From contig CP160629.1 of the NCBI GenBank assembly GCA_038993745.2, positions 2,604,001-2,668,000 of the forward strand: a stretch of 64,000 bases of DNA. The letters run 5' to 3'. The translations under genes and the position numbers were made by a program. Origin of the DNA: Aliivibrio fischeri (GTDB lineage: Bacteria; Pseudomonadota; Gammaproteobacteria; Enterobacterales; Vibrionaceae). Position 1 is the stretch's first letter. Every line of letters begins with the position of its first letter. Positions 1 through 64,000 of the stretch are shown here, one piece after another. Below the pieces are notes generated by a model that saw only the letters and a program-made list of their open reading frames with translations, did no database searches and was not told where the DNA came from.

Positions 1-1
1 T

Positions 2-2217
2 GGTTTTGACCCTATCGGTATCACTCGTGCCGCCTTTGCTGTGTTAGCTTCTGGCTCTGCAAAGCAAGGGCGAGTACCATTACCCAACAACTTGCGCGTA
101 ACTTCTTTTTATCTAATGAAAAGAAAATCATGCGTAAAATTAAAGAGATCTTCATTGCCGTTCACATTGAACAGCTATTAACAAAGCAAGAGATCTTAGA
201 ACTCTACTTAAATAAAATTTACTTAGGTTATCGTTCTTATGGTGTTGGTGCTGCTGCTCATGTTTACTTTGGTAAAGAAGTGAGTCAACTGACCTTAGGT
301 GAAGTTGCTATTATTGCAGGTTTACCAAAAGCCCCATCAACAATGAACCCAATTTATTCTGTTGATCGTGCAACAACACGTCGTAATGTTGTTCTTGCTC
401 GTATGCTTGATGAAGGCTACATAACAAAACAAGAATTTGATGATGCAAAGGCCGAGGTGGTTATCTCTAAATACCACGGTGCAGAAATCGAATTACAAGC
501 ACCATATATTGCTGAAATTGCTCGTGCTTGGATGGTAAACAAATACGGTGAAGAAGCGGCTTATACTTCGGGTATGAACATCTACACAACCGTAGATTCA
601 AAAATGCAAGCGGCTGCTAATAAGGCATCAATTGATAACCTATTAGCTTATGACGAGCGTCATGGTTACCGTGGTGCGGTTAAAACCGTATGGGAACCAA
701 AAGCGACACCTCTTGATGAAGAAGCAATTACGAAGCACCTTAAAAACGAACCTTCATACGGTGAGTTAATGCCTGCTGTTGTTACTTCAATTAAAGGAAA
801 AACAGCAACGGTTGATATTAAAAATAATGGCGTCGCAACTATTCCTTGGGATGGTCTAAAGTGGGCTCGTCGCTTTAAAACAGACAAGCGTCAAGGACCT
901 GCGCCACGTCGTGCTTCTGATATCTTAGCGGTTGGTGAACAAATTTATGTTCGTCCATTAAGCCAAGAAACCAAAGATGATGTAACAACAACCGTATGGA
1001 AGCTAAGCCAAGTACCTGCAGCGAATACGGCATTTGTTGCTATGGACCCAAGAGATGGTGCAATCACCTCTTTAGTTGGTGGTTTTAACTTTGTTCATAA
1101 CAAGTTTAATCGTGCAACTCAATCTGTTCGTCAGGTCGGTTCAAGTATCAAGCCATTCATTTATTCAGCGGCACTTTACCACGGTAAAACATTAGCTAGT
1201 TTAATCAACGATGCGCCAATTAATACATGGGATGAGAGTCAAGGTACAGCATGGAGACCTAAAAACTCACCACCAACTTATGTTGGCCCTGCTCGTTTAC
1301 GCATTGGTTTAGCTCAATCTAAAAACGTAATGGCGGTTCGTGTTTTACGTGATGTAGGTTTAGATGAAACTATCGATTACCTAACACGTTTTGGCTTTAA
1401 GAAAGATGAACTTCCACGCTCTGAAACCATCGCTCTTGGTGCTGGTAGTTTAACACCAGTTCAAATGGCACAAGGTTTCGCAGTATTCGCTAACAATGGT
1501 TATTACGTAGAACCTTACTATATTGACCACATTACAGGTCCATTTGGTGATGAAGCTTACAAAGCAACACCAAAAACCATTTGCCAGCGTGATTGTTCTC
1601 ATCAAAATGATGAAGATTCACCTTATGCGAAAAAAGTAATTTCGGCACAAAATGCTTTCTTAACTAAACAAATGATGTATAGCAACATTTGGGGTGGTGG
1701 TAGTTGGCGTAAAGGTACAGGTTGGAATGGTACTGGTTGGCGTGCACAAGTATTAAAACGTCGTGATATCGGTGGTAAAACAGGTACAACTAACGACTCT
1801 GTTGATGCTTGGTACAATGGCTATGGCCCGAATGTAGTAGCAACAGCATGGGTTGGTTTTGATAACCCGTCGCACCGACTAGGCTACACAACGAAAAACG
1901 ACAACATGACCAAAGAAGAGATGTCTTTTGGTGGTGAAGCGGGTGGTAAAACGGCTATTTACGCTTGGGTTAATTTCATGAAGGTCGCACTAGAAGGTGT
2001 TCCTGAAGAGAAACTACAACTTCCGGCAAACATCATTAAAGTGAAGATAGATCGCGAAACTGGTCTACTAACCAACAAAAATGATGAAACCAGTATGTGG
2101 GAATATTTTGCTGGTGGAACTGAACCAAAAGAGTATGTAGAACAAGATTTCCAAGACACTATTTATTCATCACACGATGCAGATGGTGACGGAATGGAAG
2201 ACGAAAGTCTGTTCTAA
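2..2217 (+). pseudogene. mrcA: penicillin-binding protein 1A (partial, apparent frameshift near 68-70)
   Basis: Bifunctional class A PBP that polymerises and cross-links peptidoglycan in the periplasm. The 5' end lies outside the window. The first visible residues read GFDPIGITRAAF and AVLASGSAKQG, the transglycosylase core just after the catalytic-Glu motif, in the frame starting at base 2. At the GGG at 68-70 the frame changes; ASTITQQLARNFF and everything downstream lie in the frame starting at base 1. One extra G would restore QGASTITQQL. The transpeptidase domain is intact: SxxK (SSIK) at 1141-1152, SKN in LAQSKNVMAV, and KTGT at 1777-1788. An internal ATG at 130 would give an open frame lacking the transglycosylase motifs. 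If the lesion is real, PBP1A activity would be lost; PBP1B usually compensates. Family assignment is certain; whether the frameshift is biological is not. Confidence 0.9.
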
Positions 2218-2235
2218 TCCTTTAAAAGCACTTTA

Positions 2236-2274
2236 ATAAAAAGGCACGCTACATATCTAGCGTGCCTTTTTTAT
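2236..2274 (+). terminator. rho-independent terminator after mrcA
   Basis: GGCACGCTA and TAGCGTGCC form a 9-bp stem around a 6-base loop, flanked by A and T runs. It can serve both mrcA and the convergent oxyR. Confidence 0.85.
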
Positions 2275-2283
2275 AAGCTTAAT

Positions 2284-3183
2284 TTAGCCACGAATAACAT
2301 TCGACATTTTATTCTCAATCTCTTTAGCTAGTGACTCATATCGCGCTCTTAGTGGTGAACCAGGGCGATAAGCTAAAACGATCTGACGATGAGGGACAGG
2401 ATCTTGAGCAGGTAAATAACATACACCATCACGCTCTTTTTCTTTTGGTACCGACAAGTATGGCATTAATGTAATCCCCCCGCCGGCAGCGACCATATTA
2501 CGTAACGTTTCTAAACTGGTTGCTTTAAAATGATCATCATCTTTAGCCCCTGCAGCAAAACAAAAACCTAAGGCTTGATCTCGTAAGCAGTGACCATCTC
2601 CTAACATAAGAACCGATTCACCACTCAACCGAGACATATCAATCGACACTTCTGTTGCCCATTTATGATCTTTAGGTACAGCCAGTACCATAGGCTCATC
2701 GTAAACAGGAACCTCGATAAACATATTAGTCTCTTCAACAGAAGCCAAAATCATGCAGTCAATTTTCCCCTCTTCTAGCATCTTCACTAATTGATGTGTC
2801 TGCGCTTCATGAAGGTATAAATTTAAATCTGGGAACTGTGCTTTCAATGTTGGAACAATCCATGGCAACATATAAGGTCCGACGGTAGGTATAAACCCTA
2901 AATGCAACGGACCTGTCATTTCCTTACCTTGTTGATTGGCAAGTTCAGAAAAGCGTTTTACTTCAAGTAAAATCTTTTTCGCTTGCTCGACTAGCTGTAA
3001 CCCAGCCTCAGTGAACAAGACTTTGCGACTGGTTCTCTCTAATAAAGCCAAACCAACTTCATCTTCTAACTTCTTGATTTGTCCACTTAATGTAGGCTGA
3101 CTAACAAAACAAGATTCTGCCGCTTTACGAAAGTGTTTATGCTCAGCAAGTGCGACCAAGTACTCAAAATCTCGGATATTCAT
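2284..3183 (-). CDS. oxyR: hydrogen-peroxide sensing LysR-type regulator OxyR
   Basis: LysR-family transcription factor that activates peroxide-defence genes when oxidised. The N-terminal winged helix (about residues 1-60) contains the typical AAESCFVSQPTLSGQIKKLE helix. The C-terminal sensing domain contains GDGHCLRDQALGFCF, in which the two cysteines are nine residues apart, matching the C199/C208 redox pair of E. coli OxyR. Length (299 aa) is normal for the family. It is divergent from the peroxiredoxin gene, and the 179-bp gap holds a good four-half-site OxyR operator, so autoregulation together with activation of the neighbour is likely. Convergent mrcA ends 66 bp away across a shared terminator. 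Confidence 0.95.
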   Translation of the reverse strand: MNIRDFEYLVALAEHKHFRKAAESCFVSQPTLSGQIKKLEDEVGLALLERTSRKVLFTEAGLQLVEQAKKILLEVKRFSELANQQGKEMTGPLHLGFIPTVGPYMLPWIVPTLKAQFPDLNLYLHEAQTHQLVKMLEEGKIDCMILASVEETNMFIEVPVYDEPMVLAVPKDHKWATEVSIDMSRLSGESVLMLGDGHCLRDQALGFCFAAGAKDDDHFKATSLETLRNMVAAGGGITLMPYLSVPKEKERDGVCYLPAQDPVPHRQIVLAYRPGSPLRARYESLAKEIENKMSNVIRG

Positions 3184-3231
3184 GTATTAAACTCCCGTAA
3201 GCTTTATCACTTTATTATCAAATATTGATTG

Positions 3232-3297
3232 ATAGATTTTAACGATTGAAACGATAACACCAAACGATTAGAACTATCAAGTCAGCTTTTGCATAAT
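3232..3297 (+). promoter_or_regulatory. OxyR operator and promoter of the peroxiredoxin gene
   Basis: Half-sites ATAG (3232), CGAT (3243), ATAA (3254) and CGAT (3265) are each separated by exactly 7 bases, matching the ATAG-N7-CTAT-N7-ATAG-N7-CTAT OxyR pattern at 13 of 16 positions. A -10-like CATAAT lies at 3292-3297, which puts the operator just upstream of the -35 region, as expected for OxyR activation of the rightward gene. Confidence 0.65.
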
Positions 3298-3362
3298 AGC
3301 TACATCAAACGGGCAGACCCCGAAAAAGAAATTCAAAATTATTTAAATTAAAGGACATCATT

Positions 3363-4091
3363 ATGTTTACATCTAAAGAAGGTCAATCAGTTCCTCAAGT
3401 AACTTTCCCTACTCGTCAAGGTGATGCTTGGGTTAACGTAACAACAGAAGAACTATTTAAAGACAAAACAGTTATCGTATTCAGTCTTCCAGGTGCTTTT
3501 ACACCAACATGTTCTTCAAGCCACCTACCTCGCTACAACGAGTTACACTCTGTATTTAAAGAGAACGGCGTTGATGACATCCTATGTGTATCAGTAAACG
3601 ATACTTTCGTAATGAACGCATGGAAAGCAGACCAAGAAGCAGAAAACATCACTTTCATCCCTGATGGTAATGGTGAATTCACAGACGGCATGGGTATGCT
3701 AGTTGAGAAAAACGACCTTGGTTTTGGTAAACGTTCATGGCGTTACAGCATGCTAGTTAAAAATGGCGTAGTTGAAAAAATGTTCATCGAAGAAGACGTA
3801 CCAGGCGACCCGTTCAAAGTATCTGATGCAGATACTATGCTGAACTACCTTGCTCCTGAACATAAAGAACAAGAGTCAATTACAGTATTCACAAAACCAG
3901 GTTGTCCTTTCTGTATGAAAGCGAAACAAAACCTAATCGACAAAGGCCTAAACTACGAAGAAGTGGTACTAGGTAAAGATGCAACTACAGTAAGTCTACG
4001 AGCTATCACTGGTCGCACTACGGTTCCTCAAGTATTCATCGGTGGTAAACACATCGGTGGTAGCGAAGAACTAGAAGCTTTCCTAGCTTAA
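3363..4091 (+). CDS. hybrid peroxiredoxin-glutaredoxin (PrxGrx)
   Basis: Peroxidase that reduces hydrogen peroxide and alkyl hydroperoxides using glutathione delivered by its own glutaredoxin domain. Residues about 1-160 are a Prx5-type thioredoxin fold with the peroxidatic cysteine in [16 protein letters not shown]. Residues about 172-242 are a glutaredoxin with CPFC in [11 protein letters not shown] and the TVPQVFIGG cis-proline segment. The start is supported by AAAGGA shortly upstream. Such fusions are known from Haemophilus and Vibrio. Position next to oxyR with an intervening OxyR-like operator supports peroxide induction. Confidence 0.93.
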
Positions 4092-4116
4092 TCGTTAACT
4101 TAACCGTTAATGAAAA

Positions 4117-4139
4117 GTAGCCCACAAACCGTGGGCTAC
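4117..4139 (+). terminator. hairpin after the peroxiredoxin gene, weak terminator
   Basis: GTAGCCCAC and GTGGGCTAC form a perfect 9-bp stem with a 5-base loop, but only a poor T-tract follows. It may attenuate read-through into the flavoprotein gene rather than fully terminate. Confidence 0.4.
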
Positions 4140-4185
4140 CATTTCAAACTCTTCTTCTAAAATAAATCTACGTGAGATATGAATT

Positions 4186-5652
4186 ATGAAACAAGTCAAT
4201 GTTGATGTAGCTGTTATCGGTGGTGGTACAGCAGGTTTAGGCTCTTACCGTGCAGCAAAAGCACATACTGACAGTGTTGTCATGATCGAAGGCGGCCCTT
4301 ATGGTACCACTTGTGCTCGCGTTGGTTGTATGCCATCTAAGCTATTAATTGCTGCTGCAGAAAGCGTTCACCAAATTGAAAAAGCACCTAAATTTGGTAT
4401 CCACCCTCAAGGTGAAATCGTAATTAATGGCCGTGAAGTAATGGAACGCGTTAAGTTTGAGCGTGACCGTTTTGTTGGGTTTGTTTTAGAAGGCGTTGAT
4501 GAAATTCCGGCTGAAGATAAAATCTCTGGCTATGCAAAATTTTTAGATGACAATACGCTTCAAGTTGATGATCACACGATCATTAATGCAAAACGCATTG
4601 TTATCGCTACTGGTTCTCGCCCTGCTTATCCAGCGGTTTGGAATGAACTTGGTGATCGTTTAATCATTAATGATGACGTATTTAACTGGGATGACCTTCC
4701 AAAATCAGTTGCCGTATTTGGCCCTGGTGTTATTGGTCTTGAACTTGGTCAAGCTCTTCACCGTTTAGGTGTTGAAACCAAACTGTTTGGCTTAGGTGGT
4801 CAAGTAGGTCCTGTTACTGACCCAGAAGTAATGGCGTATGCAAACAAAGCGTTCAATGAAGAGTTTTATCTTGATGCAGACGTAAAAGTTGAAAGCATGA
4901 AGCGTATTACCACCGAATCAGGTGAAGATCGCGTTGAAATTCAATTCATCAACAAACAAGGTGAGCTAGAAACTAATATTGTTGAGTATGTATTAGCAGC
5001 AACAGGACGTCGTCCAAATACCGATAAACTGGGCTTAGAAAATACATCAATTGAATTAGATGAACGTGGTGTACCAACAGCAGATTTCTATACCCTACAA
5101 ACATCACTACCAACGGTATTTATTGCTGGTGATGCAAGTAACCAATTGCCGTTATTACACGAAGCTGCAGACCAAGCTCGTATTGCTGGTGATAATGCAG
5201 GTCGCTTCCCTGAGATCCGTGCAGGCCTTCGTCGCTCAAAAATCTCAGCGGTATTCTCTGACCCACAAATTGCAATGGTTGGTGAAACTTATAAAGAGAT
5301 CACAACACGCTTAGGTACTTGTGGTTGTTTCGCGACGGGTGAAGTGTCTTTTGAAAACCAAGGCCGCTCACGAGTAATGCTACGTAATAAAGGCATTCTT
5401 CATGTATACGGTGAGCAAGGTACAGGTCGCTTCCTTGGTGCTGAAATGATGGGACCAAATGCAGAACATTTAGCTCACTTGTTAGCTTGGGCACACCAAA
5501 ACAAGATGACAGTGTCAGAAATGCTAGATATGCCTTTCTATCACCCAGTAATCGAAGAAGGGGTTCGTACTGCTCTTCGTGATTTAAATGCGAAATTACA
5601 TTTAGGCCCTGAAATGATCAAACACTGCATGGATTGTGGTCCGGGCTGTTAA
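4186..5652 (+). CDS. dihydrolipoyl dehydrogenase-like pyridine nucleotide disulfide oxidoreductase
   Basis: FAD- and NAD(P)-dependent disulfide oxidoreductase of the lipoamide dehydrogenase/glutathione reductase family. Visible are the N-terminal FAD motif (VIGGGTAGLGSY), the redox-active CX4C (GTTCARVGCMPSKLL), the second dinucleotide motif (FGPGVIGLELGQAL), the FAD-contact segment TVFIAGDAS, and the C-terminal dimerisation domain with HPVIEEG in place of the usual HPTxxE. It ends in an unusual cysteine-rich tail, KHCMDCGPGC. It is not next to aceEF or sucAB, so it is probably not the main E3 subunit; position after oxyR and the peroxiredoxin suggests a thiol-redox role, which is inference. 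Confidence 0.85.
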   Translation: MKQVNVDVAVIGGGTAGLGSYRAAKAHTDSVVMIEGGPYGTTCARVGCMPSKLLIAAAESVHQIEKAPKFGIHPQGEIVINGREVMERVKFERDRFVGFVLEGVDEIPAEDKISGYAKFLDDNTLQVDDHTIINAKRIVIATGSRPAYPAVWNELGDRLIINDDVFNWDDLPKSVAVFGPGVIGLELGQALHRLGVETKLFGLGGQVGPVTDPEVMAYANKAFNEEFYLDADVKVESMKRITTESGEDRVEIQFINKQGELETNIVEYVLAATGRRPNTDKLGLENTSIELDERGVPTADFYTLQTSLPTVFIAGDASNQLPLLHEAADQARIAGDNAGRFPEIRAGLRRSKISAVFSDPQIAMVGETYKEITTRLGTCGCFATGEVSFENQGRSRVMLRNKGILHVYGEQGTGRFLGAEMMGPNAEHLAHLLAWAHQNKMTVSEMLDMPFYHPVIEEGVRTALRDLNAKLHLGPEMIKHCMDCGPGC

Positions 5653-5676
5653 TCAGATTAAAAAGTCACAAAAAAT

Positions 5677-5709
5677 AAAAAGACCAATGTTTGCGCATTG
5701 GTCTTTTTG
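5677..5709 (+). terminator. rho-independent terminator
   Basis: AGACCAATG and CATTGGTCT pair around a short loop, with an A-run before and TTTTT after, 25 bases past the flavoprotein stop codon. Confidence 0.85.
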
Positions 5710-5755
5710 CATTTAAAGTTCTCTCCACTCGCTTACCAATCAAAGAACTCAATAC

Positions 5756-6004
5756 ATGACATGTAAAACTTGTCGCTCAGACATTTTCAAACAAAAACTA
5801 GGTCGCTGTACGCGTTGTATGAAACAACTGACATTTCTTTCTATTGGGGGATGGTTGACTTGGTTGGAGTTCTTTCAAATGACGCCATATAAAATAGAAG
5901 CTATCGCCATATTTATGGTGAGTTCAGCCTTTACTGGCTTACTTGTTTTACATCTTATCGCTATGGCTTATTACCGTTTGAATAATACCAATAACAACAA
6001 GTGA
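5756..6004 (+). CDS. small zinc-ribbon membrane protein (DUF3624-like)
   Basis: 82-residue protein of unknown function. The N terminus has two CxxC pairs (MTCKTC and GRCTRC), a likely zinc ribbon. Two hydrophobic stretches follow, about residues 25-45 and 53-75, which look like membrane helices, and the protein ends in a polar Asn-rich tail. It resembles the DUF3624 family found in vibrios, recalled rather than searched. It has its own short intergenic region after a terminator and is convergent with argH. The start codon lacks a strong ribosome-binding site (only AAAGAA), so the exact start is less certain. Confidence 0.7.
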   Translation: MTCKTCRSDIFKQKLGRCTRCMKQLTFLSIGGWLTWLEFFQMTPYKIEAIAIFMVSSAFTGLLVLHLIAMAYYRLNNTNNNK

Positions 6005-6170
6005 GCAGATAAAATAAAGCCCCAATACCATATAAGTATTGGGCCTCTTAGAATCTTTCTAAGAAAAAGCAGTATTAATAAGACTAATACTTAATTAAAA
6101 AGTTCACCACTTTTTCTTTTTTATTACGCTTATTTAGTTAACTCAATCGCATAAATATTTGCAATATAAA

Positions 6171-8045
6171 CTAAGCTACACTGCTTTTAATGATCACTTG
6201 CTCTTGTAGATTCACTTCTAGTGCAACCTCATCACACGCATGTTGACGTGGACATTGATCACAGTCTTTCAGCACCTTTTCTGGCAACAATGAACGAGAG
6301 GTAGGAATAAAGTCTTGTTTCATAAAGAACTCTGGAACACGAGTTAATACAAAAACTTTCTTAATCGCCATCTCACGTGCTTTTTCAACTAAATGCTGAA
6401 CAATGGCTTTACCTTGACCTTGACTCTGCCACCCAGCTTCAACACCTAATGAACGAATTTCTGCAAGTCCTGAGTCATACACATACAAAGAGGCACAGCC
6501 TGTCACTTCTCCATGATGCTCTGCCACAGCAAATGAGCCAATATCACGTACTAATTCATTACGATTACGCGGTAAGTTTTCACCAAGCCCAGCCCAGTAT
6601 GCAACCATACCTTCCAGTGCATCTAAATCAGTTAAACGAGCTGGACGAACCTTCACACCAGCATTATCACGCTCTTGTAGACGTTTACCTGCTTGCTCAA
6701 CGGCATACGCAACTTGCTCAGGAGCAACGCCACCTAATGCACAACGTTTTGCAAGGCAAGATTCAATGGTGAGGATTTCATACACATCGTCTTCAATCAC
6801 TTCAGAGAACGCTTTCAGTTCAGCAAGAGAAAGTTCTTCTAATGCACAGCCTTTTTCAATCGCACCGACAACGGCAACACCAACAATATGGTGAGCTTCA
6901 CGGAATGGAATGCCTTTCGCTACCAAGTAATCAGCCAGTTCTGTTGAGTTTGCATACCCTTGTTTTGCTGCTTCAAGCGTACGTTCCCCATTAATCTTAA
7001 TACCTTCAAAGCACAACGCAGCCATTTCAATACAATCAGACCAGCTATCCAAGGCATCAAATAAGCCTTCTTTGTCTTCTTGCATGTCTTTGTTGTAAGC
7101 CAGTGGCAATGCCTTCACAGTCATCATCATGCCAGCCATTGCACCATATACACGTCCACACTTACCACGGATCAACTCCAATGCATCTGGGTTTTTCTTC
7201 TGCGGCATAAGTGATGAGCCTGACGTCACGGTATCAGCCAATTCGATGAAATTAGATTCACCTGAATTGTAGAAAATCATGTCTTCAGCAAGACGAGAAA
7301 GATGCAACATTGAAATGGAAGCGATCGACATGAGTTCCATGACATGATCACGATCAGATACCGAATCTAAACTATTACGTGTTGCACGTTGGAATCCAAG
7401 GTTACGAGCCAGCTTTTCACGATCCATAGGATAAGCAGTACCAGCAAGAGCTCCAGAGCCTAACGGACAAGTATCTAAACGATTAATTGCATCTTCAAGA
7501 CGAGAATAATCACGCTCAATCATCTCAACATAAGCTAAACACCAATGAGCAAAAGTCACAGGCTGTGCTCGTTGTAAGTGCGTATAACCCGGAAGCACTG
7601 TCGCTTGATGCTCACTTGCTACGTTTACTAATTGATTAAGAAGTTGATCAAGTGTACGCAGTAGTTGATGCCCTTGTTGGCGACACCAAAGCTTTAAATC
7701 TGTTGCTACTTGGTCATTACGAGAACGGCCAGTATGGAGTTTTTTACCTAAGTCACCGACTTTACCAATCAATTGAGTTTCTACCCAACTGTGAATATCT
7801 TCAGCATCAGACAATAAGATCTGTTCAGGATCTTCCATTACTTCTAATTTTAATTCATTCAGTGCTAATTCAAGCTTTTGCTGCTCAAGTTCGGTAATAA
7901 CACCTACTGAAAGCAATGCTTTAGACCATGCAATCGAACCAACAATATCTTGTTCTGCAAGGCGGTAATCAATACGAAGTGAATCGTTAAACTGTTTGAA
8001 TCTGGTGTCTGCTGCTTGACTAAAACGTCCGCCCCATAATGCCAT
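6171..8045 (-). CDS. argH: bifunctional argininosuccinate lyase / N-acetylglutamate synthase, ArgH(A)
   Basis: Last step of arginine synthesis fused to the first. Residues about 1-460 are argininosuccinate lyase, with the superfamily signature [14 protein letters not shown] and the [12 protein letters not shown] segment. Residues about 470-624 are a GNAT acetyltransferase ([19 protein letters not shown] followed by [15 protein letters not shown], the acetyl-CoA loop), giving N-acetylglutamate synthase activity. This ArgH(A) fusion is known from Moritella and Vibrio. The start is fixed by AGGAGA six bases upstream. It follows argG but is separated from it by a terminator and a 297-bp gap containing two candidate ARG boxes, so it probably has its own ArgR-controlled promoter. 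Confidence 0.95.
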
Positions 8046-8143
8046 GCTGTCTCTCCTAAATGCACAATGCTCACTGCTTTTGTTCTGATTAAACTCAGTA
8101 TTTTTCTTGATGGTTTTAACTTACGGTAATTACAGATAAAAAT

Positions 8144-8178
8144 AAAGAAAAAATTCATTATTTTTACATATTTATTCA
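8144..8178 (-). promoter_or_regulatory. tandem ArgR operators (ARG boxes) upstream of argH(A)
   Basis: Read on the minus strand, TGAATAAATATGTA (8165-8178) matches the ARG box TGAATwwwwATTCA at 12 of 14 positions. A second box (8144-8157, TGAATTTTTTCTTT) matches at 10 of 14. They are exactly 21 bp apart, the usual spacing of paired ARG boxes. Confidence 0.65.
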
Positions 8179-8251
8179 AACCAATCCCATTAAAGTCGAA
8201 TTACATTAATCAATATAATTGGTTATTGGCTTGATATTCACCGTTACATAC

Positions 8252-8287
8252 AAAAAATCGAAGCCCGTTTATATAAAACGAGCTTCG
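8252..8287 (-). terminator. terminator between argG and argH
   Basis: On the minus strand CGAAGCTCGTTT pairs with AAACGGGCTTCG (one G-U), followed by ATTTTTT. It ends the argCBG transcript before argH. Confidence 0.8.
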
Positions 8288-8342
8288 ACATAGTGTAAAA
8301 CAAATTGTTTAAATCTTATTCTTAATAAGTAATACGCATTAC

Positions 8343-9554
8343 TTATTTGCTATTTAGCGCACGAATACGACTTGATAACGAGTAAAGACGAATAAAGCCT
8401 TCTGCATGACTTTGGTCATACACTTCATCAGCACCAAAAGTAGCAAACTCTTCTGAATATAAACTGTTATCAGAACGCTTTTGAATTACCGTCGCATGGC
8501 CTTTATACAACTTAATAACGACCTCGCCATTCACGTCTTTTGCCAGCTCTTCAGATGCCGCTAAGATAGACTTACATAACGGTGTAAACCAACGACCATC
8601 ATAAACAAGATGAGAGGCTTTAATGCCTAGCTCTTCGCGGAATTCAAATGACGTTTTATCTAAAACAAGTTGTTCAACTGCACGCAATGCTTCGTTAATG
8701 ATTGTGCCCCCTGGAGTTTCATAACAACCACGAGACTTCATTCCTACCAAACGGTTTTCAACGATATCAATACGACCAACACCATGTTTTGCCCCTTTCT
8801 CATTTAGGTATACAACTACTTCATAAGGTGTCATCGCTTTACCATCAACCGCAACAACCGCACCCTTTTCTACTTTTAATGAGATCGTTTCTGATTCATT
8901 TGGTGCTTGCTCAGGATCAACAGTCCATGCCCAACAATCGTCATTTGGTGCATTCCATGTTTCTTCTAAAACACCACCTTCAGTTGAGATATGCCATGCA
9001 TTAGCATCACGAGAATAGATCTTAGTAAGAGAAGCGGTACAAGGGATATTACGCTCAGCCAAATAATCTAAGCACTCTTCACGACTCACAAGATCCCACT
9101 CACGCCATGGAGCAATAACATGAAGATCTGGAGCTAGCGCAGCAAACGCACCTTCAAAACGAATCTGGTCATTACCTTTACCAGTACAACCATGACAAAG
9201 CGCATCTGCACCCACATTACGAGCCACTTCAACTTGTGCTTTAGCAATGATAGGACGTGCCATTGACGTTCCTAGTAAATATTTACCTTCATACAACGCG
9301 CCTGTTTTTAGCGTTGGGAAAATATACTCAGAAACCATTTCTTCTTTTAAATCAGCGATGTAACACTCAGTCGCCCCCGATGCAATTGCCTTCGCTTCAA
9401 TACCTTCAAGTTCTTCTTCGCCTTGACCAACATCCGCAACAAAAGCAATCACTTCACAGTTATAATTCTCTTTTAACCATGGGATGATCACAGAGGTATC
9501 TAAGCCACCAGAGTATGCGACAACAACCTTGTTTACTTCTACTTTCTTACTCAT
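8343..9554 (-). CDS. argG: argininosuccinate synthase
   Basis: ATP-dependent condensation of citrulline and aspartate to argininosuccinate in the cytoplasm. The N-terminal PP-loop ([19 protein letters not shown]) and family segments such as [15 protein letters not shown] are present. The start is placed at 9554 (MSKKVEVNK), where AAGGAGAATAG sits just upstream; a farther in-frame ATG at 9575 lacks a comparable site. 403 residues is normal. It is third in argC-argB-argG, 56 bp after argB, and is followed by a terminator. Confidence 0.97.
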
Positions 9555-9610
9555 TCTATTCTCCTTGAACCGCACAACTCGCGGCGACTATATTCTTAAA
9601 ATTACATTGC

Positions 9611-10393
9611 CTATTGAGGCTGAAATTGTGTGCCAATGCTGTTTCCAATAAACAACTCAGCTAATTTTTCTGGTGAGCGCCATGAAGCCACTTCTATTGC
9701 TCGCCCTAATTCTTGAGCAGCATCCAACGCTGCACGCACTTTAACTATCATGCCATCGGTAATAACAGCTTGGTGAATTAACATTTCAGCTTGCGCTGAG
9801 TCCAAACTCTTAATCAACTGTTTTTCTGCATCTAGCACTCCGGGAACGTCTGACAATAGAACCAAATCAGCATCCAATGCTGTTGCTACTGCAACCGCAG
9901 CTTGATCAGCATTTACATTCATTAATTCACCATCATTCGTAATACCGATAGAGCTAATAATGGGCGTTACTTGAGTCGCTAAAATCGCCTCTAATACCTT
10001 TGCATCACCAGCCGTTGCTAAGCCTACATTACCTAATTCAGGGTTTAATTGAGTGATCTGACACAAACCACCATCAGCCAAACTTAAGCCCATTGCCTTA
10101 ACGTTATTTTTCATGGCTTGGCCCTGTAGCATTTTATTTGCCGTTCCAGCCAACGCACCTGTGATATAGCCAATCTGATCTTTTGGAGTAACTCGTAACC
10201 CCTCTTTTTTTATTGTTTCTAATTGAAGCTTTGCCATAAGCTCATCAACAAGATAGCCACCACCATGAACAATAATAAGAGAACGCTTGGCTTGCTGTTG
10301 ATAATTTGAAATTGTTTTAAATAACAGCGTGAGCGTATCGATTGAAGACAATACTGCTCCACCAAGCTTTATAACCAATGGACGTTGATTCAT
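9611..10393 (-). CDS. argB: acetylglutamate kinase
   Basis: Phosphorylates N-acetylglutamate, the second arginine step. It has the amino-acid-kinase fold with KLGGAVLSS at the N terminus (phosphate-binding Lys-Gly-Gly), [11 protein letters not shown] in the substrate loop, and [15 protein letters not shown] near the C terminus. 260 residues resembles the shorter, arginine-insensitive E. coli-type enzyme rather than the longer feedback-inhibited class. It lies 15 bp downstream of argC in the same operon, so translation is probably linked to it. Confidence 0.97.
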
Positions 10394-10408
10394 ATTTATT
10401 ATTCTTCC

Positions 10409-11413
10409 TTAAATCAATGCAGTTAATACCGGAAAACCAAAACGAATATTAATGCATTGCATTGCTTGACTTGATGCACCTTTCAACAAGTTATCAATCG
10501 CAGAAACAACGATTAAATGCTCTCCTTGCACTTTCCATCCAATATCGCAAAAAGGAGTTTTCTCTACCGAAAGAATCTTTGGCATTTCATTACCTAATAA
10601 ACGCACCGCTGGCGTTTGGGTATAAGCCGTTTCAAACGCCTCTTGGATTTCTTTTTCTGTCACGCCTTTCGCTAATTTAGTCGTAATCGTCGCTAAAATA
10701 CCACGCTTAAAATTACCTAGATGAGGAGTGAAAATTACATCACAACCTAAATGAGCTGCAATTTCGGGTTGATGGCGATGATTGAACACTCCGTAAGGCT
10801 GTAAGCTCACTTCACAGAAAGAACTGGTTAAACTTGCCTTACGTCCTGCCCCTGTTACCCCACTGGTTGCATTTATAACAGGCCATTGATTCTTATCTAA
10901 TAATTCAGATTTAACTAACGGTTTTAGTGCTAATTGTGACGCAGTCGGATAACAGCCAGGAACAGCAACCAATTGTGCTTTTGCTATGGCTTCAGCATTC
11001 CACTCAGCTAAACCATAAACGGCTTTATCTAGCCACGCTTCATATTGATGCTCAAAACCATAGAACTCACTGTAAAAGCCTTCTTTTTTCACACGAAAGG
11101 CACCAGATAAATCAAACACTACACAACCATTTTCTAAAAATGTTGTGGCTAAGTTATGACTAACTTCATGAGCAGTCGCTAATAAAACAACATCACACTC
11201 TTTAGCAACTTGATTCACATTAACTAATGGCTGTAATGCTTCATCAACAATTCCTTTTAATGAACCATGCAATTCACTGATCGCCTTTCCTTTATCTAGA
11301 CTGTTTTCTGAAACATATAAACCCGATAAAGAAAGGTGTGGATGCTTAAATACCATCAGAGCTAATTCCGCTCCTGTGTATCCACTCGCTCCAATAATGG
11401 CTGTTTTCAACAT
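10409..11413 (-). CDS. argC: N-acetyl-gamma-glutamyl-phosphate reductase
   Basis: NADPH-dependent reduction of acetylglutamyl phosphate, the third arginine step. The N-terminal Rossmann motif is [16 protein letters not shown]; the active-site cysteine lies in [26 protein letters not shown] and [12 protein letters not shown] are family segments. First gene of the argCBG operon, with AAGGGA ahead of the ATG. The 208-bp gap to divergent argE carries the candidate ArgR operators, as in the enterobacterial argE-argCBH arrangement. Confidence 0.97.
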
Positions 11414-11540
11414 AATTAGTCCCTTTTATCTCTTAAATCTTATTGAAGGGAAAAGCCATTCAGGGTAACGTGAGTGTTGCCCATATTGAAGGTATCCTTT
11501 CCTTCTCTCAATTTAGTTATTCACTCAAACTCAACTAAAT

Positions 11541-11575
11541 TGTATTTTTATTCACTTAATGTGATTTAATATGTG
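11541..11575. promoter_or_regulatory. tandem ArgR operators between argC and argE
   Basis: TGTATTTTTATTCA (11541-11554) matches the ARG box TGAATwwwwATTCA at 13 of 14 positions. TGATTTAATATGTG (11562-11575) matches at 10 of 14. The two starts are 21 bp apart. The pair can control both divergent promoters. Confidence 0.75.
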
Positions 11576-11621
11576 TTTTACAGAATTCTCTCTTTTGTGT
11601 CAACAGTGGATGTATGAATAA

Positions 11622-12758
11622 ATGAAATTTCCGGAATTTAAAGATTATTATCAACAGCTCATTTCAACCTCTTCAATAAGCTCGACCGACTCAAGTTGGG
11701 ATGAAGGCAATGCAGAAGTCATAAATAAACTTGCACAATGGTGCGAAGATCTTGGGTGTGAAGTTGAGATTGAAGAAATTGAAAAAGGTAAACTCAATCT
11801 ATTGGCAAAATTAGGGTCTGGTGAAGGTGGGTTATTATTAGCAGGTCATACCGATACAGTCCCATACGATGAAGGCCGTTGGAATTATGAACCACACGCT
11901 TTAACTGAAGCTAACGATCGATTTTATGGATTAGGCACCGCAGACATGAAAGGTTTCTTTGCTTTTATTCTAGAAGCCATTAAAAACATTAATTGGAAAG
12001 ATCAGTCTAAACCTCTCTATATTCTGGCAACTTGTGATGAAGAAACCACCATGCTTGGTGCTCGTCACTTTGCATCAAATACTAAAATTCAACCTGATTA
12101 TTGCATTATCGGTGAGCCAACCAGCCTAAAACCGATCCGTGGACATAAAGGACATGTCGCTAATGCCATTCGAGTAACAGGTAAATCTGGACACTCTTCC
12201 GATCCCGCTCATGGTGTAAATGCCTTAGAGATCATGAACGAGATCATGTTCGCACTCATGACATTAAAAAATAAATTAGTTAAGGAATATCATAACCCTG
12301 GTTTCTCTATTCCTTACCCGACACTTAATCTTGGTCATATTCATGGAGGGGACAGCCCAAACCGTATTTGTGGCTGTTGTGAACTGCATTATGATGTTCG
12401 TCCATTGCCGGGGATCAGCTTAGATGGTCTTGATAATATGCTTCGTGATGCTCTAAAAGAGGTTGAAGCAAAATGGCCTGGACGTATTGATATTACCCCA
12501 CTTCATGAACCTATTCCTGGTTATGAATGTAGCGCCGATAGTCCGATAGTAACGAGCACTGCTGACATTTGTGGGCAAGATGTAGAAACCGTGAACTACT
12601 GTACTGAAGCGCCTTTTTTACAAGATCTTTGTCCTACATTAGTACTTGGCCCCGGCTCTATTGAACAAGCTCACCAACCTGATGAGTATTTAGCTTTTTC
12701 TTTTATAGACCCAACCATCAGTGTATTAAGCAAATTAATGTACAAACACTGTTTTTAA
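11622..12758 (+). CDS. argE: acetylornithine deacetylase
   Basis: Zinc hydrolase (M20 family) that releases ornithine from N-acetylornithine. Visible are [15 protein letters not shown] (metal His and Asp), [13 protein letters not shown] (bridging Asp), [12 protein letters not shown] (catalytic and metal Glu) and [17 protein letters not shown]. 378 residues is normal. Divergent from argCBG with shared ARG boxes. A linear pathway (argE) together with ArgA activity carried by ArgH(A) is consistent with the known vibrio arginine route. Confidence 0.96.
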
Positions 12759-12937
12759 GCTGAAATAAATTTACAAAATTCGTCAATATGAAAAGTAAGG
12801 TTCGATGATCTACGGCAAATTAGCGTTCAAAAAACCAACAAATATTCACCAATATTTGACGAGTAGCCTTAAATTCGGATAGATTGAAGGCAGTAAAAAA
12901 TCAGGATGTAACAAAATTACAAGTATAGGAAGTATGT

Positions 12938-15568
12938 ATGAATGAAAAGTACGCTGCTTTAAAAAGCAATGTCAGCATGTTGGGTCACCTGCTTGGTAAC
13001 ACGATTCGAGACGCACATGGTGAAGAGCTATTAGCAAAAGTTGAAACCATTCGTAAGCTGTCTAAAACAGCGCGCGCAGGAAGCGACGAAGACCGCAATG
13101 CACTGATTGAAGAAATTAAAAGCCTTCCAGACGATCAACTAACACCTGTTGCTCGAGCATTCAGCCAATTTCTAAACCTTACCAATATGGCAGAACAATA
13201 TCATACTATCTCACGCCATTGTGAAGCACATGTATGTGAACCTGATGCTATTAGTACCTTATTCTCAAAACTAAGCCAAAGTAACGTAAGTAAGCTAGAT
13301 ACAGCACAAGCCGTTCGTGAATTAAATATCGAATTGGTTCTTACTGCACACCCTACTGAAATCGCACGTCGCACCATGATCAACAAGTTGGTTAAAATCA
13401 ACGAATGTTTATCAAAACTTGAGCTTGGTGATATCTCTTTTTCAGAACGAGATAAAACAGAACGTCGTCTAGAGCAACTGATTGCTCAAGCATGGCACTC
13501 AGATGTTATTCGTCAAGAACGTCCAACACCATTAGATGAAGCTAAATGGGGCTTTGCTGTTGTTGAAAACTCTCTATGGCAAGGTATTCCAGAGTTTTTA
13601 CGTGAATTCGACCAACGCCTAGAAGGCCACTTAGGTGAAGGACTTCCAATCGATGCGCGTCCAGTCCACATGTCATCTTGGATGGGTGGAGACCGTGATG
13701 GTAACCCATTTGTAACGCACAAAATTACTCGTGAAGTGATGCTCCTTTCTCGTTGGAAAGCAGCCGATCTTTACTTAAAAGACATTAATGAGCTAATCAG
13801 CGAACTTTCAATGGTCAAATGTACTGATGAAGTTCGTGAGTTGGCGGGCGACCAACACGAACCTTATCGAGCTATTCTAAAACAGCTTCGTACACTGTTA
13901 GGCGATACTCTTGAAAGCCTAGATGCGCAAATGAAAGGTGAGCTAGCACCAAACAAAGTAATCCTGACCGATGCAGATCAACTTTGGAACCCGCTGTATG
14001 CATGTTACCAATCACTGCATGCTTGTGGTATGGGGATCATTGCTGATGGTTCATTACTCGATACATTACGTCGAGTAAAAGCATTTGGTGCTCACTTAGT
14101 TCGTTTGGATATCCGCCAAGAAAGTACCCGTCACTCGGATGTATTGTCTGAACTGACTCGTTACTTAGGCATTGGTGATTATGACCAATGGAGCGAACAA
14201 GATAAAATTTCATTCCTTGTTAATGAGCTAAGCTCAAAACGTCCTCTTCTTCCACGCAAATGGGAACCGTCTCCAGAAGTTCAAGAAGTTATTGATACTT
14301 GTAAAGTAGTTGCAGAACAATCTAAAGAAGCATTAGGCTCTTATGTCATTTCAATGGCTCGTACTGCATCAGACGTACTGGCTGTTCATCTGTTACTTCA
14401 AGAAGCTGGTTGTCCATTCCGTATGGATGTGTGTCCATTATTCGAAACTTTAGACGATTTAAATCGCTCTAAAGAAGTAATGGAACAACTATTCTCTATT
14501 GATTGGTATCGTGGATTTATCCAAAACCATCAAATGGTAATGATCGGTTATTCAGATTCAGCTAAAGACGCTGGTGTAATGTCTGCTGGTTGGGCTCAGT
14601 ACAGTGCAATGGAAGCGCTTGTTGAAGTCTGTGAGAAAGAAAGCATCGAACTGACACTTTTCCATGGTCGTGGCGGTACTATCGGTCGTGGCGGTGCACC
14701 AGCGCACGCTGCACTCTTATCTCAACCACCTAAGAGCTTAAAAGGTGGCCTACGAGTAACAGAGCAAGGTGAGATGATCCGATTCAAACTTGGTCTTCCT
14801 GAAGTGGCTGTAAACAGCTTTAACTTATATGCAAGTGCAATTCTTGAGGCGAACCTTCTTCCACCACCAGAACCAAAACAAGAATGGCGCGACCTAATGG
14901 AAGTGCTATCAGAAGTATCGTGTGAAGCTTACCGTAACGTCGTTCGTGGCGAAAAAGACTTTGTCCCTTACTTCCGTGCAGCAACACCAGAATTAGAGCT
15001 AGGTAAACTTCCCCTCGGTTCTCGCCCAGCAAAACGTAACCCAAATGGTGGCGTTGAAAGTTTACGTGCTATTCCATGGATTTTCTCATGGAGTCAAAAC
15101 CGCTTAGTACTTCCTGCATGGTTAGGTGCTGGTGAAGCCATTCAATATTCAATTGATAAAGGTCACCAAGCATTATTAGAAGAGATGTGTCGTGAATGGC
15201 CATTCTTCTCAACACGCCTTGGTATGTTGGAGATGGTTTACACTAAATGTAACCCTCAAATGTCAGAATACTACGATCAACGCTTAACTGATAAGTCACT
15301 ATGGCCATTAGGCGAGCGTCTGCGTAATCAACTACAAGCTGATATCAAAGCGGTACTAAACGTAGAAAACAATGATCACTTAATGGAGCGTGACCCATGG
15401 GGTTCTGAATCCATTCGTTTACGCAATATCTATGTTGACCCATTGAACATGCTGCAAGCAGAGCTTCTGTTCCGTACTCGTCAACAAGAAGAGACGTCAC
15501 CAGAGCTTGAAGAAGCGCTAATGGTAACTATAGCGGGTATTGCTGCAGGTATGCGCAACACAGGTTAA
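12938..15568 (+). CDS. ppc: phosphoenolpyruvate carboxylase
   Basis: Anaplerotic carboxylation of PEP to oxaloacetate. Both family signatures are present: [15 protein letters not shown], with the catalytic His, and the glycine-rich [16 protein letters not shown] loop. [15 protein letters not shown] and the C-terminal end AAGMRNTG are also typical. 876 residues is close to the usual E. coli-type length. It stands alone with its own terminator, 179 bp after argE on the same strand. It supplies oxaloacetate, and so aspartate, to the arginine genes next door. Confidence 0.98.
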
Positions 15569-15600
15569 TCCATTTTAGATTAATAGCATCCTTCCTAATT

Positions 15601-15629
15601 AAAGGTCACTTCGGTGGCCTTTTTTATTT
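15601..15629 (+). terminator. rho-independent terminator after ppc
   Basis: AAAGGTCAC and GTGGCCTTT pair around a TTCG tetraloop, followed by a T-tract. The same hairpin core recurs after efp at 46905-46933. Confidence 0.9.
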
Positions 15630-15717
15630 TTACTTTCTCTTTGTATCTCAAGATATCGACATCAAAAACAAAAAAAGCCGCTACCATGAGCGACTTTGAT
15701 ATGATTAATTTTAGAAA

Positions 15718-16641
<924 letters not shown>

Positions 16642-16674
16642 CTACAAAATTCCATCATCCATGAGACATCATTT

Positions 16675-16690
16675 AGACGTCTATATGTCT
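16675..16690 (-). promoter_or_regulatory. MetJ operator (met boxes) of metF
   Basis: AGACGTCT at 16675-16682 is the exact met-box consensus. The adjoining 8-mer ATATGTCT (16683-16690) matches 6 of 8, giving the tandem pair MetJ needs. AGACATCA at 16664 is a further, out-of-register partial match. Confidence 0.8.
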
Positions 16691-16820
16691 ACAGAATGTA
16701 TGCAATAGAGTTCAAAGTCAAGGTTCTGATTATGAATTTTTCTCAAGTTGTAATTGAGCTTTTTTCAAGATAGAAAAAATAAGATGAGGAAGTAGAAACT
16801 GTGGGAGATATTTAAAAATA

Positions 16821-16851
16821 AAAAAAACGCCAGTCCGAGGACTAGCGTTTT
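16821..16851 (-). terminator. terminator of the rpsF-priB-rpsR-rplI operon
   Basis: AACGCTAGTCC and GGACTGGCGTT pair (one mismatch) on the minus strand, followed by seven T, 22 bases after the rplI stop. Confidence 0.88.
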
Positions 16852-16872
16852 AAATCATAAGTTGGCTATTGA

Positions 16873-17322
16873 TTACTCAGCAGCAACAACTTCTAATTTC
16901 AATGTAGCAAATACTTCAGAGTGAAGTTGGATGCTAACTTCGAAAGAACCAGTTGTACGTAGAGCGCCTTCAGGAAGACGAACTTCGCTTTTCGCGATTT
17001 CAACGCCAGCAGCTGTAGCAGCTTCAGCGATGTCACGAGTACCGATTGAACCGAATAGTTTACCTTCGTCACCAGATTTTGATGCGATTGTAACTTCTAG
17101 AGCGTTAACTTTCTCAGCGCGAGCTTCAGCAGCAGCTAGTTGCTTAGCAACGTTAGCTTCTAGTTCAGCACGACGAGTTTCAAACATCTCTACGTTAGCT
17201 TTAGTTGCCATAACAGCCTTACCTTGTGGGATAAGGAAGTTACGTGCGTAACCAGCTTTAACGTTAACTTGGTCGCCAAGGCTACCTAGGTTACCGATTT
17301 TATCAAGTAGAATAACTTGCAT
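16873..17322 (-). CDS. rplI: 50S ribosomal protein L9
   Basis: Large-subunit protein that binds 23S rRNA and helps maintain frame. The N-terminal domain [20 protein letters not shown] and [17 protein letters not shown] is the L9 signature; a long alanine-rich connecting helix (about residues 40-75) and a C-terminal domain ending KLEVVAAE follow. 149 residues is normal. Last gene of the operon, 40 bp after rpsR. Confidence 0.98.
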
Positions 17323-17362
17323 TATCTTAGTCCTCTATAAACTTAATTAAACAACTAACGAC

Positions 17363-17593
<231 letters not shown>

Positions 17594-17605
17594 CTATCTC
17601 CAGAT

Positions 17606-17911
17606 CTAAATTAGTTTAATATGCTCAGCATGTAACACTACTCTCGACACACCATTTCGGCCTGTCTGGTATGTGATAAAACCACCTACCGTAACGTTAC
17701 TGCCTTGAGCTAAATTTGCAGTTAAAGCTTGTGACCCTTGTCCACTCACTACCACGTTCATTCTGCAATAGACTTGTCGTGATAAGTCAGCTTCCTGTTT
17801 AATCGAACGATGCTCAATGACAAAATGACAATGAGGTATGCCCGCAGGACTTAGACTTCGAACCGGAGCCTTTGCGATAACACCGCTTAACTCCAATCGA
17901 TTGGTCATCAA
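17606..17911 (-). CDS. priB: primosomal replication protein N (PriB)
   Basis: Single-strand DNA-binding OB-fold protein that acts with PriA and DnaT in replication restart. The 101-residue sequence begins [20 protein letters not shown], with [11 protein letters not shown] and [19 protein letters not shown] typical of PriB. It sits between rpsF (5-bp gap) and rpsR, the conserved location in gamma-proteobacteria. A second Met at position 2 is an equally possible start. Confidence 0.95.
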
Positions 17912-17916
17912 ATCAA

Positions 17917-18297
17917 TTACTCAGCAGCAGCTTCTTCAGCGCGTGGTGCAGCGTCTTCACGCTTAGCAGAACGCTCTTCTTTAGCTTTCATCATTACTGA
18001 TGGCTCAGTGATCGCAGCTTTTGTACGCATGATCATGTTACGTAGAACAGCATCGTTGTAACGGAATGCAGTTTCTAGTTCATCAATAACAGCTTGCTCA
18101 GACTCAACGTTCATAAGAACGTAGTGTGCTTTGTGCAGCTTGTTGATTGGGTAAGCCATTTGACGACGACCCCAATCTTCTAGACGGTGGATAGTACCGC
18201 CAGCTTCAGTGATTGAACCAGTGTAACGCTCGATCATGCCAGCAACTTGCTCGCTTTGATCAGGATGCACCATGAATACGATTTCATAATGACGCAT
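17917..18297 (-). CDS. rpsF: 30S ribosomal protein S6
   Basis: 30S protein that pairs with S18. Begins [18 protein letters not shown] and contains [20 protein letters not shown], the S6 signature. The C-terminal tail ([20 protein letters not shown]) is an acidic extension, as in other gamma-proteobacteria where S6 is modified by RimK-added glutamates. First gene of the operon, preceded by a GTAAGGAGCAACC ribosome-binding site and a structured leader. Confidence 0.98.
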
Positions 18298-18321
18298 TGG
18301 TTGCTCCTTACGGATTATTCA

Positions 18322-18378
18322 GCTTCCACGAACGGCTCGGTCATCCAAGGGAAGCAAGGAACTAAAAAAAAGACCGAG
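18322..18378 (-). promoter_or_regulatory. candidate S6:S18-binding leader RNA of rpsF
   Basis: In the RNA, CTCGGTC (18378-18372) can pair with GACCGAG (18342-18336). GCTTCC (18355-18350) can pair with GGAAGC (18327-18322). The two helices interleave, so they form a pseudoknot or are mutually exclusive. The segment GACCGAGCCGTTCG contains CCG triplets like those of the known S6:S18 leader motif. It ends just before the rpsF ribosome-binding site. Structure is seen; function is inferred from the known rpsF leader family. Confidence 0.6.
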
Positions 18379-18467
18379 AATTAAGGACGGCAGATAGTAT
18401 ATAAAAACAGCGCTAGTAGCAAGAAAAAGATACTTAAATCACAAAAATATTTTCGTCTTTACCAAGA

Positions 18468-18499
18468 AAAAAAGAGAATGAAAAAACATCCTCTTTTTT
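18468..18499 (-). terminator. terminator after rlmB
   Basis: AAAGAGGATG and CATTCTCTTT pair (one G-U) around TTTTTT on the minus strand, followed by a T-run, downstream of the rlmB stop. Confidence 0.75.
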
Positions 18500-18551
18500 G
18501 AGCTTATTTCATAATGCCAATCAGACAATTAGCACCTAAATACCGACTTAT

Positions 18552-19295
18552 TTAGCCTTGTAACGCACGTTGGCGTACTGCTTCAAATAAACAGATACCA
18601 GACGCTACAGAAACATTTAAACTTGATACAGAGCCAGCCATTGGGATTTTAATTAGGTCATCACACGTTTCACGTGTTAAGCGACGCATACCATCCCCTT
18701 CAGCACCCATAACTATTGCTAAAGGACCAGTTAATTTAGACTGGAATACATCGTGAGTTGCCTCACCAGCAGTCCCAACAAACCATACGCCCTTTTCTTG
18801 TAATGCTCGCATTGTACGAGCTAGGTTAGTTACACGAACTAAAGGAACCGTTTCAGCCGCACCACACGCAACTTTACTTACGGTTGCTGTCATTGATGCA
18901 GATTTATCTTTTGGTACGATAACCGCAGCTACACCTGCCGCATCGGCATTACGTAAACATGCACCTAGATTGTGAGGATCAGTCACACCATCAAGAACAA
19001 GCAGTAATGGGTTCTCTGTTTGAGATACAATATCATCAAGATCATGTTCATTCAGTTGCTTAGCTGGCGTTACACGAGCAATAATTCCTTGGTGATTGGC
19101 ACCTTTCGCTTTGTCATCCAACGTTTTACGTGGCAGTTCTTGAATCTTAAAACCCAACTGCGTTAATTCATTCAAGATTGGTAATAAGCGATCGTCTTGA
19201 CGACCTTTTAATACAAATACTTCAATAAAACGGGCAGGATCACGCTCTAGTACTGCTTTGGCTGCGTGGATACCAAAAATATAATCATTACTCAT
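18552..19295 (-). CDS. rlmB: 23S rRNA (guanosine-2'-O-)-methyltransferase RlmB
   Basis: SPOUT-class enzyme that methylates the ribose of G2251 (E. coli numbering) in the 23S P loop. The N-terminal substrate domain starts [18 protein letters not shown]. The three SpoU motifs are visible: [33 protein letters not shown] and [15 protein letters not shown]. 247 residues is normal. It lies 67 bp after rnr and is probably cotranscribed with nsrR-rnr, as in E. coli. Confidence 0.97.
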
Positions 19296-19362
19296 GCTGT
19301 CGCTTCTTTCTCTTTACTTATTTGTTTATCTAAATGGGGCTATAACCGCCCCATTATCGAAA

Positions 19363-21870
19363 TTACTTATTTGCCTTTGGCTTTCTTGCTCTAACTTTTT
19401 TCTTGTGCTTCGGCTTTTTCTTAGCTTTCACACCTTCTGTTGAGCCGTCAGGGCGCTTTGTTGGTTCAACCATCGCTTGCGCTTTTGATTTTACCTTGCC
19501 TTTTTTACCCTTAGATTTTCGTTCGCCAAGTTGACCTAAACCTTTAGGTTCAGACTTATCACCTTTTTTCTTTGGCTTGAAATTAGGATCACGACGTGGC
19601 TCTTTTGCACCACGTTTTTTCGCATTTTCTTTTGCTGTTTTACCATGTCCACGAGCTTTACGCATTGAGCTAGTGCACTCGAAATCGATATTACGATCAT
19701 CAAGGTTTACCGCAACAACTTTAACCGTAACTTGATCGCCAAGACGGAAAATTTGACCAGAACTTTCACCTGTCAAACGCTGACCAGCTGGATCAAACTG
19801 GTAGTAGTCATTAGCTAGTGATGAAATATGAACTAAACCATCAATATGAAGATCGTTTAATCGAACAAAGAAACCAAAGCCTGTGACATTAGCAATCACA
19901 CCTTCAAGCTCTTCACCGATATGATCTTGCATGTATTCACATTTCAGCCAATCAGATACATCACGTGTCGCATCGTCAGCACGGCGCTCTGTCATTGAAC
20001 ATTGCTCACCAAATACATCCATATCATCGAATGAATAATGGTAACCACCTGTTGGTGTCCAACGATCGTTATTCTGACCTTTTTCTTTTGCAATAAGATA
20101 CTTAATTGCACGGTGCAGTAATAAGTCTGGGTAACGACGAATTGGTGACGTAAAGTGTGCGTAACGTTTCAATGCCAAACCAAAATGCCCAGCATTATCT
20201 GCGTTATATACCGCCTGCTTCATTGAGCGTAGCAGCATAGTTTGAATCAATTCTTTATCTGGGCGATCAGCAATCACATGCACCAATTGCCCGTAATCCG
20301 TTGGTGATGGTGTTAATCCACCAGATAGGCTTAAACCTAGCTCTCCTAAGAAGTCACGGAACCCTTGCAGGCGTTCTTCACCCGGAGATTCATGCACACG
20401 ATACAAAGCTGGCTCTTTGGCTTTTTCAACAAAAGTAGCCGATGCAATGTTAGCTAAAATCATACACTCTTCGATGATCTTATGTGCATCATTACGGATC
20501 ACTGGCTCAATGCTGTCAATCTTACGATCCGCATTGAAGATAAATTTAGTTTCAATGGTTTCAAACTCAATTGCTCCACGCGCTTCACGTGCTGTTTTTA
20601 GCACCTGATACATATTGTGAAGCTCTTTTAAGTGTGGAACTAAAGGCTCATAACGCTGAGTCAGTTCTTCATCACCATCAAGAATATCACTTACTTTATT
20701 GTAAGTAAGACGAGCGTGTGAATTCATCACCGCTTCATAATGTTTGTAGCCAGAAAGTTTACCTGATGCAGAGATAGTCATCTCACACACCATACATAAA
20801 CGGTCAACTTGTGGGTTCAATGAACATAGTCCATTAGAGAGAACCTCTGGCAACATTGGAACCACTTGCGCAGGGAAGTAAACCGAATTACCACGTTGAA
20901 TCGCTTCTTTATCTAATGCGTTATCAGGGCGAACGTAGTAACTTACATCAGCAATCGCCACCCATAAACGCCAACCACCAGAAGCTTTAGCTTGACAGAA
21001 TACGGCATCATCAAAATCTCGTGCATCTTCACCATCAATCGTAACCAATGGTAATTCACGTAAATCGACACGGCCTTCTTTTGCTTCTTCTGGCACTTCC
21101 TCACCTAGCCCTTCAACTTGTTTTTCAACCGCTGCTGGCCATACGTGTGGAATATTATGTGTACGAAGTGCAATATCAATTTCCATTCCTGGCGCCATAT
21201 TTTCACCAAGAACTTCTGTAATTTTACCTGTCATACCTCGAGCACGGCTACCACGATCTGTGATATCCATAACAACAACGTTACCCATTCGGGCACCCAT
21301 TTTATGCTCTTTAGGAATGAAGATATCTTGACTAATACGAGAATCGTCAGGAACAACAAACCCCATACCGTCTTCAATAAAGAATCGACCAACAATACCT
21401 TCGTTACGAGGCTCTAATACACGAACCACTCGGCCTTCTTTTCGGCCTCGTTTATCCGTTCCTGTTGGTTGCACTAATACCACATCACCATGAATCACTT
21501 TCTTCATTTGGTGGAAAGGAAGCAGTACATCGTTATCTTTACCTAGGCTACCTTCTGGACGAATCCAACCGAAACCATCACGATGACCTAATACCACACC
21601 TTTTAACATTTCGATGCGTTCAGGCAGTGCATAACATTGACGACGAGTAAATACTAACTGACCGTCACGCTCCATTGCACGTAAACGACGACGTAAACCT
21701 TCATAGCTATCTTCACCAGATAAACCTAGGGCTTCGAATAAGTCATTACGATTTAACGGTGCATCGGCTTTTTCAAAAAATTCCAGAATAAATTCACGGC
21801 TTGGAATTGGATTCTCGTATTTTTCAGCTTCTCGATCTTGAAAAGGATCGTTTTGAATAATCTTAGACAT
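19363..21870 (-). CDS. rnr: ribonuclease R
   Basis: Processive 3'-5' exoribonuclease that degrades structured RNA. Order of domains: helix-turn-helix (about 20-85), two cold-shock OB domains (about 85-240), the RNB catalytic domain from about 260 with [14 protein letters not shown] (metal Asp residues), an S1 domain (about 640-725; [20 protein letters not shown]), and a long lysine-rich tail from about 735. 835 residues is in the usual range. It follows nsrR by 93 bp and precedes rlmB. Confidence 0.97.
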
Positions 21871-21963
21871 AGGCTGACCTGCTTAGTCGGAGAGACAAGA
21901 AATATAGTTATATTGTACCTGAGTATGCCTATAACAGATAGGAAAGGATCTGGAATTCAAGTC

Positions 21964-22389
21964 TTAAATTCGCTTCAAAAGAATGAGTAACTCACTGTTA
22001 TCGGTAAGCATGTCTTGAATCGTATGTTTATCAAGCTCATCTAAAAACGCTTGCTTTGCTTTCGCTAATGCACCTTTTAAACGACATGCAGGTGTAATAT
22101 GGCAAAACTCAGGAGCACAGTTAACCACCTGTAATGGTTCAATAGCTCGAATGACATCACCAATAATAATTTGATCCGCAGGTTTTCCTAAGCAGATCCC
22201 GCCATTTTTACCTCGAATGGTTTTGACATACCCTTCTTGGCCTAATTTGTTAATTATTTTCACCATGTGATTACGTGATACATCAAAAGTTTCAGTAACC
22301 ACAGTAATGCTAGTCAATTCACCTTCTGGTAATGACCCTAAATAAATCAAGGCTCTTAAGCCAAAATCAGTGAAATTTGTTAATTGCAT
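21964..22389 (-). CDS. nsrR: nitric-oxide sensing repressor NsrR
   Basis: Rrf2-family repressor that loses DNA binding when NO attacks its iron-sulfur cluster. The N-terminal winged helix starts [18 protein letters not shown]. The cluster cysteines lie in [15 protein letters not shown] (C-x4-C-x5-C). 141 residues is normal. It is divergent from hmp; the 106-bp gap holds two NsrR-type operators. Known in V. fischeri as the regulator of NO detoxification by Hmp. Confidence 0.96.
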
Positions 22390-22425
22390 ATCCTCTCCTT
22401 CTCTTTTTTCATTGTAATTCTTCTC

Positions 22426-22481
22426 TTGACTAAAAGATATATTTTAGATACAACTTATAACATACATTATAAATACACCTT
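22426..22481 (+). promoter_or_regulatory. hmp promoter with two tandem NsrR operators
   Basis: Two 23-base 11-1-11 elements occur, at 22434-22456 (AAGATATATTT / AGATACAACTT) and 22459-22481 (AACATACATTA / AAATACACCTT), both close to the NsrR consensus AAGATGCATTT-N-AAATGCATCTT. TTGACT at 22426-22431 with TACAAC 17 bases on is a possible promoter overlapped by the first operator. Confidence 0.75.
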
Positions 22482-22495
22482 TAAAGGTAAACAAT

Positions 22496-23680
22496 ATGCT
22501 CAACAAAAACACCATTGATATCGTTAAATCAACAATTCCATTACTTGCTGAAACTGGCCCAGCTTTAACTGCGCATTTTTACGATCGCATGTTTACACAT
22601 AACCCCGAGTTAAAAGATATTTTTAACATGAGCAATCAACGCAATGGCGACCAACGTGAAGCATTATTTAATGCTATTTGCGCCTATGCAGGGAATATTG
22701 AAAATCTTGAAGTGCTATTACCAGCGGTTGAAAAGATTGCTCATAAGCATACGAGCTTTATGATCACAGCTGAGCAGTACAATATTGTTGGTGGTCACTT
22801 ACTTGCCACTCTTGATGAAATGTTTTCCCCTGGACAAGAAGTGTTAGATGCTTGGGGTGAAGCTTATGGCGTTCTCGCAAATGTATTTATTCAACGTGAA
22901 GAACAAATATATCAAGAGAATAACAACCAAGAAGGCGGCTGGCGTGGTCTACGTGAGTTTGAGCTTATTGCAAAAGAAAAAGAGAGTGAGCTAATCACAA
23001 GCTTTACCTTTATACCTACAGATGACCAACCTGTCTCTCGCTTTAAACCAGGTCAATATTTAGGGATTTACTTAACTCCTGAAGAGTTTGAAAACCAAGA
23101 AATTCGTCAGTACAGTTTATCTTCTGCCCCACAAGAAAAAACATATCGTATATCAGTAAAACGAGAAGATGGCGGTAAAGCATCAAACTATTTACATGAC
23201 CAATTGAATATTGGTGATAAGGTCAATCTTGCTGCCCCTGCTGGTGACTTTTTCTTAGATGTTGAGGCATCAACACCAGTAACACTTATTTCAGCTGGTG
23301 TAGGGTTAACACCTACTCTTTCTATGCTTGAAACATTAACAGAGCATAACGCAAACGTGAACTGGTTACATGCTACAGAAAATGGTACTCAACATGCCTT
23401 TAGAGAACATGTAAATACGTTAGCAGAAGCCTACTCACATATCTCGACTTACACTTGGTATAACCAACCGCAAGAAGTAGATAAGCTAAATCAACATTTT
23501 GATTTCTCAGGTTTTATGAATTTATCTGAAGTTAAAAATGAAATCATTACAGACAATGGCCACTACTATTTCTGTGGACCGGTTGGCTTTATGCAACACG
23601 TCGTAAAACAATTAGTTGAGCTAGGTGTTTCCGAAGACCGTATCCATTACGAATGCTTTGGACCACATAAAGTGCTTTAA
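22496..23680 (+). CDS. hmp: nitric oxide dioxygenase (flavohaemoglobin)
   Basis: Converts NO and O2 to nitrate using NAD(P)H. Residues about 1-140 are a globin with the proximal-His region [13 protein letters not shown]. Residues about 150-260 are an FAD domain with RQYSLSSAP. The C-terminal NAD domain has [13 protein letters not shown] and [13 protein letters not shown]. 394 residues is typical. Divergent from nsrR with tandem NsrR sites upstream; a strong terminator follows. In squid-colonising V. fischeri this enzyme counters host NO (established knowledge for that species). Confidence 0.97.
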
Positions 23681-23700
23681 TTTTTATAAAGTAGAAATGC

Positions 23701-23736
23701 AAAAACGCCCAATGACATAATCATTGGGCGTTTTTT
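23701..23736 (+). terminator. bidirectional terminator between hmp and motX
   Basis: ACGCCCAATGA and TCATTGGGCGT form an 11-bp stem with a 5-base loop, flanked by an A-run and a T-run. Confidence 0.92.
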
Positions 23737-23781
23737 CGAGTTGATGAAACTCAATCGACTAAAATGAATCTTTTTTCAGGT

Positions 23782-24414
23782 TTACCAGAAAGTGTCGCGG
23801 CGCTTAGCCCTAGCGATCACATTGCCAGGCATACGCATTTCTAATCCACTTCTTAAATTAGCAATTCGCTTATGTTTACGCCCATCTGCAGTAACAGAAT
23901 TATACAGCCAACGATACGCATCTTCGTAATCTAATGGACTACCATAATCGCTAAGTAGCAATTCAGCTAAATGAATACGCGCATTAATGTTTCCCATGCC
24001 TGCAGCTTCACGCAAGTATGGAATTGCTCGCTCTCTATCCTGCTGAACTAATGTACCTTTGGCATAATAACGGCCAATTTGCTCTAACGCAGCTGGTAAG
24101 CCTTGTCTCGCAGCATTTTCCATATAATACAGGCCAAGTTCGACATCACGATCAACACATACACCCCATGCAAGCATATCTCCGTAAAGGAACTCATAAG
24201 CAGGTGAATCGATTTTAGTTGCTCGCGCAACGATATCTTGAACTAACTGACAATTATCAACGTTCTTCACCTGATTTAAGTGTGAATTGGTATCAAACAG
24301 TCGAAATAATTGGTTTTCGGTATAAATTGGGATCGGCTCTCCGATCTCTTCGCTAGCTGCATACATTGGCGCAAATGCCACCAAACATGCCGCTACGAGG
24401 TGTCGTAGTTTCAT
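23782..24414 (-). CDS. motX: sodium-driven polar flagellar motor protein MotX
   Basis: T-ring component that with MotY anchors the PomAB stator around the Vibrio polar flagellar basal body. A signal peptide (MKLRHLVAACLVAFAPMYA) is followed by Sel1-type repeats at about residues 75-165 (YGDMLAWGVCVDRDVELGLY; YYMENAARQGLPAALEQIG; AIPYLREAAGMGNINARIHL). 210 residues and the ending KRRDTFW fit recalled vibrio MotX proteins. A clear FliA (sigma-28) promoter precedes it, and purA lies upstream as in V. cholerae. Other Sel1 proteins are the alternative, but context makes MotX much more likely. Confidence 0.88.
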   Translation of the reverse strand: MKLRHLVAACLVAFAPMYAASEEIGEPIPIYTENQLFRLFDTNSHLNQVKNVDNCQLVQDIVARATKIDSPAYEFLYGDMLAWGVCVDRDVELGLYYMENAARQGLPAALEQIGRYYAKGTLVQQDRERAIPYLREAAGMGNINARIHLAELLLSDYGSPLDYEDAYRWLYNSVTADGRKHKRIANLRSGLEMRMPGNVIARAKRRDTFW

Positions 24415-24445
24415 AATTCATCAACTCTTTATAACTGTATTTATT

Positions 24446-24472
24446 ATATCGACGTTGGCGGCAACATCTTTA
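24446..24472 (-). promoter_or_regulatory. FliA (sigma-28) promoter of motX
   Basis: On the minus strand TAAA (24472-24469), exactly 15 bases, then GTCGATAT (24453-24446), against consensus TAAA-N15-GCCGATAA. The -10 ends about 32 bases before the motX ATG. Confidence 0.8.
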
Positions 24473-24560
24473 GACAAAATTTGCCCTAAGTGGCAATTTT
24501 TTGCCCACTAGATATAAGTGATTGATTCAACGATATTTGAGTATTTGATGGGGGCAGAGA

Positions 24561-24600
24561 TAGGGGCTAGGGATCAGAAACTAGGGACTAGAAACTGGAA
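24561..24600. repeat. short degenerate CTAGGGA/CTAGAAA repeat
   Basis: Within 40 bases the units CTAGGGATCAGAAA, CTAGGGA and CTAGAAACTGG recur as an imperfect tandem series between purA and motX. No coding potential and no clear hairpin. Confidence 0.55.
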
Positions 24601-24610
24601 TACCAGACAT

Positions 24611-24640
24611 AAAAAAACCAGCTACATGAGCTGGTTTTTC
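24611..24640 (-). terminator. terminator after purA
   Basis: ACCAGCT and AGCTGGT pair around a 5-base loop, followed on the minus strand by seven T. Confidence 0.88.
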
Positions 24641-24657
24641 TTTCATTCACTAAGCGA

Positions 24658-25995
<1,338 letters not shown>

Positions 25996-26151
25996 TTAAA
26001 AATGGATTCTAGCATTGATAGAAAAATCTTTCAGTTATTTTTAACCGAAATCTCACTTTCACTATAAAGCGCTATTAATATTCCGTTATTTATTATTTCT
26101 TTTTCTAATAAAATCAGAAATTAGCCTGTGATTTTATATTTAAGAAAAAAA

Positions 26152-26337
26152 TCAAAGCATCACACTACAGATTACAAGCCCTGCAACCACTAAACACCCA
26201 CCAATTCGACGCAGCGTATTATCCGGTTGCTCACTCAATTGAGCGACCATATTACGCCAACCATTAGGGGCAATTAATGGTCCCAACCCCTCAACAATTA
26301 ACACCATACCAATCGCTAGCCAAATTGCGTTACTCAT
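26152..26337 (-). CDS. small membrane protein of the DUF2065 family (YjeT-like)
   Basis: 61-residue protein with two hydrophobic helices (about residues 3-22 and 42-61) joined by a polar loop, and the conserved AIWLAIGMVLIVEGLGPLI start. The ATG at 26337 is chosen because AAGGA sits seven bases upstream; a TTG two codons earlier is also in frame. Function unknown. It lies between hflC and purA, the same place as yjeT in E. coli. Confidence 0.85.
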   Translation of the reverse strand: MSNAIWLAIGMVLIVEGLGPLIAPNGWRNMVAQLSEQPDNTLRRIGGCLVVAGLVICSVML

Positions 26338-26379
26338 TGCCAATCCTTAATTCGATTTAATTTCTATACGCTAAATACA

Positions 26380-26405
26380 AAACAAGGCCCCGAAGGACCT
26401 TGTTA
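26380..26405 (-). terminator. terminator after hflC
   Basis: CAAGGTCC and GGCCTTG pair around TTCGG on the minus strand, followed by TTTTG. It is the likely end of the tsaE-hflC supercluster transcript. Confidence 0.75.
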
Positions 26406-26434
26406 TTTTATACGTTAATTAAACAAGTGAATGT

Positions 26435-27319
26435 TTACTTTCCGCCTTTTGAATCATTCATGTACTTAAAGAAGTCAGTCTTAGGATCAAGTACTAAGAT
26501 ATCGCTCTTACTGTTGAATGATTTTTCATACGCTCTTAATGAACGAATGAAGCTAAAGAACTCAGGCTCTTTATTAAATGCATCTGCATACAATTTAGCA
26601 ACTTTTGCGTCCGCATTACCACGAGTAATACGGGCTGTTTTATCTGCTTCAGCAATAATTGTCGCTACTTCAAGTTCTGATTGAGCACGAATTACTTCGG
26701 CTTTCTCACGACCTTGAGAACGTAGTTTACGAGCAACGGCTTCACGCTCTGCACGCATACGACGGTAAATAGATTCAGAGATTTCTTCTGGTAAGTTGAT
26801 TTTCTTAATTCGTAAATCAATTACCTCAATCCCTAAATCGCCCGTTCCATCTTGCGAGTCTAGAAGTACGGTACTCATTACTTCTTCACGTTTTTCAGAA
26901 ACAAGCTCTTTTACTGTCGTACTACCAATCTCAGCACGTAAACCATCAGATACACGGCGTTGTAATAACGCTTCCGCCGTTAGGATGTTACCACCACCTG
27001 TTGCTAAGTAGAATTGACCAAAGTCTTTAATCTTCCACTTAACATATGAGTCGATGATAACGTCTTTTTTCTCTGACGTTACGAAACGGTCTGATTGATC
27101 ATCCATTGTTTGAATACGAGCATCTAACGTGTTTACACGATCGAACAGTGGCATTTTAAAGTGCAAACCAGGTTCGTAAATACGTGTAATGTTGTTATCT
27201 TCTTTAATCAAACGACCAAAACGAGTAACAATACCGCGCTCACCTTCTGGGATCACAAACAGTGACATCAGGAAAATAGCAACAACAACGATAAGTGTTG
27301 GGATCATTAACTTACGCAT
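26435..27319 (-). CDS. hflC: HflC, regulator of FtsH protease
   Basis: Inner-membrane SPFH/band-7 protein that with HflK forms a cage around the FtsH protease. One N-terminal membrane helix (MIPTLIVVVAIFLMSLFVIP), then the SPFH domain (EGERGIVTRFGRLI) and a charged helical region (RRMRAEREAVARKLRSQGRE). 294 residues, somewhat shorter than E. coli HflC. Only 2 bp separate it from hflK, so the two are translated together. Confidence 0.96.
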   Translation of the reverse strand: MRKLMIPTLIVVVAIFLMSLFVIPEGERGIVTRFGRLIKEDNNITRIYEPGLHFKMPLFDRVNTLDARIQTMDDQSDRFVTSEKKDVIIDSYVKWKIKDFGQFYLATGGGNILTAEALLQRRVSDGLRAEIGSTTVKELVSEKREEVMSTVLLDSQDGTGDLGIEVIDLRIKKINLPEEISESIYRRMRAEREAVARKLRSQGREKAEVIRAQSELEVATIIAEADKTARITRGNADAKVAKLYADAFNKEPEFFSFIRSLRAYEKSFNSKSDILVLDPKTDFFKYMNDSKGGK

Positions 27320-27321
27320 GA

Positions 27322-28527
27322 TTAATATCTCCCTTCACGTGTTGAGTTACGGCCAGTAGAGTTCGTAGTAGTTGGTTGGTTCTTTTTCTCTAATTCAATC
27401 GTATAATCTTTTGAAGACGATGTTGACGTCTTAGGAGATACGTTTGTCGCTCCTTGTTGATTACCCGTAATTTTATCTAATGGAAGGTATAAAAGATTTC
27501 CATTTGATTCTGAATCGATCAAAACCTTACTTGTATTGCTGTATACACGTTCCATAGTATCAAGGTACAAACGAGTACGAGTTACTTCTGGCGCTTTATT
27601 GTATTCAGGCAATAGTTTTTCAAACTGTGCAATTTGACCAATTGCTTCGTTAACTTTACGTTCAGTATAACCTTGAGCTTCTTTCTTCAAACGTTCAGCA
27701 CGACCTGTCGCTTTTGGAAGAATGTCATTACTGTACGCTTCAGCTTCACGAATGAAACGCTCTTCATCTTCTCGAGCTGCAATTGCATCATCAAATGACG
27801 CTTTTACTTGTTCAGGTGGACGAGCTGATTGGAAGTTCACATCAACGACAATTAAACCCATGTCGTATTTATCAATAATACGATTCAGTGTTTCTTGAGT
27901 ACGTTGACGGATCTCTTGACGACCACTGGTCAAGATGTCATCCATTTTTGCATCACCAATAACAGCACGTAATGCAGAATCTGTCGCTTGACGTAAGCTG
28001 TCATCAGCATTCGTTACGGTATAAAGATATTTATGAGCATCAGCAACACGGTATTGAACACCCATTTCAACAGTAACTACGTTTTCATCTTTCGTTAGCA
28101 TTAAACCTTTTGAGTTTAAAGAACGAATAGACTGAATGTTTACTGGTGTCACTTGATCAATAAAGGTTGGTTTCCAGTTTAGACCTGGATCAACCATACG
28201 ATCGTATTGGCCAAAACGTAATACAACGCCTCGATCACTTTCACCAATAGTATAGAAACCAGAGAATACCCAAATCGCAATAGCGACAACTGCAATTAGT
28301 CCTAAACCAACTGCGCCACCATTACCAAATGAAGGTAAACCACTGCCACCTTTATTGTTTCCACCGTTATTACCACCACCAAACTTACCGCTTAGCTTCT
28401 GGCTTAACTTGTTAAACACCTCATCAAGATCTGGTGGACCTTGATCACGGCCACCGCGATTTTTATTACCCCAAGGGTCTTTATCGCCGCCGTTATTGTT
28501 GTTATTTCCAGGCTCATTCCACGCCAT
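27322..28527 (-). CDS. hflK: HflK, regulator of FtsH protease
   Basis: Partner of HflC in the FtsH-associated membrane complex. The N-terminal 75 residues are rich in Gly and Asn (NNNNGGDKDPWGNKNRGG), as in other HflK proteins. A membrane helix follows at about 76-97 (GLGLIAVVAIAIWVFSGFY), then the SPFH domain (IGESDRGVVLRFGQYDRMV). The C terminus is a low-complexity Ser/Thr/Asn tail. 401 residues. It lies 36 bp after hflX and directly before hflC. Confidence 0.96.
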   Translation of the reverse strand: MAWNEPGNNNNNGGDKDPWGNKNRGGRDQGPPDLDEVFNKLSQKLSGKFGGGNNGGNNKGGSGLPSFGNGGAVGLGLIAVVAIAIWVFSGFYTIGESDRGVVLRFGQYDRMVDPGLNWKPTFIDQVTPVNIQSIRSLNSKGLMLTKDENVVTVEMGVQYRVADAHKYLYTVTNADDSLRQATDSALRAVIGDAKMDDILTSGRQEIRQRTQETLNRIIDKYDMGLIVVDVNFQSARPPEQVKASFDDAIAAREDEERFIREAEAYSNDILPKATGRAERLKKEAQGYTERKVNEAIGQIAQFEKLLPEYNKAPEVTRTRLYLDTMERVYSNTSKVLIDSESNGNLLYLPLDKITGNQQGATNVSPKTSTSSSKDYTIELEKKNQPTTTNSTGRNSTREGRY

Positions 28528-28563
28528 TAGAAAACTCCATGATAATTATGAAGATAAAGAATT

Positions 28564-29865
28564 CTATGCACTCTCTTTAGTAATAATAAAATCACTTAAG
28601 GGAGCATCTTCACGTTTTTCCAACTTAGACCAATCAACTTGCTGCATACGTACATCAACCAGCAAACTGCCATCATCTTGATATTCTTCGTTAAGAATAC
28701 ATTGCATTTGAAAGAATTTACTTCGAAGACGTCCAACCCAATCAGGCGGTAAAAGCAAAGAATGCTCAACCATCTGTCCAGATAAGCGCTCAGTTAATGC
28801 TTGGAATAATAACTCTATGCCTTTGCCTTCCATCGCGGAAACCCAAACACATCGAGGTATACCTTCCTCATCACGCTCAATTCGTGGTTGTTGATCTTCT
28901 AAGTTATCAATCTTATTCATTACAAGAAGAGTCGGTACCTCATTGGCATCTATCTCTTCAAGAACAATATCTACTGCTTCAATATTCTCACGAAAACGTT
29001 CATCACTCGCATCTACAACATGTAACAAGATATTAGCTTCTTGTGTTTCTTGTAATGTCGCTTTAAAAGCGGCAACCAAATCATGTGGTAAATGACGAAT
29101 AAAACCTACCGTATCAGCAAGAATTGAGGTTCCTACATCGGCAACTTCTATTTTTCGTAATGTTGGATCCAAAGTCGCAAACAATTGGTCAGCAGCATAA
29201 ACCCCAGCCTCTGTAATTCGATTAAACAACGTAGATTTACCTGCGTTGGTGTAACCGACTAAAGAAATGGTTGGAATTTCTGCACGGTGTCGAGCTCGAC
29301 GCCCTTGCTCACGTTGTTTAGCTACTTTGCCTAACCTACGAAGAATCGCTTTAATACGTTCACGCAACAATCGTCTATCAGTCTCTAACTGAGTCTCACC
29401 TGGACCACGTAAACCTATACCGCCTTTTTGACGTTCAAGGTGAGTCCAACCACGGATTAATCGCGTAGAGATATGACGTAATTGTGCTAACTCAACTTGC
29501 AACTTACCTTCGTAAGTTCGTGCTCGTTGAGCAAATATATCCAGTATTAGACCCGTACGATCTATTACTCGACACTGACATAATTGTTCTAAATTTCGTT
29601 CTTGAGCCGGAGATAATGCGTGATTAAAAATCACGATATCTGCGTTATTAGCTCGAACAGCATCGGCAATTTCTTGTGCCTTGCCTTCACCAACATAATA
29701 TTTAGGGAGTGGAGATTGACGGGTTCCCGTCACAACACCTACTGTGTTTACCCCCGCAGAAGAAATTAACATTTTACATTCGTTAAGATCTTCAATCTCC
29801 CCTTGATAGGTAAAGTCAATGTGCACAAGAATAGCCTGTTCACCGGATTCATAACGGTCAAACAA
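28564..29865 (-). CDS. hflX: ribosome-splitting GTPase HflX
   Basis: GTPase that dissociates stalled 70S ribosomes under stress. The N-terminal HflX domain includes GLRGPGETQLETDRRLLRER. The G domain follows, with G1 GYTNAGKSTLFNRIT, G3 DTVGFIRHLPHDL and G4 VMNKID. 433 residues is normal. It lies between hfq (39-bp gap) and hflK, the conserved gamma-proteobacterial order. Confidence 0.97.
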   Translation of the reverse strand: MFDRYESGEQAILVHIDFTYQGEIEDLNECKMLISSAGVNTVGVVTGTRQSPLPKYYVGEGKAQEIADAVRANNADIVIFNHALSPAQERNLEQLCQCRVIDRTGLILDIFAQRARTYEGKLQVELAQLRHISTRLIRGWTHLERQKGGIGLRGPGETQLETDRRLLRERIKAILRRLGKVAKQREQGRRARHRAEIPTISLVGYTNAGKSTLFNRITEAGVYAADQLFATLDPTLRKIEVADVGTSILADTVGFIRHLPHDLVAAFKATLQETQEANILLHVVDASDERFRENIEAVDIVLEEIDANEVPTLLVMNKIDNLEDQQPRIERDEEGIPRCVWVSAMEGKGIELLFQALTERLSGQMVEHSLLLPPDWVGRLRSKFFQMQCILNEEYQDDGSLLVDVRMQQVDWSKLEKREDAPLSDFIITKESA

Positions 29866-29904
29866 GCGTTAACTCCTTAACTGATTAACTATTCTAGAAT
29901 AGTA

Positions 29905-30204
<300 letters not shown>

Positions 30205-30275
30205 TTATTTAGCTATGAGCCTTTAGCTTATGACTAAACGCACTTAAGTTAAACAACATTGAAGCATTTTTGTGC

Positions 30276-31208
30276 TTATTTTTTCTCTAATTGAGTCGAA
30301 ATCAACTCTAAAGCGCCGTCAATGTCATCACTATCAAGCCAAGTTAACTCTTTCCAGCTACGTAGCCAGGTAATTTGTCGCTTGGCTAATTGACGAGTAG
30401 CACAGATACCACGGAAAACCGCCTCATCCAATGTCCCCTCCCCGTCAAAATAGTCCCACATTTGTCGATAACCAACACATCGAATTGATGGTAAATCAGC
30501 ATGAAGATCATCACGTTCATACAATGCTCGTGCTTCTGCTTCAAACCCTTCTTCCATCATATTCGCAAAGCGAAGTTCAATACGACGATGAATTTCTGCT
30601 CTCTCTTTCGGTGCAATCGCAAATTGATGCACCTCATAAGGCAAAGCATCACCTTTAATCTGGGTTAATTCTGTTAATGTTTTACCCGAAATTCGAAATA
30701 CTTCCAACGCTCGGGAAAGTCGTTGTGGATCATTTGGATGAATTCTTTCAGCTGAGACAGGATCAATCGTTTTTAATTGATCATGCATCGCTTCCCATCC
30801 AAATTGTTCCGCTTCTTGCTCAATTTGAGCTCTAATGTCAGCATCCGCTGCTGGTAATGGCGAAAGACCTTCAAGTAATGCTTTGTAGTACAACATCGTA
30901 CCACCCACTAACAATGGGATCTTTCCTTGAGCAACGATATCATCCATCTCTTTAAGAGCATCACGACGAAAATCCGCTGCCGAATAACTCTCTGTTGGAT
31001 CAAGAATATCAATAAGACGATGAGGAGCCTGTAAAAGTTCCTCTGCATTTGGTTTTGCCGTACCAATATCCATACCCTTATAGATAAGGGCGGAGTCTAC
31101 GCTAATCAACTCCACAGGAAAACGTTTTCGCAATTCAATTGCTAAGTTTGTTTTCCCTGACGCTGTTGGTCCCATCAAAAAGATGGCTTTTGGTAATGGT
31201 TTATTCAT
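30276..31208 (-). CDS. miaA: tRNA dimethylallyltransferase
   Basis: Adds a dimethylallyl group to A37 of tRNAs reading U-starting codons. P-loop [35 protein letters not shown] and [16 protein letters not shown] are family motifs. 310 residues is normal. Its ATG lies inside the expected native end of mutL (8-base overlap); in the frame present here mutL stops 63 bases upstream, so translational coupling may be altered. Confidence 0.97.
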
Positions 31209-31271
31209 GACTAAATGCTTGTATCACTTGTGTAATATCGATGTCTTTTAATAATTTAGGGTAGAAATTAT

Positions 31272-33182
31272 TCAATTCATCCCCCATAATTGCTCTAATT
31301 CCATCACTAATTGGATAGCTTGAGCAGTAGTATAACTTACTTCATCATGTTGAATTTGATGAGAAAGCCATTTTATTACTTGCTCTAACGATGGATTAAT
31401 TTGTTCTAGATACCTTAACAGATTCGGGATCAATTGTTGTAAGTTCTGCTGTCTGATTGGTTGACAAACAGCCATTACGATAATATTTGTTCTATTTTTA
31501 ACTTTAAGATCAATACCTAAAGATTTCAACAAAGAGGCGTAATTAGATAAATTGTTACAAATTGACTCATCAATACCAACAGAAAGCGGTATCAATAAAG
31601 GTTGAGGTTTCAACGGCTCAGCATTAACCGAACTTAACTGACCGTAGATTTTGACAAACTCGGCATAGCGTAAGTTCAATAACTGAAGTTGCTTTCCTTG
31701 TTGCAACAATGCAAAAGACGATTCAACAACACTTAATACTTTGCCTAATGTGATGTCATTTTTAGACACGTGAGTAACTTGAGGTGCAACTCGCTCAATT
31801 TGTTGAGTGGTTCTGAATGTATGTGATTGCTCATTCACCTGAGAGGTACTTTCTCTCTGCTCTCTATTTTGGGTGGTAAGCAGTTCATTGTAATTAGAAA
31901 GTGCTTTTTTCGTTGGTTTATCAGTATGGAATGAACGAGATGGTGCAGTGGAATTTGAAGATGAACTCCCAACGTTTCCTTTCGGTATCCATGAATCTAA
32001 TGGCGCCTTATTTGGATAACTTGGCGTAGATTCTACCGCAGCTCTTAATTGTTCAGATTTAGGATAATGTGTTTGTTGAGGCTGTCGTACATATTCTTTC
32101 ATTGGTGGAAAATACGATTCTTTGCTCTCAAGTTGTTGCTCTTCAGCCTCAGACTGAATATGACCAACCACATCAGGTAATGATGCGCCTTGCTGTAATG
32201 CACCAAAAATGGCTTGGTAAATAAAATCATGCACTAATCGTGCTTGATGAAAACGTACCTCGTGTTTTGCAGGGTGTACGTTAACATCAACATCATGTGG
32301 ATTGATCTCAATAAATAAAATATACGCTGCATATTGGTTTGCAGGCAAAGATGATTCATAACCTTGACGGATAGCATGATTGATTAGCTTATCTTTCATC
32401 ATACGCCCGTTCACATAACAGTATTGAATATCACCCTGTGCTCTTGCTCCTTCTGGAGACGATATCCAACCGTGAAACTTCAACTCTCCATGCTCTAACT
32501 CGACTTCTAATGCATGTTGCAAGAAATTTGCACCACATACGGCCGCTAAACGTTTTTCTATTTGAGGTTTAGTTTGTGCTGCTCGATATTGACGAACCAT
32601 CTTACCGTTATGACGTAAATTAATCGTCACATCCAATCGGCTTAATGCAATACGCTTTAATAGTTCATCAATATGAGTAAATTCTGTTTTATCTGCTCGC
32701 AGGAACTTACGACGTGCTGGAGTATTAAAAAACAGATCAACCACATCAATAGTCGTTCCAATGGGATGAGCAGCCGGCTTTAATTTCACATTCATTTCTC
32801 GACCTTCAGCATAAGCAGACCATGCCTCTTCTTGGGCAACAGTACGAGAAGTTAGTGTTAAACGTGAAACGGAACTAATAGAAGCAAGAGCTTCACCTCG
32901 AAACCCCAAACTAACAATGGCTTCAAGATCATCTAATGAAGTGATTTTTGATGTGGCATGACGACTTAAGGCTAAGGTAAGTTCATCTTTTGGGATCCCC
33001 GATCCATTATCGCGAATTCGGATTAACTTGCTGCCACCTTTTTCGATATCAATATCGATGCGAGTTGCTCCCGCATCGATACTGTTTTCTACCAATTCTT
33101 TAACAACAGAAGCCGGACGCTCCACAACCTCACCCGCCGCAATTTGGTTGGCTAATCGTGCTGGTAAGATTTGAATTGGCAT
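31272..33182 (-). CDS. mutL: DNA mismatch repair protein MutL (C terminus apparently frameshifted)
   Basis: GHKL ATPase linking MutS mismatch recognition to MutH nicking. The ATPase domain has [17 protein letters not shown] (catalytic Glu and Asn) and [16 protein letters not shown]; a Ser/Gln-rich linker spans about 345-460 and the C-terminal dimerisation domain follows. The frame ends at LEQLWGMN. Adding one base to the run of five C at 31281-31285 continues it as [16 protein letters not shown] then [10 protein letters not shown], stopping at 31201. That is a good match to the family C terminus (E. coli LLQSVDLHPAIKALKDE). So the last 24 or so residues are displaced, probably harming dimerisation if real. 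Distance to upstream amiB is 11 bp. Confidence 0.93.
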
Positions 33183-33193
33183 GACCTTGTTCC

Positions 33194-34933
33194 TTAACTG
33201 GTTGGAATAATGAGCACCTGCCCTATAGCAAGCTCATCTGAACGTAACTTGTTTGCTTTTCTTAAGCTGGAAACAGATACGCCATATTTACTTGCAATTT
33301 TACCTAAGAATTCACCGCGTTTCACCGTGTGTTTCTTAACGGGAGCTACAATACTCACTTTCAATTTTTGTCCAACAAACAAAGTATCTGACTTCAATTT
33401 ATTTAATGAACGAATACTGCTTGTTGTTACTTTATATTTCGATGCAATCTTTCCTAAATACTCACCAGAACGTACTTTATGAGTAATAATAGTACGAGCC
33501 TGACTTGATGATGTATTCGCAGAAGAAACCGTATTCTTCGGTGCAACATACACAGGTTTATTGCTTGGGATAACTAAAACTTGTCCAATCTTTAAGCTCG
33601 TGCTTTTAAGATTATTTTCACTTTTAATTTTCGCCATCGTCGTTCCATATTTCTTTGCAATTAAAGACAAAGACTCACCAGAACGTACTTTATGTTTTGT
33701 TTGACCATCTTGTGCAGCAAGTAGTGTACCTTGCGGCGGGTTATCATGAAGATAACGAATGATTGCTTTTGAAATAGAACGTGCAATTTTATCTTGATGA
33801 GCTCGTTGGAATAATTGCTTTTCTTCCGTTGGGTTCGAAATAAACCCGGTTTCAATCAAAATAGATGGAATATCTGGTGACTTTAATACTGCCAAGCTCG
33901 CATTCACAGGCTCTTTTTTATGCAGTCGAATCACTTTACCCATTTCTGATAACACGTTCTTTGCTAATTTATACCCTTCTTTTTGAGAATGACTAAATTG
34001 CAGATCCAATAGCGTTTGACTTACGTTTCTATCGTTACTGTTTTTCGCTAGTACGTCTCCTGCACCACCCAATAACTCTGATTGTTTCTCGTGTTTTTCC
34101 ACCCAACGACCAATTTCAGTATTTGCTCTACGTGTATTCAAAACGAACACAGAACCACCTCTTGGCTGTGGTGAGCGGAAGCTATCAGCGTGAATAGAAA
34201 CTAATAAATGCGATTTATTTTTTCGAGCTATCTCTGTACGTTTATTTAAATTCACAAAATAATCGCCACTACGAGTCATTACTGCTCGCATGCCTGGCTG
34301 AGCATTAATTTGAGCAACCACTTTTTTCGAAATCGCTAATGTCGCATGCTTTTCGTACTTTCGTGTTGGACCAATAGAACCAGGGTCTTCACCACCATGG
34401 CCAGCATCAATAGCAACAACAATTTCACCATTACCAATAATATGACTATTATTTGAATTAATTACAGGTTTAGAAGGTGTACTTGGTTTGCTCGGTGTTG
34501 GCGTTGAATTAGTTGTTCCTGAATGAGGTAAGTCCATCACCAAACGATGGCCATACTGCCCACCTGGAGTTGGTGCTAACTTAAACACCTCAGCCGTAAC
34601 AGAGTGCTTTAATTCAAAAACCAAACGTGTAGTGTTTTTTGATGGTGGTGAACTCTTTCTTATCTTAGTCAGTACCTTGCTGTCTTTAACATTTAAAGGC
34701 AACTTAGCTTTTACATTCGTATTCTTAAGATCAACAACCAAACGGTATGGGCTACTTAATGTAAAGTAGCTGTAATTTGCTTCTGAATTTAAGTCAATAA
34801 CAATACGAGTTTCATCAGGCGAAGGCCAAACTCGTATTCCCTCTAACGTGTTTGCAGATACAAAAAAGCTACTTGTTGAAAGAACAACAAATAGCGTATA
34901 CCAAATAATTCGAAAATATTTACCGATTAACAC
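33194..34933 (-). CDS. amiB: N-acetylmuramoyl-L-alanine amidase with LysM repeats (AmiB type)
   Basis: Periplasmic zinc amidase that splits septal peptidoglycan at division. A signal peptide (about 1-27) is followed by an AMIN domain (about 30-130, septal targeting). The Amidase_3 catalytic domain (about 170-395) has [26 protein letters not shown] and [11 protein letters not shown]. Three C-terminal LysM modules start near 414, 485 and 535 ([48 protein letters not shown]). 579 residues. Its likely activator, EnvC, is encoded at 57646. Overlaps tsaE by 7 bases. Confidence 0.95.
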
Positions 34934-35391
34934 AAATCCAACCGCTGTACTAAACTACATCCATACTCATTATTACCTGTGATCACAACATGACGAGCTT
35001 CACCATCGTAGCGAATATCAATATCAAGATCTGGTGCTGGTAATAACCCTTCCCCTTTCTCAGGCCATTCAACTAAACAAATTGCATCATCAGTAAAATA
35101 ATCACGGATCCCCATAAACTCAAGTTCTTCAGGATCAGCTAAACGATATAGATCAAAATGATATACCTGCCACTTATCAAGTTCATATGGTTCAACTAAT
35201 GTATAAGTTGGGCTTTTTACATTACCAGTATGACCTAATGAACGAATGAATCCGCGGCTAAACGTCGTTTTACCTGCGCCAAGATCACCATGTAGGAAAA
35301 TTGTTGTTTGTTGAGTACAAGCTTGAGAAAGCTGTCTACCGAATTCAACCGTATCGTCTTCAGTAGCTAAATTAAATTCAAAGCGTTCCAT
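34927..35391 (-). CDS. tsaE: tRNA threonylcarbamoyladenosine biosynthesis ATPase TsaE
   Basis: Essential ATPase of the TsaBDE complex that makes t6A37 in ANN-reading tRNAs. Walker [20 protein letters not shown], then [11 protein letters not shown] and [17 protein letters not shown], are TsaE motifs. 154 residues. First gene of the tsaE-amiB-mutL-miaA-hfq-hflXKC run. The nnr gene that usually precedes it in E. coli is absent here; queG is directly divergent. Confidence 0.96.
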
Positions 35392-35603
35392 TATTCACTA
35401 ATTTCACTATTTTAATTGTCTAAATTGATGGACTTGGTATCAAATTCACAATTTAATGTGATGAATGTTTATACACAAGTTATCTTATCGGTTTGTTAAT
35501 CTCATTGAGTAGAACTTTTATAATCAGTATCTAATTACGAGTTATCTTGTCTATATGATAAACTTTTACTCATTATACTGTAATAAAAAAATGTAATCTC
35601 CCT

Positions 35604-36719
35604 GTGAAAATTAACTATCAAGAACTCTCAAATAACATCAAACTTTGGGCAAAAGAACTTGGCTTTCAAAAAGTCGGGATCTGTGATGTCGATTTATCTC
35701 AACATGAAGTGGCATTAGAACAATGGTTAGAGGCTGGTTATCACGGTTCAATGGACTGGATGGCTCGACATGGTGTCATGCGAGCAAGACCTGATGAGCT
35801 TCATCCAGGGACAATTCGAGTGATCAGTGCTCGAATGGATTACCTTCCTCCTGAAGCCAATTTTGCCAGTAACCTAAAAGATCCAAACCAAGCTTATATT
35901 AGTCGTTACGCTCTCGGGCGTGATTACCATAAACTGATCCGTAACCAATTAAAAAAGCTAGGACAAAAAATTGAAAAAGAAGTCGAACAATTAGGTTATC
36001 GACCATTTGTGGACTCTGCTCCAATTTTAGAACGCCCATTAGCAGAAAAAGCAGGATTAGGCTGGACAGGAAAGCACTCACTTCTTCTTGATAAACATAC
36101 AGGTTCTTGGTTCTTTCTTGGTGAACTATTAGTTGATATCCCACTACCAGTCGACACACCAGTTGAAAATCAATGTGGAAAATGTACCGCCTGTGTTTCT
36201 TCTTGTCCTACCAACGCTATTCTTGAAAATGGTGTAATTGATGCTCGTCGCTGTATTTCTTACTTAACCATAGAAAACAGTGGTGTCATTCCTGAAGAGT
36301 TTCGTTCATTAATGGGAAATCGTATTTACGGTTGCGATGACTGCCAACTTGTTTGTCCTTGGAACCGAGAAGCTGAAATTACTCAACAAGCGGACTTTCA
36401 TCGTAGAAGCTCATTAGGTGACTCTGATCTTATTTCACTTTTCTCTTGGGATGAAAGTACCTTCTTAAAAAATATGGAAGGCTCTGCGATTCGCCGCATA
36501 GGACATACCCAATGGCTACGTAATCTTTCCATCGCAATGGGAAATGCACCTCATTCCGAAGCAATAATATCTGCACTACGAGATCGATTAGGCTTAGATG
36601 AGAATTTAGATATCCATATTCAATGGGCGATAAAACAACAATCGCTCGTCATCACTTCAAATAGAAAAGAACAACGCTTAATCCGTATCATTGAAAAAGG
36701 GCTTCCAAGAGATGCCTAA
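35604..36719 (+). CDS. queG: epoxyqueuosine reductase
   Basis: Cobalamin and iron-sulfur enzyme performing the last step of queuosine synthesis in tRNA. Two 4Fe-4S motifs are visible: CGKCTACVSSCPTNAI and GCDDCQLVCPWNRE. DSAPILERPLAEKAGLGWTG is a strongly conserved QueG segment. The start is GTG (KINYQELS). 371 residues. Divergent from tsaE; downstream lies a 558-bp non-coding region with DnaA boxes before the tRNA-Gly cluster, as at the E. coli datA locus. Confidence 0.96.
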   Translation: MKINYQELSNNIKLWAKELGFQKVGICDVDLSQHEVALEQWLEAGYHGSMDWMARHGVMRARPDELHPGTIRVISARMDYLPPEANFASNLKDPNQAYISRYALGRDYHKLIRNQLKKLGQKIEKEVEQLGYRPFVDSAPILERPLAEKAGLGWTGKHSLLLDKHTGSWFFLGELLVDIPLPVDTPVENQCGKCTACVSSCPTNAILENGVIDARRCISYLTIENSGVIPEEFRSLMGNRIYGCDDCQLVCPWNREAEITQQADFHRRSSLGDSDLISLFSWDESTFLKNMEGSAIRRIGHTQWLRNLSIAMGNAPHSEAIISALRDRLGLDENLDIHIQWAIKQQSLVITSNRKEQRLIRIIEKGLPRDA

Positions 36720-37237
36720 CCAATATTATCTCAATGACGTTATTCTCTGTTGATAACCATTTAAGATTGCATATAGCGTATGTGGAAAAGATTTCTATCT
36801 TTAGCAAACAACGTGAATATTAAAAAAGTTAAACACAAGACAGGAATATGATTAGGATCAAAGAAGTCAAGCAAAAAGATCTTTAAAAATCTTGCAAATA
36901 ATGTATAAAAAAACAAAAAGCCTTACTTTTCAATCACATAGAAAATATAGGTAAATTTAACGATCAAAAAACAAAAGCAAGATCCTTGATAAAACTCATT
37001 TCTTTCAGTTTTTTCATAAACAACTAACAGAGTTATCCACAGAAAGAGACATGTGGATAAGTTTGTTGATTATATGGTAATTAACAAACATAACTAACCC
37101 TCTGCGCTTACTCTTTATATGGAAAAGAGACCAGATGCAGATAGATTATTCGATTCTTTCATTGGTTATGAATCTGAGTATTCTAAAGAGCAGGATTTGT
37201 AGTGGGGTTAATGCTTCACAGCATTAATTTTAAAGAA
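36720..37237. other. non-coding region with DnaA boxes, datA-like
   Basis: AT-rich region with no plausible gene. Two perfect DnaA boxes face each other: TTATCCACA (37033-37041) and TGTGGATAA (37052-37060), ten bases apart. TGTGGAAAA (36781-36789) fits the degenerate consensus, and TGTTGATAA (36748-36756) differs by one base. In E. coli the DnaA-titrating datA locus lies between glyVXY and queG, the same neighbours as here. I could not point to an exact IHF site. The boxes are seen; datA identity is inferred. Confidence 0.6.
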
Positions 37238-37273
37238 AATAAAAGCGCTGAATATGATTCAGCGCTTTTATTT
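37238..37273 (-). terminator. terminator of the tRNA operon
   Basis: AAAAGCGCTGAAT and ATTCAGCGCTTTT form a 13-bp perfect stem around a 3-base loop, 5 bases past the last tRNA, with TTTT continuing on the minus strand. Confidence 0.9.
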
Positions 37274-37277
37274 TGTT

Positions 37278-37353
37278 TGGAGCGACACACGAGGTTCGAA
37301 CTCGTGACCTCAACCTTGGCAAGGTTGCGCTCTACCAGCTGAGCTAGTGTCGC
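37278..37353 (-). tRNA. tRNA-Gly(GCC), copy 1 (most distal)
   Basis: 76-base cloverleaf with encoded CCA; acceptor GCGACAC/GTGTCGC; anticodon loop TTGCCAA read as GCC; T-loop GTTCGAA. Last gene of the nine-tRNA operon. Confidence 0.97.
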
Positions 37354-37385
37354 ATGATCAATCGCTAATGCGTTTAATCTAAATG

Positions 37386-37462
<77 letters not shown>

Positions 37463-37522
37463 TCCGGATGCATTGTTTAAGACAATGAGACTATAAACCA
37501 TTTTTCTCTTCGAGAAAGAAAA

Positions 37523-37598
37523 TGGAGCGACACACGAGGTTCGAACTCGTGACCTCAACCTTGGCAAGGTTGCGCTCTACCAGCTGAGCTAGTGTCGC
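37523..37598 (-). tRNA. tRNA-Gly(GCC), copy 2
   Basis: Same 76-base sequence as copy 1, with anticodon GCC and encoded CCA, 245 bp away in the tandem array. Confidence 0.97.
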
Positions 37599-37630
37599 AT
37601 GATCAACCGCTAATGCGTTCAATCTAAATG

Positions 37631-37707
<77 letters not shown>

Positions 37708-37767
37708 TCCGGATGCATTGTTTAAGACAATGAGACTATAAACCATTTTTCTCTTCGAGAAAGAAAA

Positions 37768-37843
37768 TGGAGCGACACACGAGGTTCGAACTCGTGACCT
37801 CAACCTTGGCAAGGTTGCGCTCTACCAGCTGAGCTAGTGTCGC
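37768..37843 (-). tRNA. tRNA-Gly(GCC), copy 3
   Basis: Same 76-base tRNA-Gly(GCC), offset 245 bp from copy 2. Confidence 0.97.
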
Positions 37844-37875
37844 ATGATCAACCGCTAATGCGTTCAATCTAAATG

Positions 37876-37952
<77 letters not shown>

Positions 37953-38012
37953 TCCGGATGCATTGTTTAAGACAATGAGACTATAAACCATTTTTCTCTT
38001 CGAGAAAGAAAA

Positions 38013-38088
38013 TGGAGCGACACACGAGGTTCGAACTCGTGACCTCAACCTTGGCAAGGTTGCGCTCTACCAGCTGAGCTAGTGTCGC
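38013..38088 (-). tRNA. tRNA-Gly(GCC), copy 4
   Basis: Same 76-base tRNA-Gly(GCC), offset 245 bp from copy 3. Confidence 0.97.
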
Positions 38089-38120
38089 ATGATTAACCGC
38101 TAATGCGTTTAATCTAAATG

Positions 38121-38197
<77 letters not shown>

Positions 38198-38268
38198 TCC
38201 GGATGCATTGTTAAGTACAATGAAACTTTATCTTATCATTCAATTACTTGAACAAGAAGCTTTTAATT

Positions 38269-38344
38269 TGGAGCGACACACGAGGTTCGAACTCGTGACC
38301 TCAACCTTGGCAAGGTTGCGCTCTACCAGCTGAGCTAGTGTCGC
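38269..38344 (-). tRNA. tRNA-Gly(GCC), copy 5 (promoter-proximal)
   Basis: Same 76-base tRNA-Gly(GCC), first in the transcript, about 40 bases downstream of a TATAAT promoter. Its downstream spacer differs from the 245-bp unit. Confidence 0.97.
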
Positions 38345-38382
38345 ATTCTGATAAGGAGTAGCTCCTCGTTCAGAGGCTGCGA

Positions 38383-38410
38383 ATTATACGAGTAAACTGT
38401 GATGATGCAA
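38383..38410 (-). promoter_or_regulatory. promoter of the tRNA operon
   Basis: On the minus strand TTGCAT (38410-38405), 16 bases, then a perfect TATAAT (38388-38383), followed by a GC-rich discriminator (TCGCAGCC), the usual sign of stringent control of stable RNA promoters. An A/T-rich tract lies just upstream and could act as an UP element. Confidence 0.8.
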
Positions 38411-38415
38411 GCGTA

Positions 38416-38446
38416 TTTTGAAAAAAAATGCGATTTTTTTTCAAAA
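38416..38446 (-). terminator. A/T inverted repeat between orn and the tRNA promoter
   Basis: TTTTGAAAAAAAA and TTTTTTTTCAAAA are perfect 13-base arms around TGCGA. On the minus strand it ends in a T-run 36 bases after the orn stop, so it may terminate orn; it also sits where an UP element of the tRNA promoter would be. Confidence 0.55.
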
Positions 38447-38481
38447 TCGCGTTTTTCCGCTCAACAAATCATCAAATGAAA

Positions 38482-39027
38482 TTAAATTGTGAAAATATGT
38501 TGGCGATAATACTTCAATTCTGCAATAGATTCGCGAATATCATCTAACGCTAAATGTGTGCCTGCTTTGGTAAAACCATCTAAAACTTCAGGTTTCCATC
38601 GACGAGCTAGCTCTTTAATTGTACTTACATCAACATAGCGGTAATGAAAATACTCTTCTAATGTTGGCATGTGCTTATATAAAAAACGACGATCTTGTCC
38701 AATACTATTACCACAAATTGGTGATACGCCTTTTGGAACCCATTGCTCAAGGAAAGCAATAGTTTCTGCAATTGCCGCTTCTTCATCGTATTTACTTTCT
38801 TGTACTCGAGCGACTAATCCGCTATTTGTATGAGTATTGGTACACCAATCGTCCATTTTAGCCAACTCTTCTTCTGGCTGATGGATCGCAATTACTGGAC
38901 CTTCTGCTAAAATATTCAGTTGTGCATCTGTCACAATAGATGCAATTTCGATGATTTTATGAGTTTCAGGATCCAATCCTGTCATCTCTAAATCCACCCA
39001 AATCAGGTTTTGATCATTAATTGCCAT
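38482..39027 (-). CDS. orn: oligoribonuclease
   Basis: Essential DEDDh 3'-5' exonuclease that degrades two-nucleotide RNAs, including pGpG from c-di-GMP turnover. [20 protein letters not shown] carries the first Asp and Glu; [16 protein letters not shown] and [14 protein letters not shown] carry the later acidic residues and His. 181 residues is normal. Divergent from rsgA, as in E. coli and V. cholerae. Confidence 0.98.
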
Positions 39028-39125
39028 AGAGAGTTGCCTATTTTGTAACTAAAAAGGGTATGATACTCGGGCCGATTTATCTTTCAACATAAAACTGAAA
39101 GCCAACCAACAAGTGAATTAATTTC

Positions 39126-40190
39126 GTGGCAAAGAAGAAAAAGCTAACCAAAGGCCAAGTTCGCCGAGTACGCTCAAATCAAAAAAAGCGTATTGAAAAA
39201 ATTGAAGACAGTGTGCAATGGGATGAAACCCTACTAGAAGCTGCTAAAGAAGGCCTAGTCATTACACGCTTTGGTCAACATGCTGATATTGAAGACCCTG
39301 ATACTAAAGAAATCCATCGTTGTAATTTACGCCGAGGTATTGAAAGTTTAGTTTCGGGTGATCGTGTTATTTGGCGTCCAGGGACTGAAGTCCTTGCTGG
39401 TATTTCAGGTGTTGTTGAAGCTGTAAAACCAAGAACATCAATGTTAACCCGTCCAGACTATTATGATGGTATTAAGCCAGTAGCAGCTAACGTTGATCAA
39501 ATGGTAATCGTGTCTTCAATTCTTCCTGAGTTGTCTCTGAATATTATTGATCGATACCTTATTGCTTCTGAAACTCTACATATCAAACCATTAATTGTAT
39601 TAAACAAAGTGGATTTACTGTCTGAAGAAGAGTTTATCAAAGTACAGCAACTGCTTAGCTTATATGAAGATATTGGTTATAAAGTTCGATATGTAAGTAA
39701 AGAATCAGGCTACGGTGTAGAAGAACTTGAAGCTGAATTACGAAATCACATTAATATTTTCGTTGGTCAATCAGGCGTAGGTAAATCAAGCCTTGTAAAT
39801 GCACTGATGCCTGAACTTGAGATTGAGGTGGAAGAAGGGGCAGTATCTGAAAACTCAGGTCTTGGTCAACATACAACAACTGCAGCACGCCTGTATCACT
39901 TCCCACACGGTGGTGATTTAATTGACTCTCCAGGAGTTCGTGAATTTGGTTTGTGGCACTTAGAAGCTGAACAAGTCACAGACTCTTTTATTGAATTTAA
40001 AGACTTTTTAGGTGGCTGTAAGTTTAGAGACTGTAAACACAAAGATGACCCAGGATGCTTACTTCAAGAAGCCGTTGCAGAAGGTAAAATCAATAAGCTA
40101 CGATTTGAAAGCTATCATCGTATAATTGAAAGCATGTCTGAGAATAAAGCAAATCGCCAATTCTCACGAAACAAAAAAGCCGATTTATAA
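39126..40190 (+). CDS. rsgA: ribosome small-subunit biogenesis GTPase RsgA
   Basis: Circularly permuted GTPase that checks late 30S assembly. OB domain first (about 40-115), then G4 VLNKVDLL before G1 [14 protein letters not shown] and G3 [10 protein letters not shown], showing the permuted order, and a C-terminal zinc finger ([16 protein letters not shown]). The start is GTG ([11 protein letters not shown]). 354 residues. Upstream of psd on the same strand and divergent from orn. Confidence 0.97.
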
Positions 40191-40269
40191 CCACAATAAA
40201 CCTTGGGTTTAGCGACAATGTAAATATGTGGTAATATCCACAGCAAATGATAACTATTAGGCAAACAAC

Positions 40270-41133
40270 GTGTCAGATAATTTAAAGATTGGGTTACAAT
40301 ATCTAACTCCAAAACATGCACTTACTCGTTTGGCTGGCAAATTAGCATCAGCAAAAATGGGATGGTTAACAACTGCTGTTATTAAGTGGTTTATCAAACA
40401 ATACAACGTAAATATGGATGAGGCTAAAAACCCAGATCCTGAAGCGTATTCAACATTTAATAACTTCTTCGTTCGTGAATTAGAAGATGGCGCTCGTCCT
40501 ATTAATGAGGATGATTCTCTTATTTCTCACCCTGCAGATGCTTGCGTTAGTCAATTTGGTCCAATTATGGACGGTAAATTAGTACAAGCAAAAGGCCACG
40601 TATATTCTGCACAAGAATTACTTGGTGGTGATGAAGCACTTGCTGCTGAATTTATGGGTGGTGAGTTTGCAACGCTGTATTTATCACCAAGCGATTACCA
40701 TCGTGTTCATATGCCTTGTGATGCAACGCTACGTAAAATGATTTATGTTCCTGGTGACTTATTTTCAGTTAACCCATTAACGGCAGAAAACGTACCGAAC
40801 TTATTTGCACGCAATGAACGTGTTGTTTGTATTTTTGATACCGAGTTTGGTCCTATGGCTCAAATTCTGGTTGGTGCAACGATCGTTGGTAGTATTGAAA
40901 CTACATGGGCTGAAACCGTAACACCACCAACAGGTCCTGCGGTTAAAACATGGCACTACCCTCTTTCTGGTGACGACATGATTTGCTTTAAGAAAGGTGA
41001 AGAAATGGGTCGCTTTAAGTTAGGTTCTACTGTAATTAACTTGTTTGCTCCTAACTCAATTAAATTTGATGATTCAATGGAAAATGGTACTCCTACTCGT
41101 ATGGGTACACCATTTGCTCATATCGTAAAATAA
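40270..41133 (+). CDS. psd: phosphatidylserine decarboxylase proenzyme
   Basis: Inner-membrane enzyme that makes phosphatidylethanolamine. The LGST autocleavage motif that generates the pyruvoyl group is in [15 protein letters not shown] near the C terminus; [14 protein letters not shown] is also conserved. The start codon is GTG. 287 residues is normal. It lies 79 bp after rsgA. A strong terminator follows. Confidence 0.97.
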
Positions 41134-41153
41134 TCAAATTTTATTAAGAAATA

Positions 41154-41188
41154 ATAAATAGCGAACAATATGTTCGCTATTTTTTTAT
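41154..41188 (+). terminator. terminator after psd
   Basis: ATAGCGAACA and TGTTCGCTAT form a 10-bp stem with a very short loop, followed by seven T. Confidence 0.9.
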
Positions 41189-41224
41189 CTTTAGATAATC
41201 AGAATCAATTACTCAATGGAATGA

Positions 41225-42082
41225 ATGATGGGATATGAATGGTTAGCGTTGGCTGCTGCTTGTTTATGGGCGCTATCAAGTATGATTTCTGTAACCCCTG
41301 CAAGGCACCTTGGTGCATTCGCTTATAGTCGTTGGCGTATGGGGTGCGTAACTATCATGCTCTCTAGTCTTGCTTGGTTTACTGGTGGTTGGCTCTCTAT
41401 TGAATCTTCTCACTTATATCCAATGATCCTCTCAGGACTCATTGGTATTTTTATTGGCGATACGGCTCTATTTGCGTGTTTTAATCGCATGGGACCACGC
41501 CAAGCCGGTTTACTCTTTTCTTGTCATGCTCTATTTTCTGCCATTCTTGGTTACTGGTTATTTAATGAAACCCTACAAGGTTGGGAACTCGTCGGTGCCA
41601 TCTCTGTTTTTTCTGGTGTTTCTATTGCTATTTTCTTTGGTAAAAAAACAGATAATCAAGGAACGTGGGATGAAGTAAGAGGTAATATCTGGATAGCAAT
41701 CTTCTTAGGGTTGCTTGCTGCTTTTTGCCAAGCACTTGGTGGTGTTATCGCAAAACCTGTAATGCTTACCAATGCAGACCCAATTGCAGCCTCAGCAATA
41801 CGAATGGCTTCAGCTTTTGCAGCTCACAGCTTATTAAGATTAATGAACGTTCCAATATCTCGCCCTATTACGCCAATTAATTTTCGCATTCTTGGAATTG
41901 TGGCGTTAAATGGTTTTCTAGCAATGACTGTGGGTATGACACTCATTTTATATGCATTGCAAAAAGGAAACGTAGGGATGGTTGCTCTACTCTCTTCTAC
42001 AACCCCTATTATGATCTTGCCTTTATTATGGTTATATACAAAAAAGCACCGAACCGCTTTGCATGGCTTGGTGCTTTTTTAG
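41225..42082 (+). CDS. EamA/DMT-family transporter (C terminus apparently frameshifted)
   Basis: Membrane permease of the drug/metabolite transporter superfamily, substrate unknown. Several hydrophobic helices in two EamA halves can be seen (for example MILSGLIGIFIGDTALF and NIWIAIFLGLLAAFC). The frame present ends YTKKHRTALHGLVLF. With one more A in the run of six at 42040-42045 it becomes YTKKAPNRFAWLGAF then LAVMGTGLIVS, a normal last EamA helix, stopping at 42114. The region also forms a terminator-like hairpin: AAAAAAGCACC (42040-42050) pairs with GGTGCTTTTTT (42070-42080). Convergent with epmA. Confidence 0.82.
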   Translation: MMGYEWLALAAACLWALSSMISVTPARHLGAFAYSRWRMGCVTIMLSSLAWFTGGWLSIESSHLYPMILSGLIGIFIGDTALFACFNRMGPRQAGLLFSCHALFSAILGYWLFNETLQGWELVGAISVFSGVSIAIFFGKKTDNQGTWDEVRGNIWIAIFLGLLAAFCQALGGVIAKPVMLTNADPIAASAIRMASAFAAHSLLRLMNVPISRPITPINFRILGIVALNGFLAMTVGMTLILYALQKGNVGMVALLSSTTPIMILPLLWLYTKKHRTALHGLVLF

Positions 42083-42150
42083 CTGTAATGGGTACGGGAT
42101 TAATAGTCAGTTAATCTTACCATTAGATTCATAACCTTTAATCTGGGAAG

Positions 42151-43125
42151 TTATGCCCTATCAAAAGGAAATGCTGTAACTTGATCAATGTGCTTCTCAC
42201 CCATCGCAAGCATGATTAAACGATCAATACCTAAAGCAACACCAGAACAATTAGGCAAACCCGCTTCTAGCGCAGCGATCAAATGATAATCAATGGGTTG
42301 TTCAATTAGCCCCATTGATTTACGTTTTGCATTATCTTCTTCAAAACGCATGAGCTGCTCTTTTGCATTATCTAACTCATGAAAGCCATTCGCTAACTCA
42401 ATTCCCTTAAAATACACCTCAAATCGTTCAGCTACTCGTGGATCGCTTGGATTAATTTTAGCTAACGCAGCTTGAGAAGCAGGAAAATCATAAACAAAAG
42501 CAGGTACATCTTGCCCAATTTTCACTTCAACTCCCATACTAAATAAAAGCTGCAATAAAGTGTCACGATCTTCTTCAATATCTGCAATATCAGATAAACC
42601 TAATGGCGCAGCAACCGCTCTTAATTCATCCATACTCGCTTCTAAAGGGCAAACACCAAGTACTTGAATAAAAGCTTCTTGATAAGTCATACGTTCAGCA
42701 TTGTCACATTTCAACACTAACGTTAATAACTCATTCATTTCATCCATTAGGTCATGATGATCAAAACCTAAACGATACCACTCTAACATAGTGAATTCAG
42801 GGTTATGGTAACGGCCAGCTTCTTCATTTCGAAACGCTTTATTTATTTGGTAAATACACCCACTTCCAGCGGCTAATAAGCGCTTCATATGAAACTCTGG
42901 ACTAGTCATGAAATAAAGATGAGTGCCATCTGCATATCCCGGTCCAATAAAGTCTGTTTGGAAAGTATGTAAATGCACATCCGTTACTGTCGCATGACTC
43001 ATTGCCGGCGTATCCACTTCCATTACTTTTCGCTTAAAAAAGAATGAACGAATCGCCGCTAAAATATCAGCACGCTGCTGTAATTGCTCAATTGATGCGC
43101 TAGGCATCCAGTTTTGACTAGTCAT
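42151..43125 (-). CDS. epmA: EF-P--(R)-beta-lysine ligase EpmA
   Basis: Lysyl-tRNA-synthetase-like enzyme that attaches beta-lysine to Lys34 of EF-P. Class II motifs are visible: [19 protein letters not shown] (motif 2) and [15 protein letters not shown] (motif 3). There is no anticodon-binding domain. The start at 43125 ([11 protein letters not shown]) gives 324 residues, close to E. coli EpmA; a farther ATG at 43137 has no better ribosome-binding site. Divergent from frdA, as in E. coli; efp and epmB lie just beyond the frd operon. Confidence 0.95.
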
Positions 43126-43369
43126 AATCTTACACATTAGAAAAACTTATGCGAAATAATACCTTATCTCACAATTTTACGTTACCTATTTTTTAACTTT
43201 ATAAATACCCTTAAGCATCAAAGGGATACCGAACCAATAAGAATCATTATCACTTATAAAGCAACAACTTAACTACAATTTGCCGCCAAAATTAACAGCT
43301 TTAACTAGTTGACGGAGATCACACTATAAGCAACAAACTGCCCCATTAGTGGTACTTGCTCTACAAAAC

Positions 43370-43410
43370 TTTATCCATATCAATTTTTATTACAAAAGCT
43401 CACATAGAAT
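43370..43410 (+). promoter_or_regulatory. FNR-type site and -10 of the frdABCD promoter
   Basis: TTTAT-CCAT-ATCAA (43370-43383) matches the FNR site TTGAT-N4-ATCAA at 9 of 10 positions. TAGAAT (43405-43410) is a possible -10. The predicted start lies near 43417, placing the FNR site at about -41, the class II position for anaerobic activation. The rest of the 407-bp gap shows no gene. Confidence 0.55.
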
Positions 43411-43532
43411 AGAGAACAGAATTTTTAAGTTATTATTTGCTCTTTTTTGTCATATGAGCAGGTTGGATTCTCATAATTAGTCACAATTGAGTGATTAGTT
43501 TAATTTTTTATCTTTTATCCCGGAGGATAACT

Positions 43533-45338
43533 GTGAAGACTATAACCACAGATATCGCAGTAATCGGCGCGGGCGGTGCAGGTTTACGTACTGCCATTGC
43601 AGCTGCAGAAGCTAACCCAGAGCTGGAGATTGCTCTGATTTCAAAAGTATACCCAATGCGTTCACATACAGTGGCTGCAGAAGGTGGTTCCGCTGCCGTG
43701 ACCAAGGAAGAAGATACACTAGACAATCACTTCAACGATACTGTTGGTGGTGGTGATTGGCTGTGTGAACAGGATGTTGTTGAGTACTTTGTAGAAAATG
43801 CATACCGTGAAATGACCCAATTAGAACAATGGGGTTGTCCATGGAGCCGTAAAGAAAATGGTGAAGTTAACGTTCGCCGTTTTGGTGGTATGAAAGTTGA
43901 ACGTACATGGTTTGCTGCGGATAAAACCGGCTTCCACATGCTTCACACTCTATTCCAAACATCAATGAAATACCCTCAAATCAACCGTTTTGATGAGTAC
44001 TTCGTTGTTGACCTTCTTGTGGAAGAAGGCCAAGTTCAAGGTCTGATTGCTATTCATATGGCAGAAGGCGAACTTATCTGTATTAAAGCAAAATCTGTTG
44101 TTCTTGCAACAGGTGGTGCAGGTCGTGTTTACCACTGTAACACCAATGGCGGTATCGTTACTGGTGATGGTATGGCGATGGCATTCCGTCACGGTGTTCC
44201 ACTACGTGATATGGAATTCGTACAATACCACCCAACAGGTCTACCAGGCACTGGTATTCTTATGACTGAAGGTTGTCGTGGTGAAGGCGGTATCATCGTA
44301 AACAAAAACGGTTACCGTTACCTACAAGATTACGGCATGGGTCCTGAGACTCCTGTTGGCGAGCCTAAGAACAAATACATGGAACTGGGTCCTCGTGACA
44401 AAGTATCTCAAGCGTTCTGGCATGAACTACAAAAAGGTAACACAATTAAGCACCCTCTAGGTGATGTTGTGCATCTAGATCTTCGTCACCTTGGTGAAGA
44501 ATATCTACATGAGCGCCTACCATTTATCTGTGAATTAGCAAAAGCATACGTAAACGTTGACCCAGCTAAAGAGCCTATCCCAATCCGTCCAACGGTTCAC
44601 TACACTATGGGTGGTATCGAAACGGATAAGAACAATGAAACAAGCATCAAAGGTCTATTTGCTGTTGGTGAATGTTCTTCTGTTGGTCTTCACGGTGCAA
44701 ACCGTCTAGGTTCAAACTCTCTAGCTGAGCTAGTTGTATTCGGTCGCCTTGCTGGTGAAAAAGCCGCGGAACGTGCTGCTGAATTCACGTCTTGGAATGA
44801 AGAATCAATCCAAAAACAAATTACTGAAGTTCAAGCTCGCATTGATGCGCTAATGGCGCAAGAAGGCGACGAAAACTGGGCAACTATCCGTACTGAAATG
44901 GGTCACTCTATGGAAGCGGGTTGTGGTATCTATCGTAAAGAGCATGAAATGCAAGATACGATTGATAAACTGGCTGAACTAAAAGAGCGTTACAAGAAAA
45001 TCAGCATCAAAGATAAAGGTAAAGTGTTCAACACTGACCTTCTATACGCAATCGAAGTTGGTTACGGTCTTGAAGTTGCAGAAGCAATGGCTCACTCAGC
45101 GATTCTACGTAAAGAATCTCGTGGTGCACACCAACGTCTAGATGACGGTTGTACAGAGCGTGATGATGAGAACTTCCTAAAACACTCATTAGCGTTCTAC
45201 AACAAAGATGCAGCGCCTACTATCAAGTACAGCGATGTAACGATCACTAAATCACAACCAAAAGCTCGCCTATATGGTGAAGCAGCTGAAAAAGCAGCAG
45301 CAGAAGAAGCGGCGAAGAACGCAGAGGAGCACGCATAA
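43533..45338 (+). CDS. frdA: fumarate reductase flavoprotein subunit
   Basis: Catalytic subunit that reduces fumarate to succinate at the cytoplasmic face during anaerobic respiration. FAD motif [18 protein letters not shown]; the covalent-FAD His lies in [13 protein letters not shown]; active-site segment [12 protein letters not shown]. The start is GTG at 43533 with CGGAGGA upstream; an earlier in-frame ATG at 43491 would add 14 residues of poor fit. 601 residues matches FrdA. Its stop overlaps the frdB start. Confidence 0.97.
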
Positions 45339-46081
45339 TGACGGGTGGCAATCGAATCCAAAAAGTAAGCATCCTGCGTTACGACCCAATGAAAGATGAG
45401 AAGCCTTATCTTCAAACGTTTGATGTTCCTTGTGATGAAACAACGTCTGTATTAGACGCTATTGGTTACATCAAAGATAACCTAGATAAAGACCTATCTT
45501 ACCGTTGGTCTTGTCGTATGGCGATCTGTGGTTCTTGTGGCATGATGGTAAACAATGTGCCAAAACTGGCTTGTAAAGCGTTCTTACGTGATTACCCAGA
45601 TGGTTTAACATTAGAGCCATTAGCAAACTTCCCAATTGAAAAAGATTTAATTGTTGATATGACGCCATTCATTGAGCGTTTAGAAGCAATCAAACCTTAC
45701 ATTTTAGGAAATGACCGTACACCAGAACAAGGTCCAAACACTCAGACTCCTGAGCAAATGGCGAAATACAAACAATTCGCTGGTTGTATCAACTGTGGTT
45801 TATGTTACGCAGCATGTCCTCAATTTGGTCTAAACCCTGAGTTCATCGGTCCTGCAGCACTGACTCTTGCACACCGTTATAACCTTGATAGCCGTGACAA
45901 CGGCTCAGCTGAGCGTATGAAGCTAATCAATGGTGACAACGGCGCATGGGGCTGTACATTTGTTGGTTACTGTTCTGAAGTGTGTCCAAAACACGTTGAC
46001 CCAGCAGCAGCTGTAAACCAAGGTAAGATCGCATCGTCTCAAGACTTTGTTATCGCAATGCTTAAACCTCAGGAGGCATAA
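45338..46081 (+). CDS. frdB: fumarate reductase iron-sulfur subunit
   Basis: Carries electrons from the quinol site to FrdA. 2Fe-2S ligands are in [21 protein letters not shown]; the 4Fe-4S and 3Fe-4S ligands are in [15 protein letters not shown] and [11 protein letters not shown]. 247 residues. The ATG shares a base with the frdA stop, and frdC begins 2 bp after it ends, so translation is tightly coupled. Confidence 0.97.
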
Positions 46082-46083
46082 GG

Positions 46084-46467
46084 ATGAGCAATCGTAAACC
46101 TTACGTTCGCGAAATGACACGTACTTGGTGGAAAGATCACCCTTTCTACCGCTTCTACATGGTTCGTGAAGCAACGGTTCTACCACTAATTTTCTTTACT
46201 ATCTGTCTGCTTGTTGGTCTAGGTAGCTTAGTTAAGGGTCCACTAGCTTGGGCTTCTTGGTTAGATTTCATGGCAAACCCTATTGTGGTTGCTCTGAACA
46301 TTGTTGCTTTAGCTGGTAGCTTATTCCATGCTCAAACCTTCTTTAGCATGATGCCGCAAGTAATGCCGATTCGTCTTGGTGGTAAAACACTGGATAAGAA
46401 AGTGGTTGTTCTTGCACAATGGGCAGCAGTTGCTGCTATCACATTACTTGTACTGGTTATCGTTTAA
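46084..46467 (+). CDS. frdC: fumarate reductase membrane subunit C
   Basis: Hydrophobic anchor that with FrdD binds menaquinol. Begins [20 protein letters not shown] and [15 protein letters not shown], the FrdC signature, with three membrane helices (about 25-48, 62-88, 105-127). 127 residues is normal. It lies between frdB and frdD. Confidence 0.96.
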
Positions 46468-46478
46468 GGAGAATTATT

Positions 46479-46841
46479 GTGGTAAATCGTAATCCAAAGC
46501 GTTCTGACGAACCAGTATGGTGGGGCTTGTTTGGTGCTGGCGGCACTTGGTTTGCAATGCTAACACCTGTAACTATCTTAGTTCTTGGTATCTTAGTTCC
46601 ACTAGGTGTGATCGGTCCTGAATCAATGAACTACCTACGTGTTGCTGGTTTTGTTACTAGCATCATTGGTGCATTATTTGTTATCGGTTCTATCTCTATG
46701 CCAATGTGGCATGCGATGCACCGTTTGCACCATGGTATGCATGACCTAAAATTCCACACAGGTACTGCGGGTAAAATCGCATGTTATGCAGCGGCGGCAC
46801 TAGCAACTGTATTATCTGTTGTGTTTATCTTCATGATCTAA
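46479..46841 (+). CDS. frdD: fumarate reductase membrane subunit D
   Basis: Second membrane anchor of fumarate reductase. The GTG start at 46479 ([20 protein letters not shown]) has AAGGAG seven bases upstream and fits the family N terminus; the open frame extends farther upstream but only into frdC. Three membrane helices; [13 protein letters not shown] is the conserved His-rich quinone-side segment. 120 residues. A terminator follows. Confidence 0.96.
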
Positions 46842-46856
46842 TTATCATCTAGATAC

Positions 46857-46889
46857 GAAAAAAAGGTTGGCTTTATGCCAACCTTTTTT
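46857..46889 (+). terminator. terminator of frdABCD
   Basis: AAGGTTGGC and GCCAACCTT pair around TTTAT, flanked by an A-run and TTTTTT. Confidence 0.92.
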
Positions 46890-46904
46890 GTATCTGCTAT
46901 GTAA

Positions 46905-46933
46905 TAAAAAAGGCCACCGAAGTGACCTTTTAT
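46905..46933 (-). terminator. terminator of efp
   Basis: On the minus strand AAAGGTCAC and GTGGCCTTT pair around TTCG, then a T-run. It is the same hairpin core as after ppc. Confidence 0.88.
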
Positions 46934-46961
46934 ATAAAGCTATTCTCGATATAAATCGAAA

Positions 46962-47528
46962 TTACTTCACACGACCAACGTATTCGCCAGTACGTGTATC
47001 AACTTTAACTACTTCACCGATAGCGATGAATAGTGGAACACGAACTACTGCACCAGTAGATAGCGTTGCTGGTTTACCACCAGTACCTTGAGTATCACCT
47101 TTTAGACCTGGGTCAGTTTCAGTTACTTCAAGTTCAACAAAATTTGGTGGTGTCACTGTAATTGGATTATCATTCCAAAGAGTCAGCGTACAAGTATCGT
47201 TTTCTACTAGCCATTTAGCTGTATCACCAACTGCTTTAACATCAGCTGCGATTTGCTCAAAGCTTACGCTATTCATGAAGTGGTAGAACTCACCATCGTT
47301 GTATAGGTAGTCTAACTCTACATCTACAACGTCAGCTAGTTCAAAGCTTTCACCTGATTTAAATGTTTTTTCTAGTGTTTTACCAGAAAGCAATCGACGA
47401 AGTTTTACACGGTTGAATGCTTGACCTTTACCTGGCTTAACATATTCGTTTTCGATAATTGAGCATGGCTCATTATCTAACATAAATTTCAAACCGCCTT
47501 TGAATTCATTGGTACTTACTGACGCCAT
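46962..47528 (-). CDS. efp: elongation factor P
   Basis: Relieves ribosome stalling at polyproline. Three-domain EF-P of 188 residues. The modified lysine is Lys34 in [19 protein letters not shown], the substrate of EpmA and EpmB, both encoded nearby. The C-terminal segment [19 protein letters not shown] is the EF-P signature. Divergent from epmB with a 32-bp gap, so the promoters must overlap. Confidence 0.98.
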
Positions 47529-47560
47529 GATTTCCTCTTAACATCGTTGAGTTATAAATA

Positions 47561-48583
47561 ATGTCACACATGATAACCCGAAATGACGCTCCTGTTGAGC
47601 AAAACTGGCTCAAAGAACTAGCGAATGCGATCTCTAACCCTCATCAGCTACTTTCAACACTTGGTATTGATAGCGCTCCGTGGGAAAAAGGATTGGAAGC
47701 GAAAAAGTTATTTGCGTTACGTGTGCCGACAAGTTTTGTCGATAGAATGGAATTTGGCAACCCTTTTGATCCTTTATTACGCCAAGTATTGCCTTTAGAT
47801 CAAGAATTCGAGGTACATGAGGGATATTCGAACGATCCTTTAAAGGAGCAAGACAACCAACAGCCAGGTTTATTGCATAAGTATAAAAACCGAGTTCTAT
47901 TGATTGTTAAAGGGGGATGCGCTGTTAATTGTCGCTACTGCTTCCGCCGTCACTTTCCATATCAAGACAACAAAGGCAGCAAAACTATTTGGCAAGAGTC
48001 CATTGATTACATCTCCAACCACCCAGAAATAAATGAAGTTATTTTCTCTGGCGGTGATCCATTAATGGCCAAAGATCACGAACTTCAATGGTTAATTGAC
48101 CATATTGAAGCAATCCCGCATATCAAGCGCCTTCGTATCCACTCTCGCTTGCCGGTGGTAATACCAAACCGTATTACCGATACGTTATGTCAACTATTTA
48201 CAAAAACACGCTTACAAATCATTCTAGTGACTCATATCAATCATGCTAATGAAATTAGCCAAGAACTCATCAGTAGTATGCACAAACTAAAGCTTGCTCA
48301 TGTCACTCTATTAAATCAAAGCGTGTTATTAAAAGGCGTTAATGATAATGCAGATACATTAACTCAATTAAGTGAAGCATTATTCGATGCGGGTATTTTG
48401 CCTTATTACCTTCATGTATTAGATAAAGTCCAAGGGGCTGCTCATTTCTTTGTTTCTGACGAAAAAGCCAAACAGTTAATGAGTGAACTGATAGAAAATG
48501 TATCTGGTTACCTTGTTCCTACATTAGCTAGAGAGATTGGTGGTAGAAAAAGCAAAACACCTCTCGACTTATATTTGGAATAA
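47561..48583 (+). CDS. epmB: EF-P beta-lysylation protein EpmB (lysine 2,3-aminomutase family)
   Basis: Radical-SAM, PLP-dependent enzyme that makes (R)-beta-lysine for EF-P. The cluster motif CAVNCRYCFRRHFPY (CxxxCxxC) and GGDPLMAKDHEL are present. 340 residues, similar to E. coli EpmB. The first ATG (MSHMITRND) fits the family N terminus; a second Met three codons in is possible. Divergent from efp. Confidence 0.95.
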   Translation: MSHMITRNDAPVEQNWLKELANAISNPHQLLSTLGIDSAPWEKGLEAKKLFALRVPTSFVDRMEFGNPFDPLLRQVLPLDQEFEVHEGYSNDPLKEQDNQQPGLLHKYKNRVLLIVKGGCAVNCRYCFRRHFPYQDNKGSKTIWQESIDYISNHPEINEVIFSGGDPLMAKDHELQWLIDHIEAIPHIKRLRIHSRLPVVIPNRITDTLCQLFTKTRLQIILVTHINHANEISQELISSMHKLKLAHVTLLNQSVLLKGVNDNADTLTQLSEALFDAGILPYYLHVLDKVQGAAHFFVSDEKAKQLMSELIENVSGYLVPTLAREIGGRKSKTPLDLYLE

Positions 48584-48591
48584 TTACAGGC

Positions 48592-48626
48592 ATAAAAAAA
48601 CCGAAGCACTCGCTTCGGTTTTTTGT
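48592..48626 (+). terminator. bidirectional terminator between epmB and pfkA
   Basis: AACCGAAGC and GCTTCGGTT pair around ACTC, with an A-run before and TTTTTT after. Confidence 0.9.
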
Positions 48627-48646
48627 ATCTAGAATTCAATCCTAAA

Positions 48647-49609
48647 TTAAAATAACTCTTCAGCTACTTTGTATAGCTCAAGTTTTTCTGGACGACGCAT
48701 GTTTTCAATTGCATCGATGATATCGTGGTGAACAAGTTGTTCATTTTGAATACCAACACAACGGCCACCGTGACCATCAATCAGCAATTTAACACCGTAG
48801 TTACCCATACGAGAAGCTAGGATACGGTCGAATGCACCAGGTTGACCACCACGTTGAATGTGACCAAGAACCGTTGCACGAGTTTCACGACCCGTTTCAG
48901 CTTCGATTTCTTTTGCAAGTTGGTTAACATCAGTCATCAGCTCAGTGATCGCGATGATTGCGTGTTTTTTACCTTTCGCAATACCATCTTGGATATTTTG
49001 AATCAGAGCTTCTTTGTTTAAACCTGTTTCAGGAGTAATAACGTACTCACAACCACCAGCAATTGCAGACATAAGAGTTAAATCACCACAGTGACGACCC
49101 ATAACTTCTACAATAGAAATACGTTGGTGAGAAGAAGACGTGTCACGTAGACGGTCAATTGCATCAATAACAGTGTTTAATGCTGTTAGGTAACCAATTG
49201 TGTAGTCAGTACCCGCGATATCATTATCAATTGTGCCAGGAAGACCGATACATGGGTAACCCATTTCAGTTAATTTCTTCGCACCCATGTAAGAACCGTC
49301 ACCACCGATAACGATTAGCGCATCAATGTCGTGTTTCTTAAGGTTTTCGATCGCTTTTTCACGAACAGCTACTTCTTTAAACTCAGGAAAACGTGCTGAA
49401 CCTAAGAATGTACCGCCGCGGTTGATCATATCAGATACGCTGTGACGCTCTAATTTTTCGATACGATCTTCAACAAGACCTAAGTAGCCATCATGAATAC
49501 CAAATACTTCTAGGCCTTCCGTCAATGCTGTACGAACAACACCACGAACTGCCGCATTCATACCCGGCGCATCGCCACCACTTGTTAAAACACCAATCTT
49601 CTTGACCAT
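48647..49609 (-). CDS. pfkA: ATP-dependent 6-phosphofructokinase
   Basis: Committed step of glycolysis. [18 protein letters not shown] (ATP loop), [14 protein letters not shown] and the catalytic [16 protein letters not shown] (base Asp) are present, with [10 protein letters not shown] downstream. 320 residues matches the E. coli tetrameric enzyme. Monocistronic by appearance; fieF lies 220 bp upstream on the same strand, as it does in many gamma-proteobacteria. Confidence 0.98.
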
Positions 49610-49829
49610 GGTTACCCTCTAAATATGGTTGGGAATTTCAATTTCAATTTTGAACACAGCAAGCAAACTCCCTAATCTGCTCACCATTAATAATCTGTAA
49701 TTTTTTTTCTTATGTAAGAGTATTACCAGTTTACTGAAAAAGTTCGTTGATTCACATCAGAATCAATCATGACAATTTTATTTTTCTGTTACCAAAAAAC
49801 AAAAAACGCTAATAATACTACGCAAACAC

Positions 49830-50735
49830 TTAACTAAACTGTTGTTGCTCTCTGTCTGAGTCTAGCACAACTGATAATGGGTCTTGATGAATTATAATAT
49901 CAGAATGTGGGAACACAGATAAAAGCTCATCTTCTACGGCATCTGCAATCTTATGTGCTTGAACTAAAGGCATTTGATCTGGAAGCTCTAAATGTAGTTG
50001 AATAAATCGAGTTGGGCCAGCTAAACGAGTACGTAAATCATGAATCCCCTTCACTCCTTCAACTCGACAACACGCTTCTCTTATTTGATCTAACTCTTCT
50101 GCCGGTAATTGTCTATCAAGTAATAATTGAATCGCTTCATAAGCCATTTTAAAGGCACTTACTAATATATACACCCCAATCACTAAAGCAAAAATAGCAT
50201 CGGCTTGATGCCAACCGTACCAGCTCAACGCCAGTGCCAACATAATAGCTGCATTCATAAATAAATCCGTTTTATAATGCAGAGAGTCCGCAGCAATCGC
50301 TTGGCTTCCTGTTTGCTTAACGACCCACTGTTGAACCAACACAAGGCCAAGGGTTAAAACAATAGCAAAACCACTGACATACACACCTAACTCAGGAGCA
50401 ATCACATCTTGAGGACGGAAAAAACGCTCAACACCATTCAGTAACAAGAAACAAGCAGAGCCAGAGATAAACATAGCTTGAGCCAATGCGGCAAGAGATT
50501 CAGCCTTACCATGCCCAAATCGATGTTCTTCATCTGGTGGCTGAAGTGCATAACGCACAACCAATAAATTGGTAATAGAAGCGCCCATATCAAGCAATGA
50601 ATCAACGAGTGAAGCCAGTAAACTCACCGAACCGGTTACCCACCAAGTTCCTAATTTAAATAACATTAAAACCGTAGCAACTATAGTTGCAAGCCATGCA
50701 GCCATTGTTACTAAAGAGGCGTATTTCTGAGTCAT
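49830..50735 (-). CDS. fieF: cation-efflux pump FieF (CDF family)
   Basis: Inner-membrane proton-coupled exporter of Fe(II) and Zn(II). Six membrane helices; metal-site residues appear in [18 protein letters not shown] (helix 2) and [17 protein letters not shown] (helix 5). A cytoplasmic C-terminal domain with [20 protein letters not shown] follows. 301 residues. It sits between pfkA and cpxP, the same order as in E. coli (cpxA-cpxR-cpxP-fieF-pfkA). Confidence 0.95.
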
Positions 50736-50833
50736 GTTTTTCCCATTGCTTAAAAATCAATCCCTAGTATAAAGATTTAATCTCAAAATCGTAATTCCAT
50801 TTTTTAATATATTTACAACAATATTGGCATAAA

Positions 50834-50872
50834 CAAAAAAACGAGCCCCTACTTTCATAAGGACTCGTTTCA
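50834..50872 (-). terminator. terminator after cpxP
   Basis: ACGAGTCC and GGGCTCGT pair (imperfect) around an 11-base loop, then seven T on the minus strand. Confidence 0.75.
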
Positions 50873-50893
50873 TTTTTATTCGACTAAAGCGAA

Positions 50894-51385
50894 TTAATGT
50901 GCGCAATCAGCAATATATTTATCTTGGTTTGCTTTAAATTCTGCTTTTTGTTCAGGAGTTAAAATGTTCATCATTTCGTGACGTTTTTTCATCATTTCTA
51001 CACGACGATCGATCTGACGTTGTGACATTTTTTCAGCTAAATCACGTACTGCTTGCTCATCAAAGTTATCCGCTAAGATTAAGTCCTGCATAGCTTGGTG
51101 ATCGGCTTTCATTTCAGCAGTTGGTTGACGATGCTCACCTCTTTTCGCTTTATGTTCAGCTTTACGCTCCTCACGCATTTTTTCAAATTTTGCTTTCTGC
51201 TCATCGGTTAAATCAAGATCTTTAAATGCTTTTTTATTAGCTTTCATCATGCACTTACCACCATGCATCCCTTCACCTTTCATTCCACCATCATGATGAC
51301 CACCACCAAAAGCAAATGCCGATGTTGACGCTAAAGAAAGAGGAAGAACAACTGCGCCTAAAACCATTTTTTTCATCATATTCAT
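50894..51385 (-). CDS. cpxP: CpxP/Spy-family periplasmic adaptor
   Basis: Periplasmic protein that restrains the CpxA sensor and binds misfolded proteins. Signal peptide about 1-26. Two LTxxQ-type motifs (DLTDEQKAKFEKMREER and ILTPEQKAEFKANQ) mark the CpxP/Spy fold. A His/Met/Gly-rich N-terminal segment (GGGHHDGGMKGEGMHGGKCM) and a C-terminal DCAH could bind metal. 163 residues. Divergent from cpxRA with a perfect CpxR box between, which argues for CpxP rather than Spy. Confidence 0.88.
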   Translation of the reverse strand: MNMMKKMVLGAVVLPLSLASTSAFAFGGGHHDGGMKGEGMHGGKCMMKANKKAFKDLDLTDEQKAKFEKMREERKAEHKAKRGEHRQPTAEMKADHQAMQDLILADNFDEQAVRDLAEKMSQRQIDRRVEMMKKRHEMMNILTPEQKAEFKANQDKYIADCAH

Positions 51386-51469
51386 TGTATTATCTCCGTT
51401 GAAGAAATCTTATTGTATGGGTACACAACTCTGCGTTGTTTGGTATGAGATAAGAATAGCTCAGTCAAC

Positions 51470-51505
51470 GTAAATGAGTGTATTTTGAGCGTAAAGCAAC
51501 GTAAA
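51470..51505. promoter_or_regulatory. CpxR boxes between cpxP and cpxR
   Basis: GTAAA-GCAAC-GTAAA at 51491-51505 is a perfect CpxR box (GTAAA-N5-GTAAA). GTAAA-TGAGT-GTATT at 51470-51484 is a second, weaker box 21 bp away. They can serve both divergent promoters. Confidence 0.85.
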
Positions 51506-51589
51506 GGTTATTTTGAAGGTTGGTATTCCTTCGTTTATTTGGCGATACTATCATTACCAAATGGTTGGTAAGAAAGCGAGTAGATAAGA

Positions 51590-52273
51590 ATGGCAAAGAT
51601 TTTATTAGTTGATGATGATATTGAACTGACAGCTCTGTTAAAAGATATCTTAAGTTTAGAAGGCTATAACGTAATAGAAGCTAATAATGGTATTGAAGGT
51701 TTAGCTGCAATAACCGATGATCTTGACCTTATTTTGCTTGATATCATGATGCCTAAAATGAATGGCATGGATATGCTCCGTAAATTACGAGAGACAAATG
51801 AAACGCCTGTTCTTATGCTCACAGCCAAAGGTGAAGAAATTGATCGTGTGATTGGTCTTGAGCTTGGTGCAGATGATTACTTACCAAAGCCATTTAGCGA
51901 CAGAGAGTTACTAGCTCGAATTCGTGCCATCTTACGACGTACTCAAGGCAAAACAAAAGAGAGTAATAGCGGCAGTATCAAATACCAAGATATTGAACTC
52001 TTTGTTGGCAAACAAGAAGCTTATCGCAATGGTGAACTAATGGAGCTAACAGGAACTGAATTCGGTCTATTATCACAGTTCATCCAAAAGCCAGGCGAAA
52101 TCATATCGAAAGAAGATCTCAGCTTAGAGGTACTAGGCAAACGTCTTGCACCGTTTGACCGTGCTATTGATATGCACGTGTCTAATTTACGCAAAAAATT
52201 ACCGCCACTATCAGAAGGAAAACCTCGAATTAAAACATTACGAGGCCGCGGCTATTTGTTTGTAGAGGAGTAA
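51590..52273 (+). CDS. cpxR: envelope-stress response regulator CpxR
   Basis: OmpR-family regulator. Receiver domain with the acidic pocket (LLVDDDIELT) and phosphoacceptor Asp in LILLDIMMPKMNGMD; conserved Lys in YLPKPFSDRE. The C-terminal winged helix ends KTLRGRGYLFVEE. 227 residues. Its stop is 3 bp before the cpxA GTG start. Confidence 0.97.
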   Translation: MAKILLVDDDIELTALLKDILSLEGYNVIEANNGIEGLAAITDDLDLILLDIMMPKMNGMDMLRKLRETNETPVLMLTAKGEEIDRVIGLELGADDYLPKPFSDRELLARIRAILRRTQGKTKESNSGSIKYQDIELFVGKQEAYRNGELMELTGTEFGLLSQFIQKPGEIISKEDLSLEVLGKRLAPFDRAIDMHVSNLRKKLPPLSEGKPRIKTLRGRGYLFVEE

Positions 52274-52276
52274 TCG

Positions 52277-53664
52277 GTGTTTAAGGTAAATACTCGCTTC
52301 CCCCTTTTATCCAGCTTATATGGCCGGATCTTTGCCATTTTTTGGTTAACCTTACTATTGGTACTTATTGGGGTTGTTATTGGCCCCAACTTTGACCCCC
52401 GTTCTCGTCACAATATTGCAGCTGAGCATCTAACTAAAATGACTCAAATTGCCGCTTACATTACAGGAAAGTACTCTGAGCGTGATAATTTGAAAAAAAC
52501 ATTGAAAGAGATCAGTCACCGAGCGCATAGACACGACGAAAATCTTGATCTATTTTTCACCACCCCAACGGTGAAATTTTAGATAAACCAAGAGAACTTC
52601 GAGGAAGAAAAAAAGCCTTACTTAACTTTTTAACGCTGTCTGATAATCCCGAATTACCACAACAAAAACTTTATGGAAGAACCATGATGGCTGGTCCTTT
52701 TGATATCGTGATTGCCCATGAAACCGTTTATATGTATGTGGGGCGATATTGGAAAAAGCCACCACCATTTATTCTTAGAATATTAGATAAACCAGGGCAA
52801 TTACTCTTAGTTACCATGCTCGTTAGTACGCCCTTTTTACTTTGGCTTGCTTGGGCATTAAGTCAACCTGCAAGACGTTTACAAAAGGCAGCAGAGCGCG
52901 TTGCTAAAGGCCAATTTGAAAAAGATAAAGATCTTGAAAAAGGTCCAAGAGAGTTTAGAAAAACCGGACAAAGCTTTAATCAGATGGTTGGCTCATTAAA
53001 TACCATGATTTCGGGTCAACAGCGTTTACTTTCAGATATTTCACATGAATTACGCTCCCCGCTAACCCGCTTAAGAATGGCGACTGCTCTTGCCACTCGT
53101 AAACAAGGGGAAAGTGCAGAATTATCTCGAATAGATATGGAAGCGGATCGTTTAGAACAAATGATATCTGAGTTATTGGAGCTTTCTCGCATTCAAGTTA
53201 ATAGTCATCAAGAGCGAGAAAAAACCGATGCTTACTCATTATGGTTTGATATTTTAGAAGACGCCAAATTTGAAGCCGAGCATTTAAATAAAGTACTGAC
53301 TTACTCTGATTTAAAAGAAACGCCTATCTTTGGTAATCCTAATTTATTAATGAGCGCCGTAGAAAACGTTATACGCAATGCAATCAAATACGGTAACGAT
53401 GTCGTTACGGTAAACATCAATGACAACGGTAAAATTCTCACCATCATCGTTGATGATAATGGCGAAGGTGTCCCTGAAGATGAACTACAAGATATCTTTA
53501 AACCTTTCTACCGTGTCTCTACCGCTCGTGATCGAAGCAGTGGCGGAACTGGGCTTGGTTTAGCGATTACTGAAAGTGCCATTTATCAACACAATGGGAC
53601 AATTATTGCGAGCCGAAGTCCATTAGGTGGATTACGAATGACAATAACACTGCCAATAGAATAA
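52277..53664 (+). pseudogene. cpxA: sensor histidine kinase CpxA (apparent frameshift near 52563-52566)
   Basis: Inner-membrane sensor of envelope stress. The first frame (GTG start, MFKVNTRFPLLSSL) covers the first membrane helix and part of the periplasmic domain and stops at 52582. The rest continues one frame over: with one more C in CCCC at 52563-52566 it reads TTPNGEILDKPRELRGRKK and so on into MMAGPFDIVIAH. Downstream are helix 2 (LLLVTMLVSTPFLLWLAWAL), HAMP, the phospho-His box SDISHELRSPLTRLRM, N box ENVIRNAIKYG and GGTGLGLAITES. If the lesion is real, the sensor is split; an internal ATG at 52684 would yield a fragment with helix 2 and the kinase core but no sensory domain. Confidence 0.9.
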
Positions 53665-53785
53665 ATTCTTCAAAAACGAACACTCATGGCTTATATCAAA
53701 CAAAACGAATCTCGATATAAGTCATGTGTTATTTGGATGAGTTTAGATATACTGCTTTTAATTTCCGTTTATTCAAGAGTTCATT

Positions 53786-54265
53786 ATGTTTGATATTGCG
53801 CTGTACGAACCTGAAATCGCCCCAAATACGGGCAACATTATCCGATTATCTGCTAACTGTGGTGCAAACCTACATTTGATTGAACCACTGGGTTTTGATT
53901 TAGAAGAAAAGAAATTACGTCGCGCAGGTTTAGACTACCACGATTTAGCACACGTAAAACGCCACAAAAACTACGCCGCATTTCTTGAATATTTAGCCAA
54001 TGACAGTGATGTAGAGCACCGTATCTTTGCTTGTACAACTAAGACAACTGGTCACCACACAACACCAACCTATCAGAAAGGTGATGTGTTGTTATTTGGT
54101 CCTGAAACTCGTGGATTACCAGCTGATTTAATTGATGGTTTACCTATGGAACAGCGTATTCGCATTCCAATGATGCCAGACAGCCGTAGCTTAAACCTAT
54201 CGAACTCTGTCGCCATCATAGTATTCGAAGCATGGCGCCAAATGGGATTCGAAGGCGGGTTATAA
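53786..54265 (+). CDS. trmL: tRNA (cytidine/uridine-34-2'-O)-methyltransferase TrmL
   Basis: SPOUT enzyme that methylates the ribose of the wobble base in two tRNA-Leu species. Begins [20 protein letters not shown], with [15 protein letters not shown] and the knot-forming [18 protein letters not shown]. 159 residues is normal. Convergent with cysE across a shared terminator. Confidence 0.96.
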
Positions 54266-54292
54266 TCCTCGACAATAAGAGACTTCAGATAC

Positions 54293-54323
54293 AAAAATAG
54301 CCACTCTATAGTGGCTATTTTTA
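54293..54323 (+). terminator. bidirectional terminator between trmL and cysE
   Basis: AAAAATAGCCACT and AGTGGCTATTTTT form a long stem with a tiny loop, usable from both sides. Confidence 0.88.
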
Positions 54324-54364
54324 TGCGTATTCTTGGATGATCTGTTCTGTAACTATAATAGGTG

Positions 54365-55186
54365 TTAAATCCCATCACCAGCAACAAACGTTTGAGATTT
54401 ACCGTTAAACTGTTGGTCCATATCAAGAGAAGGCATTTCAGAGCTCGGACGCCCAACGATTTTTGCAGGAACACCCGCAACCGTCGTATGAGGAGGAACA
54501 GCCTGCAATACTACAGAACATGAACCAATCTTAGCGCCAACACCCACTTCAATGTTGCCTAAGATCTTCGCACCCGCACCGATCATAACGCCTTCACGGA
54601 TCTTAGGATGACGATCACCACACTCTTTACCTGTACCACCAAGTGTCACGTCCTGCAAAATAGAAACGTCGTTTTCAACTACCGCAGTTTCACCAATAAC
54701 GATACCTGTAGCATGGTCAAACATGATCCCTTTACCGATGGTAGCAGCAGGGTGAACATCCACCTGACAAGCAACAGAAATTTCATTTTGTAGGTACGTT
54801 GCTAATGCAACACGGCCCTGTTTCCATAGCCAGTTTGATACACGGTAGCCTTGCAATGCGTGGTAGCCTTTTAAATACAACAAAGGCATTGAGTACATAG
54901 AAACCGCAGGATCTCGAGTCACGGTTGCACAAATATCGCATGCCGCAGCATCAGTAATCGTTGGATCTGAAGCAAACGCCTCTTCAACAACCTCACGAAC
55001 CGCCATCGCAGGCATTGAAGCCGTAGCCAATTTATTCGCTAAAATATAACTTAATGCTGCCGCTAAATTTTCATGTTTAATGATGGTTGCATGATAAAAG
55101 CTTGCAAGCATGGGTTCTTGTTCTGATTGCTCACGCGCTTCTCGAACAATACATTCCCATACTTTGTGTTTCTTACATTCATTCAT
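54365..55186 (-). CDS. cysE: serine acetyltransferase
   Basis: First step of cysteine synthesis from serine, feedback-inhibited by cysteine. N-terminal helical domain, then a left-handed beta-helix of hexapeptide repeats (PAATIGKGIMFDHATGIVIG; IREGVMIGAGAKILGNIEVG; GVGAKIGSCSVVLQAVP) with the catalytic FDHATG segment. The C-terminal tail ends AGDGI, the part that docks into CysK. 273 residues equals the E. coli enzyme. It lies 18 bp after gpsA in a secB-gpsA-cysE run. Confidence 0.97.
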   Translation of the reverse strand: MNECKKHKVWECIVREAREQSEQEPMLASFYHATIIKHENLAAALSYILANKLATASMPAMAVREVVEEAFASDPTITDAAACDICATVTRDPAVSMYSMPLLYLKGYHALQGYRVSNWLWKQGRVALATYLQNEISVACQVDVHPAATIGKGIMFDHATGIVIGETAVVENDVSILQDVTLGGTGKECGDRHPKIREGVMIGAGAKILGNIEVGVGAKIGSCSVVLQAVPPHTTVAGVPAKIVGRPSSEMPSLDMDQQFNGKSQTFVAGDGI

Positions 55187-55204
55187 CTTAATACCATCCT
55201 TGAA

Positions 55205-56227
55205 TTACGATTCTGATTTTTTGTCTCGCGCTAATAAGTCCTGCGCAGCAACTCTTGCATCTTTTCCTTGATACAATACTTGATAAATTTGCTCAACTAT
55301 AGGCATTTCAACACCCATACGATTTGCAAGCAGCCAAACTTCTTTGGTATTGCGATAACCTTCAACCACTTGGCCAATTTCTTCTTGAGCGCTATCTACA
55401 TCACCACCTTGACCTAAAGCCAAACCAAAACGACGGTTACGAGACTGATTATCAGTACAAGTTAATACTAAGTCACCTAAACCTGCCATACCCATGAAGG
55501 TTTCAGCTTCAGCACCTAAAGCTACACCTAATCGAGTCATTTCAGCTAAACCACGAGTGATTAGTGCCGTACGAGCATTAGCGCCAAAACCAATACCATC
55601 AGACATACCCGCACCAATGGCGATGACGTTTTTCACCGCGCCACCTAATTGCATTCCCGTAAAGTCATTATTTGCATAAACACGGAATGTTTTAGAACAG
55701 TGGATTTTTTCTTGTAGGTCTTTAACAAACTCTTTATCAGGAGACGCTACAGCGATCGCCGTTGGCATACCAGAAGCAAGTTCTTTAGCAAAAGTAGGTC
55801 CAGAAAGCACAGCCAGTGAATGCGATTCACCTAACGCCTCAACTGCCACTTCTTTTAATAAACGACCTGTTTCAGGCTCAAGCCCTTTTGTCGCCCAGCA
55901 GATACGAGAGTCATCACGTAAAAATGGTTTTACATTACCAAGAACCAAACCAAACACATGACTTGGAACCACAACAAGTAAATCACGGCTCGCTTGAACT
56001 GATTTTTCAAGATCAGTCGACATGATTAATGATGGTGGGAAAGCAACACCAGGTAAAAACTCTTCATTTGCGCGATCGGCTTCAAGACGATTCATATGTG
56101 CTTCTTCATGGCCCCATAAAATCACTTTTGCGCCATTACGAGCAAGAGAAATAGCCAGAGACGTTCCGTATGAACCAGCACCAAGTACGGTCATTGAAAT
56201 ATCAGAGTAATCAGTTTGTGTTGTCAT
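55205..56227 (-). CDS. gpsA: glycerol-3-phosphate dehydrogenase [NAD(P)+]
   Basis: Makes sn-glycerol-3-phosphate for phospholipids. NAD motif [20 protein letters not shown]; catalytic Lys in [29 protein letters not shown] follows. The start at 56227 (MTTQTDYSD) gives 340 residues and fits the family; two earlier in-frame ATGs (56236 and 56245) would add a few residues. It lies between secB and cysE on the same strand. Confidence 0.95.
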
Positions 56228-56386
56228 TGTGACCATCCAAAACAAGTATCAAGAGATACAGTTATATTAAAAGCAAAATGCACTTTCTACCAAAATACAG
56301 AAACTATAAAGCGTATAGAAACCATATTAGATAAAAAAGTGCATTTATTCTCTACAAATTAATCAATAGCACAAGGCTATTCATTA

Positions 56387-56857
56387 TTATGCTTCAGAAG
56401 GCGCAGCTGCGTTTTCTTGAGCTTGGCTTTGTAGGTAGTTCATGAACAATGCGTCAAAGTTAACTGGCGCAAGGTTTAGTTGTGGGAAAGTACCTTTAAC
56501 TACTAGGCTAGAGATAGTTTCACGAGCATATGGGAACAGAATGTTCGGGCAGAATGCACCTAGGCAATGAGCTAGTTGAGCTTCTTCCATTTGACCAGCT
56601 GTAAAGATACCGCCTTGTTGAACTTCACAAAGGAATGCAGTTTCTTCTTCGTTCTTAACCGTAACAGTCAGACGTAGAACCACTTCATAAACACCTTCAC
56701 CTAGTTCACGGCTTTGAGTATCAAGATCCAGCTTAACATCTGGATTCCACTCTTTTTGGAACATAGTTGGTGAATTTGGCGCTTCAAAAGATACGTCTTT
56801 TAGGAAGATACGTTGAATTGCGAAGTTTTGTTGTTGCGCTTGTGCTGCTTCAGCCAT
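56387..56857 (-). CDS. secB: protein-export chaperone SecB
   Basis: Cytoplasmic tetrameric chaperone that holds preproteins unfolded for Sec[21 protein letters not shown] at the N terminus, and [20 protein letters not shown], are SecB signatures. 156 residues is normal. It lies 129 bp after yibN and 159 bp before gpsA; grxC, usually found between yibN and secB in E. coli, is absent. Confidence 0.97.
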
Positions 56858-56986
56858 GGGAAAAGTCCTTTATGTAATATGTATATGAATGCAGAATAAC
56901 GATGTCACCTTACTCTGCATTCGTGATATCTAAAAAATGAGCCAGATATCACATCAAAATGAATCAATTGCTTAGGAAAGCGGCAA

Positions 56987-57423
56987 TTATTTTTTGCCTT
57001 TAACTAACGGTAAGTTAGCTTCATTCCAAGAGATTAGGCCATTCTTAAGTAATTTAACTTGCTCAAAGCCAGCTTTATGCAAATCATTTGCTGCTGCTTG
57101 AGCTGTCTGACCTGTTTTACATACAACAATAATTGGGGTTGTTTTTGAGTTTTCAAGACCAGACAAGTTACCTGCTTTAATGTCACTTGGTAAAATGTGA
57201 CGTGCATCCGTAATATGACCAGATTTAAACTCATCTTTAGAGCGAATATCTAAAACAATCGCATCTTCACGGTTCATTAGTGTTGTTGCTTGTGCTGGGT
57301 CAACTTCTTGGTAACCCGCTGTTTTTGTTTTACTACGTTTTGAATTAACGCGACAACAATACCAATCCACACAACAGCTAAAATCATGTTGTTGCTTACA
57401 AAATCAATGATCGAGGTTTCCAT
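56987..57423 (-). pseudogene. yibN: rhodanese-like membrane protein YibN (apparent frameshift near 57322-57326)
   Basis: Single-pass membrane protein with a cytoplasmic rhodanese domain, of uncertain function. The first frame begins METSIIDFVSNNMILAV and covers the membrane helix, ending ALIQNVVKQKQ. The rhodanese domain is in the next frame: TAGYQEVDPAQATTLMNRED, then VLDIRSKDEF and the active-site loop VVCKTGQTAQAA. One more T in the run of five at 57322-57326 joins them as NVVKQKTAGYQEVD, aligning without gaps to recalled E. coli YibN over this stretch and giving 145 residues. The start at 57423 fits the family better than earlier in-frame ATGs. If the lesion is real, a rhodanese fragment without the anchor is all that could be made. 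Confidence 0.85.
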
Positions 57424-57645
57424 ATTCTTTATCTCTGATGTATTAGATAACTCAATACCACTAATCGGATCGGTTACCATAGGCTCTAAATTTGAAGCGA
57501 AAGTATACCCTAGGGTTTGTTCTGAAACTAGCAAGGATAAAAAAACTCGCTAATCCAAAGAAAATGCTGTGATATTGGTTTTACAATTGAGACCAAAGTT
57601 AAACTCTATCTAGTCAGAACCCACTCGATCTGAAATAATGCAGCG

Positions 57646-58791
57646 ATGAACATATCCCTTTTAAACAATTCTTTCTTTTGTCGTCGATTAGCTACGACAG
57701 CGTTAGTATGTCTGGCATTTTCTTCTCCAATCTTGGTTCACGCTAGTGATGCCGAATTAAAGGGAATGAAACAAGAAATATCTCGCCAAAATACCGTATT
57801 AAGCAAACAGAAAAAAGAACTCTCTAGCCTTCAAAACAGCCTTAAAAAGCATGAAGTTTCGATAGCAAACGCATCGAAAAAAATACGTAATGCTGAACAA
57901 GAGTTAACGACATTAAAAAGCTCTATTAGCAACCTTAAGCAGCAACAATCTGAATTAACACAACAACAGATTGGACAGACTGAGATATTAAAAGACCTAT
58001 TAGTAAACTATTACTTAACCAGTCGAAATAACCAGTTATCAAATGTGCTTAGCGGTGATGATGTGACCAAAATGGATCGTATGACTCAATACGCTCAACG
58101 TATATCAGAAGCTCGTGTTGGTGCCATCTCTCAATTAGAGTTCACCAATATGCAGCTTGAAGAAAAAGAAGCTGATTTACTTGAAAAACAACAACGTCAA
58201 AGTGAACTTCTCGCTCAATACAAAAAAGAGAAAGTAACACTTCAAACATCACAAAATAAACGTAAAAAGACCGTTTCAAGTATCAGAAAACGCATTACAA
58301 ACGAAAGCAGCTATTTAAATGAATTGCAGCAAAATGAAAAACGTTTAAAAACAGCGATAGCTAAAGCAAAAGCGAAGAATAATGTACCAATGGACGGCAT
58401 TGGCCGACAAAAAGGCCGTCTACCTTGGCCAATAAGCAACCCAAAAACATTACACAGCTTTGGTACCAAACAAACAGGTCAATTAACTTGGAAAGGTATG
58501 GTACTCGCTGGTGATTACGGAACGCCTGTAAAAGCAGTCTATTCAGGTAAAGTTGTTTTTGCCGATTGGCTACGTGGTTATGGCTTGATGGTATTAATCG
58601 ATCACGGTAAAGGTGATATGACGCTTTACGGCTACAACCAAAGCCTAATGAAGAAAGAAGGCGATAAAGTACGAGCAGGAGAAACCATTGCGGTTGTGGG
58701 TGACAGTGGCGGTCAAGACAGACCTTCACTTTACTTTGAGATCCGTCGTAACAGTAAAGCACAAAACCCACGTTCTTGGTTAAGACGCTAA
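57646..58791 (+). CDS. envC: murein hydrolase activator EnvC
   Basis: Periplasmic activator of the AmiA/AmiB amidases at the septum, working with FtsEX. Signal peptide about 1-34; long coiled coil about 35-245 (LKGMKQEISRQNTVLSKQK onward); C-terminal LytM domain (SFGTKQTGQLTWKGMVLAG; VLIDHGKGDMTLYGYNQSL) that lacks the full zinc-ligand set, as in EnvC. 381 residues. Divergent from yibN. Its likely partner AmiB is encoded at 33194-34933. Confidence 0.93.
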   Translation: MNISLLNNSFFCRRLATTALVCLAFSSPILVHASDAELKGMKQEISRQNTVLSKQKKELSSLQNSLKKHEVSIANASKKIRNAEQELTTLKSSISNLKQQQSELTQQQIGQTEILKDLLVNYYLTSRNNQLSNVLSGDDVTKMDRMTQYAQRISEARVGAISQLEFTNMQLEEKEADLLEKQQRQSELLAQYKKEKVTLQTSQNKRKKTVSSIRKRITNESSYLNELQQNEKRLKTAIAKAKAKNNVPMDGIGRQKGRLPWPISNPKTLHSFGTKQTGQLTWKGMVLAGDYGTPVKAVYSGKVVFADWLRGYGLMVLIDHGKGDMTLYGYNQSLMKKEGDKVRAGETIAVVGDSGGQDRPSLYFEIRRNSKAQNPRSWLRR

Positions 58792-58802
58792 CAATGAAAT
58801 AC

Positions 58803-58832
58803 TAAAAAGCCGCATAATGCGGCTTTTTTATT
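58803..58832 (+). terminator. terminator between envC and fxsA
   Basis: AAAAGCCGCAT and ATGCGGCTTTTTT pair with a very short loop and end in a T-run. Confidence 0.9.
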
Positions 58833-58853
58833 TAATTCGATAAATTAAGAGGA

Positions 58854-59387
58854 CTATTTTAAGGTCTTATTCGGATCATCTTCTTTACGTTGGAACTCAC
58901 CCTCAAATACATCCCCTTGTTGATCATCCTGGCGTGAATGGTCAAATGGATTACCTTGATTAAACGGGCCATTTTGATCAAAGCCACCACCAAATCCGGC
59001 ATGAAAACCTCCTTGAGACGACCCCATATTATTCACTTTCACTCGACTCATTAGCTGTTTAGCTAAGTAAGCTCTTGGAGCAGGTAATAGTACCAACATA
59101 CCTAAAGTATCTGTCATAAAACCAGGAGTAAGCAGTAATACACCAGCAACCGCTAACATAACCCCTTCAACAATTTGCTGTGCAGGCAATTCACCTTGCT
59201 GCAACTTAGATTGCACAGACATTAGGGTTTGAATCCCCTGACTACGCACTAATGATGCCCCAACAAAAGCAGTAATAAGAACTAATGCAATAGTTGGCCA
59301 CATTCCTAACATTCCTCCGACTTGCACAAACAGGGCAATCTCAATGATAGGTACAAATATAAACATCACTAATAAAATAGGAAACAC
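58854..59387 (-). CDS. fxsA: FxsA family membrane protein
   Basis: Inner-membrane protein; in E. coli overproduction of FxsA (YjeG) relieves exclusion of phage T7 by the F plasmid PifA. Begins MFPILLVMFIFVPIIEIALF with three or four hydrophobic segments up to about residue 110, then a Gly/Gln/Asp-rich soluble tail (GFHAGFGGGFDQNGPFNQ). 177 residues. It lies next to aspA, the usual gamma-proteobacterial position. Confidence 0.92.
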   Translation of the reverse strand: MFPILLVMFIFVPIIEIALFVQVGGMLGMWPTIALVLITAFVGASLVRSQGIQTLMSVQSKLQQGELPAQQIVEGVMLAVAGVLLLTPGFMTDTLGMLVLLPAPRAYLAKQLMSRVKVNNMGSSQGGFHAGFGGGFDQNGPFNQGNPFDHSRQDDQQGDVFEGEFQRKEDDPNKTLK

Positions 59388-59819
59388 GGTTCACCTCTAA
59401 CGGATTTAAGACTATTTGAACGCTTTATTTAATTCACTTAGTGTAGCAGGCAAATACTTCAAACGTTTTTTTCTCTCTCTAATTTGTTAAATGAGGCACA
59501 CAGGCCACTTTTTCAACAAAAAAGACTGTAAAAGAGTGTAAACAGCAATCAAAGTTATTAACTCAAGCTGCAAGTTATATAACTTATAAAGTCAACTTAT
59601 TAACAACTGGTGAGAGCGTTATCGCAATTTGATACAATTTGCAAAAACGAGACTTAAAAAGTGATCAAGTTAACATTTTTACCACTAAAGAGGTGTATGA
59701 TTACTTCAAAACAAGGCATCAGGTACGATATTGATCAACTCTGACGAACGGACTCTACTCGCAGATATGATCACTTGGAAAGAATCCAATAATTAAATAT
59801 AGAACCTTAAAGGCTTACT
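59388..59819 (+). promoter_or_regulatory. aspA upstream region with a CRP-like site
   Basis: 432 bp with no gene. AGTGA-TCAAGT-TAACA at 59660-59675 matches CRP TGTGA-N6-TCACA at 8 of 10 positions, flanked by A and T runs. CRP and FNR control of aspA is known in E. coli. I could not fix the promoter elements; a TTGAT half-site at 59629 lacks its partner. Confidence 0.4.
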
Positions 59820-61271
59820 ATGACTCAGATGCTTGATTTAGATACAAAGAATACTGCAGCAACTCGTATTGAAGAAGATTTGCTAGGTGAACGTCACGTT
59901 CCTGCTGAAGCTTACTACGGTATTCATACCCTTCGTGCTATCGAAAACTTCAATATTTCTAACGTAACAATTTCTGATGTTCCAGAATTTGTACGCGGCA
60001 TGATCTACACTAAAAAAGCGGCGGCACTAGCGAACAAAGAATTGGGCGCTATTCCTTCACAAGTTGGTGAATACATCATTAAAGCATGTGACCTTATCCT
60101 AGAAACAGGTAAGTGCATGGATCAATTCCCATCTGACGTTTTCCAAGGTGGTGCTGGTACTTCTGTAAACATGAACGCTAACGAAGTTATCGCTAACGTT
60201 GCTCTTGAATTAATGGGCAAAGAAAAAGGCGAATACGACATCGTTAACCCTAACGACCATGTAAACAAATCTCAATCAACTAACTGTGCATACCCTACAG
60301 GTTTCCGTATTGCGGTATACAACAGCATGATGAAACTGATCGAAGCGATTGAATACCTAAAAGGTGCATTCGATCTTAAAGATCAAGAATTCCGTAACAT
60401 CCTGAAAATGGGTCGTACTCAACTTCAAGATGCGGTTCCAATGACTGTTGGTCAAGAATTCCACGCTTGGGGTGTATTACTTCAAGAAGAAGTGAAAAAC
60501 CTTCACTACACAGCACAACTTCTATTAGAAGTGAACATTGGTGCAACAGCAATCGGTACTGGCTTAAACGCTGCGACTGGTTACCAAGAAGCAGCAGTTA
60601 AACACCTATCTGAAGTAACAGGTCTACCATGTGTTGCAGCTGAAGACTTAATCGAAGCTACATCTGACTGTGGTGCTTACGTAATGATCCACGGTGCGCT
60701 AAAACGTACTGCGGTTAAGATGTCTAAGATCTGTAATGACTTACGTCTTCTTTCTTCTGGTCCTCGTGCTGGTCTAAATGAATTGAACCTTCCAGAGCTT
60801 CAAGCTGGTTCTTCAATCATGCCTGCAAAAGTTAACCCAGTAATCCCAGAAGTAGTTAACCAAGTGTGCTTCAAAGTAATCGGTAACGATACTACTGTTA
60901 CTTTCGCTGCTGAAGCGGGTCAATTACAACTAAACGTAATGGAACCTGTTATTGGTCAAGCTCTGTTTGAATCAATCGACATCCTACGTAATGCATGTGT
61001 GAACCTACGCGATAAGTGTATTGATGGCATCACTGTAAACAAAGAAGTATGTGAAGCTCACGTATTTAACTCTATCGGTATCGTAACTTACCTAAACCCA
61101 TTCATTGGCCACCACGAAGGTGACATTGTTGGTAAAATCTGTGCTGAAACAGGTAAGAGTGTTCGTGAAGTAGTTCTAGAACGCGGTCTACTGACTGAAG
61201 AACAACTGGACGACATCTTCTCTGTTGAGAACCTGATGCACCCAGAATACAAAGCAAAACGTTACGATTAA
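59820..61271 (+). CDS. aspA: aspartate ammonia-lyase
   Basis: Reversible deamination of aspartate to fumarate. The superfamily signature [15 protein letters not shown] is present, with [18 protein letters not shown] near the N terminus and [15 protein letters not shown]. 483 residues, close to the family norm. Followed by dcuA, which brings in aspartate or fumarate and exports succinate; the fumarate produced feeds the fumarate reductase encoded at 43.5-46.8 kb. Confidence 0.97.
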
Positions 61272-61285
61272 TTCTTAACGTTCAA

Positions 61286-61318
61286 TAGCGAGCTCTCAGG
61301 GGCTCGCTTTTTTTATTT
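61286..61318 (+). terminator. terminator between aspA and dcuA
   Basis: AGCGAGC and GCTCGCT pair around TCTCAGGG, followed by seven T. dcuA then needs its own promoter or read-through. Confidence 0.85.
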
Positions 61319-61436
61319 GTAATTTCTTATTTATAAAATACTCAAAGTAATTATTCATATTTTTTCCCAATTACTATATATAGCTACTCAGTTAAAATAT
61401 GAATAATTATTTAATATTAAAAAAGTGGAGTTTCAT

Positions 61437-62738
61437 ATGATTGCTGTACAACTTTTCGTAGTACTGCTGTTCATCTATTTAGGTGCGCGCATTGGGGGTA
61501 TTGGTATTGGTTTTGCGGGCGGCGCAGGTGTGCTAGTTCTAACCATGATTTTAGGTCTAGACGCTGGTTCTATCCCAATCGATGTTATCCTAATTATCAT
61601 GTCAGTTATTACTGCTATTGCAGCGATGCAAGTTGCTGGTGGTATGGATTGGCTAGTTGACCTAGCAGAAAAATTCTTACGTAAAAATCCAAAGCGCATT
61701 ACTTTCTATGCACCTATCGTAACGTATTTCATGACAATGCTAGCTGGTACTGGCCACACGGCTTTCTCTACGCTTCCAGTTATTGCTGAAGTTGCAAAAG
61801 AACAAGGTGTTCGTCCATCTCGCCCACTTTCTATCGCCGTTGTTGCATCTCAAATTGCAATCACAGCGTCTCCTATTTCAGCGGCGGTTGTTTTCTTCTC
61901 AGGTATCCTTGAGCCTCTAGGTGTAGATTACCTAACGCTATTAGCTGTATGTATTCCTTCAACATTCCTAGCATGTATGGTTGGTGCTTTTGTTGCTAAC
62001 TTCCTAGGTTGTGAGCTAAAAGATGATGTTGTTTATCAAGATCGCCTTCAAAAAGGTCTAATTAAGATGAATGGCACAGGTAAGCGTGAAATCTTACCAA
62101 CGGCAAAAGCATCTGTTTACATCTTCTGTGCGGCAATCATTGCTGTTGTGGCTTACGCTACAATGATCAGTGGTAGTGTGGGCCTAATTGAGCACCCAAC
62201 AATCGGTCGTAACGAAGCTATCATGGCTCTAATGCTAACAGCTGCTGCAGCAATTGTTACTTTCACTAAAATTGATGCGTCTAAAATTGCTAACGCAGCA
62301 ACATTTAAATCAGGTATGAGTGCTTGTGTATGTGTGCTTGGTGTTGCTTGGTTAGGTGATACATTTGTATCTTCTCACATTGGTGAAATCAAAGAATTCT
62401 CTGCACACATTCTTGAACAATACCCTTGGATGCTAGCTGTTGTTTTATTCTTTGCTTCAATGCTTCTGTACTCTCAAGGTGCAACAACAACAGCTCTAAT
62501 GCCTGCAGCTCTTGCTATCGGTGTTGCACCAATCACAGCTGTTGCTTCTTTTGCTGCGGTAAGTGCACTGTTCGTTCTTCCAACTTACCCAACACTACTT
62601 GCAGCGGTTGAGATGGATGACACTGGTTCAACTCGTATCGGTAACCTAGTATTTAACCACCCATTCTTTATCCCTGGTGTGGCAACTATCGCAACATCTG
62701 TTGCTCTAGGTTTTGCATTCGGTGGTATTATTCTTTAA
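61437..62738 (+). CDS. dcuA: anaerobic C4-dicarboxylate transporter DcuA
   Basis: Inner-membrane exchanger of aspartate, fumarate and succinate. Strongly hydrophobic throughout with about 10 helices; FIYLGARIGGIGIGFAGGAG at the N terminus and AGTGHTAFSTLPVIAEVAKE are Dcu family segments. The ATG at 61437 has GGAG seven bases upstream and gives 433 residues, the same as E. coli DcuA; a GTG four codons earlier is less likely. Downstream partner of aspA. Confidence 0.97.
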   Translation: MIAVQLFVVLLFIYLGARIGGIGIGFAGGAGVLVLTMILGLDAGSIPIDVILIIMSVITAIAAMQVAGGMDWLVDLAEKFLRKNPKRITFYAPIVTYFMTMLAGTGHTAFSTLPVIAEVAKEQGVRPSRPLSIAVVASQIAITASPISAAVVFFSGILEPLGVDYLTLLAVCIPSTFLACMVGAFVANFLGCELKDDVVYQDRLQKGLIKMNGTGKREILPTAKASVYIFCAAIIAVVAYATMISGSVGLIEHPTIGRNEAIMALMLTAAAAIVTFTKIDASKIANAATFKSGMSACVCVLGVAWLGDTFVSSHIGEIKEFSAHILEQYPWMLAVVLFFASMLLYSQGATTTALMPAALAIGVAPITAVASFAAVSALFVLPTYPTLLAAVEMDDTGSTRIGNLVFNHPFFIPGVATIATSVALGFAFGGIIL

Positions 62739-62764
62739 TAGGTGAATTGCAATAATATCTCTCA

Positions 62765-62797
62765 AAATGGCAGCTGATTAAGCTGCCATTTTTTTAT
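62765..62797 (+). terminator. terminator after dcuA
   Basis: AATGGCAGCT and AGCTGCCATT pair around GATTA, followed by a T-run; it also lies at the end of the convergent Usp gene. Confidence 0.9.
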
Positions 62798-62801
62798 GTC
62801 T

Positions 62802-63227
62802 TTATGAAGGGATTGGAACCACCAAAATATCGACAGGTGAATGGTTTATCAATGGTCGAGAATAAGAAATAATCTTACTCAGGAAGTCATGGTGATGACC
62901 ACAAATAATAAGGTCGACGTCTGTATCTGTAACAGCAAGACTCACCTTATTACTCAAATCGCCAGTACCTACCCAAAAATGTTCAACTGGAAATATCGTA
63001 TATTGTTGAAATTCAGTAAGCCACTTATTTGAAGGTTCATTTAATGGCTTTAATTCAGGTTCAGCCTGAATATCAATTAACTCTGGATAAATTTCTCCAT
63101 GAGTCCCATCAATATGAATAAACGATACTTTTGCCCCCACAAGTTCGGCTAATGAACCTGCTCTATCAATCAATAAATGGCTTTCTTTTGAAAGATCCAG
63201 AGCAACTAGAATATGTTTGTATTTCAT
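62802..63227 (-). CDS. universal stress protein family (UspA-like)
   Basis: Cytoplasmic stress protein of the adenine-nucleotide alpha hydrolase fold. Begins MKYKHILVALDLSKESHLLI and ends SPVDILVVPIPS, typical of Usp. The C-terminal segment CGHHHDFLSKIIS lacks the glycine-rich ATP loop (G-x2-G-x9-G), so it is closer to the UspA class that does not bind ATP. The start at 63227 has GAGGG eight bases upstream. 141 residues. Convergent with dcuA, divergent from dsbD. Exact paralogue not determined. Confidence 0.88.
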   Translation of the reverse strand: MKYKHILVALDLSKESHLLIDRAGSLAELVGAKVSFIHIDGTHGEIYPELIDIQAEPELKPLNEPSNKWLTEFQQYTIFPVEHFWVGTGDLSNKVSLAVTDTDVDLIICGHHHDFLSKIISYSRPLINHSPVDILVVPIPS

Positions 63228-63441
63228 CACCACACCCTCTTTGAATTGTCATCCAAACAAGCATAGTTTTAGTATGAGAAAAATAGTGTCGTAGGGATCC
63301 CGAAACCGCAACAAATGACAATTTATTCTCATAATAAGCAAGAAGAGATAGATATAAAATCGTGCGAATTGATACTATACTTGTCGAACTCTTGACCGTT
63401 TCTATAGTCATATCCGTACCTATATTTATAAAGATTTTCAC

Positions 63442-64000
63442 ATGACGCATTTATATCGCTTTCGAACAGCCCTTTTATCTCTCTTTCTTTTGTTCACAAC
63501 CTTGGTTCCTAACGCCAATGCTGCGTTTGATTTAACCAAACTTCAAGGAAGCCAAGATTCATCTTTTGTGACAGTAAATGAGGCTTTTCCTTTCAATTTT
63601 ATGCAACAAGGCGATCGTGTTTATTTAGATTGGCAAGTAAAACCTGACTATTACCTATACCAACAACGCATCTCTGTAAAAGCCAATGGCGCTGAAATTG
63701 CTGATCTCGTAATGGAAGATGGAACCCCTCATAATGATGAGTTTTTTGGTGATGTGAATATTTACACTGAGCCATTAACTATTACTGTTCCACTGGTTTC
63801 AGTCAGTGATAACGCAGAATTAATTGTTCGATACCAAGGTTGTGCAAAAGCTGGATTTTGCTATCCACCTGAAATTCGTAAAATTCCACTATCTGCACTA
63901 AGCGCTCCAAGTAGCTATCAAAATGAAGTAGCAAAAACAGATGTGGTTGCCAAAAGTGAAAATGCACCGGTTGGAATAAAAACATCAGTTCAGCCAGCAC
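63442..64000 (+). CDS. dsbD: thiol:disulfide interchange protein DsbD (5' part)
   Basis: Inner-membrane protein that moves reducing power from cytoplasmic thioredoxin to the periplasm. Only the first 186 residues are inside the window. A signal peptide ([20 protein letters not shown], ending ANAA) precedes the N-terminal immunoglobulin-like domain. The catalytic cysteine pair is in [18 protein letters not shown], spaced as in E. coli DsbD. The gene runs off the right edge with the frame open. Divergent from the Usp gene. Confidence 0.93.

What the first reader, a model, noticed from the sequence alone, without database searches (positions are those of the whole stretch)
36720..37277. Candidate datA locus between queG and the tRNA-Gly cluster
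The 558-bp non-coding region has two perfect DnaA boxes in inverted orientation ten bases apart (37033-37041, 37052-37060) and two near-consensus boxes (36748, 36781). In E. coli the datA site, which with IHF promotes DnaA-ATP hydrolysis and limits re-initiation, lies between glyVXY and queG, the same neighbours. datA is, as far as I recall, described mainly in enterobacteria. A vibrio counterpart would matter because these cells coordinate two chromosomes. The box arrangement is not identical to E. coli datA.
Basis: partly seen in the sequence, partly recalled or inferred. Interest (0 to 1): 0.8.

Follow-up and report, generated by a model that had tools for sequence, protein, structure and literature searches.

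The report
Vibrio counterpart of datA replication brake
Between the queG gene and a glycine-tRNA cluster, nearly all vibrio relatives examined keep the same arrangement of binding sites for the replication starter DnaA, at the place where E. coli has its replication brake datA, so vibrios probably carry a redesigned version of that brake.

Summary
Interval 36720-37277 has two perfect convergent DnaA boxes 10 bp apart (B 37033 +, C 37052 -) and TTTTCCACA (A 36781 -), between queG and a tRNA-Gly/Met cluster, as datA lies in E. coli.

The A-B-C trio is kept in 124 of 127 distinct Vibrionaceae intervals examined. Box columns average 98.9% identity against 54.6% elsewhere. The 36748 box is clade-limited.

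Like E. coli datA: C (-), an IHF-like site (+) and A (-) keep order and orientation; C has the 3-bp-spaced partner box (112 of 112); the locus lies 9.8% of Chr1 from oriC1, against 10.1% in E. coli.

Unlike it: C and A are 271 bp apart, not 162; box B is added; a GATC pair about 22 bp apart is conserved (86 of 112); the window's own IHF-like site is weak. Hda is over its curated cut-off in only 1 of 101 Vibrionaceae genomes, so this locus may carry more of the DnaA-ATP inactivation.

DnaA or IHF binding and ATP hydrolysis could not be tested here and are inferred. Verdict: positional ortholog and new variant of datA.

The parts
35604..36719 (+). queG (epoxyqueuosine reductase), converging neighbour
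   Evidence: ORF of 371 aa; relatives in 192 of 197 Vibrionaceae genomes; same neighbour in E. coli
36720..37277 (.). non-coding interval, datA-like locus
   Evidence: trio kept in 124 of 127 distinct intervals
36748..36756 (-). TTATCAACA, near-consensus DnaA box, fischeri clade only
36781..36789 (-). box A, TTTTCCACA, place and orientation of E. coli box 3
   Evidence: TTTTCCACA in 106 and TTGTCCACA in 6 of 112
36829..36837 (+). TTAAACACA, low-affinity-type DnaA box
   Evidence: TTAANCACA at A+47 or A+48 in 104 of 112
36856..36881 (.). two GATC sites (36856, 36878) 22 bp apart, possible SeqA pair
   Evidence: GATC pair 21-23 bp apart in 86 of 112 segments, other 4-mers of the same bases at most 4 of 112; further GATC at 36962 and 36981
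36928..36940 (+). IHF-like site TTTCAATCACATA (two mismatches to WATCAANNNNTTR)
   Evidence: at this place 77 of 112 intervals have at most one mismatch
37033..37041 (+). box B, TTATCCACA, extra to E. coli datA
   Evidence: TTATCCACA in 91, TTACCCACA in 20, TTATTCACA in 1 of 112
37052..37060 (-). box C, TTATCCACA, place and orientation of E. coli box 2
   Evidence: TTATCCACA in 107 of 112
37064..37072 (-). partner of C (TAATCAACA), 3-bp spacer: double DnaA box
   Evidence: partner ends ACA in 112 of 112; spacer GAC or GAG in 99 of 112, here AAC
37208..37227 (-). second hairpin after the tRNA operon
37236..37274 (-). hairpin of 18 pairs just after the last tRNA-Gly, likely terminator or attenuator
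   Evidence: fold z -7.9 for the 98-nt stretch; the pattern scan did not list it
37278..38344 (-). tRNA-Gly(GCC) x5 and tRNA-Met(CAT) x4, transcribed towards the locus

Best explanation
The interval is the Vibrionaceae ortholog of datA in a changed form. DnaA binds the double box C (37064-37072 and 37052-37060) and box A (36781-36789); IHF bends the DNA between them and brings the two DnaA groups together, so that DnaA-bound ATP is hydrolysed and re-initiation at oriC1 is limited after the locus, about 10% of Chr1 from the origin, has been copied. Box B, facing C, adds a second anchor. Read-through from the tRNA operon can displace IHF as in E. coli. Shown here: the sites, their order, orientation, conservation and position, and genes for DnaA, IhfA and IhfB. 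Inferred: binding, looping, hydrolysis, timing, and any role of B and of the GATC pair.
For: Neighbours as in E. coli. Trio in 112 of 112 distinct intervals and 12 of 15 further genomes. Same order and strands as E. coli box 3, IBS, box 2 and its partner; the ChIP-defined double box of E. coli datA (PMC11317965, passages) has the same layout. The AACAGA(G/C)TTATCCACA motif in the same orientation in 5 of 5 f17 genomes, 1 f10 and 1 f4 genome, with E. coli-type spacing 161-165 bp. IHF-like site with at most one mismatch between A and C in 77 of 112. Distance to oriC1 6.8-14.1%, median 8.7%, in 53 chromosomes. IhfA and IhfB over curated cut-offs.
Against: No binding or activity data. The C-A distance is 271 bp against 162, and in E. 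coli the spacing of boxes and IBS is described as optimised (PMC5742627). The window's own IHF-like match has two mismatches, and an IHF-like match is also frequent at A+60 to A+89 (35 of 112) and on the - strand at A+165 to A+194 (18 of 112). 3 of 127 intervals (G001, G004, G011) lack the trio. Apart from motifs the window and E. coli intervals do not align: best blastn match is 17 bp, box B with flank against box 2 in inverted orientation (E 3e-5); C against box 2 is 16 bp, E 0.06. Conserved distance to the origin would hold for any gene there.
Confidence: 0.6

Rival explanations
1. A pure titration site: a conserved cluster of high-affinity DnaA boxes near oriC1 that soaks up DnaA when copied, without promoting hydrolysis; IHF plays no part or only helps binding.
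For: Strong boxes and origin-proximal place; spacing differs from the E. coli DDAH geometry; titration is supported in E. coli (PMC12371093, passages).
Against: A titration site needs no fixed order, orientation and distances; here these and an IHF-like site are kept.
Confidence: 0.22
2. A DARS-like site: the head-to-head pair B/C with the partner of C reactivates ADP-DnaA, so the locus promotes rather than limits initiation.
For: B(+), C(-), partner(-) has the orientation pattern of DARS boxes I, II, III in E. coli, and the C-partner spacer of 3 bp equals that of II-III.
Against: In both E. coli DARS cores the I-II spacer is 5 bp; here it is 9 or 10 bp. E. coli DARS loci lie at uvrB and mutH, and DARS2-like sequence in V. 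cholerae is described separately (PMC8682772).
Confidence: 0.06
3. A chromosome 1 signal for chromosome 2, like crtS, acting through RctB, with DnaA boxes and GATC sites.
For: [quoted passage not shown]
Against: crtS of V. cholerae is at 818 kb of chrI (PMC3937223), while this locus is 228-441 kb from oriC1 in 53 chromosomes (that V. cholerae numbering starts near oriC1 is recall). The RctB-protected 19-mer of that paper is absent from the window at up to 3 mismatches; its best match in 131 intervals has 4 mismatches.
Confidence: 0.03
4. A transcription roadblock: DnaA bound here stops read-through from the tRNA operon or queG; replication control is secondary.
For: Both neighbours are transcribed into the interval; in E. 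coli DnaA box 2 lowers read-through (PMC10950094).
Against: A strong hairpin follows the last tRNA before the boxes. L005 keeps A, B and C although no tRNA lies in the 1,497 bp after queG. Box A lies about 490 bp beyond the last tRNA.
Confidence: 0.04
5. Chance or neutral cluster without function.
For: The interval is AT-rich, and the genome has 49 TTATCCACA against 33 of the reversed control.
Against: 0 of 20,000 shuffles have two TTATCCACA; conservation across the family.
Confidence: 0.01

Closest known systems
E. coli datA (datA-dependent DnaA-ATP hydrolysis locus)
   Same: Between queG and a tRNA-Gly operon transcribed towards it; double box and second box in the same direction; IHF site between them; about 10% of the chromosome from oriC
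   Different: C-A distance 271 against 162 bp; extra box B facing C; TTAANCACA and a GATC pair conserved; weak IHF-like match in the window; host family mostly without Hda
datA of other Enterobacteriaceae and two further families (f17, f10, f4)
   Same: Same double-box motif and orientation after queG
   Different: E. coli-type spacing 161-165 bp and no facing box B
DARS1 and DARS2 of E. coli
   Same: Head-to-head box pair plus a third box 3 bp away
   Different: I-II spacer 5 bp against 9-10 bp; other neighbours
crtS of Vibrionaceae
   Same: Chromosome 1 site with GATC and a DnaA-box-like element
   Different: Other place; RctB-protected stretch absent
DnaA-box clusters of Bacillus subtilis and Streptomyces that repress initiation
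   Same: Analogous role near the origin, as cited in PMC10950094 and PMC5742627
   Different: Not compared here

Membership tests
datA | Place between queG and the tRNA-Gly operon | tested here: met
   Of 112 distinct intervals the first tRNA downstream is Gly in 76, Met in 24, Asn in 1, all on the - strand; in 11 no tRNA is in the fetched stretch
datA | Double box (boxes 7 and 2) with 3-bp spacer, direction tRNA to queG | tested here: met
   C and partner in 112 of 112. Naming TTGTAAACA as box 7 is my inference; the double box itself is in PMC11317965
datA | Second high-affinity box (box 3) in the same direction beyond the IHF site | tested here: met
   Box A, 112 of 112 within one mismatch; as TTTTCCACA it is one step from TTATNCACA
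datA | IHF site between the two | tested here: inconclusive
   At most one mismatch in 77 of 112, but two mismatches in the window; binding not tested
datA | Spacing of box 2, IBS and box 3 as in E. coli | tested here: not met
   C-IHF-like 122-129 bp in 75 of 78 and A-IHF-like mostly 138-152 bp against 69 and 93 bp
datA | Origin-proximal place | tested here: met
   9.76% against 10.06%
[quoted passage not shown] over-initiation on deletion | not testable with these tools
   Needs purified proteins or mutants
DARS | Core I(+) 5 bp II(-) 3 bp III(-) | tested here: not met
   First spacer 9 or 10 bp
DARS | Release of ADP from DnaA | not testable with these tools
   Biochemical
crtS | RctB-protected sequence | tested here: not met
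   Absent from the window at up to 3 mismatches; best in 131 intervals 4 mismatches
crtS | Effect on chromosome 2 initiation | not testable with these tools
   Needs mutants

The most novel reading that the evidence does not exclude
Vibrionaceae lost Hda and with it RIDA, and this locus, enlarged by box B and a SeqA-type GATC pair, became the main device that inactivates DnaA-ATP after initiation of chromosome 1, timed by fork passage (hemimethylated GATC) and by tRNA read-through.
Probability: 0.2. Interest if true: 0.85.

Novelty: new variant of a known kind. Interest (0 to 1): 0.62.

Why it matters
datA is studied in E. coli. A family-wide counterpart with another geometry offers natural variants that show which features (double box, IHF position, spacing) matter for lowering DnaA-ATP. 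Vibrios keep two chromosomes in step and, by the searches made here, mostly do so without a recognisable Hda, so how they lower DnaA-ATP after initiation is an open question that this locus makes directly testable.

Tried and rejected
Considered and rejected: a DARS core (spacer); crtS; a promoter-type DnaA site (both neighbours converge on the interval; promoter scan of 36600-38500 found 6 against 4.0 expected); an Rfam RNA (34000-42000, gathering threshold, only nine tRNAs); an ORF (none of 80 aa or more lies inside the interval; one, 37216-37473 on the - strand, overlaps its right end and mainly covers tRNA). A first alignment of whole intervals misaligned AT-rich stretches and was replaced by an alignment anchored on the boxes; since that segment is cut by the boxes, its box columns are aligned by construction, while the choice of loci did not depend on boxes. 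Two-mismatch DnaA and IHF matches in the window are many and not counted. Hda loss and the trio do not go together cleanly: G004, the one genome with Hda, lacks the trio, but G001 and G011 lack both. I did not test whether other intergenic regions are as conserved; the comparison is within the interval only.

Rows dropped: 4 exact duplicates (L031, L032, L034, L036). For the origin distance 63 genomes were searched and 55 used, 53 of them Vibrionaceae; left out were G057, G049 and G020 (mnmG and queG on different contigs) and G009, G038, G121, G333, G200 (not entered). The contigs used were taken as closed circles. Outside Vibrionaceae 59 genomes were examined after queG of 94 with a queG match. 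Five of 197 Vibrionaceae genomes had no queG match.

Not followed: DARS loci of this genome; a tree of gains and losses; V. cholerae by name.

Full report
Setting. The window is G000:C1:2604001-2668000 of a two-contig genome; its queG is 98% identical to G061 and 96% to Aliivibrio fischeri emors.2.1. The interval 36720-37277 (558 bp) lies between queG (+) and five tRNA-Gly and four tRNA-Met (-), so both neighbours point into it. E. coli MG1655 has psd, rsgA, orn, glyV-glyX-glyY, yjeV, queG. ORFs of the sizes of orn, rsgA and psd follow the tRNA cluster at 38482-41133 (these names are recalled, not searched).

Observation. Of 20,000 dinucleotide shuffles of the interval, 7 had three or more TTWTNCACA and none had two TTATCCACA. 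The genome has 49 TTATCCACA in 4.35 Mb against 33 for the reversed control; the convergent pair TTATCCACA-N8..12-TGTGGATAA occurs once, here.

Conservation. The interval was taken from 57 loci (L001-L057) and 59 more genomes: 116 intervals, 112 distinct. All 112 keep A(-), B(+), C(-) with at most one mismatch in the B/C pair and at most one in A; 81 of 112 are perfect. The B-C spacer is 10 bp in 104 and 9 bp in 12 of the 116; A to B is 243-263 bp. Of 15 further genomes, chosen to cover other genera, 12 keep the trio and G001, G004 and G011 do not. Together 124 of 127 distinct intervals. Box columns average 98.9% identity against 54.6% for the other 343 columns; 25 of 27 box columns and 18 of 343 others reach 95%. 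The exact pair is in 118 of 197 Vibrionaceae genomes; in genus g8, rich in misses, B reads TTACCCACA in 17 of 20 intervals examined. In an order-wide draw it is in 13 of 13 Vibrionaceae (two genera) and 1 of 184 other genomes, G244, on another contig than queG and with one reversed-control match as well.

Relation to E. coli datA. Counted from queG, the E. coli interval has TTATTCACA (14, -), an IHF consensus (107, +), TTATCCACA (176, -) and TTGTAAACA (188, -), 3 bp apart. Reviews give boxes 2, 3 and 7 and one IBS as the minimal locus, all boxes in one direction, with spacing described as optimised (PMC10380432 and PMC5742627, passages). PMC11317965 (abstract and passages) shows by ChIP-seq that DnaA prefers double boxes spaced 2-3 bp and lists TTGTAAACAgagTTATCCACA for datA. 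In Vibrionaceae the same order and strands are found: A (-), IHF-like site (+), C (-) with a partner ending ACA 3 bp away in 112 of 112, spacer GAC or GAG in 99 of 112 (in the window AAC). The motif AACAGA(G/C)TTATCCACA in this orientation is also in 5 of 5 f17 genomes, 1 f10 and 1 f4 genome, where the two boxes are 161-165 bp apart. In the 52 other non-Vibrionaceae genomes no TTWTNCACA lies in the stretch scanned after queG (600 bp, or up to the first tRNA). G011 and G004, without the trio, still have ACAGAGTTATCCACA and ACAGAGTTATACACA in this orientation. Beyond motifs the window and E. coli intervals do not align: the best blastn match is 17 bp, box B with its flank against box 2 inverted (E 3e-5); C against box 2 gives 16 bp, E 0.06.

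IHF. With WATCAANNNNTTR (as given in PMC4585315), 77 of 112 intervals have at most one mismatch at A+135 to A+155 on the + strand. Other + strand windows have 2-6 of 112, except A+60 to A+89 with 35 (mainly one offset, A+82) and A+120 to A+149, which overlaps the site. On the - strand A+165 to A+194 has 18 and the rest 0-8. IHF-like site to C is 122-129 bp in 75 of 78; to A mostly 138, 147-149 or 152 bp. In the window the site has two mismatches. IhfA and IhfB pass curated cut-offs.

Parts not in E. coli. TTAANCACA at A+47 or A+48 in 104 of 112. A GATC pair 21-23 bp apart in 86 of 112 segments, against at most 4 for the other 23 orders of A, C, G, T. The E. coli interval has one GATC. SeqA is required at ori1 of V. 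cholerae (PMC6090056, passages); SeqA binding here is inference.

Transcription. The last tRNA-Gly is followed by an 18-pair hairpin (37236-37274) and a second one (37208-37227); the terminator scan lists neither. In E. coli, read-through from glyVXY lowers IHF binding at datA (PMC10950094, abstract and passages). The layout here would allow the same. L005 keeps the trio with no tRNA in the 1,497 bp after queG.

Position. In 53 Vibrionaceae chromosomes the locus is 6.8-14.1% (median 8.7%) of the length from mnmG, beside oriC1; the window 9.76%, E. coli 10.06%. It is on the mnmG side in 35 and the mioC side in 18, so the distance is kept while the side changes. Any gene there would show this; it is weak evidence alone.

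Hda. TIGR03420 is over its curated cut-off in 1 of 101 Vibrionaceae genomes (G004; at most 25 candidates per genome scored) and in 0 of 13 Aliivibrio against 8 of 8 genomes of other families (all candidates scored). Among 14 control genomes only one, which the list does not name, passes. The best Aliivibrio match is DnaA itself. In G000, G012 and G007 perM, bepA, arsC and uraA lie together without hda; in G004, G200 and G205 hda is among them, as in E. coli (uraA was not hit in the G205 stretch). Between arsC and uraA G000 has DUF2069 and DUF2066 proteins and one without a family. Passages read on Hda with Vibrio (from searches) do not say that vibrios lack it; PMC3290774 lists Hda for alpha-, beta- and gamma-proteobacteria. 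A diverged substitute is not excluded.

Literature on a vibrio datA. Searches and the passages read gave no description of one; DARS-like sequences of V. cholerae are described. The library lacks most subscription papers, among them three datA papers that I asked for, so this is no proof of absence in print.

Verdict. Positional ortholog and variant of datA: strong. DnaA-ATP hydrolysis: inferred from anatomy. The spacing criterion of E. coli datA is not met and the IHF criterion is open in the window itself, so it is filed as a variant.

Noticed in passing
G000 and 100 other Vibrionaceae genomes; block at L290 (G000:C1:2198000-2212000): Hda (RIDA regulator) is over its curated cut-off in 1 of 101 Vibrionaceae genomes; in G000, G012 and G007 the surrounding block perM-bepA-arsC-uraA is there without hda.
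   Followed up: partly
L290 4643-5706 (G000:C1:2202657-2203705): perM of this genome is read in two pieces with a stop between them, so it looks interrupted or carries a sequencing error.
   Followed up: no
window 37208-37227: A hairpin block with TTAATGCT-TCAC-AGCATTAA near the tRNA end; the same stretch is strongly conserved in the whole-interval alignment of Vibrionaceae. Function unknown.
   Followed up: no
window 36829-36885: A strongly conserved block (TTAAACACA, then ATGATTAGGATCAAA and a second GATC) between A and the IHF-like site; ATTAGGATC also occurs in the E. coli oriC stretch printed.
   Followed up: partly
queG-tRNA interval of genus g8 (L120-L139): Extra DnaA boxes, often TTATTCACA or TTATGCACA on the + strand 36 bp before B, in most of these intervals.
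   Followed up: no
53 Vibrionaceae chromosomes: The locus changes side of oriC1 between species (35 and 18) while its distance stays alike, as inversions around the origin would give.
   Followed up: no
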